A stretch of 64,000 nucleotides of DNA from an uncultured Eubacteriales bacterium (GTDB lineage Bacteria > Bacillota > Clostridia > Oscillospirales > Oscillospiraceae): NCBI GenBank assembly GCA_949296115.1, contig CASFNR010000012.1, forward strand, positions 27,413 to 91,412, written 5' to 3'. Shown one piece after another: positions 1 to 64,000 of this stretch (positions are counted from its first letter, which is position 1; each line of letters starts with the position of its first letter). The translations under genes and the position numbers were made by a program. The notes under the pieces were generated by a model. It was not told where the DNA came from and ran no database searches. It saw nothing but the letters and a program-made list of their open reading frames with translations.

Positions 1-31
1 CGCTGCACTGGCAGAGCTGGCGGCGCCATAG
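1..31 (+). CDS. C-terminal tail of an unidentified gene entering the window
   Basis: The second reading frame from base 2 is open and gives Ala-Ala-Leu-Ala-Glu-Leu-Ala-Ala-Pro before a TAG at 29-31. A terminator hairpin follows 22 bases later, which fits the end of a plus-strand gene. Only nine residues are visible, so no function can be given and the reading could be chance. Confidence 0.3.
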   Translation, partial: AALAELAAP

Positions 32-53
32 ATCCGGATTTTTTGCATACAGC

Positions 54-82
54 AAAAGCCCACGGCGATGCCGTGGGCTTTT
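54..82. terminator. Bidirectional intrinsic terminator
   Basis: Perfect inverted repeat AAAAGCCCACGGC / GCCGTGGGCTTTT with a 3-base loop. It lies between the partial plus-strand frame ending at 31 and the minus-strand glucokinase ending at 100, and has T-tracts in both directions, so it can serve both. Confidence 0.85.
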
Positions 83-99
83 GAGGATTCCGGATATTT

Positions 100-1044
100 T
101 TAGCCGAAAGCGTCCAGGGCAAGTTTGAAAGCACCGTAGGCGCCTGCATCGTTGCCCAGAGATGCCAGCGCAAACCGGGCGCCGGCAGCGGCATGGAACA
201 CATATTTCTGGAAATAGGGGACAATGCCATCCAGCAAAATCTCTCCGGCCTTGCTGACGCCGCCGCCGATGACCACCACCTCCGGATTAACTGTACTGCA
301 CACGTTGCCCAGAAGCATGCCCATATAGTCGTAGACCTGCTCCAGAATGGCAACAGCGGCGGGGTCCCCGGATTTGGCTGCATCAAACACGTCTTTACAG
401 GTGAGATTTTCCACCTGGTTCAGGGTGCTGGGCAGATCGGTGGTTTTCAGGAAGTCCCGGGCCAGCCGGACGATGCCCGTGGCGGAGCAATACTGCTCGG
501 CACAGCCGAATTTGCCGCAGTTGCAGGGAACGGTTTCCTTGGGATTAAGCACCAGATGGCCGATCTCCGCACCGGAACCATGGGCACCATGGAGCAGATT
601 GCCCTCCACCACGATTCCGCCGCCCACGCCGGTCCCCAGGGTGACGAACACCATGTTTCCGCAGCCCTGGCCGCCGCCCTTCCAGAATTCGCCCAGGGCG
701 GCCACGTTGGCGTCGTTGCCCGCTTTCACTGGAAAACCGGTAAGGGTGCTGAGGGTATCGGAGATGTTGAACACACCCCAACCCAGGTTGACGCACTTGT
801 TGACCACGCCCTTGGCATTTACCGGTCCGGGAACGCCGATGCCCAGACCCAGAATATCCGAATTGGGAATGCCGTGGTCGTCCAGGTAGCCGCGGATTGA
901 GGCCGCAATGTCCGGCAGAATCCGGCTGCCGCCCTGATCGGTGTTGGTGGGAATTTCCCATTTGTCCAGCATGGCGCCGGTTTCGTCAAAATACGCAATC
1001 TTGACGGTGGTGCCGCCAAGGTCAACACCAAAGCCGTATTTCAT
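100..1044 (-). CDS. glk: ROK-family glucokinase
   Basis: A cytoplasmic sugar kinase of 314 residues that phosphorylates glucose to glucose-6-phosphate using ATP. The N-terminus carries the phosphate-binding motif DLGGTTVK, followed by GNDANVAALGE with the catalytic Asp, LGTGVGGGIV, and the ROK zinc motif CNCGKFGCAE. Length and motif order are those of full ROK glucokinases. The ATG at 1042-1044 is preceded by a CAGGAGGGG ribosome site. It is transcribed away from the neighbouring phosphoglucose isomerase, whose substrate is its product. A different hexose such as N-acetylmannosamine cannot be excluded from motifs alone. Confidence 0.9.
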   Translation of the reverse strand: MKYGFGVDLGGTTVKIAYFDETGAMLDKWEIPTNTDQGGSRILPDIAASIRGYLDDHGIPNSDILGLGIGVPGPVNAKGVVNKCVNLGWGVFNISDTLSTLTGFPVKAGNDANVAALGEFWKGGGQGCGNMVFVTLGTGVGGGIVVEGNLLHGAHGSGAEIGHLVLNPKETVPCNCGKFGCAEQYCSATGIVRLARDFLKTTDLPSTLNQVENLTCKDVFDAAKSGDPAAVAILEQVYDYMGMLLGNVCSTVNPEVVVIGGGVSKAGEILLDGIVPYFQKYVFHAAAGARFALASLGNDAGAYGAFKLALDAFG

Positions 1045-1076
1045 ATGTATACCCCTCCTGAAGAATGGATGTCTCT

Positions 1077-1082
1077 ATTATA
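1077..1082 (-). promoter_or_regulatory. -10 box of the glucokinase promoter
   Basis: A perfect TATAAT on the minus strand 33 bases upstream of the start codon. The hexamer 17 bases further upstream (CTGGTA) is a poor -35, so the promoter may need an activator. Confidence 0.55.
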
Positions 1083-1261
1083 CATATTTCCATGAAAAAT
1101 ACCAGAGGAAATCAAGAAAAAATCGTGATTCCCCGAAAGATGACGGGATGGGGTATGACCGGCATAAGTTTTCGCAAAAAGACTTGCGTTTAACGGCGAT
1201 TTGCGGTAACATATACATGATACATCCCCGATGCAAAAAGGAAAGGACGTGTTACTGCAAC

Positions 1262-2569
1262 ATGATTAAAGTAGATATTTCCAATGTCTGGGGGCAGATC
1301 GCCCTGCCGGATCTGCTGGCCATGGAAAAGGAAGTCTCCGCCGCTCACGAGACCCTGATGGACGGCTCCGGCGCAGGCAACGACTTTCTGGGCTGGCTGA
1401 ATTTGCCTGTCCGGGAGGCAACCCAGGAAATCCGCCGGATTCAGATGTCCGCCGAAAAAATCCGCCGGGAGTCCGATGCGTTCGTTGTGATCGGCATCGG
1501 CGGCTCCTACCTGGGTCCCCGGGCTGCCATTGAGCTGCTCCAGGGCCCCAACCACAACATCGGCAAAGGCAAGGGCAATCCCCAGATCTTCTTTGCCGGC
1601 AATGGCCTGAGCACCCGGCACTGGAATGAGCTGTGCCGCCTGCTGGAGGATAAGGACTTCTCCATCGCCATCATCTCCAAGTCCGGCACCACCACCGAGC
1701 CCGCCATCGCGACCCGGGCCCTGCGCTGGATGCTGGAGCGCAAGTACGGCACCGACGGCGCAAAGAGGCGGATCTACGCCATTACCGACCCCTGCAAGGG
1801 CGCCCTGCGGCAGATGGCAACCGAAGAAGGCTGGGAGAGCTTCGTCATTCCCCCCAATGTGGGCGGACGGTTCTCCGTGCTCACCGCCGTGGGCCTGCTG
1901 CCTCTGGCAGTGGCGGGCATCGACATCATGGAGCTGATGAACGGCGCCATGGACGCCAAGGAAGCCTACGACCTGCGCTCCTTTGAAAATCCCGTGTGGC
2001 AGTATGCCGCCGTGCGGAACCTGCTGTACCGCAGCGGCAAGGTCATGGAAATCTTCGAATCCTTCGAGCCGGGTTTCAAGATGTTCGGCGGCTGGTGGCA
2101 GCAGCTGTTCGGCGAGTCCGAGGGCAAGGACGGCAAGGGTATTTTCCCGGTTACTGCGGAGTTCACCGCTGATCTGCACTCCTTGGGGCAGATGATTCAG
2201 CAGGGCCAGCGCAACATCTTTGAGACCATGATCCGCTTTGATCCCCCCGCCCAGAAGTACACCATCGGCTCCGACTGGAAGAACCTGGACGGCCTGAACT
2301 ACCTGGAGGGCAAGACCCTGGACTTCGTGGATGAGAAGGCATTCCTGGGCACCCTGGCGGCCCATGTGGACGGCGGCGTGCCGGTGATCACCGTGGACGC
2401 CGGAGAGCTGAATGACCGGAAGGTGGGCGAGCTGTTCTTCTTCCTGGAGCTGTGCTGCGGCGTTTCCGCCTACATCCTGGGGGTCAATCCCTTCAACCAG
2501 CCCGGTGTGGAGCTGTACAAGCGCAATATGTTCCAGCTGCTGGGCAAGCCCGGATACGAGTCCAAGTAA
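1262..2569 (+). CDS. pgi: Glucose-6-phosphate isomerase
   Basis: Interconverts glucose-6-phosphate and fructose-6-phosphate in cytoplasmic glycolysis. The 435-residue protein shows GIGGSYLGPRAAIE, the sugar-phosphate loop SKSGTTTEPA, the family signature around NVGGRFSVLTAVGLLPLAV, and the C-terminal NPFNQPGVELYKRNMF with the catalytic lysine. The short bacterial length matches clostridial enzymes. The frame stays open upstream to 941, but ATG 1262 is chosen because it begins the conserved N-terminus (MIKVDISNVW) and follows an AGGAAAGGAC site. It is divergent from glucokinase, which makes its substrate. Confidence 0.95.
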   Translation: MIKVDISNVWGQIALPDLLAMEKEVSAAHETLMDGSGAGNDFLGWLNLPVREATQEIRRIQMSAEKIRRESDAFVVIGIGGSYLGPRAAIELLQGPNHNIGKGKGNPQIFFAGNGLSTRHWNELCRLLEDKDFSIAIISKSGTTTEPAIATRALRWMLERKYGTDGAKRRIYAITDPCKGALRQMATEEGWESFVIPPNVGGRFSVLTAVGLLPLAVAGIDIMELMNGAMDAKEAYDLRSFENPVWQYAAVRNLLYRSGKVMEIFESFEPGFKMFGGWWQQLFGESEGKDGKGIFPVTAEFTADLHSLGQMIQQGQRNIFETMIRFDPPAQKYTIGSDWKNLDGLNYLEGKTLDFVDEKAFLGTLAAHVDGGVPVITVDAGELNDRKVGELFFFLELCCGVSAYILGVNPFNQPGVELYKRNMFQLLGKPGYESK

Positions 2570-2601
2570 GTGTCCAGATAGAAAGAATCACAAATTAGTA
2601 G

Positions 2602-2630
2602 TTGCAAAAATATACGTTTGCTGGTAGAAT
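2602..2630 (+). promoter_or_regulatory. Vegetative sigma-A type promoter for the P-loop gene
   Basis: TTGCAA (2602-2607), a 17-base spacer, and TAGAAT (2625-2630), 43 bases before the ATG of the next gene. It shows that the P-loop gene can be transcribed separately from pgi, after which no terminator is seen. Confidence 0.75.
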
Positions 2631-2672
2631 GTCCATAAGCCATTATTCTGGCAAGCAAAGGAGGACTTTCCG

Positions 2673-3080
2673 ATGATTCATGTTATTATGGGCCTGAAGG
2701 GCTCCGGCAAGACCAAGAAACTGATTGACGCCATCCATGATGCCGTCGCAGAAGCCCACGGCGATGTGGTATGCATTGAGTACGGCAGAAAGCTGACTTA
2801 TGATGTTACTTATAAGGTTCGCCTGGTAGATTCCCAAGAGTACGGCATTTGCTCCCCTGAGATGCTCAAGGGTTTCCTCAGCGGTATGCATGCAGGCAAC
2901 TTCGATATTACCAACGTCTTTATTGACAACCTGTACAAGACCATCGGCAGCGATACCGACGCCGCTGTGGACTTCGTAGAGTGGTGCGCCAAGTTCGCTG
3001 AAAACAACGCCATGGAGATTACCATGACCATTTCTGCGGACCCCGCTACCGCCCCCGAAGCGCTGAAGAAGTACCTGTAA
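2673..3080 (+). CDS. Small orphan P-loop protein, function unknown
   Basis: A 135-residue soluble protein starting with MIHVIMGLKGSGKT, a textbook Walker A loop at residues 7-14. A hydrophobic strand ending in acid (ITNVFIDNL, residues 78-86) could be Walker B. No further domain is recognised, and at this size it is little more than a minimal nucleotide-binding fold. It has its own promoter and its own terminator, so it forms a single-gene transcript. An AGGAGG-like site (AAAGGAGGAC) precedes the ATG. A nucleotide or small-molecule kinase, or a regulatory ATPase, is possible, but nothing in the context decides it. Confidence 0.75.
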   Translation: MIHVIMGLKGSGKTKKLIDAIHDAVAEAHGDVVCIEYGRKLTYDVTYKVRLVDSQEYGICSPEMLKGFLSGMHAGNFDITNVFIDNLYKTIGSDTDAAVDFVEWCAKFAENNAMEITMTISADPATAPEALKKYL

Positions 3081-3095
3081 ATCCCAATTGAACCC

Positions 3096-3128
3096 GCCGC
3101 CGCAGTGAAAGCTGCGGCGGCTTTTCTT
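3096..3128 (+). terminator. Intrinsic terminator of the P-loop gene
   Basis: Ten-base GC stem GCCGCCGCAG / CTGCGGCGGC with a 6-base loop, followed by TTTTCTT. Confidence 0.9.
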
Positions 3129-3163
3129 GTGGGGACTTTTGACAAAAAAAGATAAATCGGGGC

Positions 3164-3192
3164 TTGAAATGTGATTTTTAATTCTTTATAAT
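3164..3192 (+). promoter_or_regulatory. Vegetative promoter of the MATE gene
   Basis: TTGAAA (3164-3169), 17-base spacer, perfect TATAAT (3187-3192), placed 32 bases before the start codon and just after the preceding terminator. Confidence 0.85.
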
Positions 3193-3224
3193 GGGGCAGA
3201 GTTGAAGATTGTTAGGAGGAGCAT

Positions 3225-4592
3225 ATGGGTACAACTACCTTGCAGGAAAATAAAATGGGCGTTATGCCGGTGGGCAAGCTGATGATCAACATGGCGCTGC
3301 CCATGATTATCTCCATGCTGGTGCAGGCGCTGTACAACGTGGTGGACAGCATCTATGTGGCGCAGGTTTCGGAAAGCGCCGTGACCGCCCTGTCGCTGGC
3401 ATTTCCTGTGCAGAATTTGCAGATCGGATTTGCCACGGGCATCGGCGTTGGCGTCAATTCCCTGCTGAGCAAAAGCCTGGGACAGAAGAACCAGGAGGAG
3501 GCCAACCGGGCTGCCGGCAACGGTATCGTGCTGATGGCAATTGTCACGGTGCTGTTCATGCTGTTCGGCATCTTCGGCGTGCGGCCTTACTACGAGATGC
3601 AGTCCACCGTGACGGAAACGGTAGAGGGCGGCATTGCCTATACCCGGATCTGCTGCGTGGTAACCGTGGGCATCTTCATGGAGATTCTGGGCGAGCGGCT
3701 GCTGCAGTCCACGGGCCGGACCATATACACCATGATTACCCAGAGCACCGGCGCCATTATCAACATCATTCTCGACCCCATCCTGATCTTCGGCTGGCTG
3801 GGATTCCCCAGAATGGGCGTGGCCGGCGCGGCGGCGGCTACCGTATTCGGTCAGTGCGTGGCGGCGATTATGGCCCTGTATTTCAACCACAAGTATAACC
3901 CCGAGGTGCAGTTCGCCAAAAAGTACCTGAAGCTGGAAAAGCGGACGGTATTCAACATCATGACCGTGGGTTTCCCCTCCATCGTGATGAACGGCATCGG
4001 CTCTGTGATGAACTTCGGTATGAACCAGATTCTCCAGGGCTTCACCGAAACTGCTACCAGCGTGTTCGGCATTTACTTCAAGCTTCAGAGCTTCTTCTTC
4101 ATGCCCCTGTTCGGCATCAATAACGCCACCATTTCCATCATCGCCTACAACTACGGCGCCCAGAAACCCAAGCGGATTACCGGCACCCTGAAAATTGCCT
4201 GCGCCGGCGCATTGGCGCTGATGATGACCGGATTCCTGGTGTTCCAGTTTGCTCCAGATCTGCTGCTGGGTCTGTTCAATCCCAGTCCCACCTTTCTCCA
4301 GATTGGCCGCTCTGCTCTGCGGATCATCAGCTGGAGCTTCCCCATTGCGGCTATCTGCATCGCCCTGAGCGCCAGCTTCCAGGCACTGGGCAACGGCAGC
4401 TATTCCACCATCGTTTCCCTGTGCCGGCAGATGCTGGTGCTGCTGCCGGTGGCTTATCTGCTGAGCCTTACCGGAGAGGTAAACAATGTGTGGCTGTCCT
4501 ATCCCATCGCGGAAATCGTCAGCGGTGCGGCGACCCTGTTCTTCTTCCGGCGGATTTACCGGCAGAAGATCCAGCCGCTCTTTGAAAAATAA
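3225..4592 (+). CDS. MATE-family multidrug/sodium antiporter
   Basis: A 455-residue inner-membrane exporter with about twelve hydrophobic segments arranged as two related halves. The first half contains ALYNVVDSIYVAQV and a GIGVGVNSLLSKSLGQ stretch typical of NorM/DinF-like MATE proteins, and the second half repeats the pattern around MNQILQGF and NYGAQKPKR. Such proteins expel cationic drugs or metabolites in exchange for Na+ or H+. The substrate cannot be read from the sequence. It is preceded by TTAGGAGGAGC before ATG 3225 and lies alone between a promoter and a terminator. A second MATE gene begins at 63620. Confidence 0.92.
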   Translation: MGTTTLQENKMGVMPVGKLMINMALPMIISMLVQALYNVVDSIYVAQVSESAVTALSLAFPVQNLQIGFATGIGVGVNSLLSKSLGQKNQEEANRAAGNGIVLMAIVTVLFMLFGIFGVRPYYEMQSTVTETVEGGIAYTRICCVVTVGIFMEILGERLLQSTGRTIYTMITQSTGAIINIILDPILIFGWLGFPRMGVAGAAAATVFGQCVAAIMALYFNHKYNPEVQFAKKYLKLEKRTVFNIMTVGFPSIVMNGIGSVMNFGMNQILQGFTETATSVFGIYFKLQSFFFMPLFGINNATISIIAYNYGAQKPKRITGTLKIACAGALALMMTGFLVFQFAPDLLLGLFNPSPTFLQIGRSALRIISWSFPIAAICIALSASFQALGNGSYSTIVSLCRQMLVLLPVAYLLSLTGEVNNVWLSYPIAEIVSGAATLFFFRRIYRQKIQPLFEK

Positions 4593-4601
4593 TGCCCCAG
4601 C

Positions 4602-4635
4602 CGAAGCACGGACAACCTCCGTGCTTCGTTTTTTT
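4602..4635 (+). terminator. Intrinsic terminator of the MATE gene
   Basis: Stem CGAAGCACGG / CCGTGCTTCG with a 7-base loop and a seven-T tail. Confidence 0.92.
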
Positions 4636-4655
4636 AAACAAAAAAAGGAAGCCTA

Positions 4656-4684
4656 TTGACAAAACGGGAAAAGAAGCGTATACT
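4656..4684 (+). promoter_or_regulatory. Strong vegetative promoter of the metal ATPase
   Basis: Consensus TTGACA (4656-4661), 17-base spacer, TATACT (4679-4684). Its near-consensus form suggests that expression is set by a repressor rather than by promoter weakness. Confidence 0.88.
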
Positions 4685-4691
4685 GACAGTA

Positions 4692-4714
4692 TCAATTGAA
4701 CGATTGCTCATATG
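4692..4714 (+). promoter_or_regulatory. Possible ArsR/SmtB-type operator
   Basis: Interrupted palindrome with half-sites TTGAAC and GCTCATA, about 8 bases after the -10 box and thus covering the transcription start. Spacing and half-sites resemble operators of metal-sensing ArsR/SmtB (CadC-like) repressors, which commonly control this class of pump. No such repressor gene is in the window, so the assignment is inference. Confidence 0.4.
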
Positions 4715-4740
4715 TAAAAATAAATCAGGAGGAACCGGGT

Positions 4741-6972
4741 ATGACGAAAAAGGTCTATACCATTGAGAATCTGGACTGCGCCAACTGTGCGGCGAAAATA
4801 GAAAGCAAGTTCAACGACCACCCCCAAGTGGAAGAGGCGGTCATCACCTTCGCCACCAAGCAGCTGCGGCTGACGGCAGAAGCCCCGGATGACCTGATTC
4901 CGGAGCTGACCCAGATCGCCCGGAGCATAGAACCGGAGGTGGAGATCCGGGAAAGAGGCGATGGGGTGCCCACCCAGAGCAGGCACCATCATGGAGAAAG
5001 CTGCGGCTGCGGAGAAAGCTGTGAGAATTCCAGACAGGAAGGGGCCTGCGGCTGCGGAGCGCACAGCCATGGGGAGGGCTGCGGGTGCGGGGAGCACCAC
5101 CATGACCACAGCTGCAGCTGTGAAGCGCATCACCACGATGACCAGGAAGCCCATGGTCAGGACAACCGGGAGGGCCTGGAGCTGCTTCTGGGCGGCGGAC
5201 TGTTTCTGCTGGGGCTGCTGCTGCGGCAGAGCCTGGGCTGGGCCGCCCTCCTGGTCAGTCTGGCGGCCTATGTGGTGCTGGGCAGAGAGGTTGTGGTAAC
5301 GGCCCTGAAGAATCTGGTGCGGGGCCATGTGTTCGACGAGAATTTCCTCATGTCCCTGGCTACCATCGGCGCCTTCTGCATCGGGGAATACCCGGAAGCG
5401 GTAGGCGTGATGCTGTTCTACCGGGTGGGAGAATTCTTTGAGCACAAAGCGGTGGAACGCAGCCGCAGCCAGATCATGGAGGCGGTGGACCTGCGGCCGG
5501 AGGTTGTTCATCTGGTAGAGGGGGAGACCGTCCGGGAAATTCCCGCCCGGGAGGCACAGGTTGGCGACCTCCTCCTGGTGCGGCCCGGCGACCGGATTCC
5601 CCTGGATGGACAGGTGGTTACCGGCACCAGCCGGCTGGACACCGCTCCCATCACCGGCGAGCCGGTGCCGGTGGGAGTGGGTCCTGGAAGCAGCGTGATT
5701 TCCGGCTGCGTCAATACCCAGGGGCAGCTGACCATGCGGGTGGAAAAACCCCTGTCCGAATCCATGGTAACCCGGATTCTGGACAGCGTGGAAAATGCTG
5801 CAGCCAGCAAGCCGAAAATGGATCGGTTTATCACCCGATTTGCCCGCATTTACACCCCGGTGGTGGTATTCGGTGCCCTGGCAACGGCAGTGATTCCCTC
5901 CCTGGTGACGGGAAACTGGAGTTATTGGGTGTACACGGCCCTGACCTTCCTGGTCATGAGCTGTCCCTGCGCCCTGGTGCTCAGCGTGCCTCTGGCCTTC
6001 TTCGCCGGAATCGGCGCAGGCAGCCGGAAAGGAATCCTCTTCAAAGGCGGACAGTCCATGGAGGCCATGGTCAAGGTTAAGACCGTGATCGTGGACAAAA
6101 CAGGCACCATCACCAAGGGAAACTTCCGGGTTCAGCAAGTGGTGGGAGATGGAGAACTGCTGCGGCTGTGCGCCAGCTGTGAGCAGCAATCCAATCACCC
6201 CATTGCCGTCAGCATTGCGGCGGCGGCAAATGAACAGGGGCTGGAACTGCTGACTCCGGACGCGCTGGAGGAAGTGCCGGGCATGGGCATCCGGGCGGTG
6301 CTGGACGGAGAGGAGATCCTCTGCGGCAACGCCAAGATGCTGAAGGAAGCAGGAATTCCCGTTCCTCGGATTCCCCGGGCAGGAACCCATGTGCTGGTGG
6401 CCGTGGCGGGGCAGTACCGGGGGTACCTGGTGATTGACGATACCCTGAAACCCGGCGCAGAGCCGGCGGTGCGCAGGCTTCGGGAAAACGACGTCGAGAC
6501 GGTGATGCTCACCGGAGATACGGAGGAATCCGCCCGGGCTGTGGCCGGGGCAGTGGGTATCCGGCAGGTATACAGCGGGCTGCTGCCCCAGCAGAAGCTG
6601 GAACGGCTGCAGAGAATCCGGACGGAGCGGGGAGCCGTGATGTTCGTGGGAGACGGCATCAACGATGCGCCGGTTCTGGCCGGGGCCGATGTAGGCGCTG
6701 CCATGGGCAGCGGCGCCGACGCCGCCATCGAAGCGGCGGATGTGGTGTTCATGACCTCGGACGTGGAGGCAATCCCTCAGGCCATGGAAATTGCCCGGTC
6801 CACCGGGAAAATTGCCTGGCAGAATGTGGTGTTCGCCCTGGCGGTAAAGCTGGGTGTGATGATCCTGGGCCTCAACGGATTTGCGTCCATGTGGCTGGCG
6901 GTGTTTGCTGACTCCGGCGTAGCCATGCTGTGCGTACTCAACTCCATTCGACTGCTCTACAAAAAGAAGTGA
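4741..6972 (+). CDS. Heavy-metal (Zn/Cd/Pb-type) P1B ATPase with His/Cys-rich linker
   Basis: A 743-residue membrane pump that exports soft divalent metals using ATP. Residues 5-65 form an HMA domain with the binding motif DCANCAAKI. Residues 82-139 are an unusual linker with several CGCG blocks and HHH/HHHDH clusters. The membrane core carries SCPCALVLS, the metal-selecting CPC of helix 6. The cytoplasmic domain has the phosphorylated DKTGTITKG and the hinge GDGINDAPVLAGADVG. The CPC motif with a Cys-type HMA fits the ZntA/CadA group better than Cu pumps, but selectivity is inferred. ATG 4741 follows AGGAGG; the frame is open upstream only through a TTG without a site. The next gene starts 4 bases downstream. 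Confidence 0.93.
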   Translation: MTKKVYTIENLDCANCAAKIESKFNDHPQVEEAVITFATKQLRLTAEAPDDLIPELTQIARSIEPEVEIRERGDGVPTQSRHHHGESCGCGESCENSRQEGACGCGAHSHGEGCGCGEHHHDHSCSCEAHHHDDQEAHGQDNREGLELLLGGGLFLLGLLLRQSLGWAALLVSLAAYVVLGREVVVTALKNLVRGHVFDENFLMSLATIGAFCIGEYPEAVGVMLFYRVGEFFEHKAVERSRSQIMEAVDLRPEVVHLVEGETVREIPAREAQVGDLLLVRPGDRIPLDGQVVTGTSRLDTAPITGEPVPVGVGPGSSVISGCVNTQGQLTMRVEKPLSESMVTRILDSVENAAASKPKMDRFITRFARIYTPVVVFGALATAVIPSLVTGNWSYWVYTALTFLVMSCPCALVLSVPLAFFAGIGAGSRKGILFKGGQSMEAMVKVKTVIVDKTGTITKGNFRVQQVVGDGELLRLCASCEQQSNHPIAVSIAAAANEQGLELLTPDALEEVPGMGIRAVLDGEEILCGNAKMLKEAGIPVPRIPRAGTHVLVAVAGQYRGYLVIDDTLKPGAEPAVRRLRENDVETVMLTGDTEESARAVAGAVGIRQVYSGLLPQQKLERLQRIRTERGAVMFVGDGINDAPVLAGADVGAAMGSGADAAIEAADVVFMTSDVEAIPQAMEIARSTGKIAWQNVVFALAVKLGVMILGLNGFASMWLAVFADSGVAMLCVLNSIRLLYKKK

Positions 6973-6976
6973 TGCC

Positions 6977-7840
6977 ATGAAACCGACATTTTACAACTGT
7001 GACTGCCATATTCACATGGTTCTGGACGGAGCGGACTGGAAGCGGGCCGTTGATCGGCACCGGCAGCAGCCGGAGGACGGCTGGATTCGGCAGGTACTGC
7101 GGCATTATCAGGAATTGGGATTTTCCTATCTCCGGGACGGGGGCGACCGGTGGGGCGTTGGAAAACGGGCCCGGGAACTGGCGGGGGAGTATGGCATCCG
7201 CTACCGGACCCCCTTATCCCCCTTGTGCAAGACGGGGCATTACGGCGGATTCATCGGAACCCGGTATGAAACCCTGGAAGAATACGGGGTCCTGGTGCGG
7301 AAGGCACGGGCGGAGGGAGCCGACTTTGTCAAAATCATGATCTCCGGACTGATGGATTTTGACCGGTTCGGCGTGCTCACCGAAGAGGGGCTTTCCGCCG
7401 GGGAAATCCGGGAGCTGATTCACATTGCCCATGAGGAGGGTTTCCCGGTGATGGCCCATGCCAACGGTCCCCGGACCGTGGAGGCAGCGGCCCGGGCGGG
7501 TGTGGATTCCGTGGAACACGGCGCTTATCTGGACGAAAATGCCCTGTGCGCCATGAAAGAGGCCGGGACGGTCTGGGTTCCTACCCTCTCTACCATCGGC
7601 AACCTCCGGGGAAAAGGCCGGTTCCGGGAGACAGCAGTGGAAGCCATCCTGGAAAGTGCCATGGAAAATGTCCGGCGATTTGCCGGTATGGGGGGCTTGC
7701 TGGCCCCGGGTACCGACGCCGGCGCCTGGGCCGTGCCCCACGGAAGCCGGACGGAGTTTGCCCTGCTGGAACAGGCCCTGGAAGGCATGGAGAGGACGTC
7801 CCTGGAACGGGGAACGGAGAAAATATGCGTGACATTCTGA
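6977..7840 (+). CDS. Amidohydrolase-superfamily protein
   Basis: A 287-residue soluble metal-dependent hydrolase. The strand-1 metal motif is CDCHIHM (residues 8-14), a GADFVKIM segment supplies the lysine that bridges the metals in many relatives, MAHANG gives a histidine, VEHGAYL another, and PGTDAGAW supplies the final Asp. These are the landmarks of the imidazolonepropionase/prolidase-like branch, but the chain lacks the usual C-terminal beta-sandwich part and is about 100 residues shorter than those enzymes. Substrate is unknown. It starts 4 bases after the ATPase stop and shares its transcript, so a link with metal stress is possible but unproven. A terminator follows at once. Confidence 0.8.
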   Translation: MKPTFYNCDCHIHMVLDGADWKRAVDRHRQQPEDGWIRQVLRHYQELGFSYLRDGGDRWGVGKRARELAGEYGIRYRTPLSPLCKTGHYGGFIGTRYETLEEYGVLVRKARAEGADFVKIMISGLMDFDRFGVLTEEGLSAGEIRELIHIAHEEGFPVMAHANGPRTVEAAARAGVDSVEHGAYLDENALCAMKEAGTVWVPTLSTIGNLRGKGRFRETAVEAILESAMENVRRFAGMGGLLAPGTDAGAWAVPHGSRTEFALLEQALEGMERTSLERGTEKICVTF

Positions 7841-7842
7841 TG

Positions 7843-7877
7843 TCCGGGGGGCGGTAAACCGCTCCCCGGATTTTTTT
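7843..7877 (+). terminator. Intrinsic terminator of the ATPase-amidohydrolase operon
   Basis: GC-rich stem (TCCGGGG, GCGG / CCGC, TCCCCGGA) with a TAAA loop and a seven-T tail directly after the amidohydrolase stop. Confidence 0.9.
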
Positions 7878-7916
7878 AAGGGAAGTTGCCCGGTTCGGGG
7901 CAACTTCCCTTTTTTT
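7878..7916 (+). terminator. Second terminator, at the left edge of the phage module
   Basis: Thirteen-base stem AAGGGAAGTTGCC / GGCAACTTCCCTT with an 8-base loop and seven Ts. It is stacked directly after the previous terminator and ends 28 bases before the first phage gene. Its stem resembles the hairpin at the right edge of the module (14451-14481). Confidence 0.88.
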
Positions 7917-7944
7917 GCACCTAGGGATGGAAAGGAAGGGTGAT

Positions 7945-8262
7945 ATGGAAGGCAGGGAACGATCCCTGAAACAGAGAATCCGGGCCGGAGAGATCCGGAA
8001 ACAGGACGTGGCACGGCGCTTGGCAGAACTGGCCTTCGCCCAGGCGAATGACTGCGCCCGGCTGGCCCTGGAGCCGGACTCCAACTTGGAAGGGTTGGAC
8101 TTGACGCTGCTCAGCGAGATAAAACGCAACGAGAAAGGAACGGTGGAAATCAAACTGATCGACCGACTGAAAGCACTGGAACAGCTGGCGCAGCTGACGG
8201 TGGAGGACAAAACAGCCCTGGAGGGACTGCTTCAGGCGCTCCGGGAAGGGGAAACGGAATGA
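7945..8262 (+). CDS. Probable phage terminase small subunit
   Basis: A 105-residue, highly charged helical protein placed directly before the large terminase, where the DNA-recognition subunit normally sits. Residues about 50-80 contain EIKRNEKGTVEIKLIDRLKA and a leucine-rich helix, a pattern I associate with short clostridial phage small terminases and related uncharacterised proteins. ATG 7945 is chosen over an upstream in-frame ATG at 7927 because AGGAAGGG lies at the correct distance only for the later one. It overlaps the next gene by four bases (ATGA). No helix-turn-helix is certain, so the role rests partly on position. Confidence 0.6.
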   Translation: MEGRERSLKQRIRAGEIRKQDVARRLAELAFAQANDCARLALEPDSNLEGLDLTLLSEIKRNEKGTVEIKLIDRLKALEQLAQLTVEDKTALEGLLQALREGETE

Positions 8263-9533
8263 ACAAACCATCCTTTTCTCCCAAACAGCGGCGGGTTCTG
8301 AACTGGTGGATGCCGGGCAGTCCCGACTATCACCGGGAGGCCATTGTCTGCGACGGTGCGGTCCGCTCCGGAAAAACCATGGCCATGGGGCTGAGTTTTG
8401 TTCTGTGGGCTATGAGCTGCTTCAATGGGCAGCGGTTCGGCATCTGTGGAAAAACCATCGCTTCTCTGCGGCGCAACGTCCTTGCCGACTTACTGCCCCG
8501 GCTTCAAAAATTGGGCATGGACTGGCAGGAAAAACGATCGGAAAACCTGCTGATTCTCCGCTTTCAGGGAATTGAAAATCATTTTTATGTCTTTGGGGGA
8601 CGGGATGAAAGTTCCGCCAGCCTGATTCAGGGCATTACCTTCGCCGGGGTTCTGCTGGACGAGGCGGTGCTGATGCCCCGCAGCTTCGTGGATCAGGCCT
8701 GCGCCCGGTGCTCCGTGGCGGGCAGCCGGCTGTGGTTCAACTGTAACCCCGCCGGTCCGTCCCACTGGTTCTACAAAACCTGGATTCTGGAAGCGGAAGA
8801 GCGGAACTGTCTGCGTCTGCGCTTCACCATGGAGGACAATCCCACCCTGACCGACACCATCCGCACTCGCTACAGGCGACTGTACAGCGGGGTGTTTTAC
8901 CAGCGCTATATCCTGGGGCAGTGGGTTCAGGCAGAGGGACGAGTCTATGACTTCTTCACCCAGGATATGGTGGGAAAGGCGCCGGAGCACTGCGATAAGT
9001 GGTACATTTCCTGCGACTACGGTACGGTGAATCCCACCTCCATGGGGCTGTGGGGACGCTCCGACGGGGTCTGGTATCGGGTGGAGGAATTTTACTTCGA
9101 CTCCCGGGCCCAGATGCGTCAGATGACTGACGCAGAGTACGCCGATGCCCTGAAAAATCTGGCAGGCGGGCGGCACATTACTGCAGTCATCGTGGACCCT
9201 TCCGCAGCCAGCTTCCTGGAATTGCTCCGGCGGCAGGGCTGGCATGTCCAAAAGGCGGACAACGATGTGCTCAGGGGTATTCGGCTGACCTCGGATTGCC
9301 TGAAGTCCGGCAGAATTGTGATCTGCGAGAAATGCCGGGACTGCCTGCGGGAGATGGAGTGCTATGTCTGGGACCTGCGGGACGGGAACAAGGACCGGGT
9401 CCGCAAAGAACAGGACCATGCCATGGATGACATGCGCTATTTCGTATCCACAGTATTGGCGGAAAGCCAACACTCCTTTGCCGCCTGTACGGTGGAACGA
9501 AAGACCTTGAAATCAGGGAAAGGAAGTGTCTGA
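8259..9533 (+). CDS. Phage terminase large subunit
   Basis: The 424-residue DNA-packaging motor and nuclease of a tailed phage. The ATPase half has Walker A DGAVRSGKT near residue 30 and Walker B GVLLDEAV near residue 130. The C-terminal RNase H-like nuclease half begins at SCDYGTVNP (first metal Asp near residue 249) and has IVDPSAASF carrying a further Asp. This layout matches PBSX/phage_terminase_3-type enzymes, and both catalytic halves are intact, so the gene does not look like a decaying pseudogene. The start overlaps the small subunit stop, indicating translational coupling. Confidence 0.93.
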   Translation: MNKPSFSPKQRRVLNWWMPGSPDYHREAIVCDGAVRSGKTMAMGLSFVLWAMSCFNGQRFGICGKTIASLRRNVLADLLPRLQKLGMDWQEKRSENLLILRFQGIENHFYVFGGRDESSASLIQGITFAGVLLDEAVLMPRSFVDQACARCSVAGSRLWFNCNPAGPSHWFYKTWILEAEERNCLRLRFTMEDNPTLTDTIRTRYRRLYSGVFYQRYILGQWVQAEGRVYDFFTQDMVGKAPEHCDKWYISCDYGTVNPTSMGLWGRSDGVWYRVEEFYFDSRAQMRQMTDAEYADALKNLAGGRHITAVIVDPSAASFLELLRRQGWHVQKADNDVLRGIRLTSDCLKSGRIVICEKCRDCLREMECYVWDLRDGNKDRVRKEQDHAMDDMRYFVSTVLAESQHSFAACTVERKTLKSGKGSV

Positions 9534-10676
9534 TTGAAACGAAAAAAGAATCAAACCGGAGCAGTCTCAGCGGTATGCCAGCTTCGGGGGGGCAGTATCC
9601 ATCCCTTCGGCGCCATGCGGGGTTTCGTCCCCTTAGGGGGCGGCGAGGAGCGGGTGTACCGGGAAATGCGGGAGGCGCTGCCGGTGCTGGATGCGGCAGT
9701 GGACAAAATGGTCCGCCTGTGCGGCGGATTCGAAGTCAAATGCCGCAGTGCCCAGGCCCAGGAGAAACTCAATGCCTTCCTGCGGATGATGCCCTGCGGA
9801 CGGGGACAGATGGGAATTGAGAGCTTCCTCAGCGGCTACCTGGACAGCCTGCTGACCTATGGCCGGGCAGTGGGAGAGCTGGTGGTGGCGGGCGGGAAGC
9901 TCCGGGCCGTCTGCTGGGGCGATGTGACCGCCCTGGAGGTGGAAGAGGGAAATGATTCCCTGGATATGGTGCTGTGGGGCCGGGATGAGCATGGCCTGAT
10001 GCGGCCCCTGCCTTATCAGCATCTGCTGCTGTTCACCACCATGCATCCGGAACCTGCCCACCCCTACGGGGTGAGTATGTTCCGGGGAATGCCATTTCTG
10101 GCGGATATTCTCCTGAAAATCTACAACACCATCGGCGTCAACTGGGAGCGGGCAGGAAATGTGCGCTACAGTGTGATCTGCAAAGGGGCGGAAAATCTGG
10201 ACCCCGTCACCGCCCAGGAACGGGGGAAGGTTGTGGCAGAGCAGTGGGCCAAGGCCATGGAGGACGGAAAAAACGGCACCGTCCGGGACTTCGTGGCAGT
10301 GGGAGATGTGGAAATCAAGGTCATTGGCGGAGAAAGCCCCATTCTGGATTCCGAGGTGCCGGTGCGGCAGATTCTGGAGCAGCTGGTGGCAAAAACCGGC
10401 CTGCCCCCCTTCCTGCTGGGGCTGAGCTGGAGCACCACCGAACGGATGAGCACCCAGCAGGCCGATCTGCTTACCAGTGAGCTTTGGGCCCTGCGCCGGG
10501 CGGTGGAGCCCGCCATGCGGAAAATCTGCCAGACTTACCTGGCCCTGGAGGGGCTGGACAACCGGGTGGAAATCCTATGGGACGACATCAGCCTGCAGGA
10601 CATCACCCAGCAGGCCCAGGCGGCGCTGTATTCCGCCCAGGCAGAAAAATACCGGGCGGAGGCGGGCCGCCCGTGA
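9534..10676 (+). CDS. Phage portal protein
   Basis: A 380-residue portal subunit that would form the dodecameric DNA entry ring of the capsid. The diagnostic stretch near residues 284-310 reads LPPFLLGLSWSTTERMSTQQ, typical of HK97-like portals, and the N-terminal wing has LPVLDAAVDKMVRLCGGFEV. The chain ends shortly after the clip/stem region, making it shorter than many portals (400-500 residues). It begins with TTG at 9534 immediately after the terminase TGA, preceded by AAGGAAG, and no better ATG exists nearby. Confidence 0.88.
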   Translation: MKRKKNQTGAVSAVCQLRGGSIHPFGAMRGFVPLGGGEERVYREMREALPVLDAAVDKMVRLCGGFEVKCRSAQAQEKLNAFLRMMPCGRGQMGIESFLSGYLDSLLTYGRAVGELVVAGGKLRAVCWGDVTALEVEEGNDSLDMVLWGRDEHGLMRPLPYQHLLLFTTMHPEPAHPYGVSMFRGMPFLADILLKIYNTIGVNWERAGNVRYSVICKGAENLDPVTAQERGKVVAEQWAKAMEDGKNGTVRDFVAVGDVEIKVIGGESPILDSEVPVRQILEQLVAKTGLPPFLLGLSWSTTERMSTQQADLLTSELWALRRAVEPAMRKICQTYLALEGLDNRVEILWDDISLQDITQQAQAALYSAQAEKYRAEAGRP

Positions 10677-10713
10677 AGATAGATGACAGGTTCAAAATAA
10701 GGAGGTTATGGTT

Positions 10714-11610
10714 TTGCAGGTAACGAAAGCGGCGGAGGCGGCAGCCAGCGGTCAGCCCAGTCCCATGCAGCTGGCCGCAATCAACGCCCTTGCCAAAACA
10801 GCGCTGACACCGGAACAGGTGTATGTTTTTTCCCTGCGGCTGTGTGACGATCAGGCAGATCGGGATTACGAACGGTTTGACGCTGCCGCCTTGCCGGAAC
10901 TGGCCCGGCTGTTCCGGGGGAAAACCGGAATTGTGGATCACTGCTGGAGCGCAGAGAATCAGATCGCCCGGATTTTTGAAACCCAGGTGGTTCAGGAGAA
11001 CGGCGTCAGTTACATCAAGGCCTGGGCTTATATCCGCCGGGGAGCGGACAACGACGGCATCATCGCCGACATCGAGGCCGGCATCAAGAAAGAAGTGTCC
11101 GTGGGCTGCGCCATGGGCCGGGCGGTATGCTCCATCTGCGGCAGCGACTACGGCAGCTGCGGACACCAGAAGGGGGATTATTACGACGGGCAGCTGTGCT
11201 GCGCCATTCTGAGAGAACCCATGGACGCTTACGAATTCTCCTTCGTGGCGGTTCCCGCACAGCGGGAAGCCGGGGTGCTGAAAGCCATGGGCAAGGGAGA
11301 AGCGGCGCTGAAAGATCTGGCGGAGCGGTTCGGTGCGCAACGGGAATACCAGTCCCTGAAAGCCCAAGCGGAACTGGGAAAACAGTTCACCCGGCAGCTT
11401 CAGGACAGCGTGGTCCGGCTGGGTCTGGCCCTGGAACTGGGCGTTCCGGAGCCGGTGCTCCGGGGCATCGCCGCCGGAGCCCAAGCCGAGGATTTGATGG
11501 TTCTGAAAGACGCTCTGGAGGAGCGTCTGGCTGAGAGCCTGCCGGTTACCCGGCAGCTGAGCGGCGGGAATCCCCGGGACGAAAAAGTGGAAAGCGGATT
11601 CTTAATCTGA
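10714..11610 (+). CDS. Putative prohead protease with zinc-finger-like insert and scaffold-like tail
   Basis: Sits between portal and capsid genes, where the maturation protease is encoded. Counting from the upstream ATG at 10708, candidate catalytic residues are His78 (GIVDHCW) and Ser131 (KEVSVGC), followed by EFSFVAVPAQREAGV, seen in phage head proteases. Between them lies an uncommon Cys/His cluster, C141-x2-C144-x6-C151-x-H153. From about residue 190 the chain is a charged helix-rich tail, suggesting a fused scaffold. The start is uncertain: the AGGAGG at 10700-10705 ends only 2 bases before ATG 10708 but 8 bases before the in-frame TTG at 10714, which I prefer. Confidence 0.7.
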   Translation: MQVTKAAEAAASGQPSPMQLAAINALAKTALTPEQVYVFSLRLCDDQADRDYERFDAAALPELARLFRGKTGIVDHCWSAENQIARIFETQVVQENGVSYIKAWAYIRRGADNDGIIADIEAGIKKEVSVGCAMGRAVCSICGSDYGSCGHQKGDYYDGQLCCAILREPMDAYEFSFVAVPAQREAGVLKAMGKGEAALKDLAERFGAQREYQSLKAQAELGKQFTRQLQDSVVRLGLALELGVPEPVLRGIAAGAQAEDLMVLKDALEERLAESLPVTRQLSGGNPRDEKVESGFLI

Positions 11611-11639
11611 AATCATTCTGACAGGAGGAATTTATTCAA

Positions 11640-12665
11640 ATGGCTTATGACAATCTGAGACTGGAAAAGGGTATGTACCGCCAGGAAGGCATGAACTTCA
11701 CCCAGGTGCTGGAGTCCCTGGACCCCAGCGAAAACTACCGGGGTACGGCGCTGGAGGGCACAGACGCCTTCCAGCGGCAGCTGAAGCGCTTTGGCATCCG
11801 AGTCAAAGGCGCCGGTTCCTCTCCCGTGGAGAAGTTCTTCCGGACCATGGACTCTGCGGTGCTGTTCCCGGAGTACATCGCCCGGACGGTGCGGCAGGGC
11901 ATGGAGGAAAACGACATCCTGCCCGCCATTACCGCTACCACCACCATCATTGACGCCATGGACTACCGCTCCATCTACTCCGTTCCTACCGATGCGGACA
12001 AGGAGCTGAAGGATGTGGAAGAGGGCGCCAGCATTCCCGAAACCGAAGTGAAAACCAAGGAACATCTGGTGAGCCTGAGCAAGCGGGGGCGGATGCTGGT
12101 GGCGTCTTATGAAGCCATCCGTTTCCAGAAGCTGGATCTGTTCAGCGTTATGCTGCGCCAGATCGGCGCACACATCCAGAAGCAGCAGCTGGCTGACGCA
12201 GTGGACGTACTGATCGACGGCGACGGAAATGACAACGAGGCAGTACAGTACACCATCGGAACCACCCCCATCTCCGGCACCAAGGGAACTCTGGGCTACG
12301 ACCAGCTGGTGGAATTCTGGGGGCAGTTCGACCCCTATACCATGAACACCCTGCTGTGCTCCACCGCCTGCATGACCAAGATGCTGAAGATTCCGGAACT
12401 TCAGAATCCCCTCACCGGGCTGAATTTCCAGGGGACCGGCAAGCTGACCACCCCGCTGGGCGCACAGCTGCACCGTACCTCTGCGGTGGCGGACGGCGTG
12501 ATCATCGGCCTGGATAACCGCTACGCCCTGGAGCAGGTCCGGGCAGGGGATGTGCTGGTGGAATATGACAAGCTCATTGACCGCCAGCTGGAGCGGGCGG
12601 CCATCACCTCCATCGCAGGCTTCGGCAAAATCTGCACCGAGGCCGCCTGCGTGCTGAACGTATGA
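11640..12665 (+). CDS. Phage major capsid protein
   Basis: A 341-residue shell protein. Features include an N-terminal helical arm, a conserved block ARTVRQGMEENDILPAI near residue 85, a beta-hinge segment, and the C-terminal DKLIDRQLERAAITSIAGFG common in HK97-fold capsid proteins of Clostridia. No long N-terminal scaffold domain is present, fitting a separate scaffold in the upstream protease tail. ACAGGAGGAA precedes ATG 11640. The stop overlaps the next start by four bases. Confidence 0.85.
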   Translation: MAYDNLRLEKGMYRQEGMNFTQVLESLDPSENYRGTALEGTDAFQRQLKRFGIRVKGAGSSPVEKFFRTMDSAVLFPEYIARTVRQGMEENDILPAITATTTIIDAMDYRSIYSVPTDADKELKDVEEGASIPETEVKTKEHLVSLSKRGRMLVASYEAIRFQKLDLFSVMLRQIGAHIQKQQLADAVDVLIDGDGNDNEAVQYTIGTTPISGTKGTLGYDQLVEFWGQFDPYTMNTLLCSTACMTKMLKIPELQNPLTGLNFQGTGKLTTPLGAQLHRTSAVADGVIIGLDNRYALEQVRAGDVLVEYDKLIDRQLERAAITSIAGFGKICTEAACVLNV

Positions 12666-13024
12666 TGCTGGAGGAGCGGGTTTTTATCCAGGCCGCCAGT
12701 TTGACAGGAGAACTGGAGCAGACGCAGGAAAACCTGCTGCGTCTGCTCTGCGGGGCAGCCACGGCAACCCTGGCTGCCCGCCTTCGTGCGGGTGTGACGC
12801 CGGAGGACTGTGAAAAAGAATTTCTTCAGGCTGCCAGCCTGTACGCCCTGGCAGACTTCTACAGCGCAGACCAAACCCAGTCCATTCAGCAGCTGAAGGC
12901 CGGGGATCTGACAATATATCAGGACAGCGTCAAGCAGGACGCCCGGGTCCAAAGCTTCCGTAACCAGGCCCAGGCCCTGATGGGACCATTCCTGCGGGAC
13001 CACTTCTCTTTCACGGGGGTTTGA
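12662..13024 (+). CDS. Probable head-tail connector protein
   Basis: A 120-residue helical protein immediately after the capsid gene, the usual place of the gp6-like adaptor that docks on the portal. The sequence is Ala/Leu/Gln rich with several predicted helices and ends in a short aromatic segment. No family is recognised beyond position and size. It starts at ATG 12662 inside the capsid stop (overlap of four bases), with a second ATG directly behind it. Confidence 0.5.
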   Translation: MMLEERVFIQAASLTGELEQTQENLLRLLCGAATATLAARLRAGVTPEDCEKEFLQAASLYALADFYSADQTQSIQQLKAGDLTIYQDSVKQDARVQSFRNQAQALMGPFLRDHFSFTGV

Positions 13025-13025
13025 T

Positions 13026-13370
13026 ATGCGGAAACTGGTTGCAGCCGTCATGGAAAAATACGGAACCGATCTGACCCTGGTGGGAACAAATATAAACCAG
13101 ACCGTACGGGGCTTTTTCTGGGCGGTCAACTCCAAGAGTTGGCAGAGCATGGAAAGCGAGGCGACCTTGCTGGGGGAGATTTTCCGGGGCCAGTACGCCT
13201 ACCTGGGCCCTGCCGATGTGGAAGTCCAGGAAGGAGATACCCTGCATCTGGGGGAGCGGGTCTACCTGTTTCGCCGGGTGGAGCTGTTCTATTGCGGCAA
13301 TCAGCCCCTGTACCGCTGGGGACTTTGTGTAGAAAAGGGTGTGAATGACACATGGGGAACTCAATCCTAG
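13026..13370 (+). CDS. Small phage protein, possible head-closure or stopper
   Basis: A 114-residue protein rich in beta strands, with the segment DVEVQEGDTLHLGERVYLFRR and aromatic residues characteristic of small barrel-like head-completion proteins. Identification rests on its order in the module (after the connector candidate) and its size. The ATG lies one base after the preceding stop, following GGGGGTTTG, a weak ribosome site, so translation is probably coupled. Its end overlaps the next frame by 19 bases. Confidence 0.45.
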   Translation: MRKLVAAVMEKYGTDLTLVGTNINQTVRGFFWAVNSKSWQSMESEATLLGEIFRGQYAYLGPADVEVQEGDTLHLGERVYLFRRVELFYCGNQPLYRWGLCVEKGVNDTWGTQS

Positions 13371-14053
13371 AGCTGGTACTGCGAATCCTGCGGCAGCAGG
13401 GACTGATTGCCGACATTGCCTATCCAGGTCAGAAATTTCCCACCATCTCCGGGCCGGTATCTGCCGTGCACATTGCCTCGGTGGATCGGGACAATCTCAC
13501 GGTTACCATAGAGGTGAGCGTCATCTGCCCGGCCTCCATGGGCGGGACCCAGTGTGAAGTGGAGGCCCTGCGGGTCACGGAGATTCTGCGGGGAGAACGG
13601 GCGGTGTGCGTTCAGCAAGGCTGCCGGTATGACGGAATTGCCCAGGTGTATGTGGTGGATATTCTGGCTACCTTTACCGGGTTTACCGAAGAAGCCAACT
13701 GCCGGATCTGGCCGGGGTTCTATACTTACCTCAATAACGTGCAGCTGACCTTCGTCACCGGTTTTACCGAGGAGGAAACCACCGGCATTCAGGCGGAATT
13801 CGCCACTGCGGAGCATCTGGTGAAAGGCACCAGCCAAAGAACACGAAGCTGGAGCATCCAGCTGGAGGAACAGATTCCGGTTGGGTCACCCGAGCCGGCG
13901 GAACCCACCGGCGCCTTTGAATTGAAAATCGTGACAGACAAAAAAACGGAAATATATTCTCAGTGCCGATGGACCCAAATCCGTCGGGAATTTTCTCCGC
14001 GGGGCATCCGGCGAATCCGCACCGGATTTGCATTCCTGCGGGAGGAGGTGTAA
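13352..14053 (+). CDS. Phage module protein of unknown function
   Basis: A 233-residue protein with two visible parts. The first 60 residues form a short helix and beta strands (VSAVHIASVDRDNLTVTIEV), with a further strand-rich stretch to about 140. The remainder ends in a strongly basic tail (RREFSPRGIRRIRTGFAFLR). No catalytic motif or transmembrane segment is seen. In head modules this position is used by neck or tail-completion proteins, but that is inference. The start ATG lies within the preceding gene, and its stop TAA overlaps the region used as ribosome site for the next gene. Confidence 0.5.
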   Translation: MGNSILELVLRILRQQGLIADIAYPGQKFPTISGPVSAVHIASVDRDNLTVTIEVSVICPASMGGTQCEVEALRVTEILRGERAVCVQQGCRYDGIAQVYVVDILATFTGFTEEANCRIWPGFYTYLNNVQLTFVTGFTEEETTGIQAEFATAEHLVKGTSQRTRSWSIQLEEQIPVGSPEPAEPTGAFELKIVTDKKTEIYSQCRWTQIRREFSPRGIRRIRTGFAFLREEV

Positions 14054-14054
14054 T

Positions 14055-14417
14055 GTGGACTATCTGAGCTATAAGACCTTTGTCTGGCCCCAGAACCCCC
14101 ATACCTACAAGGAAGAACTGGTGCGGGAACCGAAATTCCATACCCAGGATGGGGTGACCTACTTTGACAAGATGGGCGATTTGCAGCGCACCATCACTGG
14201 AAGCGGTGTATTTTACGGGGAGGGCGCCTACGACAGCTATAAAGCGCTGATGGCCCTGTTCGGCAGTCCCACCCCGGGAAATCTGGAGCACCCCATCTGG
14301 GGAATCTTCTACTGCTACTTTACCGGACTGGAGATGACCCAGGAACCGGAGGAAAACTGCATCAGTTATCGGTTTACCTTTACCGGGGCGCTGGCAAACG
14401 GAGTCGTGCCGACCTAA
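14055..14417 (+). CDS. Last gene of the phage module, possible tail-associated protein
   Basis: A 120-residue protein beginning VDYLSYKTFVWPQNPHTY, translated from GTG 14055, one base after the preceding stop and behind GGAGGAGGTG. The N-terminal WPQNPHTYKEE and a GSGVFYGEGAYDSYKALMALF stretch recall small baseplate or LysM-less tail proteins of PBSX-like phages, which is a tentative resemblance. If it is tail-related, the module keeps one tail gene but none of the tube, tape measure or fibre genes. The strong terminator of the module begins 34 bases after its stop. Confidence 0.5.
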   Translation: MDYLSYKTFVWPQNPHTYKEELVREPKFHTQDGVTYFDKMGDLQRTITGSGVFYGEGAYDSYKALMALFGSPTPGNLEHPIWGIFYCYFTGLEMTQEPEENCISYRFTFTGALANGVVPT

Positions 14418-14450
14418 ACACCGGATGACGCCTGTAAGAACATTATTTTT

Positions 14451-14488
14451 GGGAGGATTGCCGTTTCAGGGCAATCCTCCCAATTTTT
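14451..14488 (+). terminator. Terminator at the right edge of the phage module
   Basis: Perfect 12-base stem GGGAGGATTGCC / GGCAATCCTCCC, 7-base loop, tail AATTTTT. It separates the phage module from the convergent GDPD gene, and is similar in sequence and shape to the hairpin at 7880-7909. Confidence 0.92.
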
Positions 14489-14546
14489 GTATCGGCTGGT
14501 CAAACAGCACTGCCGGAACATGCGCTCCGCGCCAGATGCTTCTGGC

Positions 14547-15347
14547 TCAGGGACGGAAATTTTCGAAAATGGGAATCCAGCCTTCCGCCTTGGCCTGGTC
14601 AAAGGCCTCCCGGCTGCGGAGCGTCCAGGCCACCCCCTTGGCTTTCCACAGCTTTTGGCTGAGGGCGCAGGTGGGGGTTTTCTGCCGGTGGTCGAACCGG
14701 TAGGCAACGAAGTCCGGCACCGTGAGGAAATTGGTCAGACAGTGGGTAGCGGCAAAACGCACATAGTCCGGCAGGTCATTGCGGCTGGCAAAGAAATTCT
14801 CCGCCAGCTGGCCCCGGATAATATCCGGCCGATGGCGCCGCAGCCACACCAGACACCGATAATCAAAGGACTCCATGCAGAAATACCCCTGGTAGGTCTC
14901 CAGCATCCGGCAGACCGCCTCCGCCAGCTGGGCGTGGTTGCCGTCAACCGGCTTCAGCTCGATAATCAGGGGGACCTTGCCCTGCACCAGGGCGAGCACA
15001 TCCATCAGCTCGGGAATGGTCTCCTGGGTGCCCTCCAGGAAGTAATTCTTCAGGTCCTGGGTGGTCAGGTCCTCCACCCGTCCCGCCTGCCCGGTGGTGC
15101 GGTTGAGCAGAGAGTCATGGATCACCGCCAGATTGCCGTCCTGGGTCAGATGGACATCCAGCTCGATGCCGTAGCCGTTTTCCACAGCGGCACGAAAGGC
15201 GGCCAGGCTGTTTTCCGGCAGCTGGCTGTCGTGGAGCCCACGGTGGGCATAGTTCCATCCCAGCAGTTCCTGCCAGCCGGGATGATTCCCCCGGCAGCGG
15301 GTGGACAAAACATAGAGAATCAGCAAGAAAAGAAGTAAATTGAGCAT
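14547..15347 (-). CDS. Membrane-anchored glycerophosphodiester phosphodiesterase
   Basis: Hydrolyses glycerophosphodiesters to glycerol-3-phosphate and an alcohol. The 266-residue protein opens with a hydrophobic anchor (MLNLLLFLLILYVLS), then the TIM-barrel GDPD motif AHRGLHDSQLPENSLAAF, the metal-binding pair ELDVHLTQDG, and the catalytic HD of VIHDSLLNRTTG. PLIIELKP supplies another acidic ligand. The frame extends upstream, but ATG 15347 is chosen because GGGAGG lies 5 bases before it and it begins the anchor. The neighbouring lipid kinase suggests a local role in phospholipid or lipoteichoic acid turnover. Confidence 0.9.
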   Translation of the reverse strand: MLNLLLFLLILYVLSTRCRGNHPGWQELLGWNYAHRGLHDSQLPENSLAAFRAAVENGYGIELDVHLTQDGNLAVIHDSLLNRTTGQAGRVEDLTTQDLKNYFLEGTQETIPELMDVLALVQGKVPLIIELKPVDGNHAQLAEAVCRMLETYQGYFCMESFDYRCLVWLRRHRPDIIRGQLAENFFASRNDLPDYVRFAATHCLTNFLTVPDFVAYRFDHRQKTPTCALSQKLWKAKGVAWTLRSREAFDQAKAEGWIPIFENFRP

Positions 15348-15506
15348 GACAGCCTCCCGATTCCCCCGGCAAACGCCGGGAAAGGTCATTTCACAACAGA
15401 ATTATACCGGTTTCGCCGAAAAAAGTCTACAGGAAATCTCCCGGGGAGAGAATATGAAAAAACCGTAAATTTTCCGCTCCCTTTCAGGAAAACACAGTGA
15501 TGTGCC

Positions 15507-15535
15507 TTGCGGTTTCCGGATTCGGTGGGTATAAT
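15507..15535 (+). promoter_or_regulatory. Promoter of the lipid kinase-NUDIX operon
   Basis: TTGCGG, 17-base spacer, perfect TATAAT, 24 bases before the start codon of the kinase. Confidence 0.8.
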
Positions 15536-15559
15536 GAGGAAAAAGCGGAGGTGACGGCA

Positions 15560-16453
15560 ATGAAGAAGATGCTGTTTGTGATGAACCCGGTGGCAGGACA
15601 GAAAAAAGCCAACCGTGCCCTGCCGGAGATCCTGTCGCTGTTCAACCAGGCGGGGTATGAAGTGATTGCCTATATGACCGATGGCCCGGGCAGCGCCGCC
15701 AGAGCGGTTCAGACCTGGGGCGGCCAGGTGGATGTGATTGTCTGCTGCGGCGGCGACGGAACCATGAACGAGACGGTGACCGGCCTGCTGCGTGCCGGAA
15801 TCAAAACCCCGGTGGGATATATTCCTGCCGGAACCACCAATGATTTTGCTTCCAGCCTGCACCTGTCCGGCAATGTGCTTCAGGCGGCCCGGGACATTCT
15901 GGAAGGCACGCCGGTGCCCCTGGATGTGGGCCGGTTTGCAGACCGGTATTTTTCCTATGTGGCATCCTTCGGAGCCTTCACCAAGTCCAGCTACCTGATT
16001 CCCCAGAACATCAAGAATGCGCTGGGCCATACCGCCTATGTGCTGGGGGGAATTTCGGAACTGTCCCAGATTCACAAGGAACCCATCCGGATGGAAATCG
16101 ACGGTCAGGTGATTGAGGATGACTTCCTCTTCGGGGCCATCTGCAATTCCACTTCCATCGGCGGGATCCTGACCCTGGACCCCAAGCACGTGGACATGGG
16201 CGACGGCCTGTTTGAAGTGCTGCTGGTCCGGTCGGCCCGGAGCCTGGAGGAAATCGGCGAGTGCATCCGGGCGGTGCAGAGCCAGGTGTACAACTGCGAG
16301 ATGATTACCTTCCGCACGGCGAAAAAGGTGAAAATTTACGCCAACCCGGAGATGCCCTGGACCCTGGATGGGGAACGGGAGGACGGCCATGGGGAAATTG
16401 AGGTGGAAAACCTGCATCACGCCATCTCCATGATTCAGAGGAACGAAGTATGA
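15560..16453 (+). CDS. Diacylglycerol kinase catalytic-domain lipid kinase
   Basis: A 297-residue kinase of the DgkB/YegS group, phosphorylating diacylglycerol or a similar lipid at the inner membrane face. Landmarks are NPVAGQKKA at the N-terminus, the nucleotide-binding VIVCCGGDGTMNETVTGL near residues 58-75, PAGTTNDFA, and a C-terminal beta domain with MPWTLDGERE. ATG 15560 is preceded by GGAGGTGAC; the frame is open further upstream but without a site and overlapping the promoter. The NUDIX gene overlaps its stop by four bases. Confidence 0.9.
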   Translation: MKKMLFVMNPVAGQKKANRALPEILSLFNQAGYEVIAYMTDGPGSAARAVQTWGGQVDVIVCCGGDGTMNETVTGLLRAGIKTPVGYIPAGTTNDFASSLHLSGNVLQAARDILEGTPVPLDVGRFADRYFSYVASFGAFTKSSYLIPQNIKNALGHTAYVLGGISELSQIHKEPIRMEIDGQVIEDDFLFGAICNSTSIGGILTLDPKHVDMGDGLFEVLLVRSARSLEEIGECIRAVQSQVYNCEMITFRTAKKVKIYANPEMPWTLDGEREDGHGEIEVENLHHAISMIQRNEV

Positions 16454-16917
16454 TCAATACAACGCTGTGTTATGTTACCCGGGGCGACGAGGTGCTGATG
16501 CTCCATCGGGTGAAAAAGAAGAATGACATCAACAAGGACAAGTGGATCGGCATCGGCGGCAAATTTGAAGGGGAGGAAAGCCCTGACCAGTGCCTGCTCC
16601 GGGAGGCCTGGGAGGAAACCGGCCTGACCCTGACCTCCTGGCGGTGCCGGGGGGTGATCACCTTCCTGCTGGACGGCATGGAAGGGGAGTATATGTACCT
16701 GTTCACCGCCGATGGCTTTACAGGAGAGCTGAAGGAATGCAATGAAGGGGACCTGCAATGGGTGAGCCGGTCGTTCCTGGACCAGCTGCCCAAGTGGGAC
16801 GGAGACCAGATTTTCCTGGACCTTTTGTGGCAGGATGCCCCCTTCTTCCTGCTGACCCTGCACTACCGGGGAGATGAGCTGATTGAGGCGGTGCTGGACG
16901 GCAAGAAAATCCGGTGA
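16450..16917 (+). CDS. NUDIX hydrolase (MutT-like, 8-oxo-dGTP diphosphatase type)
   Basis: A 155-residue pyrophosphohydrolase. The complete NUDIX box runs GGKFEGEESPDQCLLREAWE-ETG, matching G-x5-E-x7-REUxEExGU. The N-terminus (TLCYVTRGDEVLMLHRVKK) and the WIGIGGKFEG context are typical of the clostridial MTH1-like group that removes oxidised dGTP, although many NUDIX members act on other nucleoside diphosphates. It is translationally coupled to the lipid kinase through ATGA. Confidence 0.88.
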   Translation: MINTTLCYVTRGDEVLMLHRVKKKNDINKDKWIGIGGKFEGEESPDQCLLREAWEETGLTLTSWRCRGVITFLLDGMEGEYMYLFTADGFTGELKECNEGDLQWVSRSFLDQLPKWDGDQIFLDLLWQDAPFFLLTLHYRGDELIEAVLDGKKIR

Positions 16918-16973
16918 AGGAAAAATAAGAAATTCTTAATCCCGGCGAAAAGACTTCCTAAGACTGGATGGCG

Positions 16974-16979
16974 TATAAT
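16974..16979 (+). promoter_or_regulatory. -10 box upstream of the C39-like peptidase
   Basis: Perfect TATAAT 30 bases before the ATG. No convincing -35 lies 16-18 bases upstream, so only the -10 is claimed. Confidence 0.5.
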
Positions 16980-17009
16980 GGGGCCATTCCAGACAGGAAG
17001 GAGAAACCT

Positions 17010-17801
17010 ATGAAAAATAAAAAAGGGCTTGCGGCCCTGTTTGTTCTGCTGGCGGTGCTGCTGATGGGGCTGATGGGGGCGAAGCCCTTATACAATCTCT
17101 ATCGGGATGTGACCTTCTCTTGGACAGACCGCAGCGAGGCAGAAAAGGAAATCAAAGCGTTTGCCGACGAAAAGGGAATCTCTTTCGGAGAGTATCCCCA
17201 GTACATCATTGATTTGTATGAAAGCAATCCGGAAACCCGGGATTTCGTGATGAACTATCCCTTCCGGAAAACGGAGACGGTGGATTTGTCCGGCTATCAG
17301 GATTGCCAGAGCGTGCCCCTGTTTCTGCAGTGGGACCCCATGTGGGGCTATCAGGACTATGGCAGCAGCATCATTGCCGTCACCGGCTGCGGCCCCACCT
17401 GCCTGGCTATGGTGGGGTATTATCTGACCGGGGATGAAAATATGTCTCCCGACCAGATTGCCAAATTCGCCCAGCGCAGCGGCTACTATTCTTCCGGCTC
17501 CGGCTCATCCTGGACCTTAATCAGCGAGGGGGCCGCCCAGCTGGGACTGACGGCAGAGGAACTGCCTCTGGTGGAAAAGAAAATCACCCGGGCGCTGGAG
17601 GAAGGAAAACCGGTGATTCTGGCTCTTGGCCCCGGAGATTTCACCACCACCGGGCATTACATTGTCCTGACCGGCGTACAGGACGGAAAATTCCAGGTCA
17701 ACGACCCCAACAGCCGCCTGCGCTCGGAACGGCTGTGGAGCTATGAGGAGCTGGAAGGACAGATCCGCAACATCTGGGCCATTTCCCGGCAGGAAGCCTG
17801 A
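17010..17801 (+). CDS. Exported C39-like cysteine peptidase
   Basis: A 263-residue extracytoplasmic protein. An N-terminal hydrophobic segment (LAALFVLLAVLLMGLMGA) forms a signal anchor. The peptidase_C39_2 domain begins around FLQWDPMWGYQDYG, has the catalytic Cys in TGCGPTCLAMVGYYL, and a His in TTGHYIVLTGV followed by FQVNDPNSR with the Asp/Asn. These are the papain-like triad landmarks. Natural substrates of this widespread clostridial group are not known; bacteriocin leader cleavage is unlikely because no ABC transporter is fused or nearby. GGAAGGAG precedes ATG 17010. Confidence 0.87.
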   Translation: MKNKKGLAALFVLLAVLLMGLMGAKPLYNLYRDVTFSWTDRSEAEKEIKAFADEKGISFGEYPQYIIDLYESNPETRDFVMNYPFRKTETVDLSGYQDCQSVPLFLQWDPMWGYQDYGSSIIAVTGCGPTCLAMVGYYLTGDENMSPDQIAKFAQRSGYYSSGSGSSWTLISEGAAQLGLTAEELPLVEKKITRALEEGKPVILALGPGDFTTTGHYIVLTGVQDGKFQVNDPNSRLRSERLWSYEELEGQIRNIWAISRQEA

Positions 17802-17810
17802 TTTACATAA

Positions 17811-17843
17811 CAACCCCCGGATGCCTGGCGTCCGGGGGATTGT
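17811..17843. terminator. Terminator hairpin between convergent genes
   Basis: Long stem CAACCCCCGGATGCC / GGCGTCCGGGGGATTG with one GU-type and one bulged position. The T-tract is weak on both sides, but the position between two converging stops supports a shared terminator. Confidence 0.7.
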
Positions 17844-17848
17844 CTTAG

Positions 17849-18397
17849 TCATCCAAATAGGGGCTCAATTTTGTCCCGGTCTGCCGGGTTGACGGTGAAG
17901 GTCACGCCGGTGATCTCGGCAAATTGGTATTCTCCAATCCGGCGGTTTCTGATGTCGGAGAGAATCTGGTCCTTGACAGACAGGATTGCCTTTGCCTGCA
18001 TAAAGCCTGTTGAGATATACAGGAGGCGATTGTTTTCATTGCTTACGAGTCTGACGGTCCAGAGATCTGGTGTGAAGCCCGGAACACTCCGGTACGTTAC
18101 TTCCACCTGCACCACGCCTTCCTCCAACTGGGAATCCGTTTGAATCTGGGAAATCTGGGCATCGGGGGAAAGAACAATATTCTGGGAGTTGGAGTCATAG
18201 ATTTCATACCCTGTCAGTTTTTCCTCATCATCCAGGTAGATGGAGGTAGATACGGTATCGGTCTGGGTCATCTCCAGCCGGGCGGTGTCCCGGTAGGTGA
18301 AGCTGGACGCCTCCACAAAGCACATCCCAATGCCGATGCCGCCAATCAGCAGCCCAAGGCACACCAGAATCAAAGCGGTAATCCGCAGTTTACGCAT
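17849..18397 (-). CDS. Membrane-anchored extracytoplasmic protein, last gene of the PadR operon
   Basis: A 182-residue protein with one N-terminal membrane segment (ITALILVCLGLLIGGIGIGMCF) and a beta-rich outer domain. I do not recognise a named family with certainty; the layout (single helix, then a repeated-strand domain, downstream of padR and a DUF1700 gene) is that of the DUF4097-like bacterial adhesin-type proteins that accompany these genes. ATG 18397 is chosen because AAGGAGGTGCAGG precedes it at good distance. It overlaps the end of the DUF1700 gene by eight bases. Confidence 0.65.
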   Translation of the reverse strand: MRKLRITALILVCLGLLIGGIGIGMCFVEASSFTYRDTARLEMTQTDTVSTSIYLDDEEKLTGYEIYDSNSQNIVLSPDAQISQIQTDSQLEEGVVQVEVTYRSVPGFTPDLWTVRLVSNENNRLLYISTGFMQAKAILSVKDQILSDIRNRRIGEYQFAEITGVTFTVNPADRDKIEPLFG

Positions 18398-19142
18398 GAT
18401 CCTGCACCTCCTTCTTTTCATTGGCCGGTTTGTGCCAGATCAGGGTGAGGGCGAACACCAGCACGCCGAAGCCGCACAGAACTGCGCCGATACAGCCCAG
18501 CAGCAGCCCGATTACCGGGTATCCTTGGATCAGCAGCACCGCCAGGGTTCCGGCGCCAACCAGGAAGAAACCTGCCACGCAGACAACCGGAATCGCAGCG
18601 CAGAGAAGGGCGGCGTTCCAGGCCCACCGGCACAGCACCTTCACCGCCCGGAGGCACCAGGAAAACAAATCTCCAACCAGATGCCAGAACTTCCGGTTCC
18701 CGGCTGAAACCCAGCCCCAGAAACCCCGGGAGGGCTTTTCTTCCTCCGGCTCAGGCTGAGCGGGCTGCTTCTCCCGGTGCAGGGCATTTTTGGCCCGGTT
18801 CCACTTTTCGGACAGCCACGTCCGGAAGCCGGACCAAGCGGCCCGGCATTTCTGGCGGAATTGCTCCAGCCAACCGGCGCCGGCGGCCATGGCTTCTTTC
18901 ACCGTGGGGGCGGGAACCTTGACCCGTTCCTGCCAGTCGGGACTGATGTGATAGGCTTCCAGAATCTGGGCGGTCAGATCGTCCAGAGAGCCGAAATCCC
19001 GGATGGCCTCCTCTTCAGACAGCCCGCCTTCCATCCGCATCTGGATGTGCTGGGCGTATTCATCCAGAATATCCTGCTGTTCCGACGGCTGCAGGATCCG
19101 GATGCGCTCCTGCAGCTGTTTTAAAAATTCTTCTTTGCGCAT
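18390..19142 (-). CDS. DUF1700-family membrane protein
   Basis: A protein of about 250 residues with a cytoplasmic N-terminus (MRKEEFLKQLQERIRILQ, then EQQDILDEYAQHI and LSEEEAIRDFGSLDDL), the HAAS/DUF1700 signature. A charged linker rich in Lys, Arg and Pro follows, and then three hydrophobic segments at the C-terminus. Such proteins sit between a PadR repressor and a membrane partner and are thought to sense envelope stress; this is family association. Two ATGs exist; the second (19142) is preferred because GGAAGGAG is 7 bases before it and only 1 base before the first. Confidence 0.82.
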   Translation of the reverse strand: MRKEEFLKQLQERIRILQPSEQQDILDEYAQHIQMRMEGGLSEEEAIRDFGSLDDLTAQILEAYHISPDWQERVKVPAPTVKEAMAAGAGWLEQFRQKCRAAWSGFRTWLSEKWNRAKNALHREKQPAQPEPEEEKPSRGFWGWVSAGNRKFWHLVGDLFSWCLRAVKVLCRWAWNAALLCAAIPVVCVAGFFLVGAGTLAVLLIQGYPVIGLLLGCIGAVLCGFGVLVFALTLIWHKPANEKKEVQDHA

Positions 19143-19163
19143 AGACATGCTCCTTCCTGTGGA

Positions 19164-19481
19164 TCAGACCCCGTGCTCCTGCAAAAATGCGTTCACCCGC
19201 TGGGAAAATTCCAGCCAATCCGCTTCCAGACTGTCCCGGTACGGGACGCCGGCGGCGGTGAGATGATAGTATTTTCTGGGTGGGCCTTCTGTAGATTCCC
19301 GGAGATAGGTTTCGAAATAATGCTCGTTGGTCAGCCGCTTCAGCAGGGGATAGATGGTGCCCTCATTTACGTCCACCACCTTGGATACCTCCGCCACCAG
19401 CTCGTAGCCGTACATATCCCGTTTCCGGACGGATTCCAGCACGATCAGCTCCAACACGCCTTTCTTGAACTGGGCGTTCAC
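19164..19481 (-). CDS. PadR-family transcriptional regulator
   Basis: A 105-residue winged-helix repressor. Family features are NAQFKKGVLELIVLESV, RDMYGYELVAEVSKV, the recognition segment EGTIYPLLKRL and the wing GPPRKYYHLTAAG. It probably controls its own operon with the two membrane proteins. The ATG at 19487 has almost no space to the AAGGAGG; the in-frame GTG at 19481 has about 7 bases and matches where other PadR proteins begin (MNAQFKKG), so GTG is chosen. Confidence 0.9.
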   Translation of the reverse strand: MNAQFKKGVLELIVLESVRKRDMYGYELVAEVSKVVDVNEGTIYPLLKRLTNEHYFETYLRESTEGPPRKYYHLTAAGVPYRDSLEADWLEFSQRVNAFLQEHGV

Positions 19482-19503
19482 CAGCATCCCTCCTTCTGCT
19501 CCC

Positions 19504-19532
19504 ATTCTATACCAACTACTATGTATTGTCAA
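19504..19532 (-). promoter_or_regulatory. Promoter of the padR-DUF1700 operon
   Basis: On the minus strand TTGACA (19532-19527), 17-base spacer, TAGAAT (19509-19504). It overlaps the left copy of the direct repeat at 19521-19559, so autorepression by PadR is plausible. Confidence 0.8.
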
Positions 19533-19559
19533 GTACCAGATAATAAAATGTACTGACAA
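19521..19559. repeat. Direct repeat in the padR upstream region, possible operator
   Basis: Two 12-base copies, ATGTATTGTCAA (19521-19532) and ATGTACTGACAA (19548-19559), differing at two positions. The first covers the padR -35 box. PadR proteins usually bind ATGT-rich motifs, but those are typically inverted repeats, so this is only a candidate. Confidence 0.4.
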
Positions 19560-19604
19560 AGGGCGGGGAAGCATTTTCCCGGAAGGGCGGAAGCAGGAAC
19601 TTCC

Positions 19605-19633
19605 TTTACAATCGGTAAAAAATCTGCTATCCT
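19605..19633 (+). promoter_or_regulatory. Promoter of the Gx transporter-mrnC-rqcH operon
   Basis: TTTACA, 17-base spacer, TATCCT, 27 bases before the GTG start. Confidence 0.6.
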
Positions 19634-19659
19634 ATAGGGAAATAAGAGGAGGGAATGCT

Positions 19660-20163
19660 GTGAAAACCAAAAAGCTCACCCTTTTGGGCCTGCTGACCGC
19701 CATTGCCCTGACCATCTTCCTGGTGGAAGCCCAGATTCCGCCTCTGGTGCCGGTGCCGGGAATGAAGCTGGGACTGGCCAACATTGTCACGGTGTTCACC
19801 GTGTTCGCCCTGGGCAGCCGGGAGGGGGCCTGCGTCCTGTTTGTCCGGATTTTCCTGGGGGCGATTTTTGCAGGATTCGGCACGATTTTCTATTCCGCCG
19901 CCGGCGGCCTGTGCGCCATTTTGGTGACGGTTCTGGTGAAAAAGATTCTGACCCAAAAGCAGCTGTGGGTGGCGGGGGCCCTGGGGGCCGTTGCCCACTC
20001 CATCGGTCAGATGGCCATGGCCATTTTCATCACCGGTACGCCGGCACTGGCGGTGTACCTGCCGGTGCTGATTGCCGCCAGCATTGTCACCGGAATTTTC
20101 ACCGGGCTTTGCGCCCAATTTCTGGTCAATCGGGGGAAACTATGGAAAACTATTTTGAAATGA
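19660..20163 (+). CDS. Gx transporter family / heptaprenyl diphosphate synthase component I-like membrane protein
   Basis: A 167-residue integral membrane protein with about five hydrophobic segments. The N-terminal LLGLLTAIALTIFLVE, then VPGMKLGLANIVTVF and FYSAAGGLCAILV, are typical of Pfam HepPP_synth_I / Gx transporters, small ECF-S-like proteins often annotated as heptaprenyl diphosphate synthase subunit I. The enzymatic name is doubtful because the protein is a membrane carrier in form. The GTG start at 19660 follows AGAGGAGGGA. The mrnC gene begins inside its last 22 bases. Confidence 0.82.
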   Translation: MKTKKLTLLGLLTAIALTIFLVEAQIPPLVPVPGMKLGLANIVTVFTVFALGSREGACVLFVRIFLGAIFAGFGTIFYSAAGGLCAILVTVLVKKILTQKQLWVAGALGAVAHSIGQMAMAIFITGTPALAVYLPVLIAASIVTGIFTGLCAQFLVNRGKLWKTILK

Positions 20164-20573
20164 ATCTGTCCCGGCAGGAGATTGACGCCATCTCCAACCT
20201 GGGCTTGGCCCACATGGGGGACTGTGTGTTTGAAATTCTCTGCCGGGCGTACCTGTGCGCCCAGGGGGAAAAGACCGTGGACCGGCTCCACCGGGACACC
20301 ATTGCCATGGTGAAGGCAACGGCCCAGGCGAAATTCGTGGACCAGCTGGTGCCCCTGCTGACGGAGGAAGAGCTGGCCTACTACCGGCGGGGAAAAAACG
20401 CCCACGTCCACGCCGTGCCAAAATCCGCCACCCCCGCCGAGTACGCCAAGGCTACCGGCCTGGAGGCCCTGCTGGGGGCCCTGTATCTGGCGGGGCAGAC
20501 CGGGCGGATCAATGAATTGTTCCGGGCTGTGATGGAAGTACCGGAGAAACAGGAGAGGGAAAATGGCATTTGA
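20142..20573 (+). CDS. mrnC: Mini-ribonuclease III
   Basis: A 143-residue RNase III-fold nuclease without the double-stranded RNA-binding domain; in Bacillus it matures 23S rRNA ends. The catalytic helix reads GLAHMGDCVFEIL (Asp and Glu conserved), YYRRGKNAHVH follows, and the second acidic helix is GLEALLGALYL. Length fits MrnC. ATG 20142 overlaps the end of the transporter gene, and its own end overlaps rqcH, so the three genes are translationally coupled. This transcript ties rRNA processing to ribosome rescue. Confidence 0.9.
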   Translation: MENYFEMNLSRQEIDAISNLGLAHMGDCVFEILCRAYLCAQGEKTVDRLHRDTIAMVKATAQAKFVDQLVPLLTEEELAYYRRGKNAHVHAVPKSATPAEYAKATGLEALLGALYLAGQTGRINELFRAVMEVPEKQERENGI

Positions 20574-22314
20574 CGCTGTGTTTTTATCTGCGGTCCTGGG
20601 GGAGGTCCGGGACCGCTGCCTGGGGGCCAGGGTGGACAAGATTCACCAGCCCAGCCGGGACACTCTGATTCTGCATCTGCGCTGCCGGGACAGCCGGGAA
20701 AAGCTGCTCTTTGCGGTGAATCCTACCGCCCCCCGGCTCCACCTGACCATGGCTTCCCCGGAGAACCCGGCGGAGCCGCCCATGTTCTGCATGTTCCTGC
20801 GCAAGCACCTTCTGGGCGCCCGGCTGACGGAGATTTCCCAGCCCCCCATGGAGCGGGCGGCGTTCTTTACCTTTGACTGCACCGACGAGATGGGCTTTCC
20901 CGTGCAGAAGCAGCTGGCGGCGGAGCTGATGGGAAGAACCTGCAATCTGTATCTGCTGGCCCCGGATGGGCGGATTCTGGACTGCCTGCGCCGGATTGGG
21001 CTGGACGAAACTGCCCGACGGCCTGCCCTGCCGGGGCTGAAATACATCCCGCCGGAGCCGGTGGCCAAGGAAAATCCCCTGGAGAATCCGGACTTTGCCG
21101 CCATTCTGGCCCGGCCCGGGGCGGATGTGCTGGCGGATCGGCTGATGGATGCCCTGGGCGGCCTGTCTCCCCTGGTGTGCCGGGAGGCGGCCCTGTCTGC
21201 CGCCGGAGATGTGGATGCCCGGATTGGTGCCCTGAACCAGGAGGAAACCGCCCGGCGTCTGGAGGATTTTTTTCGGGAATACGGACAGCACCCCGCACCC
21301 TATTTCTACGCCGCCCCGGACGGAACCCCCAAGCAGTATGCCTTCTGCCCCATCCGGCAGTACGGCGGATGTGAGCGGGCGGAGTCCTTTGGCGCACTGC
21401 TGGATGGTTACTACACCCTCCGGGACCGGAAGGACGCCATGCGGCAGAAGAGCCAGTCTGTCCGGAAAACCGTGCAGAATCTCTGCACCCGCCTGACCCG
21501 GAAACTAGCCATCCAGGAAAAGGAGCTCCAGGCTACCTACGACCGGGAGCGGCTGCGGCAGCTGGGGGACATCCTCACGGCGAATCTCCACCGGGTGGTG
21601 AAGGGACAGACGGTGATCTCCTGCGAGGACTTCTACGATGAGGAAATGAAAATGGTGGACATTCCCCTTTCTCCCATTCTCTCTCCCCAGCAGAACGCCG
21701 CCAAATACTATAAGGATTACACCCGAATGAAAAACGCCGAGAAGGAACTGACCCATCAGATTTCCCTGGGGGAAACGGAACTGGAATATCTGAAGAGCGT
21801 CCTGGAGGAGCTGAACCGGGCCCAGACCGAAGCGGAGCTGGAGGAAATCCGCCGGGAGTTGTCCGACGGGGGCTATCTCCGGCTGGACGGCGGGAAGAAA
21901 CGGGTGAAGCAGGGCAAGCTGGCCCCCATGCGCTTCGTCTCCACCGACGGCTATCCCATCTATGTGGGCCGGAACAACCGGCAGAATGAGGAACTGACCT
22001 TTAAATTGGCCCGGAAGGACGACATCTGGTGCCACGCCTCCAAGGTCCATGGCAGCCATGTGATTATCTCCTGCGGCGGGACCACGCCTCCGGACAATAC
22101 TGTGACCCAGGCGGCCCAGCTGGCGGCCTACTACGCCGAGACCACCGGCGGCCGGAACGTGCCGGTGGATGTGACGCCGGTGAAGCAGGTGAAGAAAATC
22201 CCCAACGGCAAGCCCGGCATGGTGATCTACCATACCTATAAGACGGTGATTGCCAATCCCTACGCAGACATCGTGGTGGACGCCCTGAATGCGGAGCCAA
22301 CCGAAACAGAATGA
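20563..22314 (+). CDS. rqcH: NFACT-family ribosome quality control protein RqcH
   Basis: A 583-residue protein with an NFACT-N domain (MAFDAVFLSAVLGEV, near residues 1-240), a helix-hairpin region, a long coiled coil at about 280-430, and an NFACT-R domain containing DDIWCHASKVHGSHVII near residue 487. The DIWCHA signature and the full domain set identify bacterial RqcH, which binds obstructed 50S subunits and adds C-terminal alanine tails to stalled chains. Older names such as fibronectin-binding protein refer to the same family. It starts within the last codons of mrnC. Confidence 0.93.
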   Translation: MAFDAVFLSAVLGEVRDRCLGARVDKIHQPSRDTLILHLRCRDSREKLLFAVNPTAPRLHLTMASPENPAEPPMFCMFLRKHLLGARLTEISQPPMERAAFFTFDCTDEMGFPVQKQLAAELMGRTCNLYLLAPDGRILDCLRRIGLDETARRPALPGLKYIPPEPVAKENPLENPDFAAILARPGADVLADRLMDALGGLSPLVCREAALSAAGDVDARIGALNQEETARRLEDFFREYGQHPAPYFYAAPDGTPKQYAFCPIRQYGGCERAESFGALLDGYYTLRDRKDAMRQKSQSVRKTVQNLCTRLTRKLAIQEKELQATYDRERLRQLGDILTANLHRVVKGQTVISCEDFYDEEMKMVDIPLSPILSPQQNAAKYYKDYTRMKNAEKELTHQISLGETELEYLKSVLEELNRAQTEAELEEIRRELSDGGYLRLDGGKKRVKQGKLAPMRFVSTDGYPIYVGRNNRQNEELTFKLARKDDIWCHASKVHGSHVIISCGGTTPPDNTVTQAAQLAAYYAETTGGRNVPVDVTPVKQVKKIPNGKPGMVIYHTYKTVIANPYADIVVDALNAEPTETE

Positions 22315-22323
22315 CTTGCCCCA

Positions 22324-22369
22324 CAGGATCGGGAGCCGAAAGAGGCTTCCGATCCTGTTCGTATATTTT
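22324..22369 (+). terminator. Terminator of the mrnC-rqcH operon
   Basis: Fourteen-base stem CAGGATCGGGAGCC / GGCTTCCGATCCTG (one GU pair), 6-base loop, tail TTCGTATATTTT. Confidence 0.88.
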
Positions 22370-22405
22370 CCGGGAAAAGTTCAAAAATAATTCAAAAAGC
22401 ACCCA

Positions 22406-22434
22406 TTGACTTTTTTAGCACTCTCTGGTATAGT
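22406..22434 (+). promoter_or_regulatory. Heat-shock operon promoter
   Basis: TTGACT (22406-22411), 17-base spacer, TATAGT (22429-22434). The spacer and the -10 box are covered by the first, imperfect CIRCE element. Confidence 0.88.
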
Positions 22435-22441
22435 GTGCTTA
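22415..22441 (+). promoter_or_regulatory. Imperfect CIRCE operator overlapping the promoter
   Basis: Left arm TTAGCACTC is perfect; after a 9-base spacer the right arm GTGTGCTTA matches GAGTGCTAA at seven of nine positions. It spans the -10 box, where HrcA binding would block RNA polymerase. Confidence 0.7.
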
Positions 22442-22465
22442 GCACTCAGAGATATGGAGTGCTAA
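22439..22465 (+). promoter_or_regulatory. Perfect CIRCE element (HrcA operator)
   Basis: TTAGCACTC-N9-GAGTGCTAA without any mismatch, lying in the 5' leader just downstream of the promoter and sharing three bases with the imperfect copy. HrcA repressor binds this element and releases it on heat shock. Confidence 0.97.
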
Positions 22466-22487
22466 ATCAACGGAAGGAGGATCACCC

Positions 22488-23552
22488 ATGGAATTAAGCG
22501 AACGGAAGAAGAAAGTCCTGCGTTCTGTCGTGGACCTGTACATCCGGACCGCTGAGCCGGTGGGCTCCAAAGCCATTACCGAGCTGCCCGACATGAAGTA
22601 CTCCTCCGCAACCATTCGCAACGAAATGGCAGACCTTACTGCCATGGGATATTTGGAGCAGCCCCACACCAGCGCCGGACGGATTCCCTCCGCTGCCGGA
22701 TACCGGCTGTATGTGGATGAGCTGATGATGGACTACCGGCTGAGCGTGGATGAAACCCGCTCCATCAACACCGCCATCGAGGAAAAGATGCAGCGGGTGG
22801 ATAAGTTGGTGGAGAAGGTCGCCAAGCTGGTGTCCCAGGCCACAAATCTCCCTGCCATCTCTGCAGCGGCCCGTTCCGCCGGCACCTGCATCCAGCACTA
22901 CGAGCTGGTTCAGGCAGGACCGGGAAACATCATCCTGGTGCTGATGCTTCCGGGAGATCAGGTGGTGAACAAGCTGATCAAGCTGCCCCTGAATCTGAGC
23001 GAGACGGACCTGAAGCTGCTCAGTGCCGTGCTGAACGCATCCATGACAGAGATTCCCCTGGAGGGATTCACCGCGGAACTGATGGAGAAGGTGATGCGCT
23101 CCGCCGGGGATGCGGCCAGCCTGGTGCCGGTGATTCTGGACTTCGCCCAGGAAACCCTGAAGAACCAGGGAACCACCAATATGGCGGTGGCGGGCCAGGC
23201 ACGGCTGCTGGGCCTGCCGGAATACCGGGATGTGGACAAAGCCCAGCGGGTAATGGCCTCCATTGACGAGGATGCATTGTCCAACCTGCCGGCGGTGATG
23301 CGCAACGCCAACGGAACCAAAGTCATCGTAGGCCCCGAAAATGTGGCGGACGAACTGAAGGACACTTCCGTGGTGATGACCAAGTTCGACATCGGCGAGG
23401 GGATGCAGGGCGTCATCGGCGTGGTGGGACCCACCCGGATGGACTATGCCAAGGTAACCGCCCGGCTGAGTTATTTCGCTGAGAGCCTTTCCAAGATGTT
23501 TACCAAGCCGGAACAGCCCCAGCTGCCCGAGGGAGAGCAGACGGAATCCTAG
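22488..23552 (+). CDS. hrcA: Heat-inducible transcription repressor HrcA
   Basis: A 354-residue repressor of class I heat-shock genes. The N-terminal winged helix contains RKKKVLRSVVDLYIRTAEPVG and SSATIRNEMADL, followed by GYLEQPHTSAGRIPSAAGYR, the family signature. The C-terminal ligand/dimer domain has VIVGPENVADELKDTSVV and GVIGVVGPTRMDYAKV. It is the first gene of the operon it represses via the CIRCE elements upstream; GroE normally tunes its activity. A strong AAGGAGGATC precedes ATG 22488. Confidence 0.97.
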   Translation: MELSERKKKVLRSVVDLYIRTAEPVGSKAITELPDMKYSSATIRNEMADLTAMGYLEQPHTSAGRIPSAAGYRLYVDELMMDYRLSVDETRSINTAIEEKMQRVDKLVEKVAKLVSQATNLPAISAAARSAGTCIQHYELVQAGPGNIILVLMLPGDQVVNKLIKLPLNLSETDLKLLSAVLNASMTEIPLEGFTAELMEKVMRSAGDAASLVPVILDFAQETLKNQGTTNMAVAGQARLLGLPEYRDVDKAQRVMASIDEDALSNLPAVMRNANGTKVIVGPENVADELKDTSVVMTKFDIGEGMQGVIGVVGPTRMDYAKVTARLSYFAESLSKMFTKPEQPQLPEGEQTES

Positions 23553-23600
23553 CGGGTAAGCCCGCCGTCCACCAATAACACTGACAGGAGGCACGATCAC

Positions 23601-24134
23601 GTGGAAAATACAGAAAAGACCGAGTTGACGAAGCAAACCCAGGAGCAGGCCCCGGAAACGGCAGAGACCCCGGAAATCGAGGAAACCGCCGAGACACCGG
23701 AAGTCAATCCCTGGGAGGAAAAATACAACGCCGAACGGGACGCCCACCTGCGGGTGGCGGCGGAGTTTGATAACTTCCGCAAGCGGACCGTGAAGGAGAA
23801 GGAAGCCTCCTACGGCAACGGCAAGGCCGACGCCGTGGCAAAGATGCTTCCCGTTTATGATAACCTGGAGCGGGCATTGCAGCAGGAAACTGCGGATGCC
23901 GCTTATAAGAAAGGCGTGGAGATGACCATGAACGAGCTGGTGAAAATTCTCACCGGCCTGGGGGTGGAAATCTTCGGCCAGGTGGGAGACCCCTTCGACC
24001 CCCAGCTGCACAACGCCGTGATGCACATTGAGAGCGATGAACTGGAGGAAAACGTCATCGCCCAGGTGTTCCAGAAGGGATTCAAAATCGGCGATAAGGT
24101 TGTCCGCTTTGCCATGGTGCAGGTGGCCAACTGA
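23601..24134 (+). CDS. grpE: Nucleotide exchange factor GrpE
   Basis: A 177-residue cochaperone that releases ADP from DnaK. A Glu/Thr-rich tail of about 50 residues precedes the long dimerising helix (AAEFDNFRKRTVKEKE), and the C-terminal beta domain carries GVEIFGQVGDPFDPQLHNAV and the ending VRFAMVQVAN. The start is GTG at 23601, 11 bases after AGGAGG; no ATG is better placed. It lies between hrcA and dnaK, the standard Firmicute order. Confidence 0.96.
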   Translation: MENTEKTELTKQTQEQAPETAETPEIEETAETPEVNPWEEKYNAERDAHLRVAAEFDNFRKRTVKEKEASYGNGKADAVAKMLPVYDNLERALQQETADAAYKKGVEMTMNELVKILTGLGVEIFGQVGDPFDPQLHNAVMHIESDELEENVIAQVFQKGFKIGDKVVRFAMVQVAN

Positions 24135-24185
24135 TTCGCCCCCGAACAAGTATATTTTTTGCATTGCATATAGGAGGAAAAGATT

Positions 24186-26009
24186 ATGAGCAAGATTATC
24201 GGTATTGATTTGGGTACGACCAATTCCTGTGTCGCCGTTCTGGAAGGCGGCGAACCTGTTGTCATCGCCAACGCCGAGGGCAACCGCACCACTCCCTCTG
24301 TGGTGGCCTTCTCCAAGACCGGCGAGCGGATGGTGGGCCAGGTGGCCAAGCGTCAGGCTGTTACCAACGCAGACCGCACCGTGGCTTCCATCAAGCGCCA
24401 CATGGGCGAAAATTACCACGTTACCATTGACGGCAAGGGCTACACCCCCCAGGAGATCAGCGCCATGGTGCTGCAGAAGCTGAAGGCCGACGCTGAGAGC
24501 TACCTGGGCCAGACCGTCACCGAGGCCGTCATCACTGTCCCGGCTTACTTCTCCGATGCCCAGCGTCAGGCCACCAAGGACGCCGGCAAGATTGCCGGCC
24601 TGGACGTGAAGCGGATCATCAACGAGCCCACCGCCGCAGCTCTGGCTTACGGCCTGGACAAGGAAACCGAGCAGAAGATCATGGTTTATGACCTGGGCGG
24701 CGGTACCTTCGATGTGTCCATTCTGGACATCGGCGACGGCGTCATTGAGGTTCTGGCTACCGCCGGCGACACCCACCTGGGCGGCGACGACTTCGACCAG
24801 AGAATCATGGACTATCTGGTTGCCGAATTCAAGAAGGCCGAGGGCATCAACCTGGCCAGCGATAAGGTGGCCATGCAGCGTCTGAAGGAAGCTGCCGAGA
24901 AGGCCAAGATCGAGCTGTCCGGCGTGACCTCCACCAACATCAACCTGCCTTATATCACCGCCGATGCCACCGGCCCCAAGCACCTGGACGTGACCCTCTC
25001 CCGGGCCAAGTTCAATGAGCTCACCGCCGATCTGGTGGAGCGGACCATGAAGCCTGTCCGTCAGGCCATGTCTGATGCTGGCCTGAGCGCCTCCGACCTG
25101 ACCAAGGTTCTGCTGGTGGGCGGCTCTACCCGTATTCCCGCCGTGCAGGACGCTGTGAAGAACATCACCGGCAAGGAAGGCTTCAAGGGCATCAACCCCG
25201 ACGAGTGCGTGGCTGTGGGCGCTGCCATTCAGGGCGGCGTGCTCACCGGCGACGTGCAGGACATCCTGCTGCTGGACGTTACCCCCCTGTCCCTGGGCAT
25301 TGAGACCATGGGCGGCGTGTTCACCCGTCTGATCGACCGGAACACCACCATCCCCACCCACAAGAGCCAGATTTTCTCCACTGCTGCCGATGGCCAGACC
25401 TCCGTTGAGGTCCATGTCCTCCAGGGCGAGCGGGAGATGGCCGCTTACAACAAGACTCTGGGCCGGTTCCAGCTCACCGGCATCGCTCCCGCACCCCGTG
25501 GCGTGCCCCAGATTGAGGTTACCTTCGACATCGATGCCAACGGCATCGTGAAGGTTTCCGCCAAGGATCTGGGCACCGGCAAGGAGCAGCAGATCTCCAT
25601 CACCGCCTCCACCAACCTGAGCCAGGAGGACATCGATAAGGCTGTCCGGGAGGCGGAGCAGTACGCCGCCGAGGACAAGGCCCGCAAGGAGGAAGTGGAC
25701 ACCCACAACATGGCCGACCAGACCGTCTATCAGACTGAAAAGACCCTGAATGAGCTGGGCGACAAGATCTCCGCCGACGAGAAGGCATCCATCCAGGCCG
25801 CCGTGGAGAAGCTGAAGGAAGCCAACAAGGGCAGCGATGTTGCCGCCATCAAGGCTGCCACCGAAGAAGTGCAGAAGGCCTTCTATGCGGTCAGCGAGAA
25901 GCTGTACCAGCAGGCCGGTCCTCAGGACGGCGGCGCCGGTCAGCAGGGCGGCTACCAGAAGCCCGGTGACGACGGCGTGGTGGACGCAGACTACGAGACC
26001 GTTGACTAA
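24186..26009 (+). CDS. dnaK: Chaperone DnaK (Hsp70)
   Basis: A 607-residue ATP-driven chaperone. The ATPase domain begins with [15 protein letters not shown] and contains [14 protein letters not shown] and [12 protein letters not shown]. The substrate domain follows [14 protein letters not shown], and the C-terminal lid ends in a Gly/Gln-rich tail with the acidic end DADYETVD. It lacks the 24-residue insertion of Gram-negative DnaK, as expected in Firmicutes. The codon bias is visibly stronger than in neighbours, in keeping with high expression. TAGGAGGAAAAG precedes the ATG. Confidence 0.98.
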
Positions 26010-26020
26010 TGACCCCGGAA

Positions 26021-26045
26021 AAGGGGCGGCGGACAGCCGCCCCTT
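26021..26045 (+). other. Intercistronic stem-loop between dnaK and dnaJ
   Basis: Perfect stem AAGGGGCGGC / GCCGCCCCTT with a 5-base loop, 11 bases after the dnaK stop, not followed by a T-tract. It may stabilise the dnaK message or allow partial termination so that less DnaJ than DnaK is made. Confidence 0.65.
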
Positions 26046-26122
26046 CTTGGTGTATAACGGAGGCAGTTTCCTGCCGGTGAAAAATCCGGGGCCCTCCGCT
26101 GACGAATAGGAGATTGAAGCGT

Positions 26123-27271
26123 ATGGCAGAAAACAAGCGTGATTATTACGAGGTGCTGGGCGTCAAGAAGGACGCCTCACCCGAGGAAATAAAAAAGGCC
26201 TACCGCAAAAACGCCATGAAGTACCACCCCGACCGGAATCCCGGCGATAAAAATGCGGAGGAGAAGTTCAAAGAGGTGGGCGAGGCCTATGAAGTGCTGT
26301 CCGACGAGACAAAGCGGCAGCGCTACGACCAGTTCGGCTTTGCGGGCGTGGACCCCAACTTCGGCGCTGGGGCCGGCGGGGCCGGATACGGCGCCGGATT
26401 CAGCGGATTCGGCGATTTTGGGGATTTGGGCGATATTTTCGGGGAGTTCTTCGGCGGCGGCAGCCGCAGAGGCACTGCCCAGAATGCCCCCCGCCGGGGC
26501 GAGAATGTGGTGGCCCGTCTGGAGCTGACTTTTGAGGAGGCCGCCTTCGGCTGCGAAAAGGAAGTGGCAGCCCAGCGGATTGAAAACTGCTCCGCCTGCA
26601 GCGGCACCGGTTCCGCCGACGGGGTCATTGAAACCTGCCAGCAGTGCCGTGGTACCGGCCAGGTGCGCACGGTGCAGAACTTTATGGGAATGCAGATGCA
26701 GTCCAGCACCACCTGCCCCAGCTGCGGCGGCAAGGGCAAGGTCATCAAGAATCCCTGCACCACCTGCAAGGGCAAGGGCAAGGTCCGCCGGACCAAGCGG
26801 GTCAAGGTCAAGATTCCCGCCGGCGTGGATGCCGGACAGAGCGTCCGGGTCCGGGGCGAGGGCTGCGTAGGCAGCAATGGCGGCATCAACGGCGACCTGC
26901 TGGTGGAGATCTACATCAAGCGCCATCCGATTTTTACCCGGGAGGATTACGATGTCCTCTGCGAGGTGCCGATCACCTTTACGCAGGCGGCCTTGGGCGC
27001 AGAGATTGAAGTGCCCACCCTGGATGGCCGGGTGAAGTTCGATCTGCCCGAGGGAACCCAGACCGGCCGGGAGTTTGTGCTCCGGGAAAAGGGCATTCCC
27101 GAGGTGGGCAATTCCCGCCGCCGGGGCAATCACCGCTTCACTGTGGTGGTAGAGACCCCCACCCATCTGACCAAGGAGCAGAAGGACTTGCTCCGGCAGC
27201 TGGACGGTTCCATGGAGGAAACCCCAAAGCGGAAGAAATTCATTGATACCCTGAAGGATTTCTTTGATTAA
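26123..27271 (+). CDS. dnaJ: Chaperone DnaJ (Hsp40)
   Basis: A 382-residue cochaperone that delivers clients to DnaK and triggers its ATPase. The J-domain (residues 4-67) has the essential HPD in KYHPDRNPG, followed by a Gly/Phe-rich stretch up to about residue 125. The zinc domain has all four repeats: [24 protein letters not shown] and [11 protein letters not shown] 26123 starts the conserved [13 protein letters not shown]; a TTG nine bases earlier in frame is less likely because the AGGAGA site then lies too close. Confidence 0.97.
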
Positions 27272-27280
27272 AATATTGGA

Positions 27281-27317
27281 AAAACCCAGGCGGGGACTTG
27301 TGCCCGGCCTGGGTTTT
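27281..27317 (+). terminator. Terminator of the heat-shock operon
   Basis: Stem AAAACCCAGGC / GCCTGGGTTTT, 15-base loop. The -35 box of the next promoter lies in its loop and 3' arm. Confidence 0.85.
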
Positions 27318-27326
27318 CGCTATAAT
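27298..27326 (+). promoter_or_regulatory. Promoter of the dCMP deaminase gene, nested in the terminator
   Basis: TTGTGC (27298-27303), 17-base spacer, TATAAT (27321-27326). The -35 is inside the upstream terminator hairpin, an economical joint between two transcription units. Confidence 0.75.
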
Positions 27327-27352
27327 AGGGAAAAAGAAAAGGAGGCTGCTCC

Positions 27353-27847
27353 ATGAAACGAAAGGATTACATCAGCTGGGACGAATATTTTATGGGAATT
27401 GCCATGCTGGCGGCCAAACGCAGCAAGGACCCCAACACCCAGGTAGGCGCCTGTATTGTCTCTCAGGACAACATCATCATTTCCACGGGCTACAATGGCA
27501 TGCCCAAAGGCTGCTCCGATGACGAATATCCCTGGGCCAGGGAAGGCAGCGAAACCAAGTACCCCTATGTGGTCCATGCGGAGCTGAATGCGGTGCTGAA
27601 CGCCAACGGTCGGGACCTGCGGGGCAGCAAGCTGTATGTGGCGCTGTTTCCCTGCAATGAATGCGCCAAAGCCATCATCCAGAGCGGCGTGAAGGAAGTC
27701 ATTTATCTGTCGGACAAGTACGCCGACACCATGGCGACCCTGGCCTCCAAGCGGATGATGGATTCCGCCGGGGTGCGCTATACCCAGATGCGCACCGGCC
27801 TGAAATCCATCACCCTGGACTTTATTCCCGAGGAAGAACGTAAATAA
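27353..27847 (+). CDS. Deoxycytidylate deaminase (dCMP deaminase)
   Basis: A 164-residue zinc enzyme converting dCMP to dUMP for thymidylate synthesis. The zinc-binding and proton-relay motif is HAELNAVLN, and the second half-site is PCNECAKAII (PCxxC). The N-terminal SWDEYFMGIAMLAAKRSKDPNTQVG is characteristic of dCMP deaminases and ComEB-like proteins. Unlike the allosteric trimeric enzymes, regulation cannot be judged from the sequence. AAAGGAGGCTG precedes ATG 27353. It stands alone between a promoter and a terminator. Confidence 0.93.
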   Translation: MKRKDYISWDEYFMGIAMLAAKRSKDPNTQVGACIVSQDNIIISTGYNGMPKGCSDDEYPWAREGSETKYPYVVHAELNAVLNANGRDLRGSKLYVALFPCNECAKAIIQSGVKEVIYLSDKYADTMATLASKRMMDSAGVRYTQMRTGLKSITLDFIPEEERK

Positions 27848-27869
27848 TTCTGCCTGAAAACAGAGAGAA

Positions 27870-27906
27870 CTCCCCCGGTTTCCTGCCGGGGGAGCCTGTC
27901 TGTTTT
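27870..27906 (+). terminator. Terminator after the dCMP deaminase gene
   Basis: Nine-base stem CTCCCCCGG / CCGGGGGAG with a 7-base loop, then CCTGTCTGTTTT. Confidence 0.8.
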
Positions 27907-27957
27907 GTGTTCCGGCCAGAGAGCCAAAAATCTGAATCCATTTTGTAGGAGCGAGTT

Positions 27958-30900
27958 ATGTCCAAGTTTTCTGTAAAAAAACCGTTGACGGTGTTTGTGG
28001 CGGTGATTGCCGTGCTGGTGCTGGGGATGGTGGCCTATTTCCGGATGACGCCGGATTTGCTGCCAAATATGGATTTCCCCTATGTGATCATTGTGACGGC
28101 CTACCCCGGCGCCAGTCCGGAGAAAGTGGAGCAGGAGATTACCAGGCCCATGGAACAGGCTATGTCCACCCTGGAGCATATTGTGGAGGTGACTTCCGCT
28201 TCCAGCGAAAACGCCAGCATGGTGATGCTGGAATTTGAGGACGCAGTGAACATGGACACCGTCGGCGTGGACATCCAGCAGCAGATTTCGGTCCTCTCCT
28301 CCGACTGGGAGGATACGGTCGCCACTCCCTATGTGCTGAAGATCAATCCGTCCATGCTGCCGGTGGCGGTGGCAGCGGTGTTCCGGGAGGGGATGGATAC
28401 CATCGCCCTGACGGAATTCCTCAATGACACCCTGCTCAACAAGCTGGAGGGCGTGCCCGGAGTTGCCCGGATTACCTCTACCGGCATGATTGAAAGCCAG
28501 CTTCATGTCATTCTGGATCAGGATAAAATTGATGCGGTCAACCGAAGAATCGTGGATGCGGTGAACGGCGAGCTGGATGACGCCCAGGCGGAGCTGGAGG
28601 AGCAGAAGCAGGACCTGGAAAATACCAAGGGCCAGATGAACAACGCCCAGTCCCAGCTGGATGCGGGAAAAGATGCACTGGCAGAGCAGACAGCCCAGGG
28701 GCAGGCCCAGCTGGAGCAGCAGCAGACGGAACTGGAGAATATGAAAACCGCCCTGCAGCTGCAGATTGTTCAGCTCCAGGGGACGGTTGCCCAGCTTGAA
28801 ACCGGGATTGCGGGACTGAAACAGATTCCCCAGCTCCGGGGGGCGGTGGCGGATGCCAAATCTCGGGCCGATGCCATTGCCCAGCTGAACCGGGACCTCC
28901 AGGGCCAGACGCCCTATTCCCAGCTCCAAACCGAGGCCACCGAAGCCAATACTGCCTTCCTGGCAGCCGAGACGGCGCTGACCAGCGCTCAGGCGGACTA
29001 TGATGCAAAGAAAGCTCTCTATGATGCCGCTGCGGCGGCAGGGGACCCGGAGGGCAATCTGGCGGAACTGGAAGCTGCGATGAATCAGGCGGAGGAAACT
29101 CTGACGGCTGCCGAAGGAGCATATCAGGCTGCCTGGACCCGGCGGGAGAACGCCGATCAGGCCCTGGCCAACCGGGATGCCCTGTATACTGCGGTGGGGC
29201 TGGAACCGGGGGCGGACCTGGCGGCGGCAGAAGCAGTTGCTCAGGTGAATTATCAGGCGGCCCAGACGACCCTGACCGCCCTGGAAACACAGCTGGGGCT
29301 GTCCGGCGGGGACGAGGGGGAGCTGAACGCCAAAATTGCTGAATATGAGACCCAGCTGACCACGGCCCAGGGGGCTCTGACTGAACTGGAGAACAGCCTG
29401 GCGGGAATTGAAAGCGGGGAAACCCAGCTGAAGGATGCCGCTCTGGCCCTGGAACAGGCCAAAACCTCCGGCATGCTGGAGATCAGCATCGCTGCGGGAA
29501 AACTGGCGGCGGGCTCCGCATCCCTTGAAATGGCGCTGACCCAGATTGAAAGCGGCCTGGAAACCCTGGAGGACAGCCGGGAGGACGCCCTGCGTCAGGC
29601 GGACCTGAACCGGATTCTCACCATGGATTTGGTGACCCAGATTCTCACGGCCCAGAACTTCTCCATGCCGGCGGGATATGTGGAGCAGGACGGCATCAAC
29701 TACATGGTGTCCATCGGCGATGAGATCACCGACCGGGAGACCCTGGAGAATCTGCTCCTGCTGGACCTGGGCATTGAGGGACTGGACCCCATCTATCTGA
29801 AGGATGTGGCGGTGGTTCTGCTCACGGACAACCGGGACGAAACCTACGCCAAGCTCAACGGGCAGGATGCGGTGATGCTCAGCTTTGAAAAGCAGAGCAC
29901 CTACTCCACTGCCGAAACCACCAACAATCTGACGGAGCGGTTCCGGGAGCTGGAAGCGGAATACCCCGGGCTGCAGTTTGTGGACCTGATGAACCAGGGG
30001 GATTACATCTACCTGATTGTGGACTCCATCCTCAACAGCCTGCTGCTGGGGGCGGCGTTTGCCATCCTTGTGCTGTATCTGTTCCTGCGGGACCTGCGGC
30101 CCACGTTCATCACCCTGTGCGCCATTCCCATCAGTGTGATTTTTGCCATTGTGCTGATGTACTTCTCCGGGGTGACCATCAACATGATCTCCCTGTCCGG
30201 CCTGGCAGTGGCGGTGGGCATGCTGGTGGACAACTCTGTGGTGGTGATTGAGAACATCTACCGGCTTCGGGTCAAGGGCGCCAACGTGATTCAGGCGGCA
30301 GTATCCGGGGCGGCTCAGGTGGCCGGAGCGGTCACCGCCTCGACCCTGACCACGGTATGCGTGTTCCTGCCCATTGTGTTTGTGGAGGGCATCACCCGAC
30401 AGCTGTTCACCGACCTGGCGCTGACCATGACCTATTCCCTGATGGCCAGCCTGGTGGTGTCCCTGACCTTGGTGCCCGCCATGGCCTCCGGGATGCTGCG
30501 CAAAGAGAAAGCCAGCAAGCCTGGCCTTCTGGATACCAAGCTGCTGCCGGCCTATGCCCGGGCAGCCCGCTGGGCCCTGGGACACAAGGCGGTGGTTCTG
30601 GCCAGTGCGGCGATCCTGCTGGTGGTGACGGCGGGGGCCAGCCTGGCCAAGGGCTTTATCTTCATGCCCACCCTGGATATGCCAAACATTACCGTTTCCG
30701 TCACCATGCCGGAGGGCGCGGATATGGAGCAGGCGTCTCGGCTGGCGGACCAGGTGCTGGAGCGGGTTGCTCAAGTAGAGGGCATTGAAACCGCCGGCGC
30801 CATGATGAACGTGGGAACCTCTCTGCTGGGCGGTTCCTCCCAGACCAGCTATGATGTGACGGTTTATATCGCTTTGGCGGATGAGAGCGCCTCCGGCGCT

Positions 30901-32111
30901 GCAGCGGGAAAAGAAATCGAAGCGCTCTGCGCCGATCTTCCCTGTACTGTCAGCGCCAGTTCCGCCATGATGGATATGTCCATGCTCACCGGAAGCGGAA
31001 TTGCCATGAATGTATTTGCAGAGGACATGGACACCCTTCAGGCGGCGGCCCGGAAGGCTGCCCAGACCATGGAGGGCGTGGCGGGTCTGACGATATTTCC
31101 GACGGCCTGGAAGATGCGGCCCCGGCGCTGCATATTTCCGTGGACCGGAACAAGGCCATGGCCCATGGCCTGACGGTGGCCCAGGTGTACATGGAACTGG
31201 CCACGGGACTGACTGCCGACGGCACGGTGGCGTCCCTGGAGCTGGACGGAATTTCCACCGATGTGATTGTGGAGAAACCGGAGGGGGCGGTGCTGGATGC
31301 CCAGGAGCTGCGGGATTATGTGTTTGAGGTCACGGACAAAGACGGAGAGATCAAGGAAGTTCCCCTGTCGGATTTTGCCCAGGTGGAGGAAACCACCAGC
31401 CTGGCCTCCATCGGACGAATCGGACAGAAGCGGTATCTGTCCGTCACTGCCCAGGTGCTGCCGGGCTATAATGTGACGCTGCTTGCCAATCAGGTGGAGC
31501 AGGCGATGGAAAAGACCGATTTGGGCGACGGCGTGAGTTACACCTTTACCGGGGAAAATGAGAGCATCCTGGAGGCGGTGGAGCAGCTGCTGCTGATGCT
31601 GGTGCTGGGCATCCTGCTGGTGTACCTGGTGATGGTGGCCCAGTTCCAGAGCCTGAAATCCCCGTTCATTGTGATGTTCACCATCCCCCTGGCCTTTACC
31701 GGGGGATTCCTGGCCCTGCTGCTGTGCGGGATGGAAGTCAGCGTCATTTCCCTGATCGGGTTCGTCATGCTGACGGGTATCATCGTCAACAACGGCATCG
31801 TGCTGGTGGACTACATCAACCAGCTGCGCCAGGAGGGAATGGAGCGCCGGGAGGCCATTGTGGAAGCCGGCGTCACCCGGATGCGGCCCATTCTGATGAC
31901 CACCATTACCACGGTGCTGGGCCTGATTGATATGGCGGTCCGCAAGAGCGCCGGAACCTCCCTGATGCAGCCCATTGCGGTGGTCTGCATCGGCGGCCTG
32001 GTCTACGCCACCCTGATGACCCTGTTCGTGGTGCCCTGCATTTATGACTGGGTGAACAAAGCAGAGCTGCGCAGCGTCCGGGAAGAGGACCTGAAGCTGC
32101 TGGACATCTGA
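27958..32111 (+). pseudogene. RND-superfamily efflux transporter with coiled-coil insert, broken by a one-base shift
   Basis: Together the two frames encode about 1,384 residues of an AcrB/HAE1-type permease. The first frame runs from ATG 27958 and stops at 31171-31173; homologous sequence continues from about 31090 in another frame to 32111. Inserting one base after 31089 turns GLTIFPTAWK into GLDDISDGLED and joins the frames, so a G is missing there. The fold has an N-terminal helix, porter domain, helices carrying GLAVAVGMLVDNSVVVIENIY, and a second half with GFVMLTGIIVNNGIVLVDYI. Residues about 200-540 form an Ala/Gln/Glu-rich coiled coil replacing much of the usual docking region. Either a recent mutation or a sequencing error. 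Confidence 0.85.
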
Positions 32112-32117
32112 TGAAAC

Positions 32118-32153
32118 GTCCCGCTCCGGCATAGCCAGAGCGGGACTTCTGTT
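32118..32153 (+). terminator. Terminator after the RND gene
   Basis: Stem GTCCCGCTC-CGGC / GCC-A-GAGCGGGAC with a small internal mismatch, followed by TTCTGTTT. Confidence 0.8.
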
Positions 32154-32188
32154 TCGGAGAATTTACGGGATTTTTACGCACTTCCCCC

Positions 32189-32217
32189 TTGTTGTTCCCG
32201 GAATCATTCGCTATAAT
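32189..32217 (+). promoter_or_regulatory. Promoter of fbp
   Basis: TTGTTG, 17-base spacer, perfect TATAAT, 39 bases before the start codon. Confidence 0.8.
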
Positions 32218-32255
32218 ACAGCCATGAGGAGAAGAAAAAAGGAAAGGATGAGAAT

Positions 32256-34247
32256 ATGGATAACAAGCGTACTTTTACGCCGGAGCAGCTGCACTACCTG
32301 CGCCTGCTCTCGAAGCAGTTTCCCACCGTTCAGGAGGCGGGAACAGAAATCATCCGGCTCCAGGCCATCCTGAATCTGCCCAAGGGTACCGAGCATTTTA
32401 TGTCGGACATCCACGGCGAGCATGAGGCCTTCCTGCACATTCTCAACTCCGCTTCCGGCGAAGTCAAAGAGAAGCTGGAGGAGCTGTTCGGCAACGCCAT
32501 GACCCAGCGGGACCGCAACGACCTGGCGACCTTGATTTATTACCCCGCTTCCAAGCTTGCCCTGGTGGCGGATGAGGTGGAGGACCTGGACGAGTGGTAC
32601 CGGCTGACCATCCATCGGCTGGTGGAACTGTGCCGGTATGTGTCCACCAAATATACCCGGCAGAAGGTCCGTTCCCTGATGCCCCCGGACTATGAGGAGA
32701 TCATTGACGAACTGGTGCACCTGGCAGGGGAGGGGGGCTTCCGGCAGGACCAGTATGAGAGCATCATCAATACCACCATTCAGATCGGTCAGGCGGCGGA
32801 TGTGATTCAGGCCATCAGCCAGCTGATTAAGCGCCTGGTGGTGGACCGGCTCCACATTGTGGGGGATATTTTTGACCGGGGCCCCCGGGCGGACATTGTC
32901 ATGGATTCCCTGATGGAGGCCCAGAATGTAGACATTCAATGGGGCAACCACGATATTTTGTGGATGGGCGCCGCCTCCGGCTCCCGGACTCTGGTTGCCA
33001 CGGTGCTGAGCAACTCCATCCGCTACAACAACCTGGATGTGATTGAGACAGGCTATGGCATTTCCCTGCGGCCCCTGAGCATCTTTTCCAATGAGGTTTA
33101 CCGGGACTGCGACACCACCCAGTTCAAGGTCAGGCTCACCGGCACCGATGCCGACCAGTACACCGAGAAGGACAAGCTCCTCTCCGCCCGGATGTACAAG
33201 GCCATTACCATCATCCTCTTCAAGCTGGAGGGGCAGAAGCTGCTGCGCCGTCCGGAGTTCGGTATGGCGGACCGGCTTCTGCTGGATAAGATCGACTATG
33301 AGAAGAAAACCGTGGTGGTGGATGGAACGGAATACCCCATGACCGACTGTGACTTCCCCACGGTGGACCCGGCCAACCCCTACGAGCTGACGGAGGAGGA
33401 GAGCCATGTCATCACCCAGCTGACGGACTCTTTTGTTCACAGCGAGAAGCTGCAGAAGCACACCCGGTTCCTGTATTCCAAGGGCGGGCTGTACAAAATC
33501 AGCAACGGCAACCTGCTCTTCCACGGATGCATTCCCATGGACGATGAGGGACAGCTTCTCAGCTTCACCATCGGCGGCAAGGAGCGCGCCGGCCGGGAGT
33601 TCCTGGACTATGCGGAGAAAACCGCCCGGAAGGCCTACTATGACAAGCGGGGCAGCGCCGAGCGGCAGTTCGGCCTGGATTTCCTGTGGTGGCTGTGGTG
33701 CGGACGGAACAGTCCCATTTTCGGACGGGACCGGATGACCACCTTCGAGCGCCGGTTCATCACCGACGAGAAAACCTGGGCGGAGCCGAAAAACGCCTAC
33801 TATACCTACTACCAAGACCCGGCGGTGTGCGAAATGCTGCTGGCAGAGTTCGGCCTGGCGGGCAAACACTGCCACATCATCAACGGCCATGTGCCGGTGA
33901 AGGTGCGCAAGGGCGAAAGCCCGGTGAAGGGCGGCGGCAAGCTGATTGTCATTGACGGCGGCTTCAGCAAGGCCTATCAGCCCACCTCCGGCATTGCGGG
34001 CTATACCCTGATTTTCAATTCCCGGCAGCTGCGGATTGTGTCCCACCAGCCGTTCACCGGGAAATACAACGCCCTGCACAAGAATGACGACATTGAAAAT
34101 GAGAGCGTGATTTTTGAGAACCTGGAGACCCGGATGCGGATCAGCCAGACCGACGAGGGCGTGGAACTGCAGACCCGGGTGGAGGACCTGCTGCTTTTGC
34201 TGGAGGCTTACCGCTCCGGTGCAGTGACAGAAGATCACCGGAACTAA
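32256..34247 (+). CDS. fbp: Class III fructose-1,6-bisphosphatase
   Basis: A 663-residue gluconeogenic enzyme that removes the 1-phosphate of fructose-1,6-bisphosphate in the cytoplasm. The metallophosphatase motifs are visible: MSDIHGEHEAFLHIL near residue 50, HIVGDIFDRGPRADIVMD near residue 205, WGNHDILWMGAASGS near residue 230, and IINGHVPVK near residue 545. The large size and these motifs define the Firmicute class III enzyme, unrelated to classes I and II. AAAGGATGAGAAT precedes ATG 32256. It is a single-gene unit followed by two hairpins. Confidence 0.96.
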   Translation: MDNKRTFTPEQLHYLRLLSKQFPTVQEAGTEIIRLQAILNLPKGTEHFMSDIHGEHEAFLHILNSASGEVKEKLEELFGNAMTQRDRNDLATLIYYPASKLALVADEVEDLDEWYRLTIHRLVELCRYVSTKYTRQKVRSLMPPDYEEIIDELVHLAGEGGFRQDQYESIINTTIQIGQAADVIQAISQLIKRLVVDRLHIVGDIFDRGPRADIVMDSLMEAQNVDIQWGNHDILWMGAASGSRTLVATVLSNSIRYNNLDVIETGYGISLRPLSIFSNEVYRDCDTTQFKVRLTGTDADQYTEKDKLLSARMYKAITIILFKLEGQKLLRRPEFGMADRLLLDKIDYEKKTVVVDGTEYPMTDCDFPTVDPANPYELTEEESHVITQLTDSFVHSEKLQKHTRFLYSKGGLYKISNGNLLFHGCIPMDDEGQLLSFTIGGKERAGREFLDYAEKTARKAYYDKRGSAERQFGLDFLWWLWCGRNSPIFGRDRMTTFERRFITDEKTWAEPKNAYYTYYQDPAVCEMLLAEFGLAGKHCHIINGHVPVKVRKGESPVKGGGKLIVIDGGFSKAYQPTSGIAGYTLIFNSRQLRIVSHQPFTGKYNALHKNDDIENESVIFENLETRMRISQTDEGVELQTRVEDLLLLLEAYRSGAVTEDHRN

Positions 34248-34258
34248 AGAAAAGCGAA

Positions 34259-34281
34259 CGGCGCACCGGTTCGGTGCGCCG
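34259..34281 (+). other. GC-rich stem-loop downstream of fbp
   Basis: Perfect ten-base stem CGGCGCACCG / CGGTGCGCCG with a 3-base loop, 12 bases after the fbp stop and without a T-tract. The following 70 bases hold a short AAGAAAGCTTTCTT palindrome and no gene. The likely role is a 3' end stabiliser ahead of the true terminator. Confidence 0.6.
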
Positions 34282-34351
34282 CGGCAGAAAGCTTTCTTGG
34301 ATTTGTTTGCCGCCCCAGGCGGCAAACACTGTGGAATTTTTCGACATGCGT

Positions 34352-34386
34352 AAAACCCATCCGCCTTGCTGGCGGATGGGTTTTTG
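34352..34386. terminator. Bidirectional terminator between fbp and the molybdenum hydroxylase
   Basis: Stem AAAACCCATCCGCC / GGCGGATGGGTTTT with a 5-base loop and T-tracts on both strands; it serves the two convergent genes. Confidence 0.93.
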
Positions 34387-34388
34387 TA

Positions 34389-36686
34389 TTACCGATTTTC
34401 CGGCAGGCTCATGGCAACCTTCTCCGGGGTGATGGGCAGTTCCCGGTGCCAGACGCCGGTGGCCCGATAGATGGCGTGGGCGATGGCGGGAGCCGGGGTG
34501 TTGATAACAATTTCCCCGATGGACTTGGCGCCGAAGGGGCCGGTGGGCTCATAGCTGTGCTCGAACTCCACCCGCAGCCTGCCCATATCCAGCCGGGTGG
34601 GCAGCTTGTACTGCATAAACGAGGACTCCATGGGACAGCCCTTGCTGTCGTAGGTTACGTTCTCCATCAGGGTGTGGCCGATGCCCTGGACAATGCCGCC
34701 CTCGGTCTGGGTCCGGGCCAGGGCCGGGTTCACGGGAATGCCGCAGTCCACCACAGCCATGTAGTCCAGAATGGTCACAAGCCCCGTCTCCTTGTCCAGC
34801 TCGATCTCCACCATGCCCACCATATAGGGCGGGGGTGAGACGGGGGAGGAGTGGGTGGCGGTGACCTGCACCGCCTGGTTGTTGAATGCCTGGGACTTGT
34901 AGGAGATGTCCTCCAGGCTGACGGTCTGCTGGGTGTTCACCCGGCGGACCTGCTTGCCCTCGAACACCACTTCCTCCGGCTGGCAGTTCATCATCTCCGC
35001 TGCTACGGCGCAGATCTGCTTGCGCAGGTCGGCACAGGCTTTCTCCACGGCTTTGCCGGTGATGTAGGTGGTGGAGGAGGCGTAGGAGCCGGAATCGTAG
35101 GGGGACACGTCGGTGTCCGCCCCGAATACCGCCACATCGTCCACGTCGCAGTCCATGCACTCGGCCACCATCTGAGCCAGGATGGTGTCGCAGCCGGTGC
35201 CCATGTCCGCCGCGCCGATGATCAGGTTGTAGGTACCGTCGTCGCTGAGCTTCACCGTGGCGGAACCCACGTCCACGTGGGAGATGCAGGAACCCTGCAT
35301 GGCCATGGCCACACCGGCGGCCCGGACCTTGCCGTTGCCCATGTTCCGCACCGGGTACTTCTCCGCCCAGCCGAACATCTGACGGCAGTGCTCCATGCAC
35401 CGGTCCAGGGCGCAGGCGTTGGCGACTTCTCCATAGTAGGCGGGCATGACCATGCCCTCTTTCACCATGTTCTTGTCCCGGATTTCCGTGGGGTCCATGC
35501 CCAGCTGCTCTGCCAGCTCGTTGACGGTGGTCTCCAGGGCGAAGATGCCCTGGGTGGCCCCGTAGCCCCGATAGGCTCCCGCTGCCTGGTGGTTGGTGTA
35601 GACCACATCGTAGCTGAAACGGTAGGCTTCCAGGCCGCCGGTATACAGGGGGATGGATTTGTGACCGGACAGACCCACGGTGGTGGGGCCGTGTTCGCCG
35701 TAGGCGCCGGTGTTGGACAGGGTGTACAGGTCCAGCACCCGGATTTTGCCGTCCTTGCTGGCACCCAGCCGGACCCGGATTTCCATTTCGTGCCGGGGAG
35801 AGCCGGCAATCTGGGCCTCCTCCCGGGTGTAAATCAATTCCGCCGCCCGGCCGGTTTTCAGGGTGACAAAGGCGGGGTAGACCTCGCATACCGCCGTCTG
35901 CTTGGCACCGAAACCGCCGCCGATCCGGGGCTTTTCCACCCGGATTTTGCTCTTGGGAATGCCCAGGGCCCGGGAGAGAATCCGGCGGCAGTGGAACACA
36001 ATCTGGGTGGAGGAGATCACATGGAGCCGTCCGTACCGGTCCAGGTCGGTGTAGGTGCGGAAGGTCTCCATCATGGCCTGATTGAAGGCCTTGGTATGGT
36101 AGGTTCGGTCCAGGACGATGTCGCAGTCCGCCATCACACCATCCACATCGCCGTGGAAGTTGGTTTCGCTGGCCACCAGGTTCCGTTTGGGGTCGCCGCC
36201 CACGTCGCAGGGGGGACACCAGTCCTCCTCCGGGTGAACCAGAATGGGATTGTCCTTGGCGGTGCGGAAATCCAGCACCGGCTCCAGGACGTCATACTGC
36301 ACTTTAATCAGTTTTTTCGCCTTTTCCGCCGCCTTCTCCGTCTCGGCGGCGATGATAGCCACCACATCCCCGGCAAAGCGGACATGCCGGTCAATAATCA
36401 GCCGGTCATAGGGAGAGGGTTCCGGATAGGTCTGACCGGCAATGGCAAACCGGGTCTGGGGCACATCCTCCCAGGTATAGACATCCACCACCCCGGGGAC
36501 CTTCTTGGCGATGGCGGTGTTGATGCTGCGGACCATGGCGTTGGCATGGGGACTGCGCAGAATCTTCACCACCAGGGCGTCCTTGGGGGTGACGTCGTCG
36601 GTGTACACCGCTTTTCCCAGCAGCAGCTGCATGGAATCCTTCTTGCGGATGGATTTGCCCACGGTTTTGTACTGTCTTTGCTCCAT
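34389..36686 (-). CDS. Molybdenum hydroxylase (xanthine dehydrogenase family), large molybdopterin subunit
   Basis: A 765-residue catalytic subunit that hydroxylates purines or other N-heterocycles at the molybdenum centre. The N-terminal domain has GKAVYTDDV and VRSINTAIAKKVPGV; the cofactor domains have GGGFGAKQTAVCE near residue 260, GAYRGYGATQG, and GPFGAKSIGEIV near the C-terminus, with the catalytic Glu in SIGE. ATG 36686 follows AAGGAGGTTACC. The separate Fe-S and FAD genes lie upstream on the same transcript, so this is a three-subunit enzyme. The fused GCDTSN-type Fe-S partner points to the clostridial branch that includes selenium-dependent hydroxylases, but substrate and selenium use are not proven. 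Confidence 0.9.
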   Translation of the reverse strand: MEQRQYKTVGKSIRKKDSMQLLLGKAVYTDDVTPKDALVVKILRSPHANAMVRSINTAIAKKVPGVVDVYTWEDVPQTRFAIAGQTYPEPSPYDRLIIDRHVRFAGDVVAIIAAETEKAAEKAKKLIKVQYDVLEPVLDFRTAKDNPILVHPEEDWCPPCDVGGDPKRNLVASETNFHGDVDGVMADCDIVLDRTYHTKAFNQAMMETFRTYTDLDRYGRLHVISSTQIVFHCRRILSRALGIPKSKIRVEKPRIGGGFGAKQTAVCEVYPAFVTLKTGRAAELIYTREEAQIAGSPRHEMEIRVRLGASKDGKIRVLDLYTLSNTGAYGEHGPTTVGLSGHKSIPLYTGGLEAYRFSYDVVYTNHQAAGAYRGYGATQGIFALETTVNELAEQLGMDPTEIRDKNMVKEGMVMPAYYGEVANACALDRCMEHCRQMFGWAEKYPVRNMGNGKVRAAGVAMAMQGSCISHVDVGSATVKLSDDGTYNLIIGAADMGTGCDTILAQMVAECMDCDVDDVAVFGADTDVSPYDSGSYASSTTYITGKAVEKACADLRKQICAVAAEMMNCQPEEVVFEGKQVRRVNTQQTVSLEDISYKSQAFNNQAVQVTATHSSPVSPPPYMVGMVEIELDKETGLVTILDYMAVVDCGIPVNPALARTQTEGGIVQGIGHTLMENVTYDSKGCPMESSFMQYKLPTRLDMGRLRVEFEHSYEPTGPFGAKSIGEIVINTPAPAIAHAIYRATGVWHRELPITPEKVAMSLPENR

Positions 36687-36696
36687 GGTAACCTCC

Positions 36697-37152
36697 TTAT
36701 CCCTTGCGGCTGTTGAGATAATTGCGAATGCCCCGGAGCTGGCCGTCGTAGCCGGAGCAGCGGCACAGATTCCCCGCCAGGTAGGCCCGAATCTCATCGT
36801 CAGTGGGGTCGGGAATCTCCCGGAGCAGGGCGATGGTGTTCATCACGAAGCCCGGGTTGCAGAAGCCGCACTGGTCGGAGCCCTGGTCGGCGATGAAGCC
36901 CACAAAATCCTTTGCTTCCTCCTGAAGCCCCTCCAGGGTCTGGATGCTGTGACCGTCGGCCCGGACTGCCAGCACCGAGCAGGAGAGGACGGGCTTTCCA
37001 TCCATCAGCACGGTGCAAAGCCCACAGTTGCTGGTGTCGCAGCCCCGCTTCACGCTGTAGCAGCCATGCTCCCGGAGAAAGTCCAGCAGCACACAATCCG
37101 GGGTAACCGAGGCGGTCAGGGGCCTGCCGTTGAGTGTGAGTTTGATGTCCAT
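36697..37152 (-). CDS. Molybdenum hydroxylase [2Fe-2S] subunit
   Basis: A 151-residue electron-transfer subunit carrying two [2Fe-2S] clusters. The plant-type cluster uses Cys38, 43, 46 and 58 (KRGCDTSNCGLCTVLMDG, then LSCSV); the helical-domain cluster uses Cys95, 98, 130 and 132 (QCGFCNPGFVM and AGNLCRCSGY). All eight ligands are present. It passes electrons from the molybdenum subunit to the FAD subunit. ATG overlaps the stop of the FAD gene by one base, and the large subunit starts 10 bases after its own stop. Confidence 0.94.
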   Translation of the reverse strand: MDIKLTLNGRPLTASVTPDCVLLDFLREHGCYSVKRGCDTSNCGLCTVLMDGKPVLSCSVLAVRADGHSIQTLEGLQEEAKDFVGFIADQGSDQCGFCNPGFVMNTIALLREIPDPTDDEIRAYLAGNLCRCSGYDGQLRGIRNYLNSRKG

Positions 37153-37943
37153 TATGCCATCCCTCCCAATTCCAGCGCATTGCGCCGGGTGAGCACTTCA
37201 ATCAAGTGGGTGCGGTACTGGGCGCTGCCCCGGAGGTTGCTCTGCGTGGGCACCTGTTCAGCCGCATAGCGGGCGAAAGCCCGGGCGCTGTCCTCGGTGA
37301 TGCCGCCAGCGATCAGCCCGGCATCATCCCGGATGACCACGGCCCGGCCGGGCCGGGCGCCTACAGAAAGGCGGTATTCCCCGCCGATGCAGGACAGAGC
37401 GCAGGCAATCACCGGGAAATCCGTGCGCTGATTGCGCATGGCCCGGTAGACGAATTTTCCGGGGGTTTTCTTCACAATCACCCGCACCAGAATGTCGGTG
37501 TCCGGCTTGCGCCGGGCGAACTCCTCCAGGGGCACCAGGCCGCCCTTATAAAGCTCCACGAAGGCATCCATGGTCTGGAACACCGTCAGCACATCGGAAA
37601 ATCCGAACCGCCCCCACAGGCTCCCGCCGATGGTAGCCAGATTCCGGAACTGAACGCCCACAACATCTTTCACCGCAGCGGCCAGGGCACCCTGGGTGTA
37701 GGTGTTCAGACCAGGGTGCTTTTCCAGCTGCCGCAGGGTGACCATGGCGCCGATGGAGAAGGATTCCGGGGTTTCCTCAATGGTGTCCAGCCCCAGGTCG
37801 CACAGATCGATGGCGGTCTGGATGGTGCCCCGTCCCAGCCGGAGCCAGAGCATCCCGCCCAGAACCCGGCTTCTCCGGCTCTGGTTCAGGGCGTAAGCTT
37901 CCTCCAGGGTTTGGGGGCGAACATAGTTCTGTATGTTCAGCAT
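37152..37943 (-). CDS. Molybdenum hydroxylase FAD-binding subunit
   Basis: A 263-residue flavin subunit, first gene of the three-gene operon. The PCMH-type FAD fold shows GGMLWLRLGRG in place of the common AGGT loop, then FRNLATIGGSLWGRFGFSD, the second flavin loop, and a C-terminal CO-dehydrogenase flavoprotein domain. It accepts electrons from the Fe-S subunit and hands them to NAD+ or another acceptor. AAAAGGAGAC precedes ATG 37943. The chain is slightly shorter than E. coli XdhB (292 residues), as is common in Clostridia. Confidence 0.9.
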   Translation of the reverse strand: MLNIQNYVRPQTLEEAYALNQSRRSRVLGGMLWLRLGRGTIQTAIDLCDLGLDTIEETPESFSIGAMVTLRQLEKHPGLNTYTQGALAAAVKDVVGVQFRNLATIGGSLWGRFGFSDVLTVFQTMDAFVELYKGGLVPLEEFARRKPDTDILVRVIVKKTPGKFVYRAMRNQRTDFPVIACALSCIGGEYRLSVGARPGRAVVIRDDAGLIAGGITEDSARAFARYAAEQVPTQSNLRGSAQYRTHLIEVLTRRNALELGGMA

Positions 37944-37987
37944 GGCAAATGTCTCCTTTTGACGGGTCTAACCCATTTTCTATCACC

Positions 37988-38031
37988 AGTATACCACATA
38001 TCTTGATTTTGGAAAGAGGAATTGCTATAAT
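37988..38031. promoter_or_regulatory. Divergent overlapping promoters of the hydroxylase operon and the ModE-like gene
   Basis: Plus strand: TTGATT (38003-38008), 17-base spacer, TATAAT (38026-38031) for the regulator. Minus strand: TATACT (37993-37988) with only a weak -35 near 38009-38014 for the hydroxylase operon. The minus -35 falls inside the plus spacer, so a protein bound here could switch between the two. Confidence 0.65.
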
Positions 38032-38076
38032 TCTCTCAGAATTTTCACAAAAAGGCTGTTTTCAGGGGGGAAAACC

Positions 38077-38415
38077 ATGAATGTGCGCACCCGCATTATC
38101 TTTCTGGATGAGCAGGGACAGAAATTTTTCGGGGAGGGGCCCTGCCGGCTCCTGCGGGGGGTGGCAGAAACCGGGTCCCTCCATGCTGCCGCGGCCTCCA
38201 TGGACATGGCCTATTCCAAAGCCCTGCGGCTGCTGAAGCATGCGGAGCAGACCCTGGGATTCCCTCTGACCCAGCGCAGCACCGGGGGAAAACACGGCGG
38301 AGGCAGCAGCCTGACGCCGGCGGGAAAGGAGTGGCTGGAGCGGTATGAAGCCTATCGGGATGCCTGTGTGCAGGCAAACCGGCAGCTGTACCGGGAATTT
38401 TATGGAGAAGAATGA
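38077..38415 (+). CDS. ModE-like winged-helix regulator (DNA-binding domain only)
   Basis: A 112-residue LysR-type winged helix: GPCRLLRGVAETGSLHAAAA, SMDMAYSKALRLLKHAEQTL and TGGKHGGGSSLTPAG match the ModE N-terminal domain. The C-terminal molybdate-binding (TOBE) domains of ModE are absent, so if it senses molybdenum status it does so indirectly. It is divergent from the molybdenum hydroxylase and overlaps the cofactor cytidylyltransferase gene, which supports a regulatory role in this small regulon. Confidence 0.85.
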   Translation: MNVRTRIIFLDEQGQKFFGEGPCRLLRGVAETGSLHAAAASMDMAYSKALRLLKHAEQTLGFPLTQRSTGGKHGGGSSLTPAGKEWLERYEAYRDACVQANRQLYREFYGEE

Positions 38416-39001
38416 CGAGAAGAGCCGCCGGGCGGGCTGTGTAATCATGGCCTCCGGCCTGGGGCGGCGGTTCGGGGGGAACAAGCTGTTGGCGGATTTC
38501 GGCGGGGAACCCCTGATCTGCCGGGCGTTCCGGGCCACGGAGGGGATCTTTGACCGCCGGGTGGTGGTGACCCGGCACGAGGAAGTGGCCGATCTGGCCC
38601 GGGGATGGGGGATAGGGGTGGTGCTCCACGACCTGCGCCTGCGCAGCGACACCGTCCGACTGGGGCTGCAGGCGGTGGGAGAAACTGCCGGGTGCCTGTT
38701 CTGCCCTGGGGACCAGCCCCTGCTGAGAAAGGAAACGGTGGCGGCCCTGGCGGCGGCGGGACTGGAAAACCCCGGCGCCATCTGGCGGCCTGCTTTTCAG
38801 GGAACCCCCGGGTCCCCGGTGTGGTTTCCACGGGAGCTGTTTCCGGAGCTGATGACCCTGCCTCCGGGAAAGGGCGGGGGATTTGTGGCGAAACAATACC
38901 CCGGACGGGTGCGCACCATCGCCGCCGGTGCGGAAGAATTGCAGGATGTGGACAGCCCGGAGGACCTGCTCCGGCTGTTGGAATGGCACACCGGACGGTG
39001 A
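38402..39001 (+). CDS. MocA-like molybdenum cofactor cytidylyltransferase
   Basis: A 199-residue nucleotidyltransferase. The NTP-binding signature is IMASGLGRRFGGNKLL near residues 16-31, the metal-binding motif CPGDQPLL lies near residue 101, and GSPVWFPRELFPEL follows. MocA links CMP to molybdopterin to make the cofactor form used by the xanthine dehydrogenase family, so its placement opposite the hydroxylase subunits is functionally coherent. A MobA (guanylyl) role is less likely. ATG 38402 lies within the end of the regulator gene; the ribosome site is weak, suggesting coupling. Confidence 0.84.
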   Translation: MEKNDEKSRRAGCVIMASGLGRRFGGNKLLADFGGEPLICRAFRATEGIFDRRVVVTRHEEVADLARGWGIGVVLHDLRLRSDTVRLGLQAVGETAGCLFCPGDQPLLRKETVAALAAAGLENPGAIWRPAFQGTPGSPVWFPRELFPELMTLPPGKGGGFVAKQYPGRVRTIAAGAEELQDVDSPEDLLRLLEWHTGR

Positions 39002-39020
39002 AGATTCACCGTCCGGTGTG
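38987..39020. terminator. Hairpin terminator between convergent genes, overlapping the MocA end
   Basis: Perfect 15-base inverted repeat CACACCGGACGGTGA / TCACCGTCCGGTGTG with a 4-base loop. The left arm is the last part of the MocA coding sequence. T-tracts are poor, but position and symmetry fit a shared terminator. Confidence 0.65.
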
Positions 39021-39028
39021 TTGCAATC

Positions 39029-39802
39029 CTATAAAATCAGCGTCGTGCCGGTGGAGAGCCGGTGCAGCCGGCTGCCCATCCGCTCTTTCAGAAAATCATA
39101 CTGGGTCTGGCCGGTGCAGTGACCGGTATAGTACACCGTGGGCAGCTGAAGCAGGGCATCCGCCACGGCGGACAGAACCCGGGAATCCTCCTGCTTCATC
39201 AGGTGGAATCCCCCGATGAGAATGTCCGGAGAAAAATACCCGGCGATGTTCTCAATGCCCCGGTGGGAGCAGCCGCTGACCAGAATCCGCCGTCCTTCCT
39301 CCTGGATTTCCAGGTATTGTTCGTGGCGGAAGTCCTCGGGAACCCGGCGGCCCGCCTGCTCCATCTGTAATCCATAGGGTTCTATGGGAAGGGGGCAGGA
39401 AATGGTATTCTTCAAAATTATCCCCGGGGCGGGGGAGAATCCGTCAGGGCAGAAAATCAGCCGCTCCCGGTTCTGCTCCGGCAGGGTCATGCCGATGAAG
39501 GTATCCTTGGCGTTGTAATGAGGCTCCGGGGCCCAGGGGCTGAGGTACACCGGAGCATTAGAATTGAGTTCCAGGAACCGGGAAAGCCCCCCGGTATGGT
39601 CGTAGTGACCGTGGGAAATGACGGCAAAGTCCACCTGGGACAGGTCAATGCCCAGGGCGGCGGCGTTCTCCGCAAAGGCAGCCGTCTGGCCCATGTCGAA
39701 GAGAATCCGGGTTTCCCCGGTTTCCAGGTACAGGCTCAGGCCGTGCTCCGCCGTGACACCGGGGCAGCAGGCGGTATTTTCCTCCAGAACTACCAGTTTC
39801 AT
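39029..39802 (-). CDS. MBL-fold metallohydrolase
   Basis: A 257-residue metallo-beta-lactamase-fold protein. The two-metal motif is VISHGHYDHTGGLSRF (HxHxDH with Tyr before Asp), with a later SGCSHRGIENI and a C-terminal YTGHCTG histidine. This HGHYDH variant marks the group annotated as beta-ribofuranosylaminobenzene 5'-phosphate synthase-like, whose true bacterial substrate is unknown. ATG 39802 follows AAAAGGAGGGC; the frame extends upstream into the protease gene. It overlaps the YgjP-like gene by four bases and ends a three-gene operon beginning with deformylase. Confidence 0.85.
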   Translation of the reverse strand: MKLVVLEENTACCPGVTAEHGLSLYLETGETRILFDMGQTAAFAENAAALGIDLSQVDFAVISHGHYDHTGGLSRFLELNSNAPVYLSPWAPEPHYNAKDTFIGMTLPEQNRERLIFCPDGFSPAPGIILKNTISCPLPIEPYGLQMEQAGRRVPEDFRHEQYLEIQEEGRRILVSGCSHRGIENIAGYFSPDILIGGFHLMKQEDSRVLSAVADALLQLPTVYYTGHCTGQTQYDFLKERMGSRLHRLSTGTTLIL

Positions 39803-40362
39803 GGATTGCCCTCCTTTTCCGGCAGGCAGGCAATCAGCCCCCCACCGTTGTCTTTCAGCCACTGCCGCCGGGTCCGGTAGTCCGGCATCACCGATTCCAC
39901 CAGGGCCCAGAACCGGACCGAATGGTTCAGCTCCTTCCGGTGGCACAGCTCATGGACCACCACATAGTCCTGAATGTCCGGGGGCGTGCGCATCAGCAGG
40001 CAGTTGTAATTCAGATTTCCCGCCGCCGAGCAGCTGCCCCACCGGGTCCGCTGGCTGCGGATGGTAATCCGGCCGTAGGTTACGTTCAGAATCCGGGCAA
40101 AGTAAGCCGTCCGCTCCGGCAGAATCCGGGCAGCCTGCTCCGCCAGAGACCGAAGCTCTGCCGACGTCAGGACCGGCAGCCGGGGGCGGCGGGACAGGGC
40201 TTCCAGATGCCGCTCCAGCCAGGGCCGTTTTTCTTCCAGAAACCGGGTGATTTCCCCCTGGGGCATCCGCCGGGGACAGCGGACCCGGACCTCCCCTCCG
40301 GGGGTGATTTCCAGGGAGAGGGTTTTCCGGGAGGAACGGATGATTTCGTAGGAAATGTCCAT
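39799..40362 (-). CDS. YgjP/SprT-like zinc metallopeptidase (DUF45, M48 family)
   Basis: A 187-residue protein of the DUF45/YgjP family. The zinc motif VVHELCHRKELNHS (HExxH) lies near residue 130, preceded by the family signature RWGSCSAAGNLNYNCLLM, and the N-terminal half is a beta domain (YEIIRSSRKTLSLEITPGG). Its natural substrate is unknown; some relatives have been called UTP pyrophosphatases. Start and stop overlap both neighbours, indicating a tightly coupled operon with deformylase and the MBL protein. Confidence 0.87.
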   Translation of the reverse strand: MDISYEIIRSSRKTLSLEITPGGEVRVRCPRRMPQGEITRFLEEKRPWLERHLEALSRRPRLPVLTSAELRSLAEQAARILPERTAYFARILNVTYGRITIRSQRTRWGSCSAAGNLNYNCLLMRTPPDIQDYVVVHELCHRKELNHSVRFWALVESVMPDYRTRRQWLKDNGGGLIACLPEKEGNP

Positions 40363-40775
40363 CAGATCAGCACCCCGTTCAAGTGGTCGATTTCATGCTG
40401 GATGATCTGGGCGGTGAAGCCGGTGAAGGTTTTGATGCGGATTTGAAACTGCGGTGTCTGCCAGCGGACCTTGATCTTCTGATACCGGCGGCAGGGCCGG
40501 GGACCGCCCAGCAGAGAAAGACAGCTCTCCCGGGCATCATAAGGCATCTGGGCGGAGAGAATCTCCGGGTTCAGCATGGCCTGCTCGGTCCCGTCCTGGT
40601 CAAATACAATAATCCGCTTGGGAATGCCGATCATGTTGGCGGCCATGCCCACGCAGGTTTCCCGGTGGGCACGGAAGGTGTCCAGCAGGTCTTTCAGCAC
40701 CGGAAGATCCGCCTCCCCGGCGGGCTGGGATTTCCGGGCGAGGAGGATGGGGTCGTGTACCAAATCTCGAATCAT
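40362..40775 (-). CDS. def: Peptide deformylase
   Basis: Removes the N-formyl group from nascent proteins; a cytoplasmic metal enzyme of 137 residues. The catalytic motif QHEIDHLNG near the C-terminus and the Cys-bearing ESCLSLLG are present. The first motif reads GMAANMIG instead of GLAAPQIG, so the usual Gln is replaced by Met, a variation seen in a short clostridial subgroup whose activity may differ. It may be a secondary deformylase, with a full-length copy elsewhere. It is first in a three-gene operon. Confidence 0.88.
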   Translation of the reverse strand: MIRDLVHDPILLARKSQPAGEADLPVLKDLLDTFRAHRETCVGMAANMIGIPKRIIVFDQDGTEQAMLNPEILSAQMPYDARESCLSLLGGPRPCRRYQKIKVRWQTPQFQIRIKTFTGFTAQIIQHEIDHLNGVLI

Positions 40776-40805
40776 CGCAGTCTGCCCCCTCTCTGATTTT
40801 TCTAC

Positions 40806-40834
40806 AGTATACCACGTCCCCGCCGGGGACGCAA
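40806..40834 (-). promoter_or_regulatory. Promoter of the def operon
   Basis: Minus strand TTGCGT (40834-40829), 17-base spacer, TATACT (40811-40806), 30 bases upstream of the def start. Confidence 0.75.
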
Positions 40835-40857
40835 CGGGGGGTTTCCCGGGGGAAGCC

Positions 40858-40885
40858 TTGACTTCCAGGGAATTCCCGGTATAAT
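40858..40885 (+). promoter_or_regulatory. Promoter of the EIIC-like gene
   Basis: TTGACT (40858-40863), 16-base spacer, perfect TATAAT (40880-40885), about 32 bases before the start codon. Confidence 0.82.
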
Positions 40886-40917
40886 ATCTTCAATTATGGA
40901 AAAAGAAGGTGGATTTC

Positions 40918-42024
40918 GTGGGAAAAATCAAGGCGTTTCTCGCTCGTAAGGACGTGATGCTCACCATGCAGCGCTATGGCATCGACGCCCTGGGAGCCAT
41001 GGCCCAAGGGCTGTTCTGCACCCTGCTGGTGGGAACCATCCTCAACACCATCGGCCAGCAGCTGGGCATTGGATTCCTCAACGCAGTAATTGTCACCATC
41101 GGAACGGGGGAGGGAGCCGTGGGCTACACCATCGGCGGCCTGGCTTCGGCTATGGTGGGGCCGGGAATTGCCGTGGCCATCGGCTTTGCCCTGCACTGCC
41201 CGTCCCTGGTGCTGTTCTCCCTGATTCCCGTGGGTTTTGCCGCCAACGCCATGGGCGGGGCCGGCGGTCCGCTGGCGGTGTACTTCGTGGCCATTGTGGC
41301 GGCGGAGTGCGGCAAGCTGGTCTCCAAGGAGACCCGGGTGGACATTCTGGTGACCCCCATTGTCACGGTCTTGGTGGGCATCGGGTTTGCGGACGTGGTG
41401 GCGGCTCCCATTGGGGCGGCGGCCTCCGCAGTGGGAGAGTTTGTCAAGTGGGCCACGGTGCTCCAGCCCTTCTGGATGGGCATTCTGGTGTCGGTGGTCA
41501 TTGGGGTGGCCCTGACCCTGCCCATCTCCTCCGCCGCCATCTGCGCTGCTCTGGGCCTGACGGGCCTGGCCGGCGGGGCCGCCGTGGCGGGATGCTGCGC
41601 CCAGATGGTGGGCTTCGCCGTGATGAGCTTCCGGGAGAACAGGTGGGGCGGGCTGGTTGCCCAAGGGGTGGGCACCAGCATGCTGCAAATGCCCAATATT
41701 GTGAAGAATCCCAGAATCTGGATTCCGCCCACCCTGGCTTCCGCCATTACCGGCCCTCTGGCGACCTGCCTGTTCCATCTGGAGATGAACGGGGCCGCCG
41801 TATCGGCGGGAATGGGAACCTGCGGCTTCGTGGGACAGATCGGGGTGTACACCGGCTGGGTCAGCGATATGGCCGCCGGGGTGAAGGCCGGCATCACCCC
41901 CATGGACTGGGCGGGAATGGTGCTGATCTGCTTCATTCTGCCCGCCCTGCTCAGCTGGGGATTCTGCCAGGTGCTGCGCAGATGGGGCTGGATTGGAGAA
42001 AACGACCTGAAGTTGGAACTGTAA
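40918..42024 (+). CDS. PTS_EIIC_2-family membrane transporter
   Basis: A 368-residue polytopic membrane protein with about ten hydrophobic segments and many Gly/Ala-rich helices (IGTGEGAVGYTIGGLASAMVG, NAMGGAGGPLAVYFVAIV, GGAAVAGCCAQMVGFAVMS). This matches the PTS EIIC-like group (PF13303), which usually stands alone without IIA or IIB, as here; phosphorylation-coupled transport is therefore not shown. Substrate unknown. GTG 40918 is preferred over GTG 40909 because AAGAAGG lies 8 bases before it and overlaps the earlier one. Confidence 0.8.
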   Translation: MGKIKAFLARKDVMLTMQRYGIDALGAMAQGLFCTLLVGTILNTIGQQLGIGFLNAVIVTIGTGEGAVGYTIGGLASAMVGPGIAVAIGFALHCPSLVLFSLIPVGFAANAMGGAGGPLAVYFVAIVAAECGKLVSKETRVDILVTPIVTVLVGIGFADVVAAPIGAAASAVGEFVKWATVLQPFWMGILVSVVIGVALTLPISSAAICAALGLTGLAGGAAVAGCCAQMVGFAVMSFRENRWGGLVAQGVGTSMLQMPNIVKNPRIWIPPTLASAITGPLATCLFHLEMNGAAVSAGMGTCGFVGQIGVYTGWVSDMAAGVKAGITPMDWAGMVLICFILPALLSWGFCQVLRRWGWIGENDLKLEL

Positions 42025-42040
42025 TGAAGACGCATAACCT

Positions 42041-42072
42041 TCACCTCCCGGGCATAGCCTTCCGGGAGGTGA
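42041..42072 (+). other. Terminator-like hairpin that also holds the ribosome site of the next gene
   Basis: Perfect 11-base stem TCACCTCCCGG / CCGGGAGGTGA with a 10-base loop, followed by TTGTTTTGG. The 3' arm contains GGGAGGTGA, the ribosome-binding site of the M14 peptidase start at 42078, so folding would hide it. Confidence 0.7.
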
Positions 42073-42077
42073 TTGTT

Positions 42078-43028
42078 TTGGGAATTGTACCAACGGACGT
42101 GCCCATGACGTATGAAGTGTGCGAACGGTCCATCCGGGAGCTGGCGAAAACCTATCCGGCGATAAAAACCCGGGTGCTGACGGAAACGGCCTTCGGCCGG
42201 AGCGTGCAGGCGCTGGAGCTGGGCACAGGGCGGCGAAGGGTGCTCTATACCGCCGCCCACCACGCCAATGAGTGGATTACCGCTCCGGTGCTGCTGAAAT
42301 TCGCAGAGGAGCTGGCGGGTGCGGCGGCATCCGGCGGGGAAATCCGGGGCGTTTCCGCCCGGTTCGTGCTGGAAACCGCCCGGATTTGCCTGGTGCCCAT
42401 GGTGAACCCGGACGGAGTGGACCTGGTTACCGGGGGCATCCGGGAGGGAACCCAGCCCTATGTGCTGGCGGAGAAGATTGCCCGGGACTTTCCGGATGTT
42501 CCCTTCCCCGCCGGGTGGAAGGCCAATCTGATGGGGGTGGACCTGAATCTGCAGTACCCCGCCGGATGGCTGAGAGCCCGGGAAATCAAGTTCTCCCAGG
42601 GCTACACCCGCCCGGCGCCCCGGGATTATGTGGGTCGGGCGCCCCTGGGTCAGCCGGAGGCCCGGGCGCTGGCCCGGTACACCTGGGAAGTGGACCCGGC
42701 GCTGGTGCTGGCCCTGCATACCCAGGGGCGGGAAATTTACTGGCAGTTTCAGGACATTCCGGTGCCCGGCGCCCGGGAACTGGGGGAGGAATTCGCCCGG
42801 GTCAGCGGATATGCACTGGCGGAGGTGCCGGCTGCCTCCGGTTTTGCCGGATACAAGGACTGGTTTATCCAGGATTTCCGCCGCCCGGGCTTCACCATCG
42901 AGTGCGGACTGGGAGAAAATCCCCTGCCGCTGTCCCAGTTTGCGGAAATCTACCGGGACAATCTGGGAATTTTCATTGCCGGCGCCCTGGGGCAGGGAAA
43001 AGAAGCGGCAGGCGCCGGCGCCATGTAA
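42078..43028 (+). CDS. M14-family zinc carboxypeptidase, probable gamma-D-Glu-diamino acid endopeptidase
   Basis: A 316-residue peptidase with the M14 landmarks: zinc ligands in AAHHANEWITAP (HxxE), the third histidine in ALHTQGREIYW, and the catalytic Glu in FTIECGLGENP. The close-packed VNPDGVDLVTGG and the TGE-like ECGLGENPLP are typical of MpaA/ENP1-like enzymes that recycle cell-wall peptides. No signal peptide is visible, so it probably acts in the cytoplasm. The TTG at 42078 is preferred: it lies 6 bases after GGAGGTG and begins the usual GIVPTD motif; an ATG at 42024 has no ribosome site. Confidence 0.85.
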   Translation: MGIVPTDVPMTYEVCERSIRELAKTYPAIKTRVLTETAFGRSVQALELGTGRRRVLYTAAHHANEWITAPVLLKFAEELAGAAASGGEIRGVSARFVLETARICLVPMVNPDGVDLVTGGIREGTQPYVLAEKIARDFPDVPFPAGWKANLMGVDLNLQYPAGWLRAREIKFSQGYTRPAPRDYVGRAPLGQPEARALARYTWEVDPALVLALHTQGREIYWQFQDIPVPGARELGEEFARVSGYALAEVPAASGFAGYKDWFIQDFRRPGFTIECGLGENPLPLSQFAEIYRDNLGIFIAGALGQGKEAAGAGAM

Positions 43029-43048
43029 AGGCAGGCTGTGTTGAAATG

Positions 43049-43081
43049 AAAACCCGTCAGGAGCTGTTCCTGACGGGTTTT
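43049..43081. terminator. Bidirectional terminator
   Basis: Fourteen-base perfect stem AAAACCCGTCAGGA / TCCTGACGGGTTTT with a 5-base loop, between the M14 gene and the convergent anti-sigma gene. Confidence 0.93.
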
Positions 43082-43097
43082 GACGAATGCATGGACT

Positions 43098-43862
43098 TTA
43101 TTCGTGACCATTATGATTTCCGCTGTGACTTCCGTGGGACTGGTGCTGGGATTCCGTTTCACATTCCGCCTGTTCGGACTCGGACTGGTCGGTGTGATTT
43201 TCGCAGTGTTCTTTCATTTCCCAGATTTCCCCCATGGTCATGTCCTTTACTTGTTCCGGCGTGACGTCGGCGTCCAGAGCTTCCAGCTCCAGCAGCGCAT
43301 AATATTTGCCATAGGACATCCCCAACTCATGGGCGTGTTCCACCTCGTCCTGGTGGGCCTGATAGCAGTAGGTATTTTCCTGCTGGGCGGCGTGGGACTC
43401 CACACTGGCAAGCAGACGGGTCGTCTGGGCGTTGTCCGACCCGATAACGCCTACGGTCATCACCGCATCCTGGGACAGAAGGTCTGCAATCTGCTGACTC
43501 TGCATGATCTGCTCCATGGCTGTATCGTAGTCCAGATGGGTGACGGACAGGGTCTGGGCCAATGCTTCTCCGTCGCCATAGCCTGTGAGACCAACCACCC
43601 GGTCAAACCGGTTCAATTCCAGTTCCAGGGAGGGATTGATGTCAATGCTGATGGTTGCCGTGGGGACAAAGTACAGCCAGCAGCCCGATGCAATCAGCAG
43701 CACCAGGCAGGCCGCCGCCGGAATCAGCCGGGGCAGGACCCGCAGCGGCAGGAAAGAAGCCCGGCTGCGCTTCTGCTTTAGAAATTCCCTGGTTTTCTCC
43801 TTCAGTTCTTCCTCCGCGGTCACTTGATCCAATATCGCCTTCAGCTTATTCTGCAAATTCAT
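43098..43862 (-). CDS. Anti-sigma factor, RsgI-like, with a His/Glu-rich outer tail
   Basis: A 254-residue single-pass membrane protein. Residues 1-45 form a charged cytoplasmic segment (KTREFLKQKR), followed by one helix (LIPAAACLVLLIASGCWLYFV). Just outside comes ATISIDINPSLELELNRFDRVVGL, the hallmark of RsgI-type anti-sigma periplasmic domains. The last 40 residues are rich in His, Ser, Glu and Cys (SQHQSHGSHSGNHNGHE), a plausible metal-binding tail. It overlaps the sigma factor gene by 17 bases and would hold that sigma factor at the membrane until a signal arrives. Confidence 0.82.
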   Translation of the reverse strand: MNLQNKLKAILDQVTAEEELKEKTREFLKQKRSRASFLPLRVLPRLIPAAACLVLLIASGCWLYFVPTATISIDINPSLELELNRFDRVVGLTGYGDGEALAQTLSVTHLDYDTAMEQIMQSQQIADLLSQDAVMTVGVIGSDNAQTTRLLASVESHAAQQENTYCYQAHQDEVEHAHELGMSYGKYYALLELEALDADVTPEQVKDMTMGEIWEMKEHCENHTDQSESEQAECETESQHQSHGSHSGNHNGHE

Positions 43863-44331
43863 CGCCTCCCAGTTTCTCCCGCAGCATTTGTCTGGAACGG
43901 GTCAGCAGGGTGTAAATCGTGTTCACGTTTTTTCCCAGGATCTGCCCGATCTGAGGCGCCGTGTAACCCTCATAATAGTGCAGATAGACAACCTCCCGGT
44001 TCTTCCGAGGGAGGGATAAAACCGCGTCCAGGACTTCCCGATGGTCCTCCGGCAGCTGGGCTGGCAAGTCGGTCAATTCCTCCAAGGATACCGTCCGGCT
44101 CCGAAAAAAGCTTTTGCGCAAGTCCTTGCAGGCGTTGACCGCCACCCGGAGAAACCAGGCTTTCTCATGCTCCCGGGATTCAAAGTCCTGGGAACTGAGC
44201 AGATATTTCAGAAAAACGGTCTGAAACACATCCTCCGTATCCGCACTGTTTTTTAAGTACACCATGCAGACCCGGCGGATGGTGTCGGCGTATCGGTCGA
44301 TGGCCGTGTTTACCTCTTGCTCACTGCGCAT
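43846..44331 (-). CDS. ECF-type RNA polymerase sigma factor
   Basis: A 161-residue extracytoplasmic-function sigma factor. Region 2 contains YADTIRRVCMVYLKNSADTEDVFQTVFLKYL, with DAEDxxQ-type core binding. Region 4 has LPRKNREVVYLHYYEGYTAPQIG, the promoter-recognition helix-turn-helix. Start at ATG 44331, 6 bases after GAGG; a TTG two codons upstream is less likely. Its target promoters are unknown, but it probably includes its own operon. The upstream gene for a secreted DADGDG protein is separated by 15 bases, and the anti-sigma follows with overlap. Confidence 0.92.
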   Translation of the reverse strand: MRSEQEVNTAIDRYADTIRRVCMVYLKNSADTEDVFQTVFLKYLLSSQDFESREHEKAWFLRVAVNACKDLRKSFFRSRTVSLEELTDLPAQLPEDHREVLDAVLSLPRKNREVVYLHYYEGYTAPQIGQILGKNVNTIYTLLTRSRQMLREKLGGDEFAE

Positions 44332-44346
44332 GACCAACCTCGCTGA

Positions 44347-44787
44347 TTACCGATGGTGACCGCCGTGGTGTCCCCCGGTACTGCAGGCGTGGGAAGTGCT
44401 CCGGCAGGTTCCGCCCGCCGGGGCAGAAGCGGCAGAGGTTCCGGAAGATGTACTGCTCTGGCGCTGCGCACCGCACAGGTCGCAGACACCGTCGCCGTCC
44501 GCATCGGTAAAGTGGCAGCCGGTGCCGGCATAATCACATACACCGTCGCCGTCGGCATCCACGTAATGATCCTCGCAGCCGCCGCAGTTGACCAGGCATT
44601 GGCCCTGGCCGCCGCAGCCATCGCAGAAGCCGTCCTGGTCTGCGTCAACATAGCGGCAGGCGTATCCTTCATTCCGGCAGTGGCTCGCGTCACTCCAGCA
44701 CACGCCATGGCAGGCGGCAGCGGCGGAGGTGGCGCCCACGGCAGCCACGGTGAGCACGGTTAGTGCGGTTATAATGAATTTTTTCAT
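44347..44787 (-). CDS. Small secreted Cys-rich protein with three DADxDG calcium-type loops and a His tail
   Basis: A 146-residue exported protein, first gene of the sigma cassette. Residues 1-25 are a signal peptide (KKFIITALTVLTVAAVG, cleavage near AAA-A). The mature part has three copies of [YF]-x-DADxDGxCD at residues 46-56, 75-85 and 93-103, resembling EF-hand or dockerin-like calcium loops, each locked by nearby cysteines. It ends with a Ser/Thr/Ala stretch and STGGHHGGHHR. ATG 44787 follows GGGGAGGAATTC. No catalytic motif is seen. It could be a sensor or metal-binding surface protein acting with the anti-sigma factor; this is inference. Confidence 0.78.
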   Translation of the reverse strand: MKKFIITALTVLTVAAVGATSAAAACHGVCWSDASHCRNEGYACRYVDADQDGFCDGCGGQGQCLVNCGGCEDHYVDADGDGVCDYAGTGCHFTDADGDGVCDLCGAQRQSSTSSGTSAASAPAGGTCRSTSHACSTGGHHGGHHR

Positions 44788-44889
44788 GAGAATTCCTCCC
44801 CAAAATTTTAAGCTTTTTTTCAGCTCTATCCACAACACGATTGGGCCGGCGAGATCCATTCACCATCCAGGAAAAATTTTTCTTTTTTT

Positions 44890-44918
44890 AATATATCAGC
44901 ATTCCGCCTCTGCGTCAA
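44890..44918 (-). promoter_or_regulatory. Vegetative promoter of the secreted protein-sigma-anti-sigma operon
   Basis: Minus strand TTGACG (44918-44913), 17-base spacer, TATATT (44895-44890), followed by a run of As. About 100 bases of leader precede the start codon. Confidence 0.75.
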
Positions 44919-44962
44919 TGTGTGACGGACGGCTGCGGGCACACCGAAAAACGCACCCGCAA

Positions 44963-45005
44963 AATAATACACCTTCTCTGCCGCTGCCGGAGCAGAGAAG
45001 GTGTA
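44963..45005 (-). terminator. Terminator of ribU
   Basis: Fourteen-base stem TACACCTTCTCTGC / GCAGAGAAGGTGTA, then a T-rich TATTATTTT on the minus strand. Confidence 0.85.
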
Positions 45006-45022
45006 ATTGATGATGCGGATGC

Positions 45023-45742
45023 TTATCGATGGATGCCGAACAGGGGCCGGGCCACCCGCTTGTACAGCAGCATGGTCAGGACGGAGACGACAGCGCCCTT
45101 CACCAGATTCAGGGGAGCCACGCACAGCATGACGAAGGTAGTCACATTGCTCACCCCGCCCCAGATTTCCGTGCCCATGGCGATGATGGTGTCCAGGGGC
45201 ATATGGTACAGCTCAGCGAACTTGGGCAGCAGGTATACCGCATTGAAGGCGGTGCCGAAAACCGTCATGCACGCTGTGCCCAGAACCATGCCCACCAGGG
45301 CGCTGTGCTTGCTCTTGCTGGTGTGGTACCAGATGGTGGCGGGCAGAACGTAGGCGCAGCCCACCACAAAGTTGGCCAGATCTCCCACAAAAGCGGTGGA
45401 AGTGCCCTTGAACAGAAGCTTCAGGGTGATCTTCAGACCCTCGCACACCACCGTGGCGCTGGGTCCCAGGTAGAAGCCGCACATCAGCACCGGCAGCTCG
45501 GAGAAGTCCAGCTTATAGAATTCCGGAGCCAGAAACAGCAGGGGAAAGTCCAGCATATGCAGCACCGTGGCGATGGCGGCGCAGATGCCGATGATGCTCA
45601 CCCGGCGGGCGGGGGTTACCTTCCGCTTGGAGGGCAGGAAATGCTCTGCAATCCGGGCCAGAATGGCCAGACCGATTACCAGGGCAACGCACATCAGTAC
45701 GAAGCTCAGGTTGGCGGATAGATCTTGCAGCAGGTTATTCAT
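45023..45742 (-). CDS. ribU: Riboflavin ECF transporter, substrate-binding (S) component RibU
   Basis: A 239-residue membrane protein with six hydrophobic segments that captures riboflavin and works with the shared energising module (EcfA/A'/T, not in this window). The signature for RibU is KLDFSELPVLMCGFYLGPSA, followed by EGLKITLKLLFKGTSTAFVGDLANF. Function is confirmed by the FMN riboswitch upstream. ATG 45742 follows GAGAGGTGAC. The N-terminus carries one extra helix compared with short RibU proteins. Confidence 0.93.
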   Translation of the reverse strand: MNNLLQDLSANLSFVLMCVALVIGLAILARIAEHFLPSKRKVTPARRVSIIGICAAIATVLHMLDFPLLFLAPEFYKLDFSELPVLMCGFYLGPSATVVCEGLKITLKLLFKGTSTAFVGDLANFVVGCAYVLPATIWYHTSKSKHSALVGMVLGTACMTVFGTAFNAVYLLPKFAELYHMPLDTIIAMGTEIWGGVSNVTTFVMLCVAPLNLVKGAVVSVLTMLLYKRVARPLFGIHR

Positions 45743-45757
45743 GGTTGTCACCTCTCG

Positions 45758-45790
45758 AAAAAAATGCGCCCTGGGCATAGACCCAGGGCG
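45758..45790 (-). terminator. Terminator of the FMN riboswitch expression platform
   Basis: On the minus strand CGCCCTGGGT / GCCCAGGGCG with a short loop, followed by ATTTTTTTCG. It ends just before the ribU ribosome site, so FMN-bound aptamer would stop transcription here. Confidence 0.9.
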
Positions 45791-45819
45791 TGAAAATAAA
45801 CGCAATATCCGTATTGCGT

Positions 45820-45927
45820 ATCTTCTTTCATCCAGACTATACTGTCGGTTCCGGAGTTGCACCGGATCTGCGCCGAAGCGCTCGCGGACTATACCGCCGG
45901 TGGGGAATTTCGCCCCGCCCTGAAGAT
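45820..45927 (-). ncRNA. FMN riboswitch (RFN element)
   Basis: Reading the minus strand, the conserved blocks occur in order: ATCTTCAGGGCGGGG, GAAATTCCCCACCGGCGGT, TAGTCCGCGAGCG, GATCCGGTGCAACTCCGG, AACCGACAGTATAGTCTGG, ATGAAAGAAGAT. This is the complete six-stem FMN aptamer. A downstream alternative hairpin (CGCAATACGGATATTGCG) and the terminator form the switch. It lowers riboflavin uptake when FMN is plentiful. Confidence 0.97.
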
Positions 45928-45946
45928 ACTGTTCAGTTCGTCCATG

Positions 45947-45975
45947 AGCATATCACACAGGCGGCAGCTTGTCAA
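45947..45975 (-). promoter_or_regulatory. Promoter of the riboswitch-ribU transcript
   Basis: Minus strand consensus TTGACA (45975-45970), 17-base spacer, TATGCT (45952-45947), about 20 bases before the aptamer. Confidence 0.85.
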
Positions 45976-45999
45976 GACCCGACATTCATGATAGAATCA

Positions 46000-46041
46000 T
46001 ACAAACCCGGCAGCTCTCACCAGAATGGAGAGAACTGCCGG
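46000..46041 (-). terminator. Possible terminator of the DUF4830 gene
   Basis: Imperfect stem CGGCAG-CTCTC / GAGAG-AA-CTGCCG, with GGGTTTGT on the minus-strand side. Weak T-tract, so the call is tentative. Confidence 0.5.
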
Positions 46042-46060
46042 AGCGGATTCAGGCTGCCGC

Positions 46061-46585
46061 CTAGGTGGCTGCCGCCGTGGTTGCGGGAACTGTGGTTTCC
46101 GTCGTGGTCGTGGTGGAAGCGGATGGCGGGGAGACCTTGAAGCTGTGAATTTTGCCTTTGGGGCCGGTGTCGGTGATGTCGCCGCCGATGACCTGGTTCT
46201 TATAGACCAGCAGGGTGGCGTATACCGGGTCGGTGGCGTTGGGGTAGTTGTTGATTTTGTAGACGTAGCGCATGACATTTTTCCCGGCAAACTGGGTCAG
46301 ATCGTATCCCTGATTTTTCTGCAGGGCATTGTAGCGGTCAAAGACCTGGCTGCCGGACGCAGGGATTTTCACCTGGCTGGATTCCACAGGGGATGTGGTG
46401 ACGTCCCAGCCGAAGTCCTTCAGGAACTGAACCCGCCCGTCATTGCTGCTGACAGCAGGGGCGGCGGTCTGGGTGGTGTCGGAGCCGCCGCCCAGCAGCA
46501 GAATCAGCGACAGAATCAGGGCCGCAGCTGCGGCCAGCGCCAGCATGATTTTTTTCAGATCGACCTTTGCGGTCATAACCATCAT
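46061..46585 (-). CDS. DUF4830-type membrane-anchored protein
   Basis: A 174-residue protein with one N-terminal membrane helix (IMLALAAAAALILSLILLLGG) and an outer domain. The stretch FLKDFGWDVTTSPVES, FDRYNALQKNQGYDLTQFAGK and VYKINNYPNA match the pattern I associate with DUF4830, a family of clostridial envelope proteins of unknown function. The C-terminus is a Ser/Thr-rich tail (SASTTTTTETTVPATT) that could be wall-spanning. Start at ATG 46585, 6 bases after GGGAGGG. It shares no operon with neighbours. Confidence 0.75.
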   Translation of the reverse strand: MMVMTAKVDLKKIMLALAAAAALILSLILLLGGGSDTTQTAAPAVSSNDGRVQFLKDFGWDVTTSPVESSQVKIPASGSQVFDRYNALQKNQGYDLTQFAGKNVMRYVYKINNYPNATDPVYATLLVYKNQVIGGDITDTGPKGKIHSFKVSPPSASTTTTTETTVPATTAAAT

Positions 46586-46655
46586 AGTGATCCCTCCCGG
46601 TTAGAATAGGTGCTACAGCCTATGCCTCCCGGGACAGGGATAGAACGGAGGAACC

Positions 46656-47357
46656 ATGGAACGACTGGACAAATTCCTCTGCGGCGCCGGAGCAGGAAGC
46701 CGCAGTCAGGTCAAGGAACTGCTCAAAGCCGGACGGGTGGCGGTGGACGGCAGAACGGAGAAGGACGGCGGCCGGAAGATCGACCCGCAGCGCCAGACTG
46801 TTACCCTGGACGGGGACGCCCTGGGTGGGAAGCGGCGGATGGCGGCTGTGCTCAACAAACCTGCCGGATATATCACCGCTACGGAGGACGGCAGCCAGGC
46901 TACGGTGATGGAACTGCTTCCGCCGGCGTGGAAGCATCTGGACCTGAAGCCCGTGGGCCGGCTGGACAAGGATACCGAGGGCCTGCTGCTCTTTACCAAC
47001 GACGGGGACCTGCTTCATCGGCTGATTTCCCCGAAGAAGGCGGTGGAAAAGGAATACTATGCCCGGCACGAGGGACAGGCGGGGCCGGAGGATGTGGAGG
47101 CGTTTGAGCGGGGGCTGGTGCTGGGAGACGGAACCCGGTGCCTGCCCGCCCGGCTGGAGCCCCTGGGGCCGGGGGAGAGCATGGTCGTGGTCTGCGAGGG
47201 GAAATATCATCAGGTCCGGCGGATGATGGCGTCCCGGGGCATGACGGTGACCTACCTGGAGCGGCGCCGGGAGGGAACGCTGGAACTGGGCGACCTGCCC
47301 CGGGGGGCGGTCCGGGAACTGACAGCGGAGGAAATCACCGCCCTGGAGGAGAAATAG
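46656..47357 (+). CDS. rsuA: RsuA-type pseudouridine synthase (16S rRNA)
   Basis: A 233-residue RNA-modifying enzyme that probably makes pseudouridine at a single 16S rRNA site. It has an N-terminal S4 RNA-binding domain (RLDKFLCGAGAGSRSQVKELL) followed by the catalytic block VGRLDKDTEGLLLFTNDGD with the essential Asp, and KEYYARHEG. RsuA and RluB/E are close relatives; the short length and lack of C-terminal extension favour RsuA, but the exact target is uncertain. AACGGAGGAACC precedes ATG 46656. Confidence 0.87.
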   Translation: MERLDKFLCGAGAGSRSQVKELLKAGRVAVDGRTEKDGGRKIDPQRQTVTLDGDALGGKRRMAAVLNKPAGYITATEDGSQATVMELLPPAWKHLDLKPVGRLDKDTEGLLLFTNDGDLLHRLISPKKAVEKEYYARHEGQAGPEDVEAFERGLVLGDGTRCLPARLEPLGPGESMVVVCEGKYHQVRRMMASRGMTVTYLERRREGTLELGDLPRGAVRELTAEEITALEEK

Positions 47358-47425
47358 GGCTGCGCCTGTCCGGAAGAAAAGCGGATGAAAAGTGGGAAAA
47401 GCAGCTTGGGAATTCCCCATTCATA

Positions 47426-47456
47426 GGAAATCCGGCAATTTGCTGGCAGGATTTCC
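47426..47456 (+). terminator. Possible terminator-like inverted repeat after rsuA
   Basis: Arms GGAAATCC / GGATTTCC around an inner GCAA-T-TTGC stem, then AGGAGTTTTATAAA. The rest of 47358-47626 holds an AT-rich stretch and the promoter of the next gene, with no coding sequence seen. Confidence 0.35.
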
Positions 47457-47540
47457 AGGAGTTTTATAAAAAAAGCCTGAGGTTGTCGGTATATTATCTA
47501 AAAAATATAAGACTTTTTGCAGTAAAATGTCAAAAGGCAC

Positions 47541-47569
47541 TTGCAATATGCGCAAAAGCTGTGTATAAT
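47541..47569 (+). promoter_or_regulatory. Promoter of the CdaR-type regulator
   Basis: TTGCAA, 17-base spacer, perfect TATAAT, 58 bases before the start codon. Confidence 0.85.
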
Positions 47570-47626
47570 GATAGCGTGATTTTGTGAATTGCGCATTTAT
47601 GCAAGATACTAAGGAGTGACAGACCA

Positions 47627-48715
47627 ATGTCCAACAGTGTTTTTCAGAGCGTTATTGTCCAGCTGAGAGATATTTCTGACCGTACCTTTGGCGTCATCGA
47701 CACGGAAGGATGCGTGGTGTCCTGCACCGACATGGCCATGCTTGGGGAGCGCTGGACGGAAGCCGCTCTGAAGGTAGGGAATGCCGCTGAGGGCGTGGTG
47801 ACCTACGGCCAGAAGTGCTTCAAGGCAATCATGGGCAATTCCAACTATTTTGAGTATGCCGTGTTCTGTACCGGTGATGATGAAACCGCCCGTGGTTTCT
47901 GCACCATGGCCTACATCGCCATGAACGATGCCAAGACCTTCTATGAGGAGAAGCATGACCCGGGCACTTTTGTCAAGAATATCATCATGGATAATATCCT
48001 GCCCGGCGATATTTATATCCGGGCCAAGGAGCTGCATTTCTCCACCGACGCACCCCGGGCGGTGTTCCTGATCCGCCAGGTGGGCCACAGCGATGTAGCG
48101 ACCATGGATGTGCTCACCGGAATGTTCCCGGACAAGATGCAGGACTTTGTCCTGTCCATCAATGAGACGGATATTGCGGTTGTCCGCCAGATCAGCGCTT
48201 CCACCACGCCGGAGGAACTGGAGAAGATGGCGGCGGGCATCGCCGAAACCCTGAAAACGGAACTGCGGATCAAGACGGTGATCGGCATTGGAACCGTGGC
48301 GGAGCATCTGCGGGAACTGGCGGACTCCTACAAGGATGCCCAGACCGCCATTGACGTGGGCAAGGTCTTTGACACGGAGAAGAGCATCATCAACTATGAG
48401 AACTTGGGCATCGGTCGCTTGATTTACCAGCTGCCGACCACTTTGTGCGAGATTTTCCTCAGCGAGGTATTCAAAAAGAATTCCATTGATTCTCTGGACC
48501 AGGAGACACTGTTCACCATCAACAAGTTCTTCGAGAACAACCTGAATGTTTCCGAGACCTCCCGGAAGCTGTTTGTCCACCGCAATACCCTGGTCTACCG
48601 GCTGGAGAAGATCAAGAAGCTCACCGGGCTGGACCTGCGGCAGTTCGACCACGCCATCGTGTTCAAGGTGGCCCTGATGGTGCGCAAGTACCTCACCTCC
48701 CGGGAAACCCGCTGA
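47627..48715 (+). CDS. CdaR/PucR-family transcriptional regulator
   Basis: A 362-residue regulator. The N-terminal ~140 residues look like a small-molecule sensor domain (RTFGVIDTEGCVVSCTD, FKAIMGNSNYFEYAVF). The middle is a degenerate GGDEF-like domain, and the C-terminus is the PucR helix-turn-helix: VSETSRKLFVHRNTLVYRLEKIKKLTGLDL. Relatives respond to sugar diacids, purines or amino acids; the effector here is unknown. It is a single-gene unit and does not neighbour obvious target genes, so it may act elsewhere on the chromosome. AAGGAGTGACAG precedes ATG 47627. Confidence 0.87.
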   Translation: MSNSVFQSVIVQLRDISDRTFGVIDTEGCVVSCTDMAMLGERWTEAALKVGNAAEGVVTYGQKCFKAIMGNSNYFEYAVFCTGDDETARGFCTMAYIAMNDAKTFYEEKHDPGTFVKNIIMDNILPGDIYIRAKELHFSTDAPRAVFLIRQVGHSDVATMDVLTGMFPDKMQDFVLSINETDIAVVRQISASTTPEELEKMAAGIAETLKTELRIKTVIGIGTVAEHLRELADSYKDAQTAIDVGKVFDTEKSIINYENLGIGRLIYQLPTTLCEIFLSEVFKKNSIDSLDQETLFTINKFFENNLNVSETSRKLFVHRNTLVYRLEKIKKLTGLDLRQFDHAIVFKVALMVRKYLTSRETR

Positions 48716-48723
48716 TTTTCCCT

Positions 48724-48753
48724 GCGGGGCTGCGTTTTGCAGCCCCGCATTTT
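48724..48753 (+). terminator. Terminator of the CdaR-type gene
   Basis: Perfect ten-base stem GCGGGGCTGC / GCAGCCCCGC with a 5-base loop and ATTTT tail. Confidence 0.9.
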
Positions 48754-48885
48754 CATGCCATGCCACCAGATGTGGCCTCATAACGGAACGTAAACCACAA
48801 GACTTTGTTTTTTCAATTTTCTTTCAGAAAAAATGTGGATTTTTTGTGAATTCTTTGGAATTCTCCAATTTCCGCTGGATTCTGA

Positions 48886-48914
48886 TTGACATTCTGAGGG
48901 AAATGTGTTACAAT
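48886..48914 (+). promoter_or_regulatory. Promoter of the ftsEX-hydrolase operon
   Basis: Consensus TTGACA, 17-base spacer, TACAAT, 62 bases before ftsE. The stretch 48754-48885 upstream is AT-rich and holds no gene I can support. Confidence 0.88.
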
Positions 48915-48975
48915 TCGGTTACACTGCGGGCAGAATCGGGAAAACCGGGGCTGCCCAAAAACAGGAGATAATGTT

Positions 48976-49665
48976 ATGATACAGTTTATTGATGTCGTAA
49001 AATCTTACGAGCAGGGCAACAACGCACTCAACGGTGTTACCATGCAGATTGAGGACGGCGAATTCTGTTTCCTGGTGGGTCCCTCCGGCTCCGGAAAATC
49101 CACCATCATCAAACTCATCACCGGAGAGCTGAAGCCCACCTCCGGCGCCGTCCATGTCAACGGCTATTCCCTGGAGCGGATCCGCAAGCGGGAAATTCCC
49201 TACCTGCGCCGAACGGTTGGCGTGGTGTTCCAGGACTTCCGGCTGATTGACAAAATGACCGTCTATGAGAACGTGGCCTTTGCCATGCGGGTGGTGGGTG
49301 CCCGGGAGAAGGAGATCAAGGAGCGGGTGCCCTATGTGCTGGAGCTGGTGGGCCTGGAGGGCAAGATGAGCCGCCATCCCCACGAGATGTCCGGCGGCGA
49401 GCAGCAGCGTCTGGCCATTGCCCGGGCCCTGGTGAACAACCCCTCCACCATCATCGCCGACGAGCCCACCGGTAACCTGGACCCGGAGCGTTCCTTTGAA
49501 ATCATGGCGCTGCTCCAGGAGATCAACAACCTGGGAACCACCGTGCTGGTGGTGACCCACGCCCAGAATCTGGTGGAGCTGTTCAACAAGCGGGTCATCG
49601 CCATCGATGAGGGCCTGGTTGTCAGCGACGGAACAGAGGAGGAGAACGAAGATGAAGCTGAATAA
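48976..49665 (+). CDS. ftsE: Cell division ATP-binding protein FtsE
   Basis: A 229-residue ABC ATPase that works with FtsX to switch on cell-wall hydrolases. Walker A is LVGPSGSGKST (residues 34-44), the signature is MSGGEQQRLAIARALV, and Walker B is IIADEPTGNLDPE. The N-terminal IQFIDVVKSYEQGNNALNGV is typical of FtsE. The promoter, the partner ftsX with a 14-base overlap, and the two hydrolases downstream confirm the assignment. Confidence 0.96.
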   Translation: MIQFIDVVKSYEQGNNALNGVTMQIEDGEFCFLVGPSGSGKSTIIKLITGELKPTSGAVHVNGYSLERIRKREIPYLRRTVGVVFQDFRLIDKMTVYENVAFAMRVVGAREKEIKERVPYVLELVGLEGKMSRHPHEMSGGEQQRLAIARALVNNPSTIIADEPTGNLDPERSFEIMALLQEINNLGTTVLVVTHAQNLVELFNKRVIAIDEGLVVSDGTEEENEDEAE

Positions 49666-50539
49666 TCTGGGATACCTGCTGAAGGAGGGTCTTCGGGGCA
49701 TTTTCCTCCACGGGTTCATGTCCTTCGCCGCCGTGTGCGTCACCGTGGCGTGCCTGGTGATTGTGGGCAGCTTTTCCATTCTTGCATACAACCTGGACCT
49801 GATGGTGCAGGAACTGAATCAGACCAGTGAAATCCTGGTGTACATCGACAGCAGCCTTTCCGACGCCGAGGCCAAGAGCATCGGCACCAAAATCAACCTG
49901 CTGGACAACGTGCTCCAATCCACCTTCGTCTCCCGGGAGGAGGCGCTGCAGAACTTCATCGATGACCACGATGGAGACAGCGCCTTCAGCGGCGTTCGGG
50001 CAGAGGACCTGCGTCACCGGTATGTGGTGGTGCTGGAGGACAACACCAAGATGGAACAGACCGATGAGCAGCTCAAGCAGCTGCCTGGCGTGGCGGGTAC
50101 TGCTGCAGCCTACGAACTGGCGGAGGGATTTTCCACCATCCAGGACGTGCTGCATATGGTCTCCCTGGCCATCATTGCGGTGCTGCTGGTGGTGTCCCTG
50201 CTGATTATCTCCAATACCGTCAAGCTGGCCATGTATGACCGCAAGGACGAAATTGCGATAATGAAGATGGTGGGGGCCACCAATGGCTTCATCCGGCTGC
50301 CTTTCGTGGTGGAGGGCTTCAGCCTGGGTATGATGGGCGCCATTCTGGCCTTCGGCCTGGAGTGGGTGGCCTATGATACCATGGTGCAGCGGATTGCCCT
50401 GGTAGATTCGCTGCAGCTGTTCAGCTTTGTTTCCTTCCAGGAAGTTCTGATTCCCATGGTGGCGGTCTTTGGTGCGGCGGGTATGTTCGTCGGCATCGTG
50501 GGCAGCTGGACCTCCATCCGGAAGTTCATGAACGTTTAA
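49652..50539 (+). CDS. ftsX: Cell division protein FtsX
   Basis: A 295-residue membrane partner of FtsE with four helices: one N-terminal (FAAVCVTVACLVIVGSFSIL), then a large outer loop of about 120 residues that contacts hydrolases, and three C-terminal helices around ISNTVKLAMYDRKDEIAIMKMVGATNGFIRLPF, the FtsX motif. ATG 49652 follows GAGGAGGAGAACG and lies in the end of ftsE. It has no catalytic activity itself. Confidence 0.95.
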   Translation: MKLNNLGYLLKEGLRGIFLHGFMSFAAVCVTVACLVIVGSFSILAYNLDLMVQELNQTSEILVYIDSSLSDAEAKSIGTKINLLDNVLQSTFVSREEALQNFIDDHDGDSAFSGVRAEDLRHRYVVVLEDNTKMEQTDEQLKQLPGVAGTAAAYELAEGFSTIQDVLHMVSLAIIAVLLVVSLLIISNTVKLAMYDRKDEIAIMKMVGATNGFIRLPFVVEGFSLGMMGAILAFGLEWVAYDTMVQRIALVDSLQLFSFVSFQEVLIPMVAVFGAAGMFVGIVGSWTSIRKFMNV

Positions 50540-50564
50540 TTTTTTGTAAGGACTCTCTTTAGCT

Positions 50565-51782
50565 ATGCTTAGAAACAGAAAAGCGCGTTCCTTCCTCTGC
50601 CTGGCATTGGCTGCGGTCCTGGCAGCCGGTCTGGCACCGGTTCCCTCTCAGGCGGCCAGTTCTTCGGACATTCAGAAGGAAATTGATGCGTTGGAAGAAC
50701 AAAATGCGGCCATTCAGCGGGAATTGGACGCCATCCAGAGCCAGTATGACGCCAACTACAGCAATATGGCCTCCACGGTGGAGCAGAAAAGTGCCATTGA
50801 CCAGGAAATGACGCTGCTCAGCACCAAAATTGATACCACCAATCAGCAGATTGCGGCTTACAGCCAGCTGATTGCCGATACCCAGGATGAACTGGAGGAA
50901 GCCCAGGAGGAGCTCCGCACATTGAGCGAGGAGCACCAGGAGCGAATCCGGGTGATGGAAGAAAAAGGCAATCTGACCTATTGGGAGGTTATCTTCGAGG
51001 CCAGCAGCTTCATTGACCTGCTGGATCGGCTGAATATGGTGGAGGAGATCAATGCCGCAGACCGCAAGCGGATTGAGGAAATGCGAATTGCCTCCGATAT
51101 TGTCACCGCCACCCAGCTGAATCTGGAATCGGAGAAGCGGACCCTGGAGGAAGCCCGGGTGCAGCTGGCCACGGACGAGGAAGCTCTGGAGGAGAAACGG
51201 GCGGAGTCGGATGAGCTGCTCCGGGACCTGGAAAAGCAGGCGGAAGAGTATGAGCGCCTGATGGCGGAGTCGGAGATCCTTCAGGATGAACTGATGCAGG
51301 AGATTGCCGCCAAGGAGAAGGAACTGGCGGCGGCCAAGTACGATGAGTATCTGGCGAAGCTGGCGCTTCAGGGCGAGAACCCGCCATCGGATGCCACCTG
51401 GGTGACGCCGGTGTCCGGCTATACCATCACCAGTCCCTTTGGCATGCGGGTACACCCCATTCTGGGTACATCCCGGATGCACAACGGCATTGACATGGCC
51501 TGTGCCCAGGGTACACCCATCTACGCCACCCGGGCCGGTACGGTTACCGTGGCCTCCTATCAGGCCGGCGGCGCCGGGAACTATGTCAGCATTAACCACT
51601 TGGATGGATTTGCCTCGATCTACATGCACATGACCCGTTATGTTGTCTCTGCGGGCCAGTCAGTGTCACAGGGACAGCTGATCGGGTATGTGGGGAGCAC
51701 CGGCCTTTCCACCGGACCCCACCTGCATTTTGGCATTTCCTACGCAGGAACTTATGTAAACCCCTTGGCATACATCTATTGA
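50565..51782 (+). CDS. Secreted coiled-coil M23 (LytM) peptidoglycan hydrolase, first copy
   Basis: A 405-residue exported cell-wall endopeptidase or its activator. The signal peptide (LCLALAAVLAAGLAPVPSQA) is followed by a long coiled coil at about residues 30-265, and a LytM domain in the last 120 residues. Zinc ligands are visible in MHNGIDMA (H, D) and GPHLHFGISY (HxH), so it is probably active. Coiled-coil hydrolases of this shape (PcsB/CwlO/EnvC type) are held inactive until FtsEX moves them; gene order fits that model. It starts 25 bases after ftsX. Confidence 0.92.
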   Translation: MLRNRKARSFLCLALAAVLAAGLAPVPSQAASSSDIQKEIDALEEQNAAIQRELDAIQSQYDANYSNMASTVEQKSAIDQEMTLLSTKIDTTNQQIAAYSQLIADTQDELEEAQEELRTLSEEHQERIRVMEEKGNLTYWEVIFEASSFIDLLDRLNMVEEINAADRKRIEEMRIASDIVTATQLNLESEKRTLEEARVQLATDEEALEEKRAESDELLRDLEKQAEEYERLMAESEILQDELMQEIAAKEKELAAAKYDEYLAKLALQGENPPSDATWVTPVSGYTITSPFGMRVHPILGTSRMHNGIDMACAQGTPIYATRAGTVTVASYQAGGAGNYVSINHLDGFASIYMHMTRYVVSAGQSVSQGQLIGYVGSTGLSTGPHLHFGISYAGTYVNPLAYIY

Positions 51783-51824
51783 TTGGAAGTATGCCGCCCC
51801 CCACAGTTTGCAAAGGAGTATCGT

Positions 51825-53147
51825 ATGAACAAACGCAAACGGATTGTTTCTGTCCTGGCAGGCGTGATGGCGGCGGTGATGCTGCTGACGCTGATGCTCA
51901 GCCTGCTGCCCACCAAAGCCAGTGCCGCTTCCTCCAGCGAGATCCGCAAGCAGATCAATGCGCTGAAGGAAGAAAAGGAAGAAATCCAGGATAAGATTGC
52001 AGAAGTGCAGGAGCAGTATGAGCAGAATGAAAATGAGATTGCGGATTTGATTTCCAAGAAACTGGTAATCGACCAGGAAGTGCAGCTGCTCAACGAGCAA
52101 GTGGAGAATATCAACTCCCAGCTGAAGGCTTTTAATCTGCTGATTGCGGACAAACAGGATGAGTTGGATAATGCGGAAGAGCGTTATGAGCAGTTGAACG
52201 AGGACAACAAACTGCGGATCCGCACCATGGAGGAGGAGGGGGAGCTTTCCTATTGGGAGGTTCTCTTCAAAGCCAACAGCTTTTCCGATCTGCTGGACCG
52301 CTTGAATATGGTGGAGGAGATTGCTGCCTCCGATAACCGCCGCCTGCAGGAGCTGGCCGACGCCGCAAATAATGTGGTGCTGGCCCAGCAGGAACTGGAA
52401 GGCGAGAAGGAAGAAATGGAGCAGACCAAGGAGGAACTGGATGCCACCCAGGTGGAACTGGATGCCAAAGTCCAGGAATCCATGGATTTGCTGCAGGAAC
52501 TGCTGACCAAGGCGGACGATCTGGAAGCGCTGGAGGCGGAGTATGAGGCAAAGGAGGCGGAATTCCTGGAGCAGATCGCCCAGAAGGAAGTAGAGTATGA
52601 TGCCGCCAAGCAGGCGGAGTGGCTTGCGTGGATTGCTACCTCGGTGCCGCCCACCACAGCTGCAACGGAAGGCTCTTCCGGCGGAACCTCCGGCGGATCT
52701 TCCGGCGGCAGCTCCGGTGGCAGTTCTTCCGGCGGAAGCGGTGGAACCTCCGGTGGCGGCGGTTGGGTGGTGCCCTGCAGCTACACCTCCATCACCAGCC
52801 CCTTCGGTTATCGGGAATCCCCCACGGCGGGTGCTTCTACTTACCATCAGGGTGTGGACCTGGATACGGGCACCGGCTGGAATGTGGTGGCGTCTCGTGC
52901 AGGCATTGTGTGCTTCGCCGGCACTGGCAGTGCTGCGGGGAATTATGTCCAGATTGATCACCAGGACGGCTTTAAGTCCATTTATATGCATCTGAGCAGC
53001 TACTGCGTGTCTGTGGGCCAGATTGTCAGTGCGGGACAGCTGATCGGGTATACCGGCTCCTCCGGCATTACCACCGGCGACCACCTGCACTTCGGCATTT
53101 CCCTGAACGGAGTATGGGTGAACCCCTGCAGCTATGTAGCTCTGTAA
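51825..53147 (+). CDS. Secreted coiled-coil M23 (LytM) peptidoglycan hydrolase, second copy
   Basis: A 440-residue paralogue of the preceding gene with the same order: signal peptide (MAAVMLLTLMLSLLPTKASA), coiled coil, then a Gly/Ser linker at about residues 284-310 (runs of GGS), and a LytM domain with YHQGVDLD and GDHLHFGISL. The zinc ligands H, D and HxH are all present. The long flexible linker is absent from the first copy, so the two may act at different depths in the wall. ATG 51825 follows AAAGGAGTATCG. Confidence 0.92.
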   Translation: MNKRKRIVSVLAGVMAAVMLLTLMLSLLPTKASAASSSEIRKQINALKEEKEEIQDKIAEVQEQYEQNENEIADLISKKLVIDQEVQLLNEQVENINSQLKAFNLLIADKQDELDNAEERYEQLNEDNKLRIRTMEEEGELSYWEVLFKANSFSDLLDRLNMVEEIAASDNRRLQELADAANNVVLAQQELEGEKEEMEQTKEELDATQVELDAKVQESMDLLQELLTKADDLEALEAEYEAKEAEFLEQIAQKEVEYDAAKQAEWLAWIATSVPPTTAATEGSSGGTSGGSSGGSSGGSSSGGSGGTSGGGGWVVPCSYTSITSPFGYRESPTAGASTYHQGVDLDTGTGWNVVASRAGIVCFAGTGSAAGNYVQIDHQDGFKSIYMHLSSYCVSVGQIVSAGQLIGYTGSSGITTGDHLHFGISLNGVWVNPCSYVAL

Positions 53148-53155
53148 GCTTTTTC

Positions 53156-53182
53156 TCCCACAGCTCCCATGGAGCTGTGGGA
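53156..53182 (+). other. Hairpin between the second hydrolase and the S41 protease
   Basis: Perfect 12-base stem TCCCACAGCTCC / GGAGCTGTGGGA with a 3-base loop, without a good T-tract; perhaps an attenuator or processing site lowering protease expression. Confidence 0.55.
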
Positions 53183-53206
53183 ATCCTTCTATGGAGATGG
53201 TTCGAG

Positions 53207-54355
53207 TTGAAAAGAAAACTGCTGATATTTGGTTCCTATCTGGTGGTGGCGGTGTTGGCGTCGGTGCTGACCTTGGCGACTTCCGGCGGAATCCCGGTGA
53301 CCAGTGAAAAACTGACCCAACTGGAGAGCTTGATTCTGGACCGGTTCATCGGGGAGGCGGACCAGACAGAACTGGAGGATGCGGCGGCTGCCGCCATGGT
53401 GGCAGCCACTGGAGATCGGTGGAGCTACTATATCCCCGCCGACGAATATGAGGCCTATCAGGAGCAGATGGCCAACGCCTATGTGGGCGTGGGCATCACC
53501 ATCCTGGCGGGGGAAGAAGGAGAAGGATTCCAGATTATGGAGGTCACCCCCGGCGGTCCGGCGGAGGAGGCGGGACTGCTGCCGGATGATGTGCTGATCC
53601 GGGTGGAGGACCAGGACGTCCGGGAAATTGACGTCTCTCAGGTGCGGAACTATGTCCGGGGAGAAGAAGGGACCCTTGTCTCCCTGACGGTGCTCCGGGG
53701 GGAGGAGGAGCTGACCTTCTCCGTGGAGCGGCGGCAGATCCAGTCCCCGGTGGCCACCGGCACCCTGTTGGAGGACGGTGTGGGCCTGGTGACCATTGAG
53801 AACTTTGACTCCCGGTGTGCCGAGGAATCCATCGCCGCCATTGAATCGCTGCTGGAGCAGGGCGCCCAGAAGCTGATTTTCGACGTCCGAAACAACCCAG
53901 GCGGCTATTCCGACGAGCTGGTGAAGCTGCTGGACTATCTGCTCCCGGAGGGGGATCTGTTCCGCACGGAGCGGTACGACGGTCAGGAACATGTGGATAC
54001 CTCTGACGCAAGCTGTCTGGATGTTCCCATGGCAGTGCTGGTAAATGCCGACTCCTATTCGGCGGCGGAATTCTTCGCCGCTGCCCTGCAGGAGTACGAA
54101 GCCGCTGTGGTGGTGGGAACGCAAACCTGCGGCAAGGGCTATTTCCAGACCACCTATCAGCTCAGCGACGGCTCTGCGGTTGCCCTGTCCATCGGCAAAT
54201 ACTTTACCCCCAATGGCGTCAGCCTGATTGACCTTGGCGTCCAGCCGGACGTGCCGGTGGAGGTGGACGAGGAGACGGCGGCGGAGATTCTCTATGGCCG
54301 TCTGGAACCCCAGGAGGACCCCCAGATTCAGGCTGCGGTCAACGCACTGAAATAA
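53207..54355 (+). CDS. S41-family C-terminal processing protease
   Basis: A 382-residue membrane-anchored protease. An N-terminal helix (LIFGSYLVVAVLASVLTLA) is followed by a PDZ domain (GVGITILAGEEGEGFQIMEV, PEGGPAEEAGLLPDDVLIRV-like loop), then the peptidase domain with the catalytic Ser in NADSYSAAEFF and Lys in TCGKGYFQTTYQL. This matches CtpA/CtpB. In other bacteria such proteases process cell-wall hydrolases, so its place behind two hydrolases is meaningful. TTG 53207 is the start used, with GGAGATGG before it; no ATG is in frame near the helix. Confidence 0.9.
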   Translation: MKRKLLIFGSYLVVAVLASVLTLATSGGIPVTSEKLTQLESLILDRFIGEADQTELEDAAAAAMVAATGDRWSYYIPADEYEAYQEQMANAYVGVGITILAGEEGEGFQIMEVTPGGPAEEAGLLPDDVLIRVEDQDVREIDVSQVRNYVRGEEGTLVSLTVLRGEEELTFSVERRQIQSPVATGTLLEDGVGLVTIENFDSRCAEESIAAIESLLEQGAQKLIFDVRNNPGGYSDELVKLLDYLLPEGDLFRTERYDGQEHVDTSDASCLDVPMAVLVNADSYSAAEFFAAALQEYEAAVVVGTQTCGKGYFQTTYQLSDGSAVALSIGKYFTPNGVSLIDLGVQPDVPVEVDEETAAEILYGRLEPQEDPQIQAAVNALK

Positions 54356-54380
54356 TCAAACCAAACAGGAGGGAATTGGA

Positions 54381-54887
54381 ATGGACGAATTGTTGAAAAC
54401 CCGGCGGAGCATCCGCAAGTACAAGCCCCAGCAGGTCAGTGATGCCGATCTGGATGCGGTGCTGGAGGCGGGCCTGTATGCCCCCAGCGGCATGAATACC
54501 CAGAAAACGGTGATGGTGGCCGTCCGGGATCAGCAGACCCGGGATCAGCTGTCCCAGATGAATGCGGCGGTGATGGGCAGCAGCGGCGACCCCTTCTACG
54601 GCGCCCCCTGTGTTGTGGTGGTGCTGTCCAGTCTGGAGCGGTATACCTGGCTGGAGGACGGCTCCCTGGTCATGGGGCAGCTGATGCTGGCTGCCAAGGC
54701 CCAGGGCCTGGGCAGCTGCTGGATTCACCGGGCCCAGGAGATGTTCGACAGCCCCGAGGGCAAGGCGCTCCTGAAAAAATGGGGCCTGCCGGAGACCATG
54801 AAGGGTGTGGGCAACTGCATTCTGGGCTATCCCGATGAGGACCCTGCCCCGAAGCCTCGGCTGGAAGGCCGCATTATCAAGGTGTAA
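54381..54887 (+). CDS. Nitroreductase-family flavoprotein
   Basis: A 168-residue FMN-dependent oxidoreductase, dimeric in relatives. The N-terminal RRSIRKYKPQQVSDADLDAVL and LYAPSGMNTQ are the FMN phosphate-binding signature, with SCWIHRAQEMF and a C-terminal GYPDEDPAPKPRLEGRI. Substrates are unknown; quinones, nitro compounds or flavin are typical. ACAGGAGGGAATTGG precedes ATG 54381. It lies at the end of the ftsEX-type transcript, with a terminator right after. Confidence 0.9.
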   Translation: MDELLKTRRSIRKYKPQQVSDADLDAVLEAGLYAPSGMNTQKTVMVAVRDQQTRDQLSQMNAAVMGSSGDPFYGAPCVVVVLSSLERYTWLEDGSLVMGQLMLAAKAQGLGSCWIHRAQEMFDSPEGKALLKKWGLPETMKGVGNCILGYPDEDPAPKPRLEGRIIKV

Positions 54888-54894
54888 CCCCTCC

Positions 54895-54927
54895 AAAATC
54901 CCCGCTGTGAAACGCAGCGGGGATTTT
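54895..54927 (+). terminator. Terminator after the nitroreductase gene
   Basis: Thirteen-base perfect stem AAAATCCCCGCTG / CAGCGGGGATTTT with a 7-base loop. Confidence 0.92.
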
Positions 54928-54942
54928 GACTGAATTGGGGGA

Positions 54943-54971
54943 TTGCAACCGGAGGAAAACTGTGATAAAAT
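54943..54971 (+). promoter_or_regulatory. Candidate promoter of the cob operon leader
   Basis: TTGCAA (54943-54948), 17-base spacer, TAAAAT (54966-54971). If used, the transcript starts near 54978, leaving a leader of about 280 bases. It competes with the reading of the same bases as the 5' half of a riboswitch. Confidence 0.5.
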
Positions 54972-55226
54972 ACCAGCAATTGAACACCGCAGATTGTCAC
55001 TGTTGAATTGGAATGGGAAAATCCCAACGGTACCAAGCCGCCGTAGACGGACAGCTTATGTCCCCGGACATCATTGGAGCAATCCGAGAAGATGCCGGAA
55101 TTCGGACGTCCGGAGTCGGAATACAGACTTTGACAAAACCCGCTGAACTCTTGGGGATGGTACGGCGGGAGGTCCTGCGTTTTGTCCTGTTTTGGCAGAA
55201 AGTCCCCGTCCGGGGACTTTTTCTTT
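54949..55226 (+). promoter_or_regulatory. Long structured leader of the cob operon; possible degenerate cobalamin riboswitch
   Basis: No gene is seen in 54928-55259. In order, the region contains GGAGGAAAACTGTGATAAAA, GTCACTGTTG, a TGGGAAAATC block and CCAAGCCGCCGTAGAC, which recall the conserved cores of cobalamin aptamers (GGGAA...GGUG.AA.UCC, CACUG, GGGAAG, AAGCC...AGAC), but with several mismatches. Further hairpins (ATGTCC/GGACAT, CGGACGTCCG) precede a terminator at 55199. GTCCCCG at 55060-55066 could pair with CGGGGAC of that terminator as an antiterminator. The genes behind make cobalamin, which supports control by corrinoid. A good promoter inside the presumed 5' half argues against it. 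Confidence 0.4.
55199..55226 (+). terminator. Leader terminator of the cob operon
   Basis: Stem AAGTCCCCG / CGGGGACTT with a 2-base loop and TTTTTCTTT, ending 34 bases before the first structural gene. A terminator here means the operon is attenuated unless the leader refolds. Confidence 0.9.
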
Positions 55227-55259
55227 GTTCTCCGGGGCCGGCACACAGGAGGAAGCGGT

Positions 55260-56018
55260 ATGAATAAAAAAAGCATTTGCGTTTCCACCATTGATCCCAA
55301 TGCCCACCTTGTGGCAGAAAAGTACAATCTGAATCTGGAAATCGCGGAATTCTGCACCGCCTGGAATCTGGAGGAGCACTTCCCGGAGACGGATGCCCAG
55401 GTGCGGGAAAAGCGGAAGGGGCTGGCTGCCCCGGTGCTTCATGGGCCTTTCAATGAACTGTTCCCCTGCGCCATTGACCCCCGGGCAAAGGAGCTGGCCC
55501 GGCTGCGTTACAGGCAGGCTCTTGAGATGGCCAGCCGGTACGGAGCGGACCGGGTGGTGCTCCACGGCGGCTTTGTCCCCCGGGTGTACCACGATGTGTG
55601 GTTCGTGGAGCAGTCGGTGAGCTTCTGGAAGGAATTTCTCCCGGAAGTGCCGGAAACGGTGACAATCTGCCTGGAAAACGTGCTGGAAAACCGGCCGGAA
55701 CTGCTGCTGGACATCGTCCGGCAGGTGGAGGATCCCCGGCTGGGGCTGTGCCTGGATGTGGGGCACGCCAATGTCTATTCGACCATATCGGTGATGCGGT
55801 GGCTGGAGCGGTGCGCACCGTACCTGCGCCACTTTCACATACACAATAACACGGAGGAAGCCGACACCCACCAGGGGCTTCCGGAGGGAACTATTCCCAT
55901 GAAGGAGCTGCTGGAACGGATGGAGGCACTGTGCCCCCGGGCAACCTGTACCCTGGAGCTGCCGGAATCGGAGCCGTCGGTGGTCTGGCTGCTGGAAAAT
56001 CGGATTCTGGAGGAATGA
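55260..56018 (+). CDS. TIM-barrel (xylose isomerase-like) protein, first gene of the cob operon
   Basis: A 252-residue metal-dependent barrel of the AP endonuclease 2/sugar epimerase superfamily. Candidate metal ligands are in APVLHGPFNE, VVLHGGFV, ICLENVLE, LGLCLDVGHAN, RHFHIHNN and CTLELPE, so the active site looks complete. Family members isomerise or cleave sugars and inositols; no substrate can be named. Its place directly behind the leader terminator and 2 bases ahead of cobT suggests a role in corrinoid or lower-ligand metabolism, which is inference. CAGGAGGAAGCG precedes ATG 55260. Confidence 0.82.
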   Translation: MNKKSICVSTIDPNAHLVAEKYNLNLEIAEFCTAWNLEEHFPETDAQVREKRKGLAAPVLHGPFNELFPCAIDPRAKELARLRYRQALEMASRYGADRVVLHGGFVPRVYHDVWFVEQSVSFWKEFLPEVPETVTICLENVLENRPELLLDIVRQVEDPRLGLCLDVGHANVYSTISVMRWLERCAPYLRHFHIHNNTEEADTHQGLPEGTIPMKELLERMEALCPRATCTLELPESEPSVVWLLENRILEE

Positions 56019-56020
56019 AC

Positions 56021-57115
56021 ATGGAAGCGGAACTGAAACAACTGCTCAGCGAGATTACCCCTCTGGACGAGGCCGCCATGGCAAAGGCCCGGGAGCGGCA
56101 GGCCCAGTTGGCCAAGCCCCCTGGAAGCCTGGGGCGGCTGGAGGATTTGTCTGTTCAGCTGGCGGGCATCGCCGGTCAGGTGCATACCACCGTGGCCCGG
56201 AAGCACCTGCTGGTTTATGCCGGGGACAACGGCGTGGTGGAGGAGGGAGTATCCAGCTCCCCCCAGTCGGTGACATTGATGCAGACCATCAACCTGACCC
56301 ACGCCAAAACCGGCGCTTCCGTGCTGGCCAAGCATTTCGGCTGCGGCATCACGGTGTGCGACGTGGGCGTCAATGCCAACATCCGGGAGCCCCTGGTGGT
56401 GAACCGGAAAATCGCCTACGGCACCCAGAATATGACCAAGGGCCCTGCCATGACCCGGGAGCAGGCCCTGCAGGCCATTCTCACCGGTGCGGAAATTGCC
56501 AAACAGACCCAGGCAGACGTGCTGGGCATTGGGGAAATGGGCATCGGCAATACCACCACTTCCTCCGCCATTGAGTCGGTGCTGCTGGATGCGGATGTGG
56601 AGGCGGTTACCGGCCGGGGCGGCGGCGTCACCGATGAGGGATTCCGGAAGAAGAAGGACGCCATCCGCAAGGCCATCGCCCTGAACCAGCCGGATAAGAA
56701 CGACGTGGTGGATGTGCTGGCCAAAGTGGGCGGCTTTGACGTGGCGGCCATGTGCGGCGGATTCCTGGGCGCAGCGGCAACCCATCGCCCGGTGGTGATC
56801 GACGGATACATTTCCGCCGTGGCAGCGCTGTGCGCTTTCCGGCTGTGTCCCAATGTCCGGGGATACCTGGTCCCCAGCCATGCGTCCTTTGAAATCGGTT
56901 ACAAGCTGGCCATGGAGGCCATGAATCTGGAGCCCATCTTCCTGCTGGGGATGCGGCTGGGAGAGGGCAGCGGATGCCCCATTGCCTTCCAGGTGCTGGA
57001 GGCTGCCTGCGCCATCATCAACGACATGGCCACCTTCGATCAGGCGGGCATTGACGACAGCTACCTGGACGAAATCCGCCAGGGAGACAAATTCACCGTG
57101 GAGGCCAAGGCATGA
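56021..57115 (+). CDS. cobT: Nicotinate-nucleotide-dimethylbenzimidazole phosphoribosyltransferase CobT
   Basis: Activates the lower base (dimethylbenzimidazole or another base) by forming its ribotide from nicotinate mononucleotide. The 364-residue enzyme shows LAKPPGSLGRLEDLSVQL, VYAGDNGVVEEGVSSSPQSV, LGIGEMGIGNTTTSSA and the C-terminal EAACAIINDMATFD. The catalytic Glu region is intact. ATG 56021 is preferred over 56015 because GGAGG lies 7 bases before it. It overlaps the following cobU by four bases. Confidence 0.96.
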   Translation: MEAELKQLLSEITPLDEAAMAKARERQAQLAKPPGSLGRLEDLSVQLAGIAGQVHTTVARKHLLVYAGDNGVVEEGVSSSPQSVTLMQTINLTHAKTGASVLAKHFGCGITVCDVGVNANIREPLVVNRKIAYGTQNMTKGPAMTREQALQAILTGAEIAKQTQADVLGIGEMGIGNTTTSSAIESVLLDADVEAVTGRGGGVTDEGFRKKKDAIRKAIALNQPDKNDVVDVLAKVGGFDVAAMCGGFLGAAATHRPVVIDGYISAVAALCAFRLCPNVRGYLVPSHASFEIGYKLAMEAMNLEPIFLLGMRLGEGSGCPIAFQVLEAACAIINDMATFDQAGIDDSYLDEIRQGDKFTVEAKA

Positions 57116-57657
57116 CCTTTTTCGTTTCCGGCGGGGCCAAGAACGGCAAGTCCGGCATGGCACAGGACCTGGCAGTGGCGCTGGCCCGGGGCGGGACCCA
57201 CTATTATCTTGCCACCATGATTCCTGTGGACGAAGAGGACCGGGAGCGGATTCGCCGCCATGTGGCGGACCGGGCAGGAATGGGCTTTGAAACCATTGAG
57301 TGCGGCCGGGATTTCCAGGCCAGCCTGAAAGATGCGGACCTGTCCGCCACCTTTCTGCTGGACAGCGTCACCGCCCTCTTGATGAACGTCCTTTTTGACC
57401 CGGCGAACAACTATGCCCTGGACATCCCGGCGGCGGAGCGCTGCGCCGACCAACTGGAAGACTTTGCCCGAAAGGCGGGGAACGTGGTGTTTGTCAGCGA
57501 CTACATCTATTCCGATGCCCAGCGCTACGACGAGAGCACCGAAACCTACCGGCGGCTGCTGGCGGAGATTGACCGGCGGCTTGCAAAGGTCTGCGATGTG
57601 GTGGCGGAGGTTTCCGCCGGGCAGATTGTGGTGTACAAGGGGGAGTGGCCGCAATGA
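57112..57657 (+). CDS. cobU: Adenosylcobinamide kinase/guanylyltransferase CobU, first copy
   Basis: A 181-residue protein phosphorylating cobinamide and attaching GMP. The P-loop is GGAKNGKSGMA (residues 7-17), and the guanylylation block reads VDEEDRERIRRHVADR with a His in the place of the nucleotide-accepting one. The C-terminal half, VSDYIYSDAQRYDESTETYR, lacks the usual GxGIVP and RxFR motifs. Because these missing motifs occur in the second CobU-like protein at 58404, the two may complement each other. It overlaps cobS by four bases. Confidence 0.85.
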   Translation: MTFFVSGGAKNGKSGMAQDLAVALARGGTHYYLATMIPVDEEDRERIRRHVADRAGMGFETIECGRDFQASLKDADLSATFLLDSVTALLMNVLFDPANNYALDIPAAERCADQLEDFARKAGNVVFVSDYIYSDAQRYDESTETYRRLLAEIDRRLAKVCDVVAEVSAGQIVVYKGEWPQ

Positions 57658-58394
57658 AATTGTATTTCCAGGCGTTTATCATGTGCCAGAGTATGTTCTG
57701 TGCAATTCCCTGGCCCTGGCCGGTGTGGGAGGAAAAGGCACGGGAGAAAATGCTGCCCTTCCTGCCCCTGGTGGGGCTGGAAATCGGCGCCCTATGGGCG
57801 ATTCTGGCCTGGCTGATGAATCTGCTTCATCTGCCCGCCTTGGCGGCGGGACTGCTGGTGGCGGCCTATCCGTATTTTGCCACCGGATTCATCCATCTGG
57901 ACGGATTTATGGACGTTACCGATGCGGTGAAATCCTGCCGGAGCCTGGAGCGCCGCCGGGAAATCCTGAAGGATTCCCATGTGGGGTCCTTTGCGGTGAT
58001 CGGCCTGGCGCTGCTGCTGCTGGCCCAGTTCGCCCTGGCGTCCAGCCTGCCGGAGCGCAGTCACACCGTCTTTTTCCTGCTGCTGCCCATGGTGAGCCGG
58101 TGCGGCTCTCTGCTGGCGGTGACGGCCCTTCCCCCCATGAATACCAGCCAGTATGCCGGGCAGCACCTTCCCAAGTCCCACCTTGCGGCGGGAATTGGAA
58201 TGCTGTGCGCCGCCCTGTGCGTGGGATTCTGCGGGGGACTGCCAACGGGGCTGGGCCTTCTGGGCTGTGCCCTGGGCTATGCCCTGGCCCTGCGCTGGGG
58301 TTATCGGTCGCTGCAGGGGATGAATGGAGATATTGCGGGCTACGCCCTGACCATGGGAGAACTGGCGGGATTGGCGGTATATGTCCTGGTGTAA
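57654..58394 (+). CDS. cobS: Adenosylcobinamide-GDP ribazoletransferase CobS (cobalamin synthase)
   Basis: A 246-residue membrane protein with six or seven hydrophobic segments that joins GDP-cobinamide to alpha-ribazole phosphate, completing the nucleotide loop. Conserved acidic stretch YFATGFIHLDGFMDVTDAVKS (residues 75-95) holds the presumed active site, followed by RRREILKDSHVGSFAV. N-terminal PWPWPVWEE is typical of clostridial CobS. ATG 57654 overlaps the cobU stop. Confidence 0.94.
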   Translation: MKLYFQAFIMCQSMFCAIPWPWPVWEEKAREKMLPFLPLVGLEIGALWAILAWLMNLLHLPALAAGLLVAAYPYFATGFIHLDGFMDVTDAVKSCRSLERRREILKDSHVGSFAVIGLALLLLAQFALASSLPERSHTVFFLLLPMVSRCGSLLAVTALPPMNTSQYAGQHLPKSHLAAGIGMLCAALCVGFCGGLPTGLGLLGCALGYALALRWGYRSLQGMNGDIAGYALTMGELAGLAVYVLV

Positions 58395-58403
58395 GGAGGA
58401 ACT

Positions 58404-58778
58404 ATGATTTTTATCATCGGAGGGGCTTACCAGGGAAAACTGGAATTTGCCCGGTCAGCCCTGGGTGTGAATCCCGAGCAGGTGTTCACCTGCACCGGTC
58501 GGGAACTTGACTTTTCCAAGCCCTGTGTTTACGGACTGGAGGAATACTGCTATGCCTGTGTCCTGGCCGGCGTGGAGCCGGCGGAGGAATTTGCCCGGTA
58601 CCGGGACCAGTGGAAGGACAGCATCCTGATTTGCCAGGACCTGTCCTCGGGCGTGGTACCCATGGGGGCGGAGCTGCGGCAGTGGCGCAACGCCACCGGA
58701 CGGCTGTGCCAGTATCTGGCCGGCCAGGCGGATCGGGTCAGCCGGATTTTCTGCGGATTGGAGCAGCGGCTGAAATGA
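58404..58778 (+). CDS. Short CobU-like protein, second copy
   Basis: A 124-residue protein resembling a shortened CobU. It begins with FIIGGAYQGKLEFA, a P-loop of the form GGAxxGK in which Leu replaces the usual Ser/Thr after the Lys. The C-terminal half retains what the first copy lacks: SSGVVPMGAELRQWRNATGRLCQYLAGQADRVSRIFCGLEQRLK aligns with the GxGIVPxxxxxRxFRDxxGxLNQ-type end of CobU. The middle, with the guanylylated His, is missing. It may be a partner of the first copy or a relic. AAGGAGGAACT precedes ATG 58404. Confidence 0.75.
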   Translation: MIFIIGGAYQGKLEFARSALGVNPEQVFTCTGRELDFSKPCVYGLEEYCYACVLAGVEPAEEFARYRDQWKDSILICQDLSSGVVPMGAELRQWRNATGRLCQYLAGQADRVSRIFCGLEQRLK

Positions 58779-59326
58779 GTATCTACCTGATTCGCCACGG
58801 GAAAACCCGGGCCAACGAAGAACACCGCTACTGTGGCAGTACCGACCTGCCCCTGTCGGATTCCGGGCGGGAGGAACTGGAGCGGCTTCACTACCGCCTG
58901 CCGGAGGATGTCCGCTTTGTCACCAGCGGCATGCGCCGGACGGAGCAAACCCTGGAAATCCTGTTCGGCAAGGTTCCCCATACCCGGGACCCCCGGTTCC
59001 GGGAGGTGGACTTCGGTATTTTCGAGATGGGAACTTATGAAGAGCTGAAGGATACCCCTGCCTACCAGACCTGGCTCACCGGGGACAATGAAATTAACGT
59101 GCCCCCGGGGGGGGAGAGCGGGGCGCAGATGACCCGGCGGGTGCTGGAAGCCTTTGCCCAGCTGCCGGACAATACGGTGCTGGTCACCCACGGCGGGGTG
59201 ATTGCCGCCATTCTGGCCCACCGCTTTCCGGAGACCGGGAAGAACCGCTACCAGTGGCAGCCGAAACCTGGGCATGGCTATGTGCTGGACGAGACAGGCT
59301 GCCGGGAATTATCCACAGAGAACTGA
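58775..59326 (+). CDS. cobC: Histidine phosphatase, probable alpha-ribazole phosphatase
   Basis: A 183-residue phosphatase of the phosphoglycerate mutase-like superfamily. The phosphorylated His lies in IYLIRHGKTRANEE (RHG), an Arg in SGMRRTEQTLEIL, the acid in FREVDFGIFE, and the second His in LVTHGGVIAAIL. At the end of a cob operon the substrate is most likely alpha-ribazole phosphate or cobalamin phosphate, though this family is broad. It overlaps the short CobU-like gene by four bases. Confidence 0.85.
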   Translation: MSIYLIRHGKTRANEEHRYCGSTDLPLSDSGREELERLHYRLPEDVRFVTSGMRRTEQTLEILFGKVPHTRDPRFREVDFGIFEMGTYEELKDTPAYQTWLTGDNEINVPPGGESGAQMTRRVLEAFAQLPDNTVLVTHGGVIAAILAHRFPETGKNRYQWQPKPGHGYVLDETGCRELSTEN

Positions 59327-59329
59327 CCC

Positions 59330-59358
59330 TTGCATATTTCCTGCTTTTTCGGTAAAAT
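59330..59358 (+). promoter_or_regulatory. Promoter of the lar operon
   Basis: TTGCAT, 17-base spacer, TAAAAT, immediately after the cobC stop and 85 bases before larE. Confidence 0.7.
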
Positions 59359-59394
59359 GGGGAAAGCAAACGGCGGTTCCCGGAGCAGGATGCG

Positions 59395-59432
59395 AAAAAA
59401 CGCAGAGCTCACTTCCGGGCTCTGCGTTTTTT
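59395..59432 (+). terminator. Leader terminator or attenuator before larE
   Basis: Stem AAAAAACGCAGAGC / GCTCTGCGTTTTTT with a 10-base loop, lying between the lar promoter and the larE ribosome site. CCCGGAG at 59379-59385 could pair with TCCGGG at 59414-59419 in the loop, offering an alternative fold. It may also terminate the cob transcript. Confidence 0.8.
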
Positions 59433-59442
59433 GGAGGAAATC

Positions 59443-60195
59443 ATGGAATTGACGGAATTTTTTCAGGCCCACCCTCAGGCGGCCATTGCCTTTTCCGGCG
59501 GGGTGGACTCGGCCTACCTGCTGTGGGCAGGGATGCGGGCCGGGACCAGGGTGAAGGCCTATTACGCAAAAACCGCCTTCCAGCCGGCCTTTGAGCTGGA
59601 GGATGCCAAACGACTGGCCCAAGAACTGGGAGCGGAGTTGGAAATCCTGCCGGTGGATATTCTGTGCCGGGAGGAGGTAACGGCGAACCCTGCGGACCGC
59701 TGCTACCACTGCAAGCGGGCATTGTTTGAAACCATCCTGAAAGCGGCCAAAGCCGACGGTTTTTCCTTGGTGCTGGATGGGACCAACGCCTCAGACGACG
59801 TTTCCGACCGACCCGGTGTCCGGGCGCTGCGGGAACTGGAGGTCCGTTCCCCCCTGCGGGAGTGCGGCATGACCAAGGCGGAAATCCGCAGACGTTCCAA
59901 GGAGGCCGGGCTGTTCACCTGGGACAAGCCCGCCTATGCCTGCCTGGCCACCCGAATCCCCACAGGAGAGCAGATTACCGGGGAAAAGCTGGAACGAACG
60001 GAGCGGGCGGAAGAATATTTGATGAATTTGGGTTTCCGGAACTTCCGGGTGCGGCTGGACGGGGGCAGGGCAAAGCTGCAGCTGCCCGCTGCTGCCCTCC
60101 CGCTGGTGCTGGAGAATCGGGAGGAAATTGTGAAAACCCTGAGAAAGTCTTATGACGGTGTTTTGCTGGATTTGGAGGTACGCGATGCATTCTGA
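59443..60195 (+). CDS. larE: ATP-dependent sacrificial sulfur transferase LarE
   Basis: A 250-residue PP-loop enzyme that adenylates pyridinium dicarboxylate mononucleotide and donates sulfur from its own cysteine for the nickel-pincer nucleotide cofactor. The PP-loop is AFSGGVDSAYLL (residues 16-27), DRCYHCKRALF follows, and the conserved cysteine is Cys167 in DKPAYACLATRIP, the position used as sulfur donor in the Lactobacillus enzyme. ATG 59443 follows TTGGAGGAAAT. larB overlaps its end by 11 bases. Confidence 0.93.
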   Translation: MELTEFFQAHPQAAIAFSGGVDSAYLLWAGMRAGTRVKAYYAKTAFQPAFELEDAKRLAQELGAELEILPVDILCREEVTANPADRCYHCKRALFETILKAAKADGFSLVLDGTNASDDVSDRPGVRALRELEVRSPLRECGMTKAEIRRRSKEAGLFTWDKPAYACLATRIPTGEQITGEKLERTERAEEYLMNLGFRNFRVRLDGGRAKLQLPAAALPLVLENREEIVKTLRKSYDGVLLDLEVRDAF

Positions 60196-60940
60196 TACGA
60201 AAAAACTGCTGGAATCCGTCCAGCGGGGGGAAACCTCCGTGGACGATGCTCTGCTTCAGCTGAAGCTGTCCCCCTTTGAGGACATTGGCTATGCCAAGGT
60301 AGACCTGCATCGGAAGCTGCGCCAGGGCACGGCGGAGGTGATCTACGGCGCTGGGAAAACCCCGGAGCAGATTGCGGGAATCATTGCCGCCATGCAGAAA
60401 AACGGGCAGAATCGGATTTTAATTACCCGCCTGTCCCCCGAGGCGGCGGAAGAAGTATCCCGGACGGTGGAGCTGGATTACCGCTCCATGCCCCGGCTGG
60501 GCATCGTCGGCGGATTTCCGGAGCCGGACGGCTTGGGGAAGGTGGTCATCGCCACCGGCGGCACCAGCGACATTCCTGTGGCGGAAGAAGCGGCCCTGAC
60601 GGCGGAGATCCTGGGCAGCCAGGTGGTGCGGCTGTATGATGTGGGAGTTGCCGGAGTACACAGGCTGCTGGCCCACATGGAATTGATTATGGATGCCAGT
60701 GTCATCATCGCCATTGCGGGGATGGAGGGGGCGCTGGCCAGTGTGGTGGGCGGCCTTGCGGACTGCCCGGTGATTGCGGTGCCTACCAGTGTGGGCTATG
60801 GGGCGTCCTTCGGTGGGGTCAGCGCCCTGCTGAGCATGCTCAATTCCTGCGCCAGCGGGGTCAGTGTGGTGAACATCGACAACGGCTTCGGTGCAGGCTT
60901 CCTGGCCAACCGGATTAACCATATGGAGGCAAAGAAATGA
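60185..60940 (+). CDS. larB: Nickel-pincer cofactor biosynthesis protein LarB
   Basis: A 251-residue carboxylase that converts nicotinic acid adenine dinucleotide to pyridinium dicarboxylate mononucleotide, the first step of the cofactor. The N-terminal part has YAKVDLHRKLRQGTAEVIYG; the C-terminal PurE-like domain has VVIATGGTSDIPVAEEAAL, GMEGALASVVGGL and PTSVGYGASFGGVSALL. ATG 60185 lies within the end of larE and its stop overlaps larC by four bases. Confidence 0.94.
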   Translation: MHSDTKKLLESVQRGETSVDDALLQLKLSPFEDIGYAKVDLHRKLRQGTAEVIYGAGKTPEQIAGIIAAMQKNGQNRILITRLSPEAAEEVSRTVELDYRSMPRLGIVGGFPEPDGLGKVVIATGGTSDIPVAEEAALTAEILGSQVVRLYDVGVAGVHRLLAHMELIMDASVIIAIAGMEGALASVVGGLADCPVIAVPTSVGYGASFGGVSALLSMLNSCASGVSVVNIDNGFGAGFLANRINHMEAKK

Positions 60941-62115
60941 AAAGTCTGTACATCGACTGCGGCATGGGCGCTGCCGGGGATATGCTGTCGGCGGCGCTGC
61001 TGGAGCTGCTGCCGGACCCGGATAATTTTATTGACCGCCTGAATGGTCTTGGAATCCCTGGGGTCCGTGTCGTCCGGGAAAAGACGGTGAAGTGCGGCAT
61101 CACCGGCACCCACCTGCGGGTGGAGATTCACGGCCAGGAGGAAGGGGAGGCGGCGCACGACCATTCCCACCATCACAGTCACAACGGCATGGAGGAAATT
61201 GAGCATCTGGTGGGGAAGCTGCCCATTCCAACCATGGTCAAACTGGATGTGCTGGCGGTGTACCGGCTGATTGCCCAAGCAGAGAGCAAGGCCCATGGCG
61301 TGCCGGTTTCCCAGGTTCATTTCCATGAGGTGGGGGCCATGGATGCGGTGGCGGACATCACGGCGGTGTGTCTGCTGCTCCGGGAAATTGACCCGGACCG
61401 GATTGTGGCGTCCCCAGTGCATGTGGGCAGCGGGACGGTCCGGTGTGCCCATGGCATCCTGCCGGTGCCTGCGCCTGCTACGGCGGACCTGCTCCGGGAC
61501 GTCCCCATTTACGGCGGGGACATTGCCGGGGAGCTGTGTACCCCCACCGGTGCGGCGCTGCTGAAGCATTTTGTCACGGAGTTCGGCCCCATGCCCACCA
61601 TGAAGGTCAGCGCCATCGGCTACGGCATGGGGAAGAAGGACTTTCCCCGGGCCAACTGCGTCCGGGTGATGCTGGGGGACGAGGCTGACCGGGAGGATCG
61701 GATTTTCCGGCTGGAGTGCAACGTGGATGACATGACCGGGGAGGCCATGGGCTTTGCCCTGGAGAGGCTGATGGAGCAGGGGGCGCTGGATGTGTTCACC
61801 ATCCCCATCGGCATGAAAAAATCCCGGCCGGGGACGCTTTTCTGCGTGCTGTGCCGGGAGGAGGACCGGGAGCGGATGACCCAGGTGCTGTTCCGCCACA
61901 CCACCACTCTGGGGGTCCGGGAAGTGTCCCTGCGCCGGAGCGTTCTTCAGCGAAACATTGAAACGGTGGATACCCCCTTCGGGCCGGTGCGCAGGAAGGT
62001 CAGCACCGGTTATGGCGTCCGCCGGGAGAAGTATGAGAATGCCGATCTGGTGAAGATTGCCCGGGATCGGAATCTTAGTCTGGAAGAAGTGCTGGAAGCC
62101 ATCATAGGCAAATAA
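60937..62115 (+). CDS. larC: Nickel insertion protein LarC, single uninterrupted frame
   Basis: A 392-residue CTP-dependent enzyme that inserts nickel into the pincer cofactor. The N-terminus has SLYIDCGMGAAGDML; a His stretch HDHSHHHSHNG (residues 74-84) could hold nickel; FHEVGAMDAVADI, TPTGAALL and SAIGYGMGKKDF follow, with LECNVDDMTGEAMGFAL in the C-terminal half. In Lactobacillus plantarum larC is made as two parts through a frameshift; here the frame is continuous. A bidirectional terminator ends the operon. larA, the best-known client, is absent from the window. Confidence 0.93.
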   Translation: MKSLYIDCGMGAAGDMLSAALLELLPDPDNFIDRLNGLGIPGVRVVREKTVKCGITGTHLRVEIHGQEEGEAAHDHSHHHSHNGMEEIEHLVGKLPIPTMVKLDVLAVYRLIAQAESKAHGVPVSQVHFHEVGAMDAVADITAVCLLLREIDPDRIVASPVHVGSGTVRCAHGILPVPAPATADLLRDVPIYGGDIAGELCTPTGAALLKHFVTEFGPMPTMKVSAIGYGMGKKDFPRANCVRVMLGDEADREDRIFRLECNVDDMTGEAMGFALERLMEQGALDVFTIPIGMKKSRPGTLFCVLCREEDRERMTQVLFRHTTTLGVREVSLRRSVLQRNIETVDTPFGPVRRKVSTGYGVRREKYENADLVKIARDRNLSLEEVLEAIIGK

Positions 62116-62150
62116 AAAAATCCCGGATTCGTGAAGAATCCGGGAATTTT
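62113..62150. terminator. Bidirectional terminator between larC and nhaC
   Basis: Perfect ten-base stem TCCCGGATTC / GAATCCGGGA with a 5-base loop, AAAAAAA on the left and ATTTT on the right, between convergent genes. Confidence 0.9.
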
Positions 62151-62153
62151 GCG

Positions 62154-63452
62154 TCATTCCTTCACCAGATAAATTGCAGCCAAGGAACTGACCAGCAGCA
62201 GGTAGGGGTAGAACAGATACCCCATGATGTCAAAAGCGGACAGGGCATATCCCATTTCCGCTGTGGCGGAGATGGCTACCAGCATCTGGGCGCCGTAGGG
62301 AATGACCCCCTGGAAAATGCAGGAGAAAGTATCCAGCAGGCAGGCGGTGCGCTGGGGGGAGACGCCGTAGTCCCGGCTCATTTCCTTGGCGATGGGGTTG
62401 GCTATGACGATGGCCACGGTGTTGTTGGCGGTGGCGATGTCCATGGCCCCTACCAGCAGCCCCATACCCAGCTGACCGCCCCGGGGGCCCCGGAAGCACC
62501 GCCGGATTCCCTGGAGCAGGGCGTCAAAACCGCCGTACACCCGGATCAGGGCGCACATGGCAGCCACCAGAATGGCGACCATGCTGGTCTCGAACATCCC
62601 CGCCGCACCGCTGCCCATGCTGGCCAGCAGATCGGTGGCGGCGGTCTGCCCGGTGAACAGCATAATGGCTGCGCCGGAGACGATGCCCGCCAGCAGTACC
62701 ACAAATACGTTGATTCCTGCAACGCCGCCGGCAAGGACCAGCACATAGGGGATGATCTGAATCAGGTTATAATCCTGGGTGATCGGGGTGGTCTCTTTCC
62801 CCAGGGTCAGCAGGAGAATCAGCACCAGGGTTGCCAGCGCCGCGGGCAGGGCAATCCAGAAGTTCCCCCGAAACTTGTCCCGCATCTGGCAGCCCTGGCC
62901 GTTGCAGGCGGCAATGGTGGTGTCGGAAATGAAGGACAGATTGTCCCCGAACATGGCGCCGCCTACCACGGTACCCACGCACAGGGCCACATCATAGCTG
63001 GATGCCTGGGCCACTTCCACGGCAATGGGGGCGATCAGGGTGATGGTGCCCACGGAGGTGCCCATGGCGGTGGAGACGAAGCAGGCCACCACGAACAGCA
63101 CCGCCACGGCGAACCGGGCGGGAATGATGTCCAGCATGAAGTAGGCCACGCTCTGAGCGGAACTGCGGCCCACCACCCCCACGAAGGCCCCGGCTACCAG
63201 GAAAATCAGCAGCATGGTGATGATGTTCTTGTCTCCCACGCCCTGGCCCATCAGAGTCAGCTTTTCGTCAAAGGACAGCTGCGTGTTCTGCAGACAGGCC
63301 ACCAGAATGGCAATCAGAAAGGCGATGACGATGGGAATGTTGTAAAATCCCATGGGGATCTGCATTCCGTACTCAAACAACAACCCTAACCCCAGATAAA
63401 TCACCAGAAAGACCCCGATGGGAAGCAGGGCAACTGGATTTCCTTTTCTCAT
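62154..63452 (-). CDS. NhaC-family Na+/H+ antiporter
   Basis: A 432-residue membrane antiporter with about eleven hydrophobic segments. Helix motifs include VACFVSTAMGTSVGTITLIAP, VGGAMFGDNLSFISDTTIAA with the charged pair in the membrane, and GAMDIATANNTVAIVIANPIAKEM. These are characteristic of NhaC/ArcD-like (UIT-group) carriers; Na+/H+ exchange is the usual annotation, but exchange of organic anions such as malate and lactate is known in relatives. ATG 63452 follows TTGGAGGAAGAG. It is transcribed towards larC. Confidence 0.9.
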   Translation of the reverse strand: MRKGNPVALLPIGVFLVIYLGLGLLFEYGMQIPMGFYNIPIVIAFLIAILVACLQNTQLSFDEKLTLMGQGVGDKNIITMLLIFLVAGAFVGVVGRSSAQSVAYFMLDIIPARFAVAVLFVVACFVSTAMGTSVGTITLIAPIAVEVAQASSYDVALCVGTVVGGAMFGDNLSFISDTTIAACNGQGCQMRDKFRGNFWIALPAALATLVLILLLTLGKETTPITQDYNLIQIIPYVLVLAGGVAGINVFVVLLAGIVSGAAIMLFTGQTAATDLLASMGSGAAGMFETSMVAILVAAMCALIRVYGGFDALLQGIRRCFRGPRGGQLGMGLLVGAMDIATANNTVAIVIANPIAKEMSRDYGVSPQRTACLLDTFSCIFQGVIPYGAQMLVAISATAEMGYALSAFDIMGYLFYPYLLLVSSLAAIYLVKE

Positions 63453-63493
63453 GTCTCTTCCTCCAAACCCGTGTTTTTGCGCGATACCATTTC

Positions 63494-63522
63494 ACTCTAC
63501 CATGGCGCCAGGGGAATGTCAA
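63494..63522 (-). promoter_or_regulatory. Promoter of the nhaC gene
   Basis: Minus strand consensus TTGACA (63522-63517), 17-base spacer, TAGAGT (63499-63494). Confidence 0.75.
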
Positions 63523-63546
63523 GAATTCCGGAAGCGGGCACGGGTC

Positions 63547-63576
63547 TTGACATCCCCGTTGATGGTGCACTATACT
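63547..63576 (+). promoter_or_regulatory. Promoter of the second MATE gene
   Basis: Consensus TTGACA, 18-base spacer, TATACT, 44 bases before the start codon; divergent from the nhaC promoter. Confidence 0.82.
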
Positions 63577-63619
63577 AATAAGGTTGAAGATGCTGATTTG
63601 CGGGAAAGGTTCGGATGTT

Positions 63620-64000
63620 ATGGCGAGAGATATGGAAAAAACCTACCTATTTGAATCCATGCCCATTCCCAGGGCGGTGGCGGAGCTGTCCATCCCCATG
63701 GTGGTGTCCTCCCTGGTGATGGTGGTGTACAACCTGGCGGATACCTTCTTTGTTGGGATGCTCAATGACCCGGTGCAGAATGCGGCGGTGACCCTGGTGT
63801 ACCCTGTGATGCTGGCCTTCAACGCCGTGAATAACCTGTTCGGCGTAGGAACTTCCAGCATGATGAGCCGCAGCCTGGGCCGGGGGGACCACGAGATGGT
63901 CCGCACCAGCTCGGCGTTTGGATTTTATGGTTCGGTGTTCAGCGGCCTGCTGTTCGCCCTGCTGTCTGTGGTGTTCCGTACCCCGCTGATGAATCTGTTG
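63620..64000 (+). CDS. MATE-family efflux transporter, N-terminal part (cut by the window end)
   Basis: The first 127 codons of a second MATE antiporter. Visible are RAVAELSIPMVVSSLVMVVYNLADTFFVG, the first helix with the Asp common to clostridial MATE proteins, VTLVYPVMLAFNAVNNLFGVG and GTSSMMSRSLGRGD. It differs clearly from the MATE gene at 3225, so it is a distant paralogue rather than a recent copy. The ATG at 63620 has only a weak AAAGG; an in-frame ATG at 63632 is an alternative. Confidence 0.85.
   Translation, partial: MARDMEKTYLFESMPIPRAVAELSIPMVVSSLVMVVYNLADTFFVGMLNDPVQNAAVTLVYPVMLAFNAVNNLFGVGTSSMMSRSLGRGDHEMVRTSSAFGFYGSVFSGLLFALLSVVFRTPLMNLL

Follow-up and report, generated by a model that had tools for sequence, protein, structure and literature searches.

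PBSX of Bacillus subtilis is fixed in the chromosome, packs host DNA, and has a single cluster that encodes lysis proteins as well as a complete contractile tail. Capsid-forming satellites of the cfPICI type are mobile islands with an integrase, regulators and their own capsid and packaging genes, and they carry no tail genes. The cfPICI class is named in PMC11389934. In CcGTA, the gene transfer agent (GTA) of Caulobacter, approximately 18 accessory promoters are activated by GafY, with antitermination by GafZ (PMC11150451). For FpGTA of Faecalibacterium prausnitzii, particles and packaged DNA were demonstrated (Borodovich et al. 2026, PMC12946183); the sections of that paper used here describe particles with no identifiable tail, termed podovirus-like. 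That paper reports that GTA-like packaging is prominent among gut Oscillospiraceae and Ruminococcaceae, with a strong operon candidate, among four MAGs searched, only in Faecalibacterium.

The locus analysed here is a block of nine tandem ORFs (7945-14417, + strand) encoding terminase, portal, protease, capsid and neck proteins, with host genes on both sides. The head and contractile-tail gene order of PBSX resembles that of the tailed relatives of the block, whereas the block itself carries neither a contractile tail nor lysis genes. By gene architecture, the closest described system appears to be FpGTA, as far as the consulted sections of its report extend; the Faecousia system is known from sequence alone. 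Each groups small and large terminase, portal and capsid in a head operon, each comes from a gut Clostridia genus, and replication genes are missing from both (PMC12946183). The receptor/baseplate and lysis genes of FpGTA lie in a separate operon; in many block-carrying Faecousia genomes, lysis and receptor-binding-like genes occur at other loci. FpGTA I comprises 10.5 kb and ten ORFs, compared with 6.5 kb and nine ORFs (eight in many species) for the Faecousia block (PMC12946183). In Faecousia the partner loci are instead several, scattered and hairpin-sharing, and the tail has apparently collapsed via a terminator-tube fusion. CcGTA also combines a main cluster with accessory GTA genes at other loci, in its case under common activation, but its host belongs to another phylum, its regulators differ, and the sections of its report used here describe no comparable shared hairpin (PMC11150451).

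We read the block as an operon for heads and packaging within a GTA-like system that Faecousia has domesticated and inherits vertically (probability approximately 0.7). On this reading, the block provides concrete candidate GTA loci across a whole Oscillospiraceae genus.

Gene content of the block

The window (the whole stretch of DNA analysed, 64,000 nucleotides) contained the following features in and around the block.

7842..7871, + strand: terminator-like hairpin of the upstream amidohydrolase, outside the element (pattern scan)
7868..7945, + strand: cis motif of the element (R2 model match, 60.4 bits, E 7.5e-16)
7945..8262, + strand: gene 1, small terminase, terS (PF03592 over cut-off)
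8259..9533, + strand: gene 2, large terminase, terL, ATPase and nuclease (PF03237, phrog_2)
9534..10676, + strand: gene 3, portal, TTG start (phrog_30703, E 5.8e-146)
10708..11610, + strand: gene 4, prohead-protease-like protein with Cys/His cluster (phrog_16951, weak head/protease matches)
11640..12665, + strand: gene 5, major capsid protein (PF25209, phrog_3922)
12662..13024, + strand: gene 6, head-tail connector by position (syntenic in 70/71)
13026..13370, + strand: gene 7, neck/head-closure protein by position (profile match, prob 100)
13352..14053, + strand: gene 8, in which a tail terminator (N half) and a tail tube (C half) appear fused (hhalign)
14055..14417, + strand: gene 9, DNA_circ_N/baseplate-hub-type domain, GTG start (PF07157, 2.4e-7; phrog_184)
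14449..14483, + strand: right-hand terminator-like hairpin (pattern scan)

The block was flanked on the left by a metal ATPase and the amidohydrolase (6977-7840), and on the right by GDPD, diacylglycerol kinase, NUDIX and C39 peptidase genes. The three small neck genes gave no convincing family match; the profile match of gene 7 was to a cluster containing the same-position gene of the relatives. In searches against solved structures, the portal profile had no match and the capsid no convincing one.

The DNA motor was invariant. The TerL Walker A motif GAVRSGKT was present in 64/64 sequences, and the DE pair and the putative nuclease residues D249, D309 and D386 in 65/65. In gene 4, the residues of the Cys/His cluster, together with H76, S129 and E174, were unchanged in 70/70, and the product is predicted to act as a protease. 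The ATPase, nuclease and protease roles of these residues are those we presume from known motifs. An intracellular container or anti-phage decoy would suit a block without tail fibre or lysis gene in a genome where no motif-linked lysis gene was found. It is disfavoured because a container does not need the invariant ATPase/nuclease motor: where an encapsulin-like container would keep a capsid without a functional packaging motor, here the two were kept together. In other genomes, lysis genes also carry the cis hairpin of the block, and we regard a container as highly improbable.

No integrase, replication or lysis family matched any of the nine genes, and neither integration nor replication genes were found among these and ten scanned window neighbours, as expected of a GTA structural cluster. 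A cfPICI-like satellite, forming its own heads and borrowing tails from helper phages, would likewise have head and packaging genes but no tail genes, and the terminator-like half of gene 8 could join a tail. Such a satellite is disfavoured because it requires integration/replication genes, and the nine genes and window neighbours contained no integrase, primase or satellite regulators. Vertical inheritance with clade-structured presence and the sharing of the cis hairpin with lysis genes also count against it, as does the joining of terminator and tube domain, since such a fusion is not obviously able to accept a foreign tail. We judge it improbable. Among the GTA-like, satellite-like and nano-container systems offered by the initial annotation, the GTA-like one is favoured.

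Conservation and inheritance in Faecousia

A single capsid gene was found in 71 of 136 Faecousia (Oscillospiraceae) genomes, and in 23 of the 40 best. The 71 carriers are species-level genomes, with capsid identities of 75-100%. Since the block is missing from approximately half of the genus, it is dispensable. One genome (G053) was counted among the 65 capsid-negatives despite a portal and a terS site; its contig ends before the capsid.

The initial annotation had described nine packed genes with terminase, portal, protease and capsid apparently intact, and this was borne out. The capsid was stop-free in 71/71 genomes, one copy (G190) being interrupted by a contig end. Genes 1-8 were complete at 63/71 loci; the remaining eight were cut by contig ends, and no alternative order was found. 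Gene 1 was detected at 64/71 loci, the seven misses being contig ends. On two viral contigs (L138, L139), the protease precedes the portal. The stops or shifts in large genes that decay predicts were absent, with one exception, a truncated portal (G034, cut at 302 of 377). Gene 8 was shortened in six loci.

Ten close, hand-picked pairs gave dN/dS values of 0.02-0.07 for the capsid, 0.03-0.13 for terL and 0.03-0.10 for the portal. Median values for independent pairs with 0.1<dS<0.8 were 0.130 (capsid, n=31), 0.122 (terL, n=15) and 0.102 (portal, n=19), by the NG86 method, in which dS saturates at higher divergence. Faster evolution was seen for terS and genes 6-8 (median dN/dS 0.22-0.40, with individual pairs reaching 1.0). 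As judged from these comparisons, the capsid, protease, portal and terminase set is intact and under purifying selection.

Inheritance of the block is largely vertical. The block tree and a host-marker tree made from one gene, RqcH, were correlated (Mantel r 0.77, 0/999 permutations, n=60 genomes), with the nearest neighbour identical in both trees for 28 of the 60. Presence of the block required 11 changes on a host tree that took in a non-random 36 of the 65 capsid-negative genomes, compared with 29.7 when shuffled. The same amidohydrolase lay immediately upstream of terS in 12 genomes from distant clades, and insertion sites differed from clade to clade. The 13 amidohydrolase loci from block-negative genomes contained no block remnants and no clean empty site. 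At one of these block-negative loci (L331), two right-hand window genes lay near the amidohydrolase but were rearranged.

Patchy presence (71/136) and sites that differ between clades could reflect slowly decaying prophage remnants, acquired independently. That origin is barely credible against stop-free capsids in 71 species-level genomes, low dN/dS, a single gene order, a neighbour gene common to distant clades and 13 block-negative amidohydrolase loci free of remnants. The preference of the initial annotation for a host-maintained particle over a random remnant is thus supported by synteny, purifying selection and the vertical signal, the first two of which it had proposed to check as conserved synteny in related genomes without tail genes and as dN/dS of terminase, portal and capsid. 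The phage-derived head and packaging genes are, as in a GTA, fixed and of mainly vertical descent, under purifying selection and with an intact motor.

Tail components

The contractile tail of the tailed relatives includes sheath, hub and baseplate J, and their terminator and tube are two genes with the sheath between. By hhalign, the N half of gene 8 matched the terminator-position protein of these relatives (prob 97, E 8e-11) and the C half their tube-position protein (prob 94, E 1e-7), with 11% profile identity over the tube half. With a relative's tube protein as query, tblastn gave one weak match, in L225, to the C half of gene 8 (28% identity, E 9e-5). Gene 8 is apparently a terminator-tube fusion. 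Because genes separated by the sheath in contractile relatives appear fused in gene 8, the tail is read as collapsed.

Gene 9 aligned with residues 23-134 of a tail protein of approximately 190 residues in the relatives (prob 100). It was found at 32/71 loci and was absent or not found at 39/71. At loci without gene 9, a hairpin often lay directly 3' of gene 8, as judged by eye. The predicted tail is thus reduced to the neck and the apparent terminator-tube fusion, with a hub domain added in some clades. The earlier statement that everything else of a phage is missing holds for integrase and lysis families in the block, but not for the tail, apparent parts of which are present in genes 8 and 9; 'no tail tube' holds only in part, given the tube-like half of gene 8.

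No sheath, hub or baseplate homologue was found across 71 fetched loci (1.12 Mb). A contractile tail encoded elsewhere in the genome was also considered. Baseplate J was rare (7/136 genus genomes, five of the seven block-positive) and did not occur in the window's own genome, and six of the seven loci, which were fetched, contained neither a block homologue nor the hairpin motif; this placement is disfavoured.

A killing or lysis particle of the PBSX type would pack host DNA only as a by-product, its selected function being toxic particles or lysis against competitors. The tailed relatives, with their sheath, hub and baseplate J, do resemble PBSX in having a contractile tail. The FpGTA authors left this reading open for FpGTA, in the sections used here (PMC12946183). 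For Faecousia it is unlikely, given loci without sheath, hub or baseplate homologue and an invariant DNA motor. The GTA-like block offers a traceable case of a contractile tail reduced to almost nothing while a DNA-packaging head stays under strong selection, and its contractile sister cluster in other genera is searchable.

The cis hairpin and its copies

The cis motif comprises a GTTGC..GCAAC hairpin (stem 7878-7911), TTT, and the TA.GG.TGAAAGG ribosome-binding region of terS. The window contained no other good copy, and its site was included in the training set of the R2 model. Of 61 aligned loci, almost all had the motif core; the alignment of the hairpin excluded L176, L181 and L183, in which the terS start was misplaced. 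Outer pairs 1-5 were kept above shuffles at block sites, and the same held for pairs 2-5 when 17 extra sites were re-anchored. The hairpin is conserved and covarying, and the tailed relatives share it.

The initial annotation took both edges of the block for terminators. The right one (14449-14483) is terminator-like, whereas the left one (7878-7911) is the element's covarying hairpin. A mere host terminator was rejected: the hairpin occurs at different sites, its T-run is not universal and its outer stem covaries. It probably acts in nascent RNA, by attenuation/antitermination or 5'-UTR control, because the outer stem covaries while the T-run is not universal. Packaging may be a second role; as sole role it was rejected, since copies also precede lysis and receptor genes elsewhere. 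As stated earlier, no promoter was visible, with no sigma-70-like match in 7700-7945.

Genus-wide, 53 extra hairpin sites (E<=1e-6) were found in 37 genomes, all block-positive, compared with 0/65 capsid-negative genomes (Fisher 1.4e-13). One site of 54, G151:C202, was dropped as probably the genome's own terS site, and the scan used stricter filters, with weak matches lost. No extra site reached E<=1e-6 in 34/71 block genomes. Thirty of the extra sites were read, in genomes chosen mostly for strong matches; a lysis gene follows at 15 of them and a receptor-binding-like gene at seven. The common 5' hairpin thus also precedes predicted endolysin/holin and BppU-like genes at other loci in many block genomes. 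The shared motif ties such genes to the block in 16 of the 18 genomes with extra sites read, the window's own genome not being one of them. That genome (90% complete) contained the motif only at the block and at one DUF4417 site, with no motif-linked lysis gene and no BppU_N found. The earlier 'no lysis' therefore holds within the block and fails for many relatives, in which lysis and receptor-binding-like genes lie elsewhere behind the hairpin.

In the proposed GTA-like system, a host-controlled factor would switch on every hairpin-bearing unit together. The terminase would pack host DNA into the small capsid; host DNA is proposed as cargo because a replication module is lacking. A ring of the terminator-tube fusion, together with BppU-like proteins and, at loci that have it, gene 9, would close and decorate the portal vertex and so form an ultra-short tail. 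The producer cell would then be lysed by holin and endolysin, releasing the particles. From these features we infer packaging and transfer of host DNA. The common hairpin offers a handle for locating all parts of a dispersed GTA and for testing how its regulon is switched on.

We give even odds to a wider reading, a Gram-positive GTA lineage in which a short ancestral contractile tail became a one-ring tail through sheath loss and terminator-tube gene fusion. Its late genes (heads, lysis, receptor binding) would have been dispersed around the host chromosome, with every unit retaining a copy of an ancestral late-gene RNA hairpin through which the host runs them as one regulon.

Ten of the 15 lysis sites were confirmed with Pfam (L398, L399, L403, L404, L409, L410, L412, L418, L425, L427) and five were assigned by eye (L400, L408, L416, L429, L432), those at L400 and L416 appearing truncated. 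Three of the seven receptor-like sites exceeded the BppU_N cut-off (L401, L440, L413), L411 and L415 fell below it, and L407 and L430 gave no match. L437, which lacks the core motif, was left out of this reading, as were L363, L372 and L375, which are the block's own terS sites on split contigs. BppU_N failed as a general marker, with the motif at only 2/22 BppU_N loci; its enrichment in block genomes was modest (16/71 versus 5/65, p 0.019). The names YgiQ-type, MTHFR and XhlA-like were given partly by eye and are presumptive.

Block, selection and inheritance

Features of the window were as follows.
7878-7911: hairpin with a GTTGC..GCAAC stem, before terS
7945-14417, + strand: block of nine genes (terS, terL, portal, gene 4, capsid, genes 6-9)
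59431-60940: LarE- and LarB-like genes (by eye; nickel-pincer cofactor), an ordinary host region

The nine-gene head and packaging module described in the initial annotation was present as stated. Small terminase (terS), large terminase (terL), portal and capsid were identified by family searches, which also returned a hub-type domain for gene 9 and weak head/protease matches only for gene 4. In gene 4 an H, S and E residue set is invariant, and a Cys/His cluster is also present. The genome (2.42 Mb, 85 contigs, 90% complete) held a single copy of the large terminase. The block was flanked by host genes, an amidohydrolase upstream and GDPD downstream on the opposite strand.

The portal search matched 49 of 149 relatives, 45 of them within the genus Faecousia (own genome counted); named records of the closest matches were Candidatus Faecousia and uncultured Oscillospiraceae. 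The capsid was detected in 71 of the 136 genomes of the genus (in 23 of the 40 best), always as a single copy, never with a stop, and at 75-100% identity; in G190 it ended at the contig edge. The block is dispensable in half of the genus.

Block loci from the own genome and 70 others were compared. Genes 1-8 were complete in 63 of the 71, the remaining eight being cut by contig ends, and no alternative gene order was found among them. In two viral-collection contigs (L138, L139) the protease precedes the portal. Gene 9 was present in just 32 of the 71 loci, which leaves a conserved core of eight genes (about 6 kb); where gene 9 was missing, a hairpin often lay directly after gene 8. At least six IMG/VR viral contigs (L112, L113, L115, L118, L119, L132) were Faecousia blocks and are probably host DNA, because a host metal-ATPase or amidohydrolase adjoins the block.

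dN/dS was calculated for ten hand-picked close pairs and was 0.02-0.07 for capsid, 0.03-0.13 for terL and 0.03-0.10 for portal; terS and the neck genes were looser. The TerL Walker A, Walker B and putative nuclease residues, and likewise the protease-like residues of gene 4, were invariant in the 64-70 sequences holding these sites. Block distances, taken from a four-protein tree, were correlated with RqcH host-gene distances (Mantel r 0.77, 0/999 permutations, n=60 genomes), and the nearest neighbour was identical in both trees for 28 of the 60. Block presence required 11 changes on the host tree (shuffled mean 29.7). Host maintenance, as proposed in the initial annotation, was supported by one gene order in 71 loci, low dN/dS, invariant residues and a block that follows the host tree; the block is very likely host-maintained and under selection.

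The chromosomal site of the block varied between clades. In 12 genomes belonging to distant clades, terS was immediately preceded by the same amidohydrolase in the same orientation, which points to a single ancestral site followed by rearrangement and loss.

Tail genes in the genus and its tailed relatives

Loci outside the genus with the same head genes carried a contractile tail in constant order, about 12-13 kb where complete: head genes, terminator, sheath, tube, a stretch of ~0.3-1.3 kb, a hub-associated protein of ~190 aa, hub, baseplate J and more. Among 21 long viral-collection relatives examined, the sheath was seen in 20 and the capsid gene preceded the portal in three (L494, L503, L505). 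Sheath, hub and baseplate wedge of L091 were confirmed by PHROGs.

By profile comparison, residues 3-108 of gene 8 matched the terminator-position protein of the tailed relatives (prob 97, E 8e-11) and residues 118-223 the tube-position protein (prob 94, E 1e-7). A relative's tube protein was searched against the 71 genus loci by tblastn, and its sole match was in L225, to the C half of gene 8 (28%, E 9e-5). Sheath, hub and baseplate queries gave no tblastn match in these loci. The initial annotation had reported no tail tube, which is only partly right given the tube-like C half of gene 8. Gene 9 aligned with residues 23-134 of the relatives' 190-aa protein (prob 100). The simplest history would be that the sheath was lost and its two neighbour genes fused, with loss of the post-tube stretch, hub and baseplate. 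Only seven of the 136 genomes of the genus had a Baseplate J match, five of them block-positive; block homologue and motif were absent from the six of these loci that were fetched.

The surroundings of six tailed loci were scanned, two of them to either side and the other four on the upstream side alone. Most of the genes that could be named belonged to the host (RNase Y, RpiB, penicillin-binding protein, M20 peptidase, oxaloacetate decarboxylase, glutamate dehydrogenase, CysS, YjjI, histidine kinase). An integrase was not found there, so the tailed clusters may also be fixed. The 12-13 kb head and contractile-tail clusters of L078-L111 and L483-L515, spread across Oscillospiraceae genera in near-constant order and with very little DNA separating the tube gene from the hub genes, may represent a second GTA- or PBSX-like family.

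Hairpin motif and dispersed units

The reading of 7878-7911 as a left terminator was abandoned, as the same element occurs upstream of terS genus-wide, at differing chromosomal sites. Of 61 aligned loci, nearly all had a GTTGC...GCAAC-type core, at a near-fixed distance from the ribosome-binding site; the T-run was missing from some copies. Covariation was also examined with RNAalifold. At 56 block sites, outer stem pairs 1-3 scored above all 2000 shuffles, with pairs 4 and 5 reached by 6 and 20 (kinship not controlled). At 17 extra sites, away from the block, pairs 2-5 were reached by 0-11 of 2000 shuffles and pair 1 by 114 (kinship again not controlled). Of 50 relatives outside the genus, 15 carried the motif a short distance before terS (E<1e-4; in several of the 50 the sequence stops ahead of terS), best in L109 (4e-14), L098 (5e-13) and L079 (1e-11), so the hairpin is ancestral.

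When the 136 genus genomes were scanned with a covariance model, 53 extra sites scored E<=1e-6; they lay in 37 genomes, each of them block-positive, and no such site occurred in the 65 capsid-negative genomes (Fisher 1.4e-13). G151:C202, probably that genome's own terS site, was left out. DNA was read behind 30 extra sites from 18 genomes, hand-chosen mostly for strong matches (R1 at E <= 2.7e-4, or the hairpin model R2). Fifteen preceded lysis genes (M15 peptidase, Amidase_2, Amidase_3, NlpC/P60, Phage_holin_4_1), ten being Pfam-confirmed and two amidases appearing truncated. Seven preceded BppU-like or fibre-like proteins (three above the BppU_N cut-off), one each a DUF4417 gene (own genome), a DUF5906 primase-like gene and dnaA, and five had no assigned gene. 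DUF4417 genes behind the motif, in the own genome and no fewer than two relatives, included L327:7103-8553 (G000:C29, own genome), L381, L394 and L387 (G050 twice, G166). The motif preceded 6 of 13 DUF4417 loci in block-positive genomes, two of these matches being weak, and none of 6 in block-negative genomes. BppU_N genes occurred in 16 of 71 block-positive versus 5 of 65 other genomes, with the motif at only 2 of 22 loci.

The block is likely part of a dispersed GTA-like system, and we infer that this system packs and delivers host DNA. Counted against this are that the own genome has the motif at only two places (the block and DUF4417), that 34 of 71 block genomes lack an extra site at E<=1e-6, that half of the genus dispenses with the block, and that no regulator was found.

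Known gene transfer agents and single loci

According to the report on the Faecalibacterium gene transfer agent, FpGTA (Borodovich et al. 2026, PMC12946183), a ten-ORF head operon is accompanied by a separate 5.5-kb operon of baseplate, fibre, receptor-binding, holin and endolysin genes, and ~40-nm particles without identifiable tails hold 8.4-8.9 kb of host DNA. The same study describes GTA-type packaging in Oscillospiraceae (Onthomonas) and, among four MAGs searched, a strong operon candidate in Faecalibacterium alone. The Faecousia system resembles this design; FpGTA particles were shown, whereas the Faecousia system is known here from genes. No description of the Faecousia element appeared among the open-licence papers listed for Faecousia prophages or capsids and for gene transfer agents in connection with Oscillospir- taxa, Faecalibacterium, Flavonifractor or domesticated Clostridia prophages. 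In Caulobacter, the main cluster and ~18 accessory promoters are activated by GafY, and GafZ acts as an antiterminator (PMC11150451); this is a helpful template for a dispersed regulon whose leaders resemble terminators.

In L405 (G085:C76) the motif preceded a primase-like gene of DUF5906/D5 type, and no other gene of phage-replication type was seen behind the motif. A good hairpin copy lay shortly before a Pfam-confirmed dnaA in L417 (G031:C4), possibly also in L438 (G154:C16); this may link the regulon to replication start or be chance. Motif-linked lysis genes of L400, L403, L412, L416 and L425, from several species, adjoined the same radical-SAM host gene (YgiQ-type, by eye), with the amidase truncated or gone in some.
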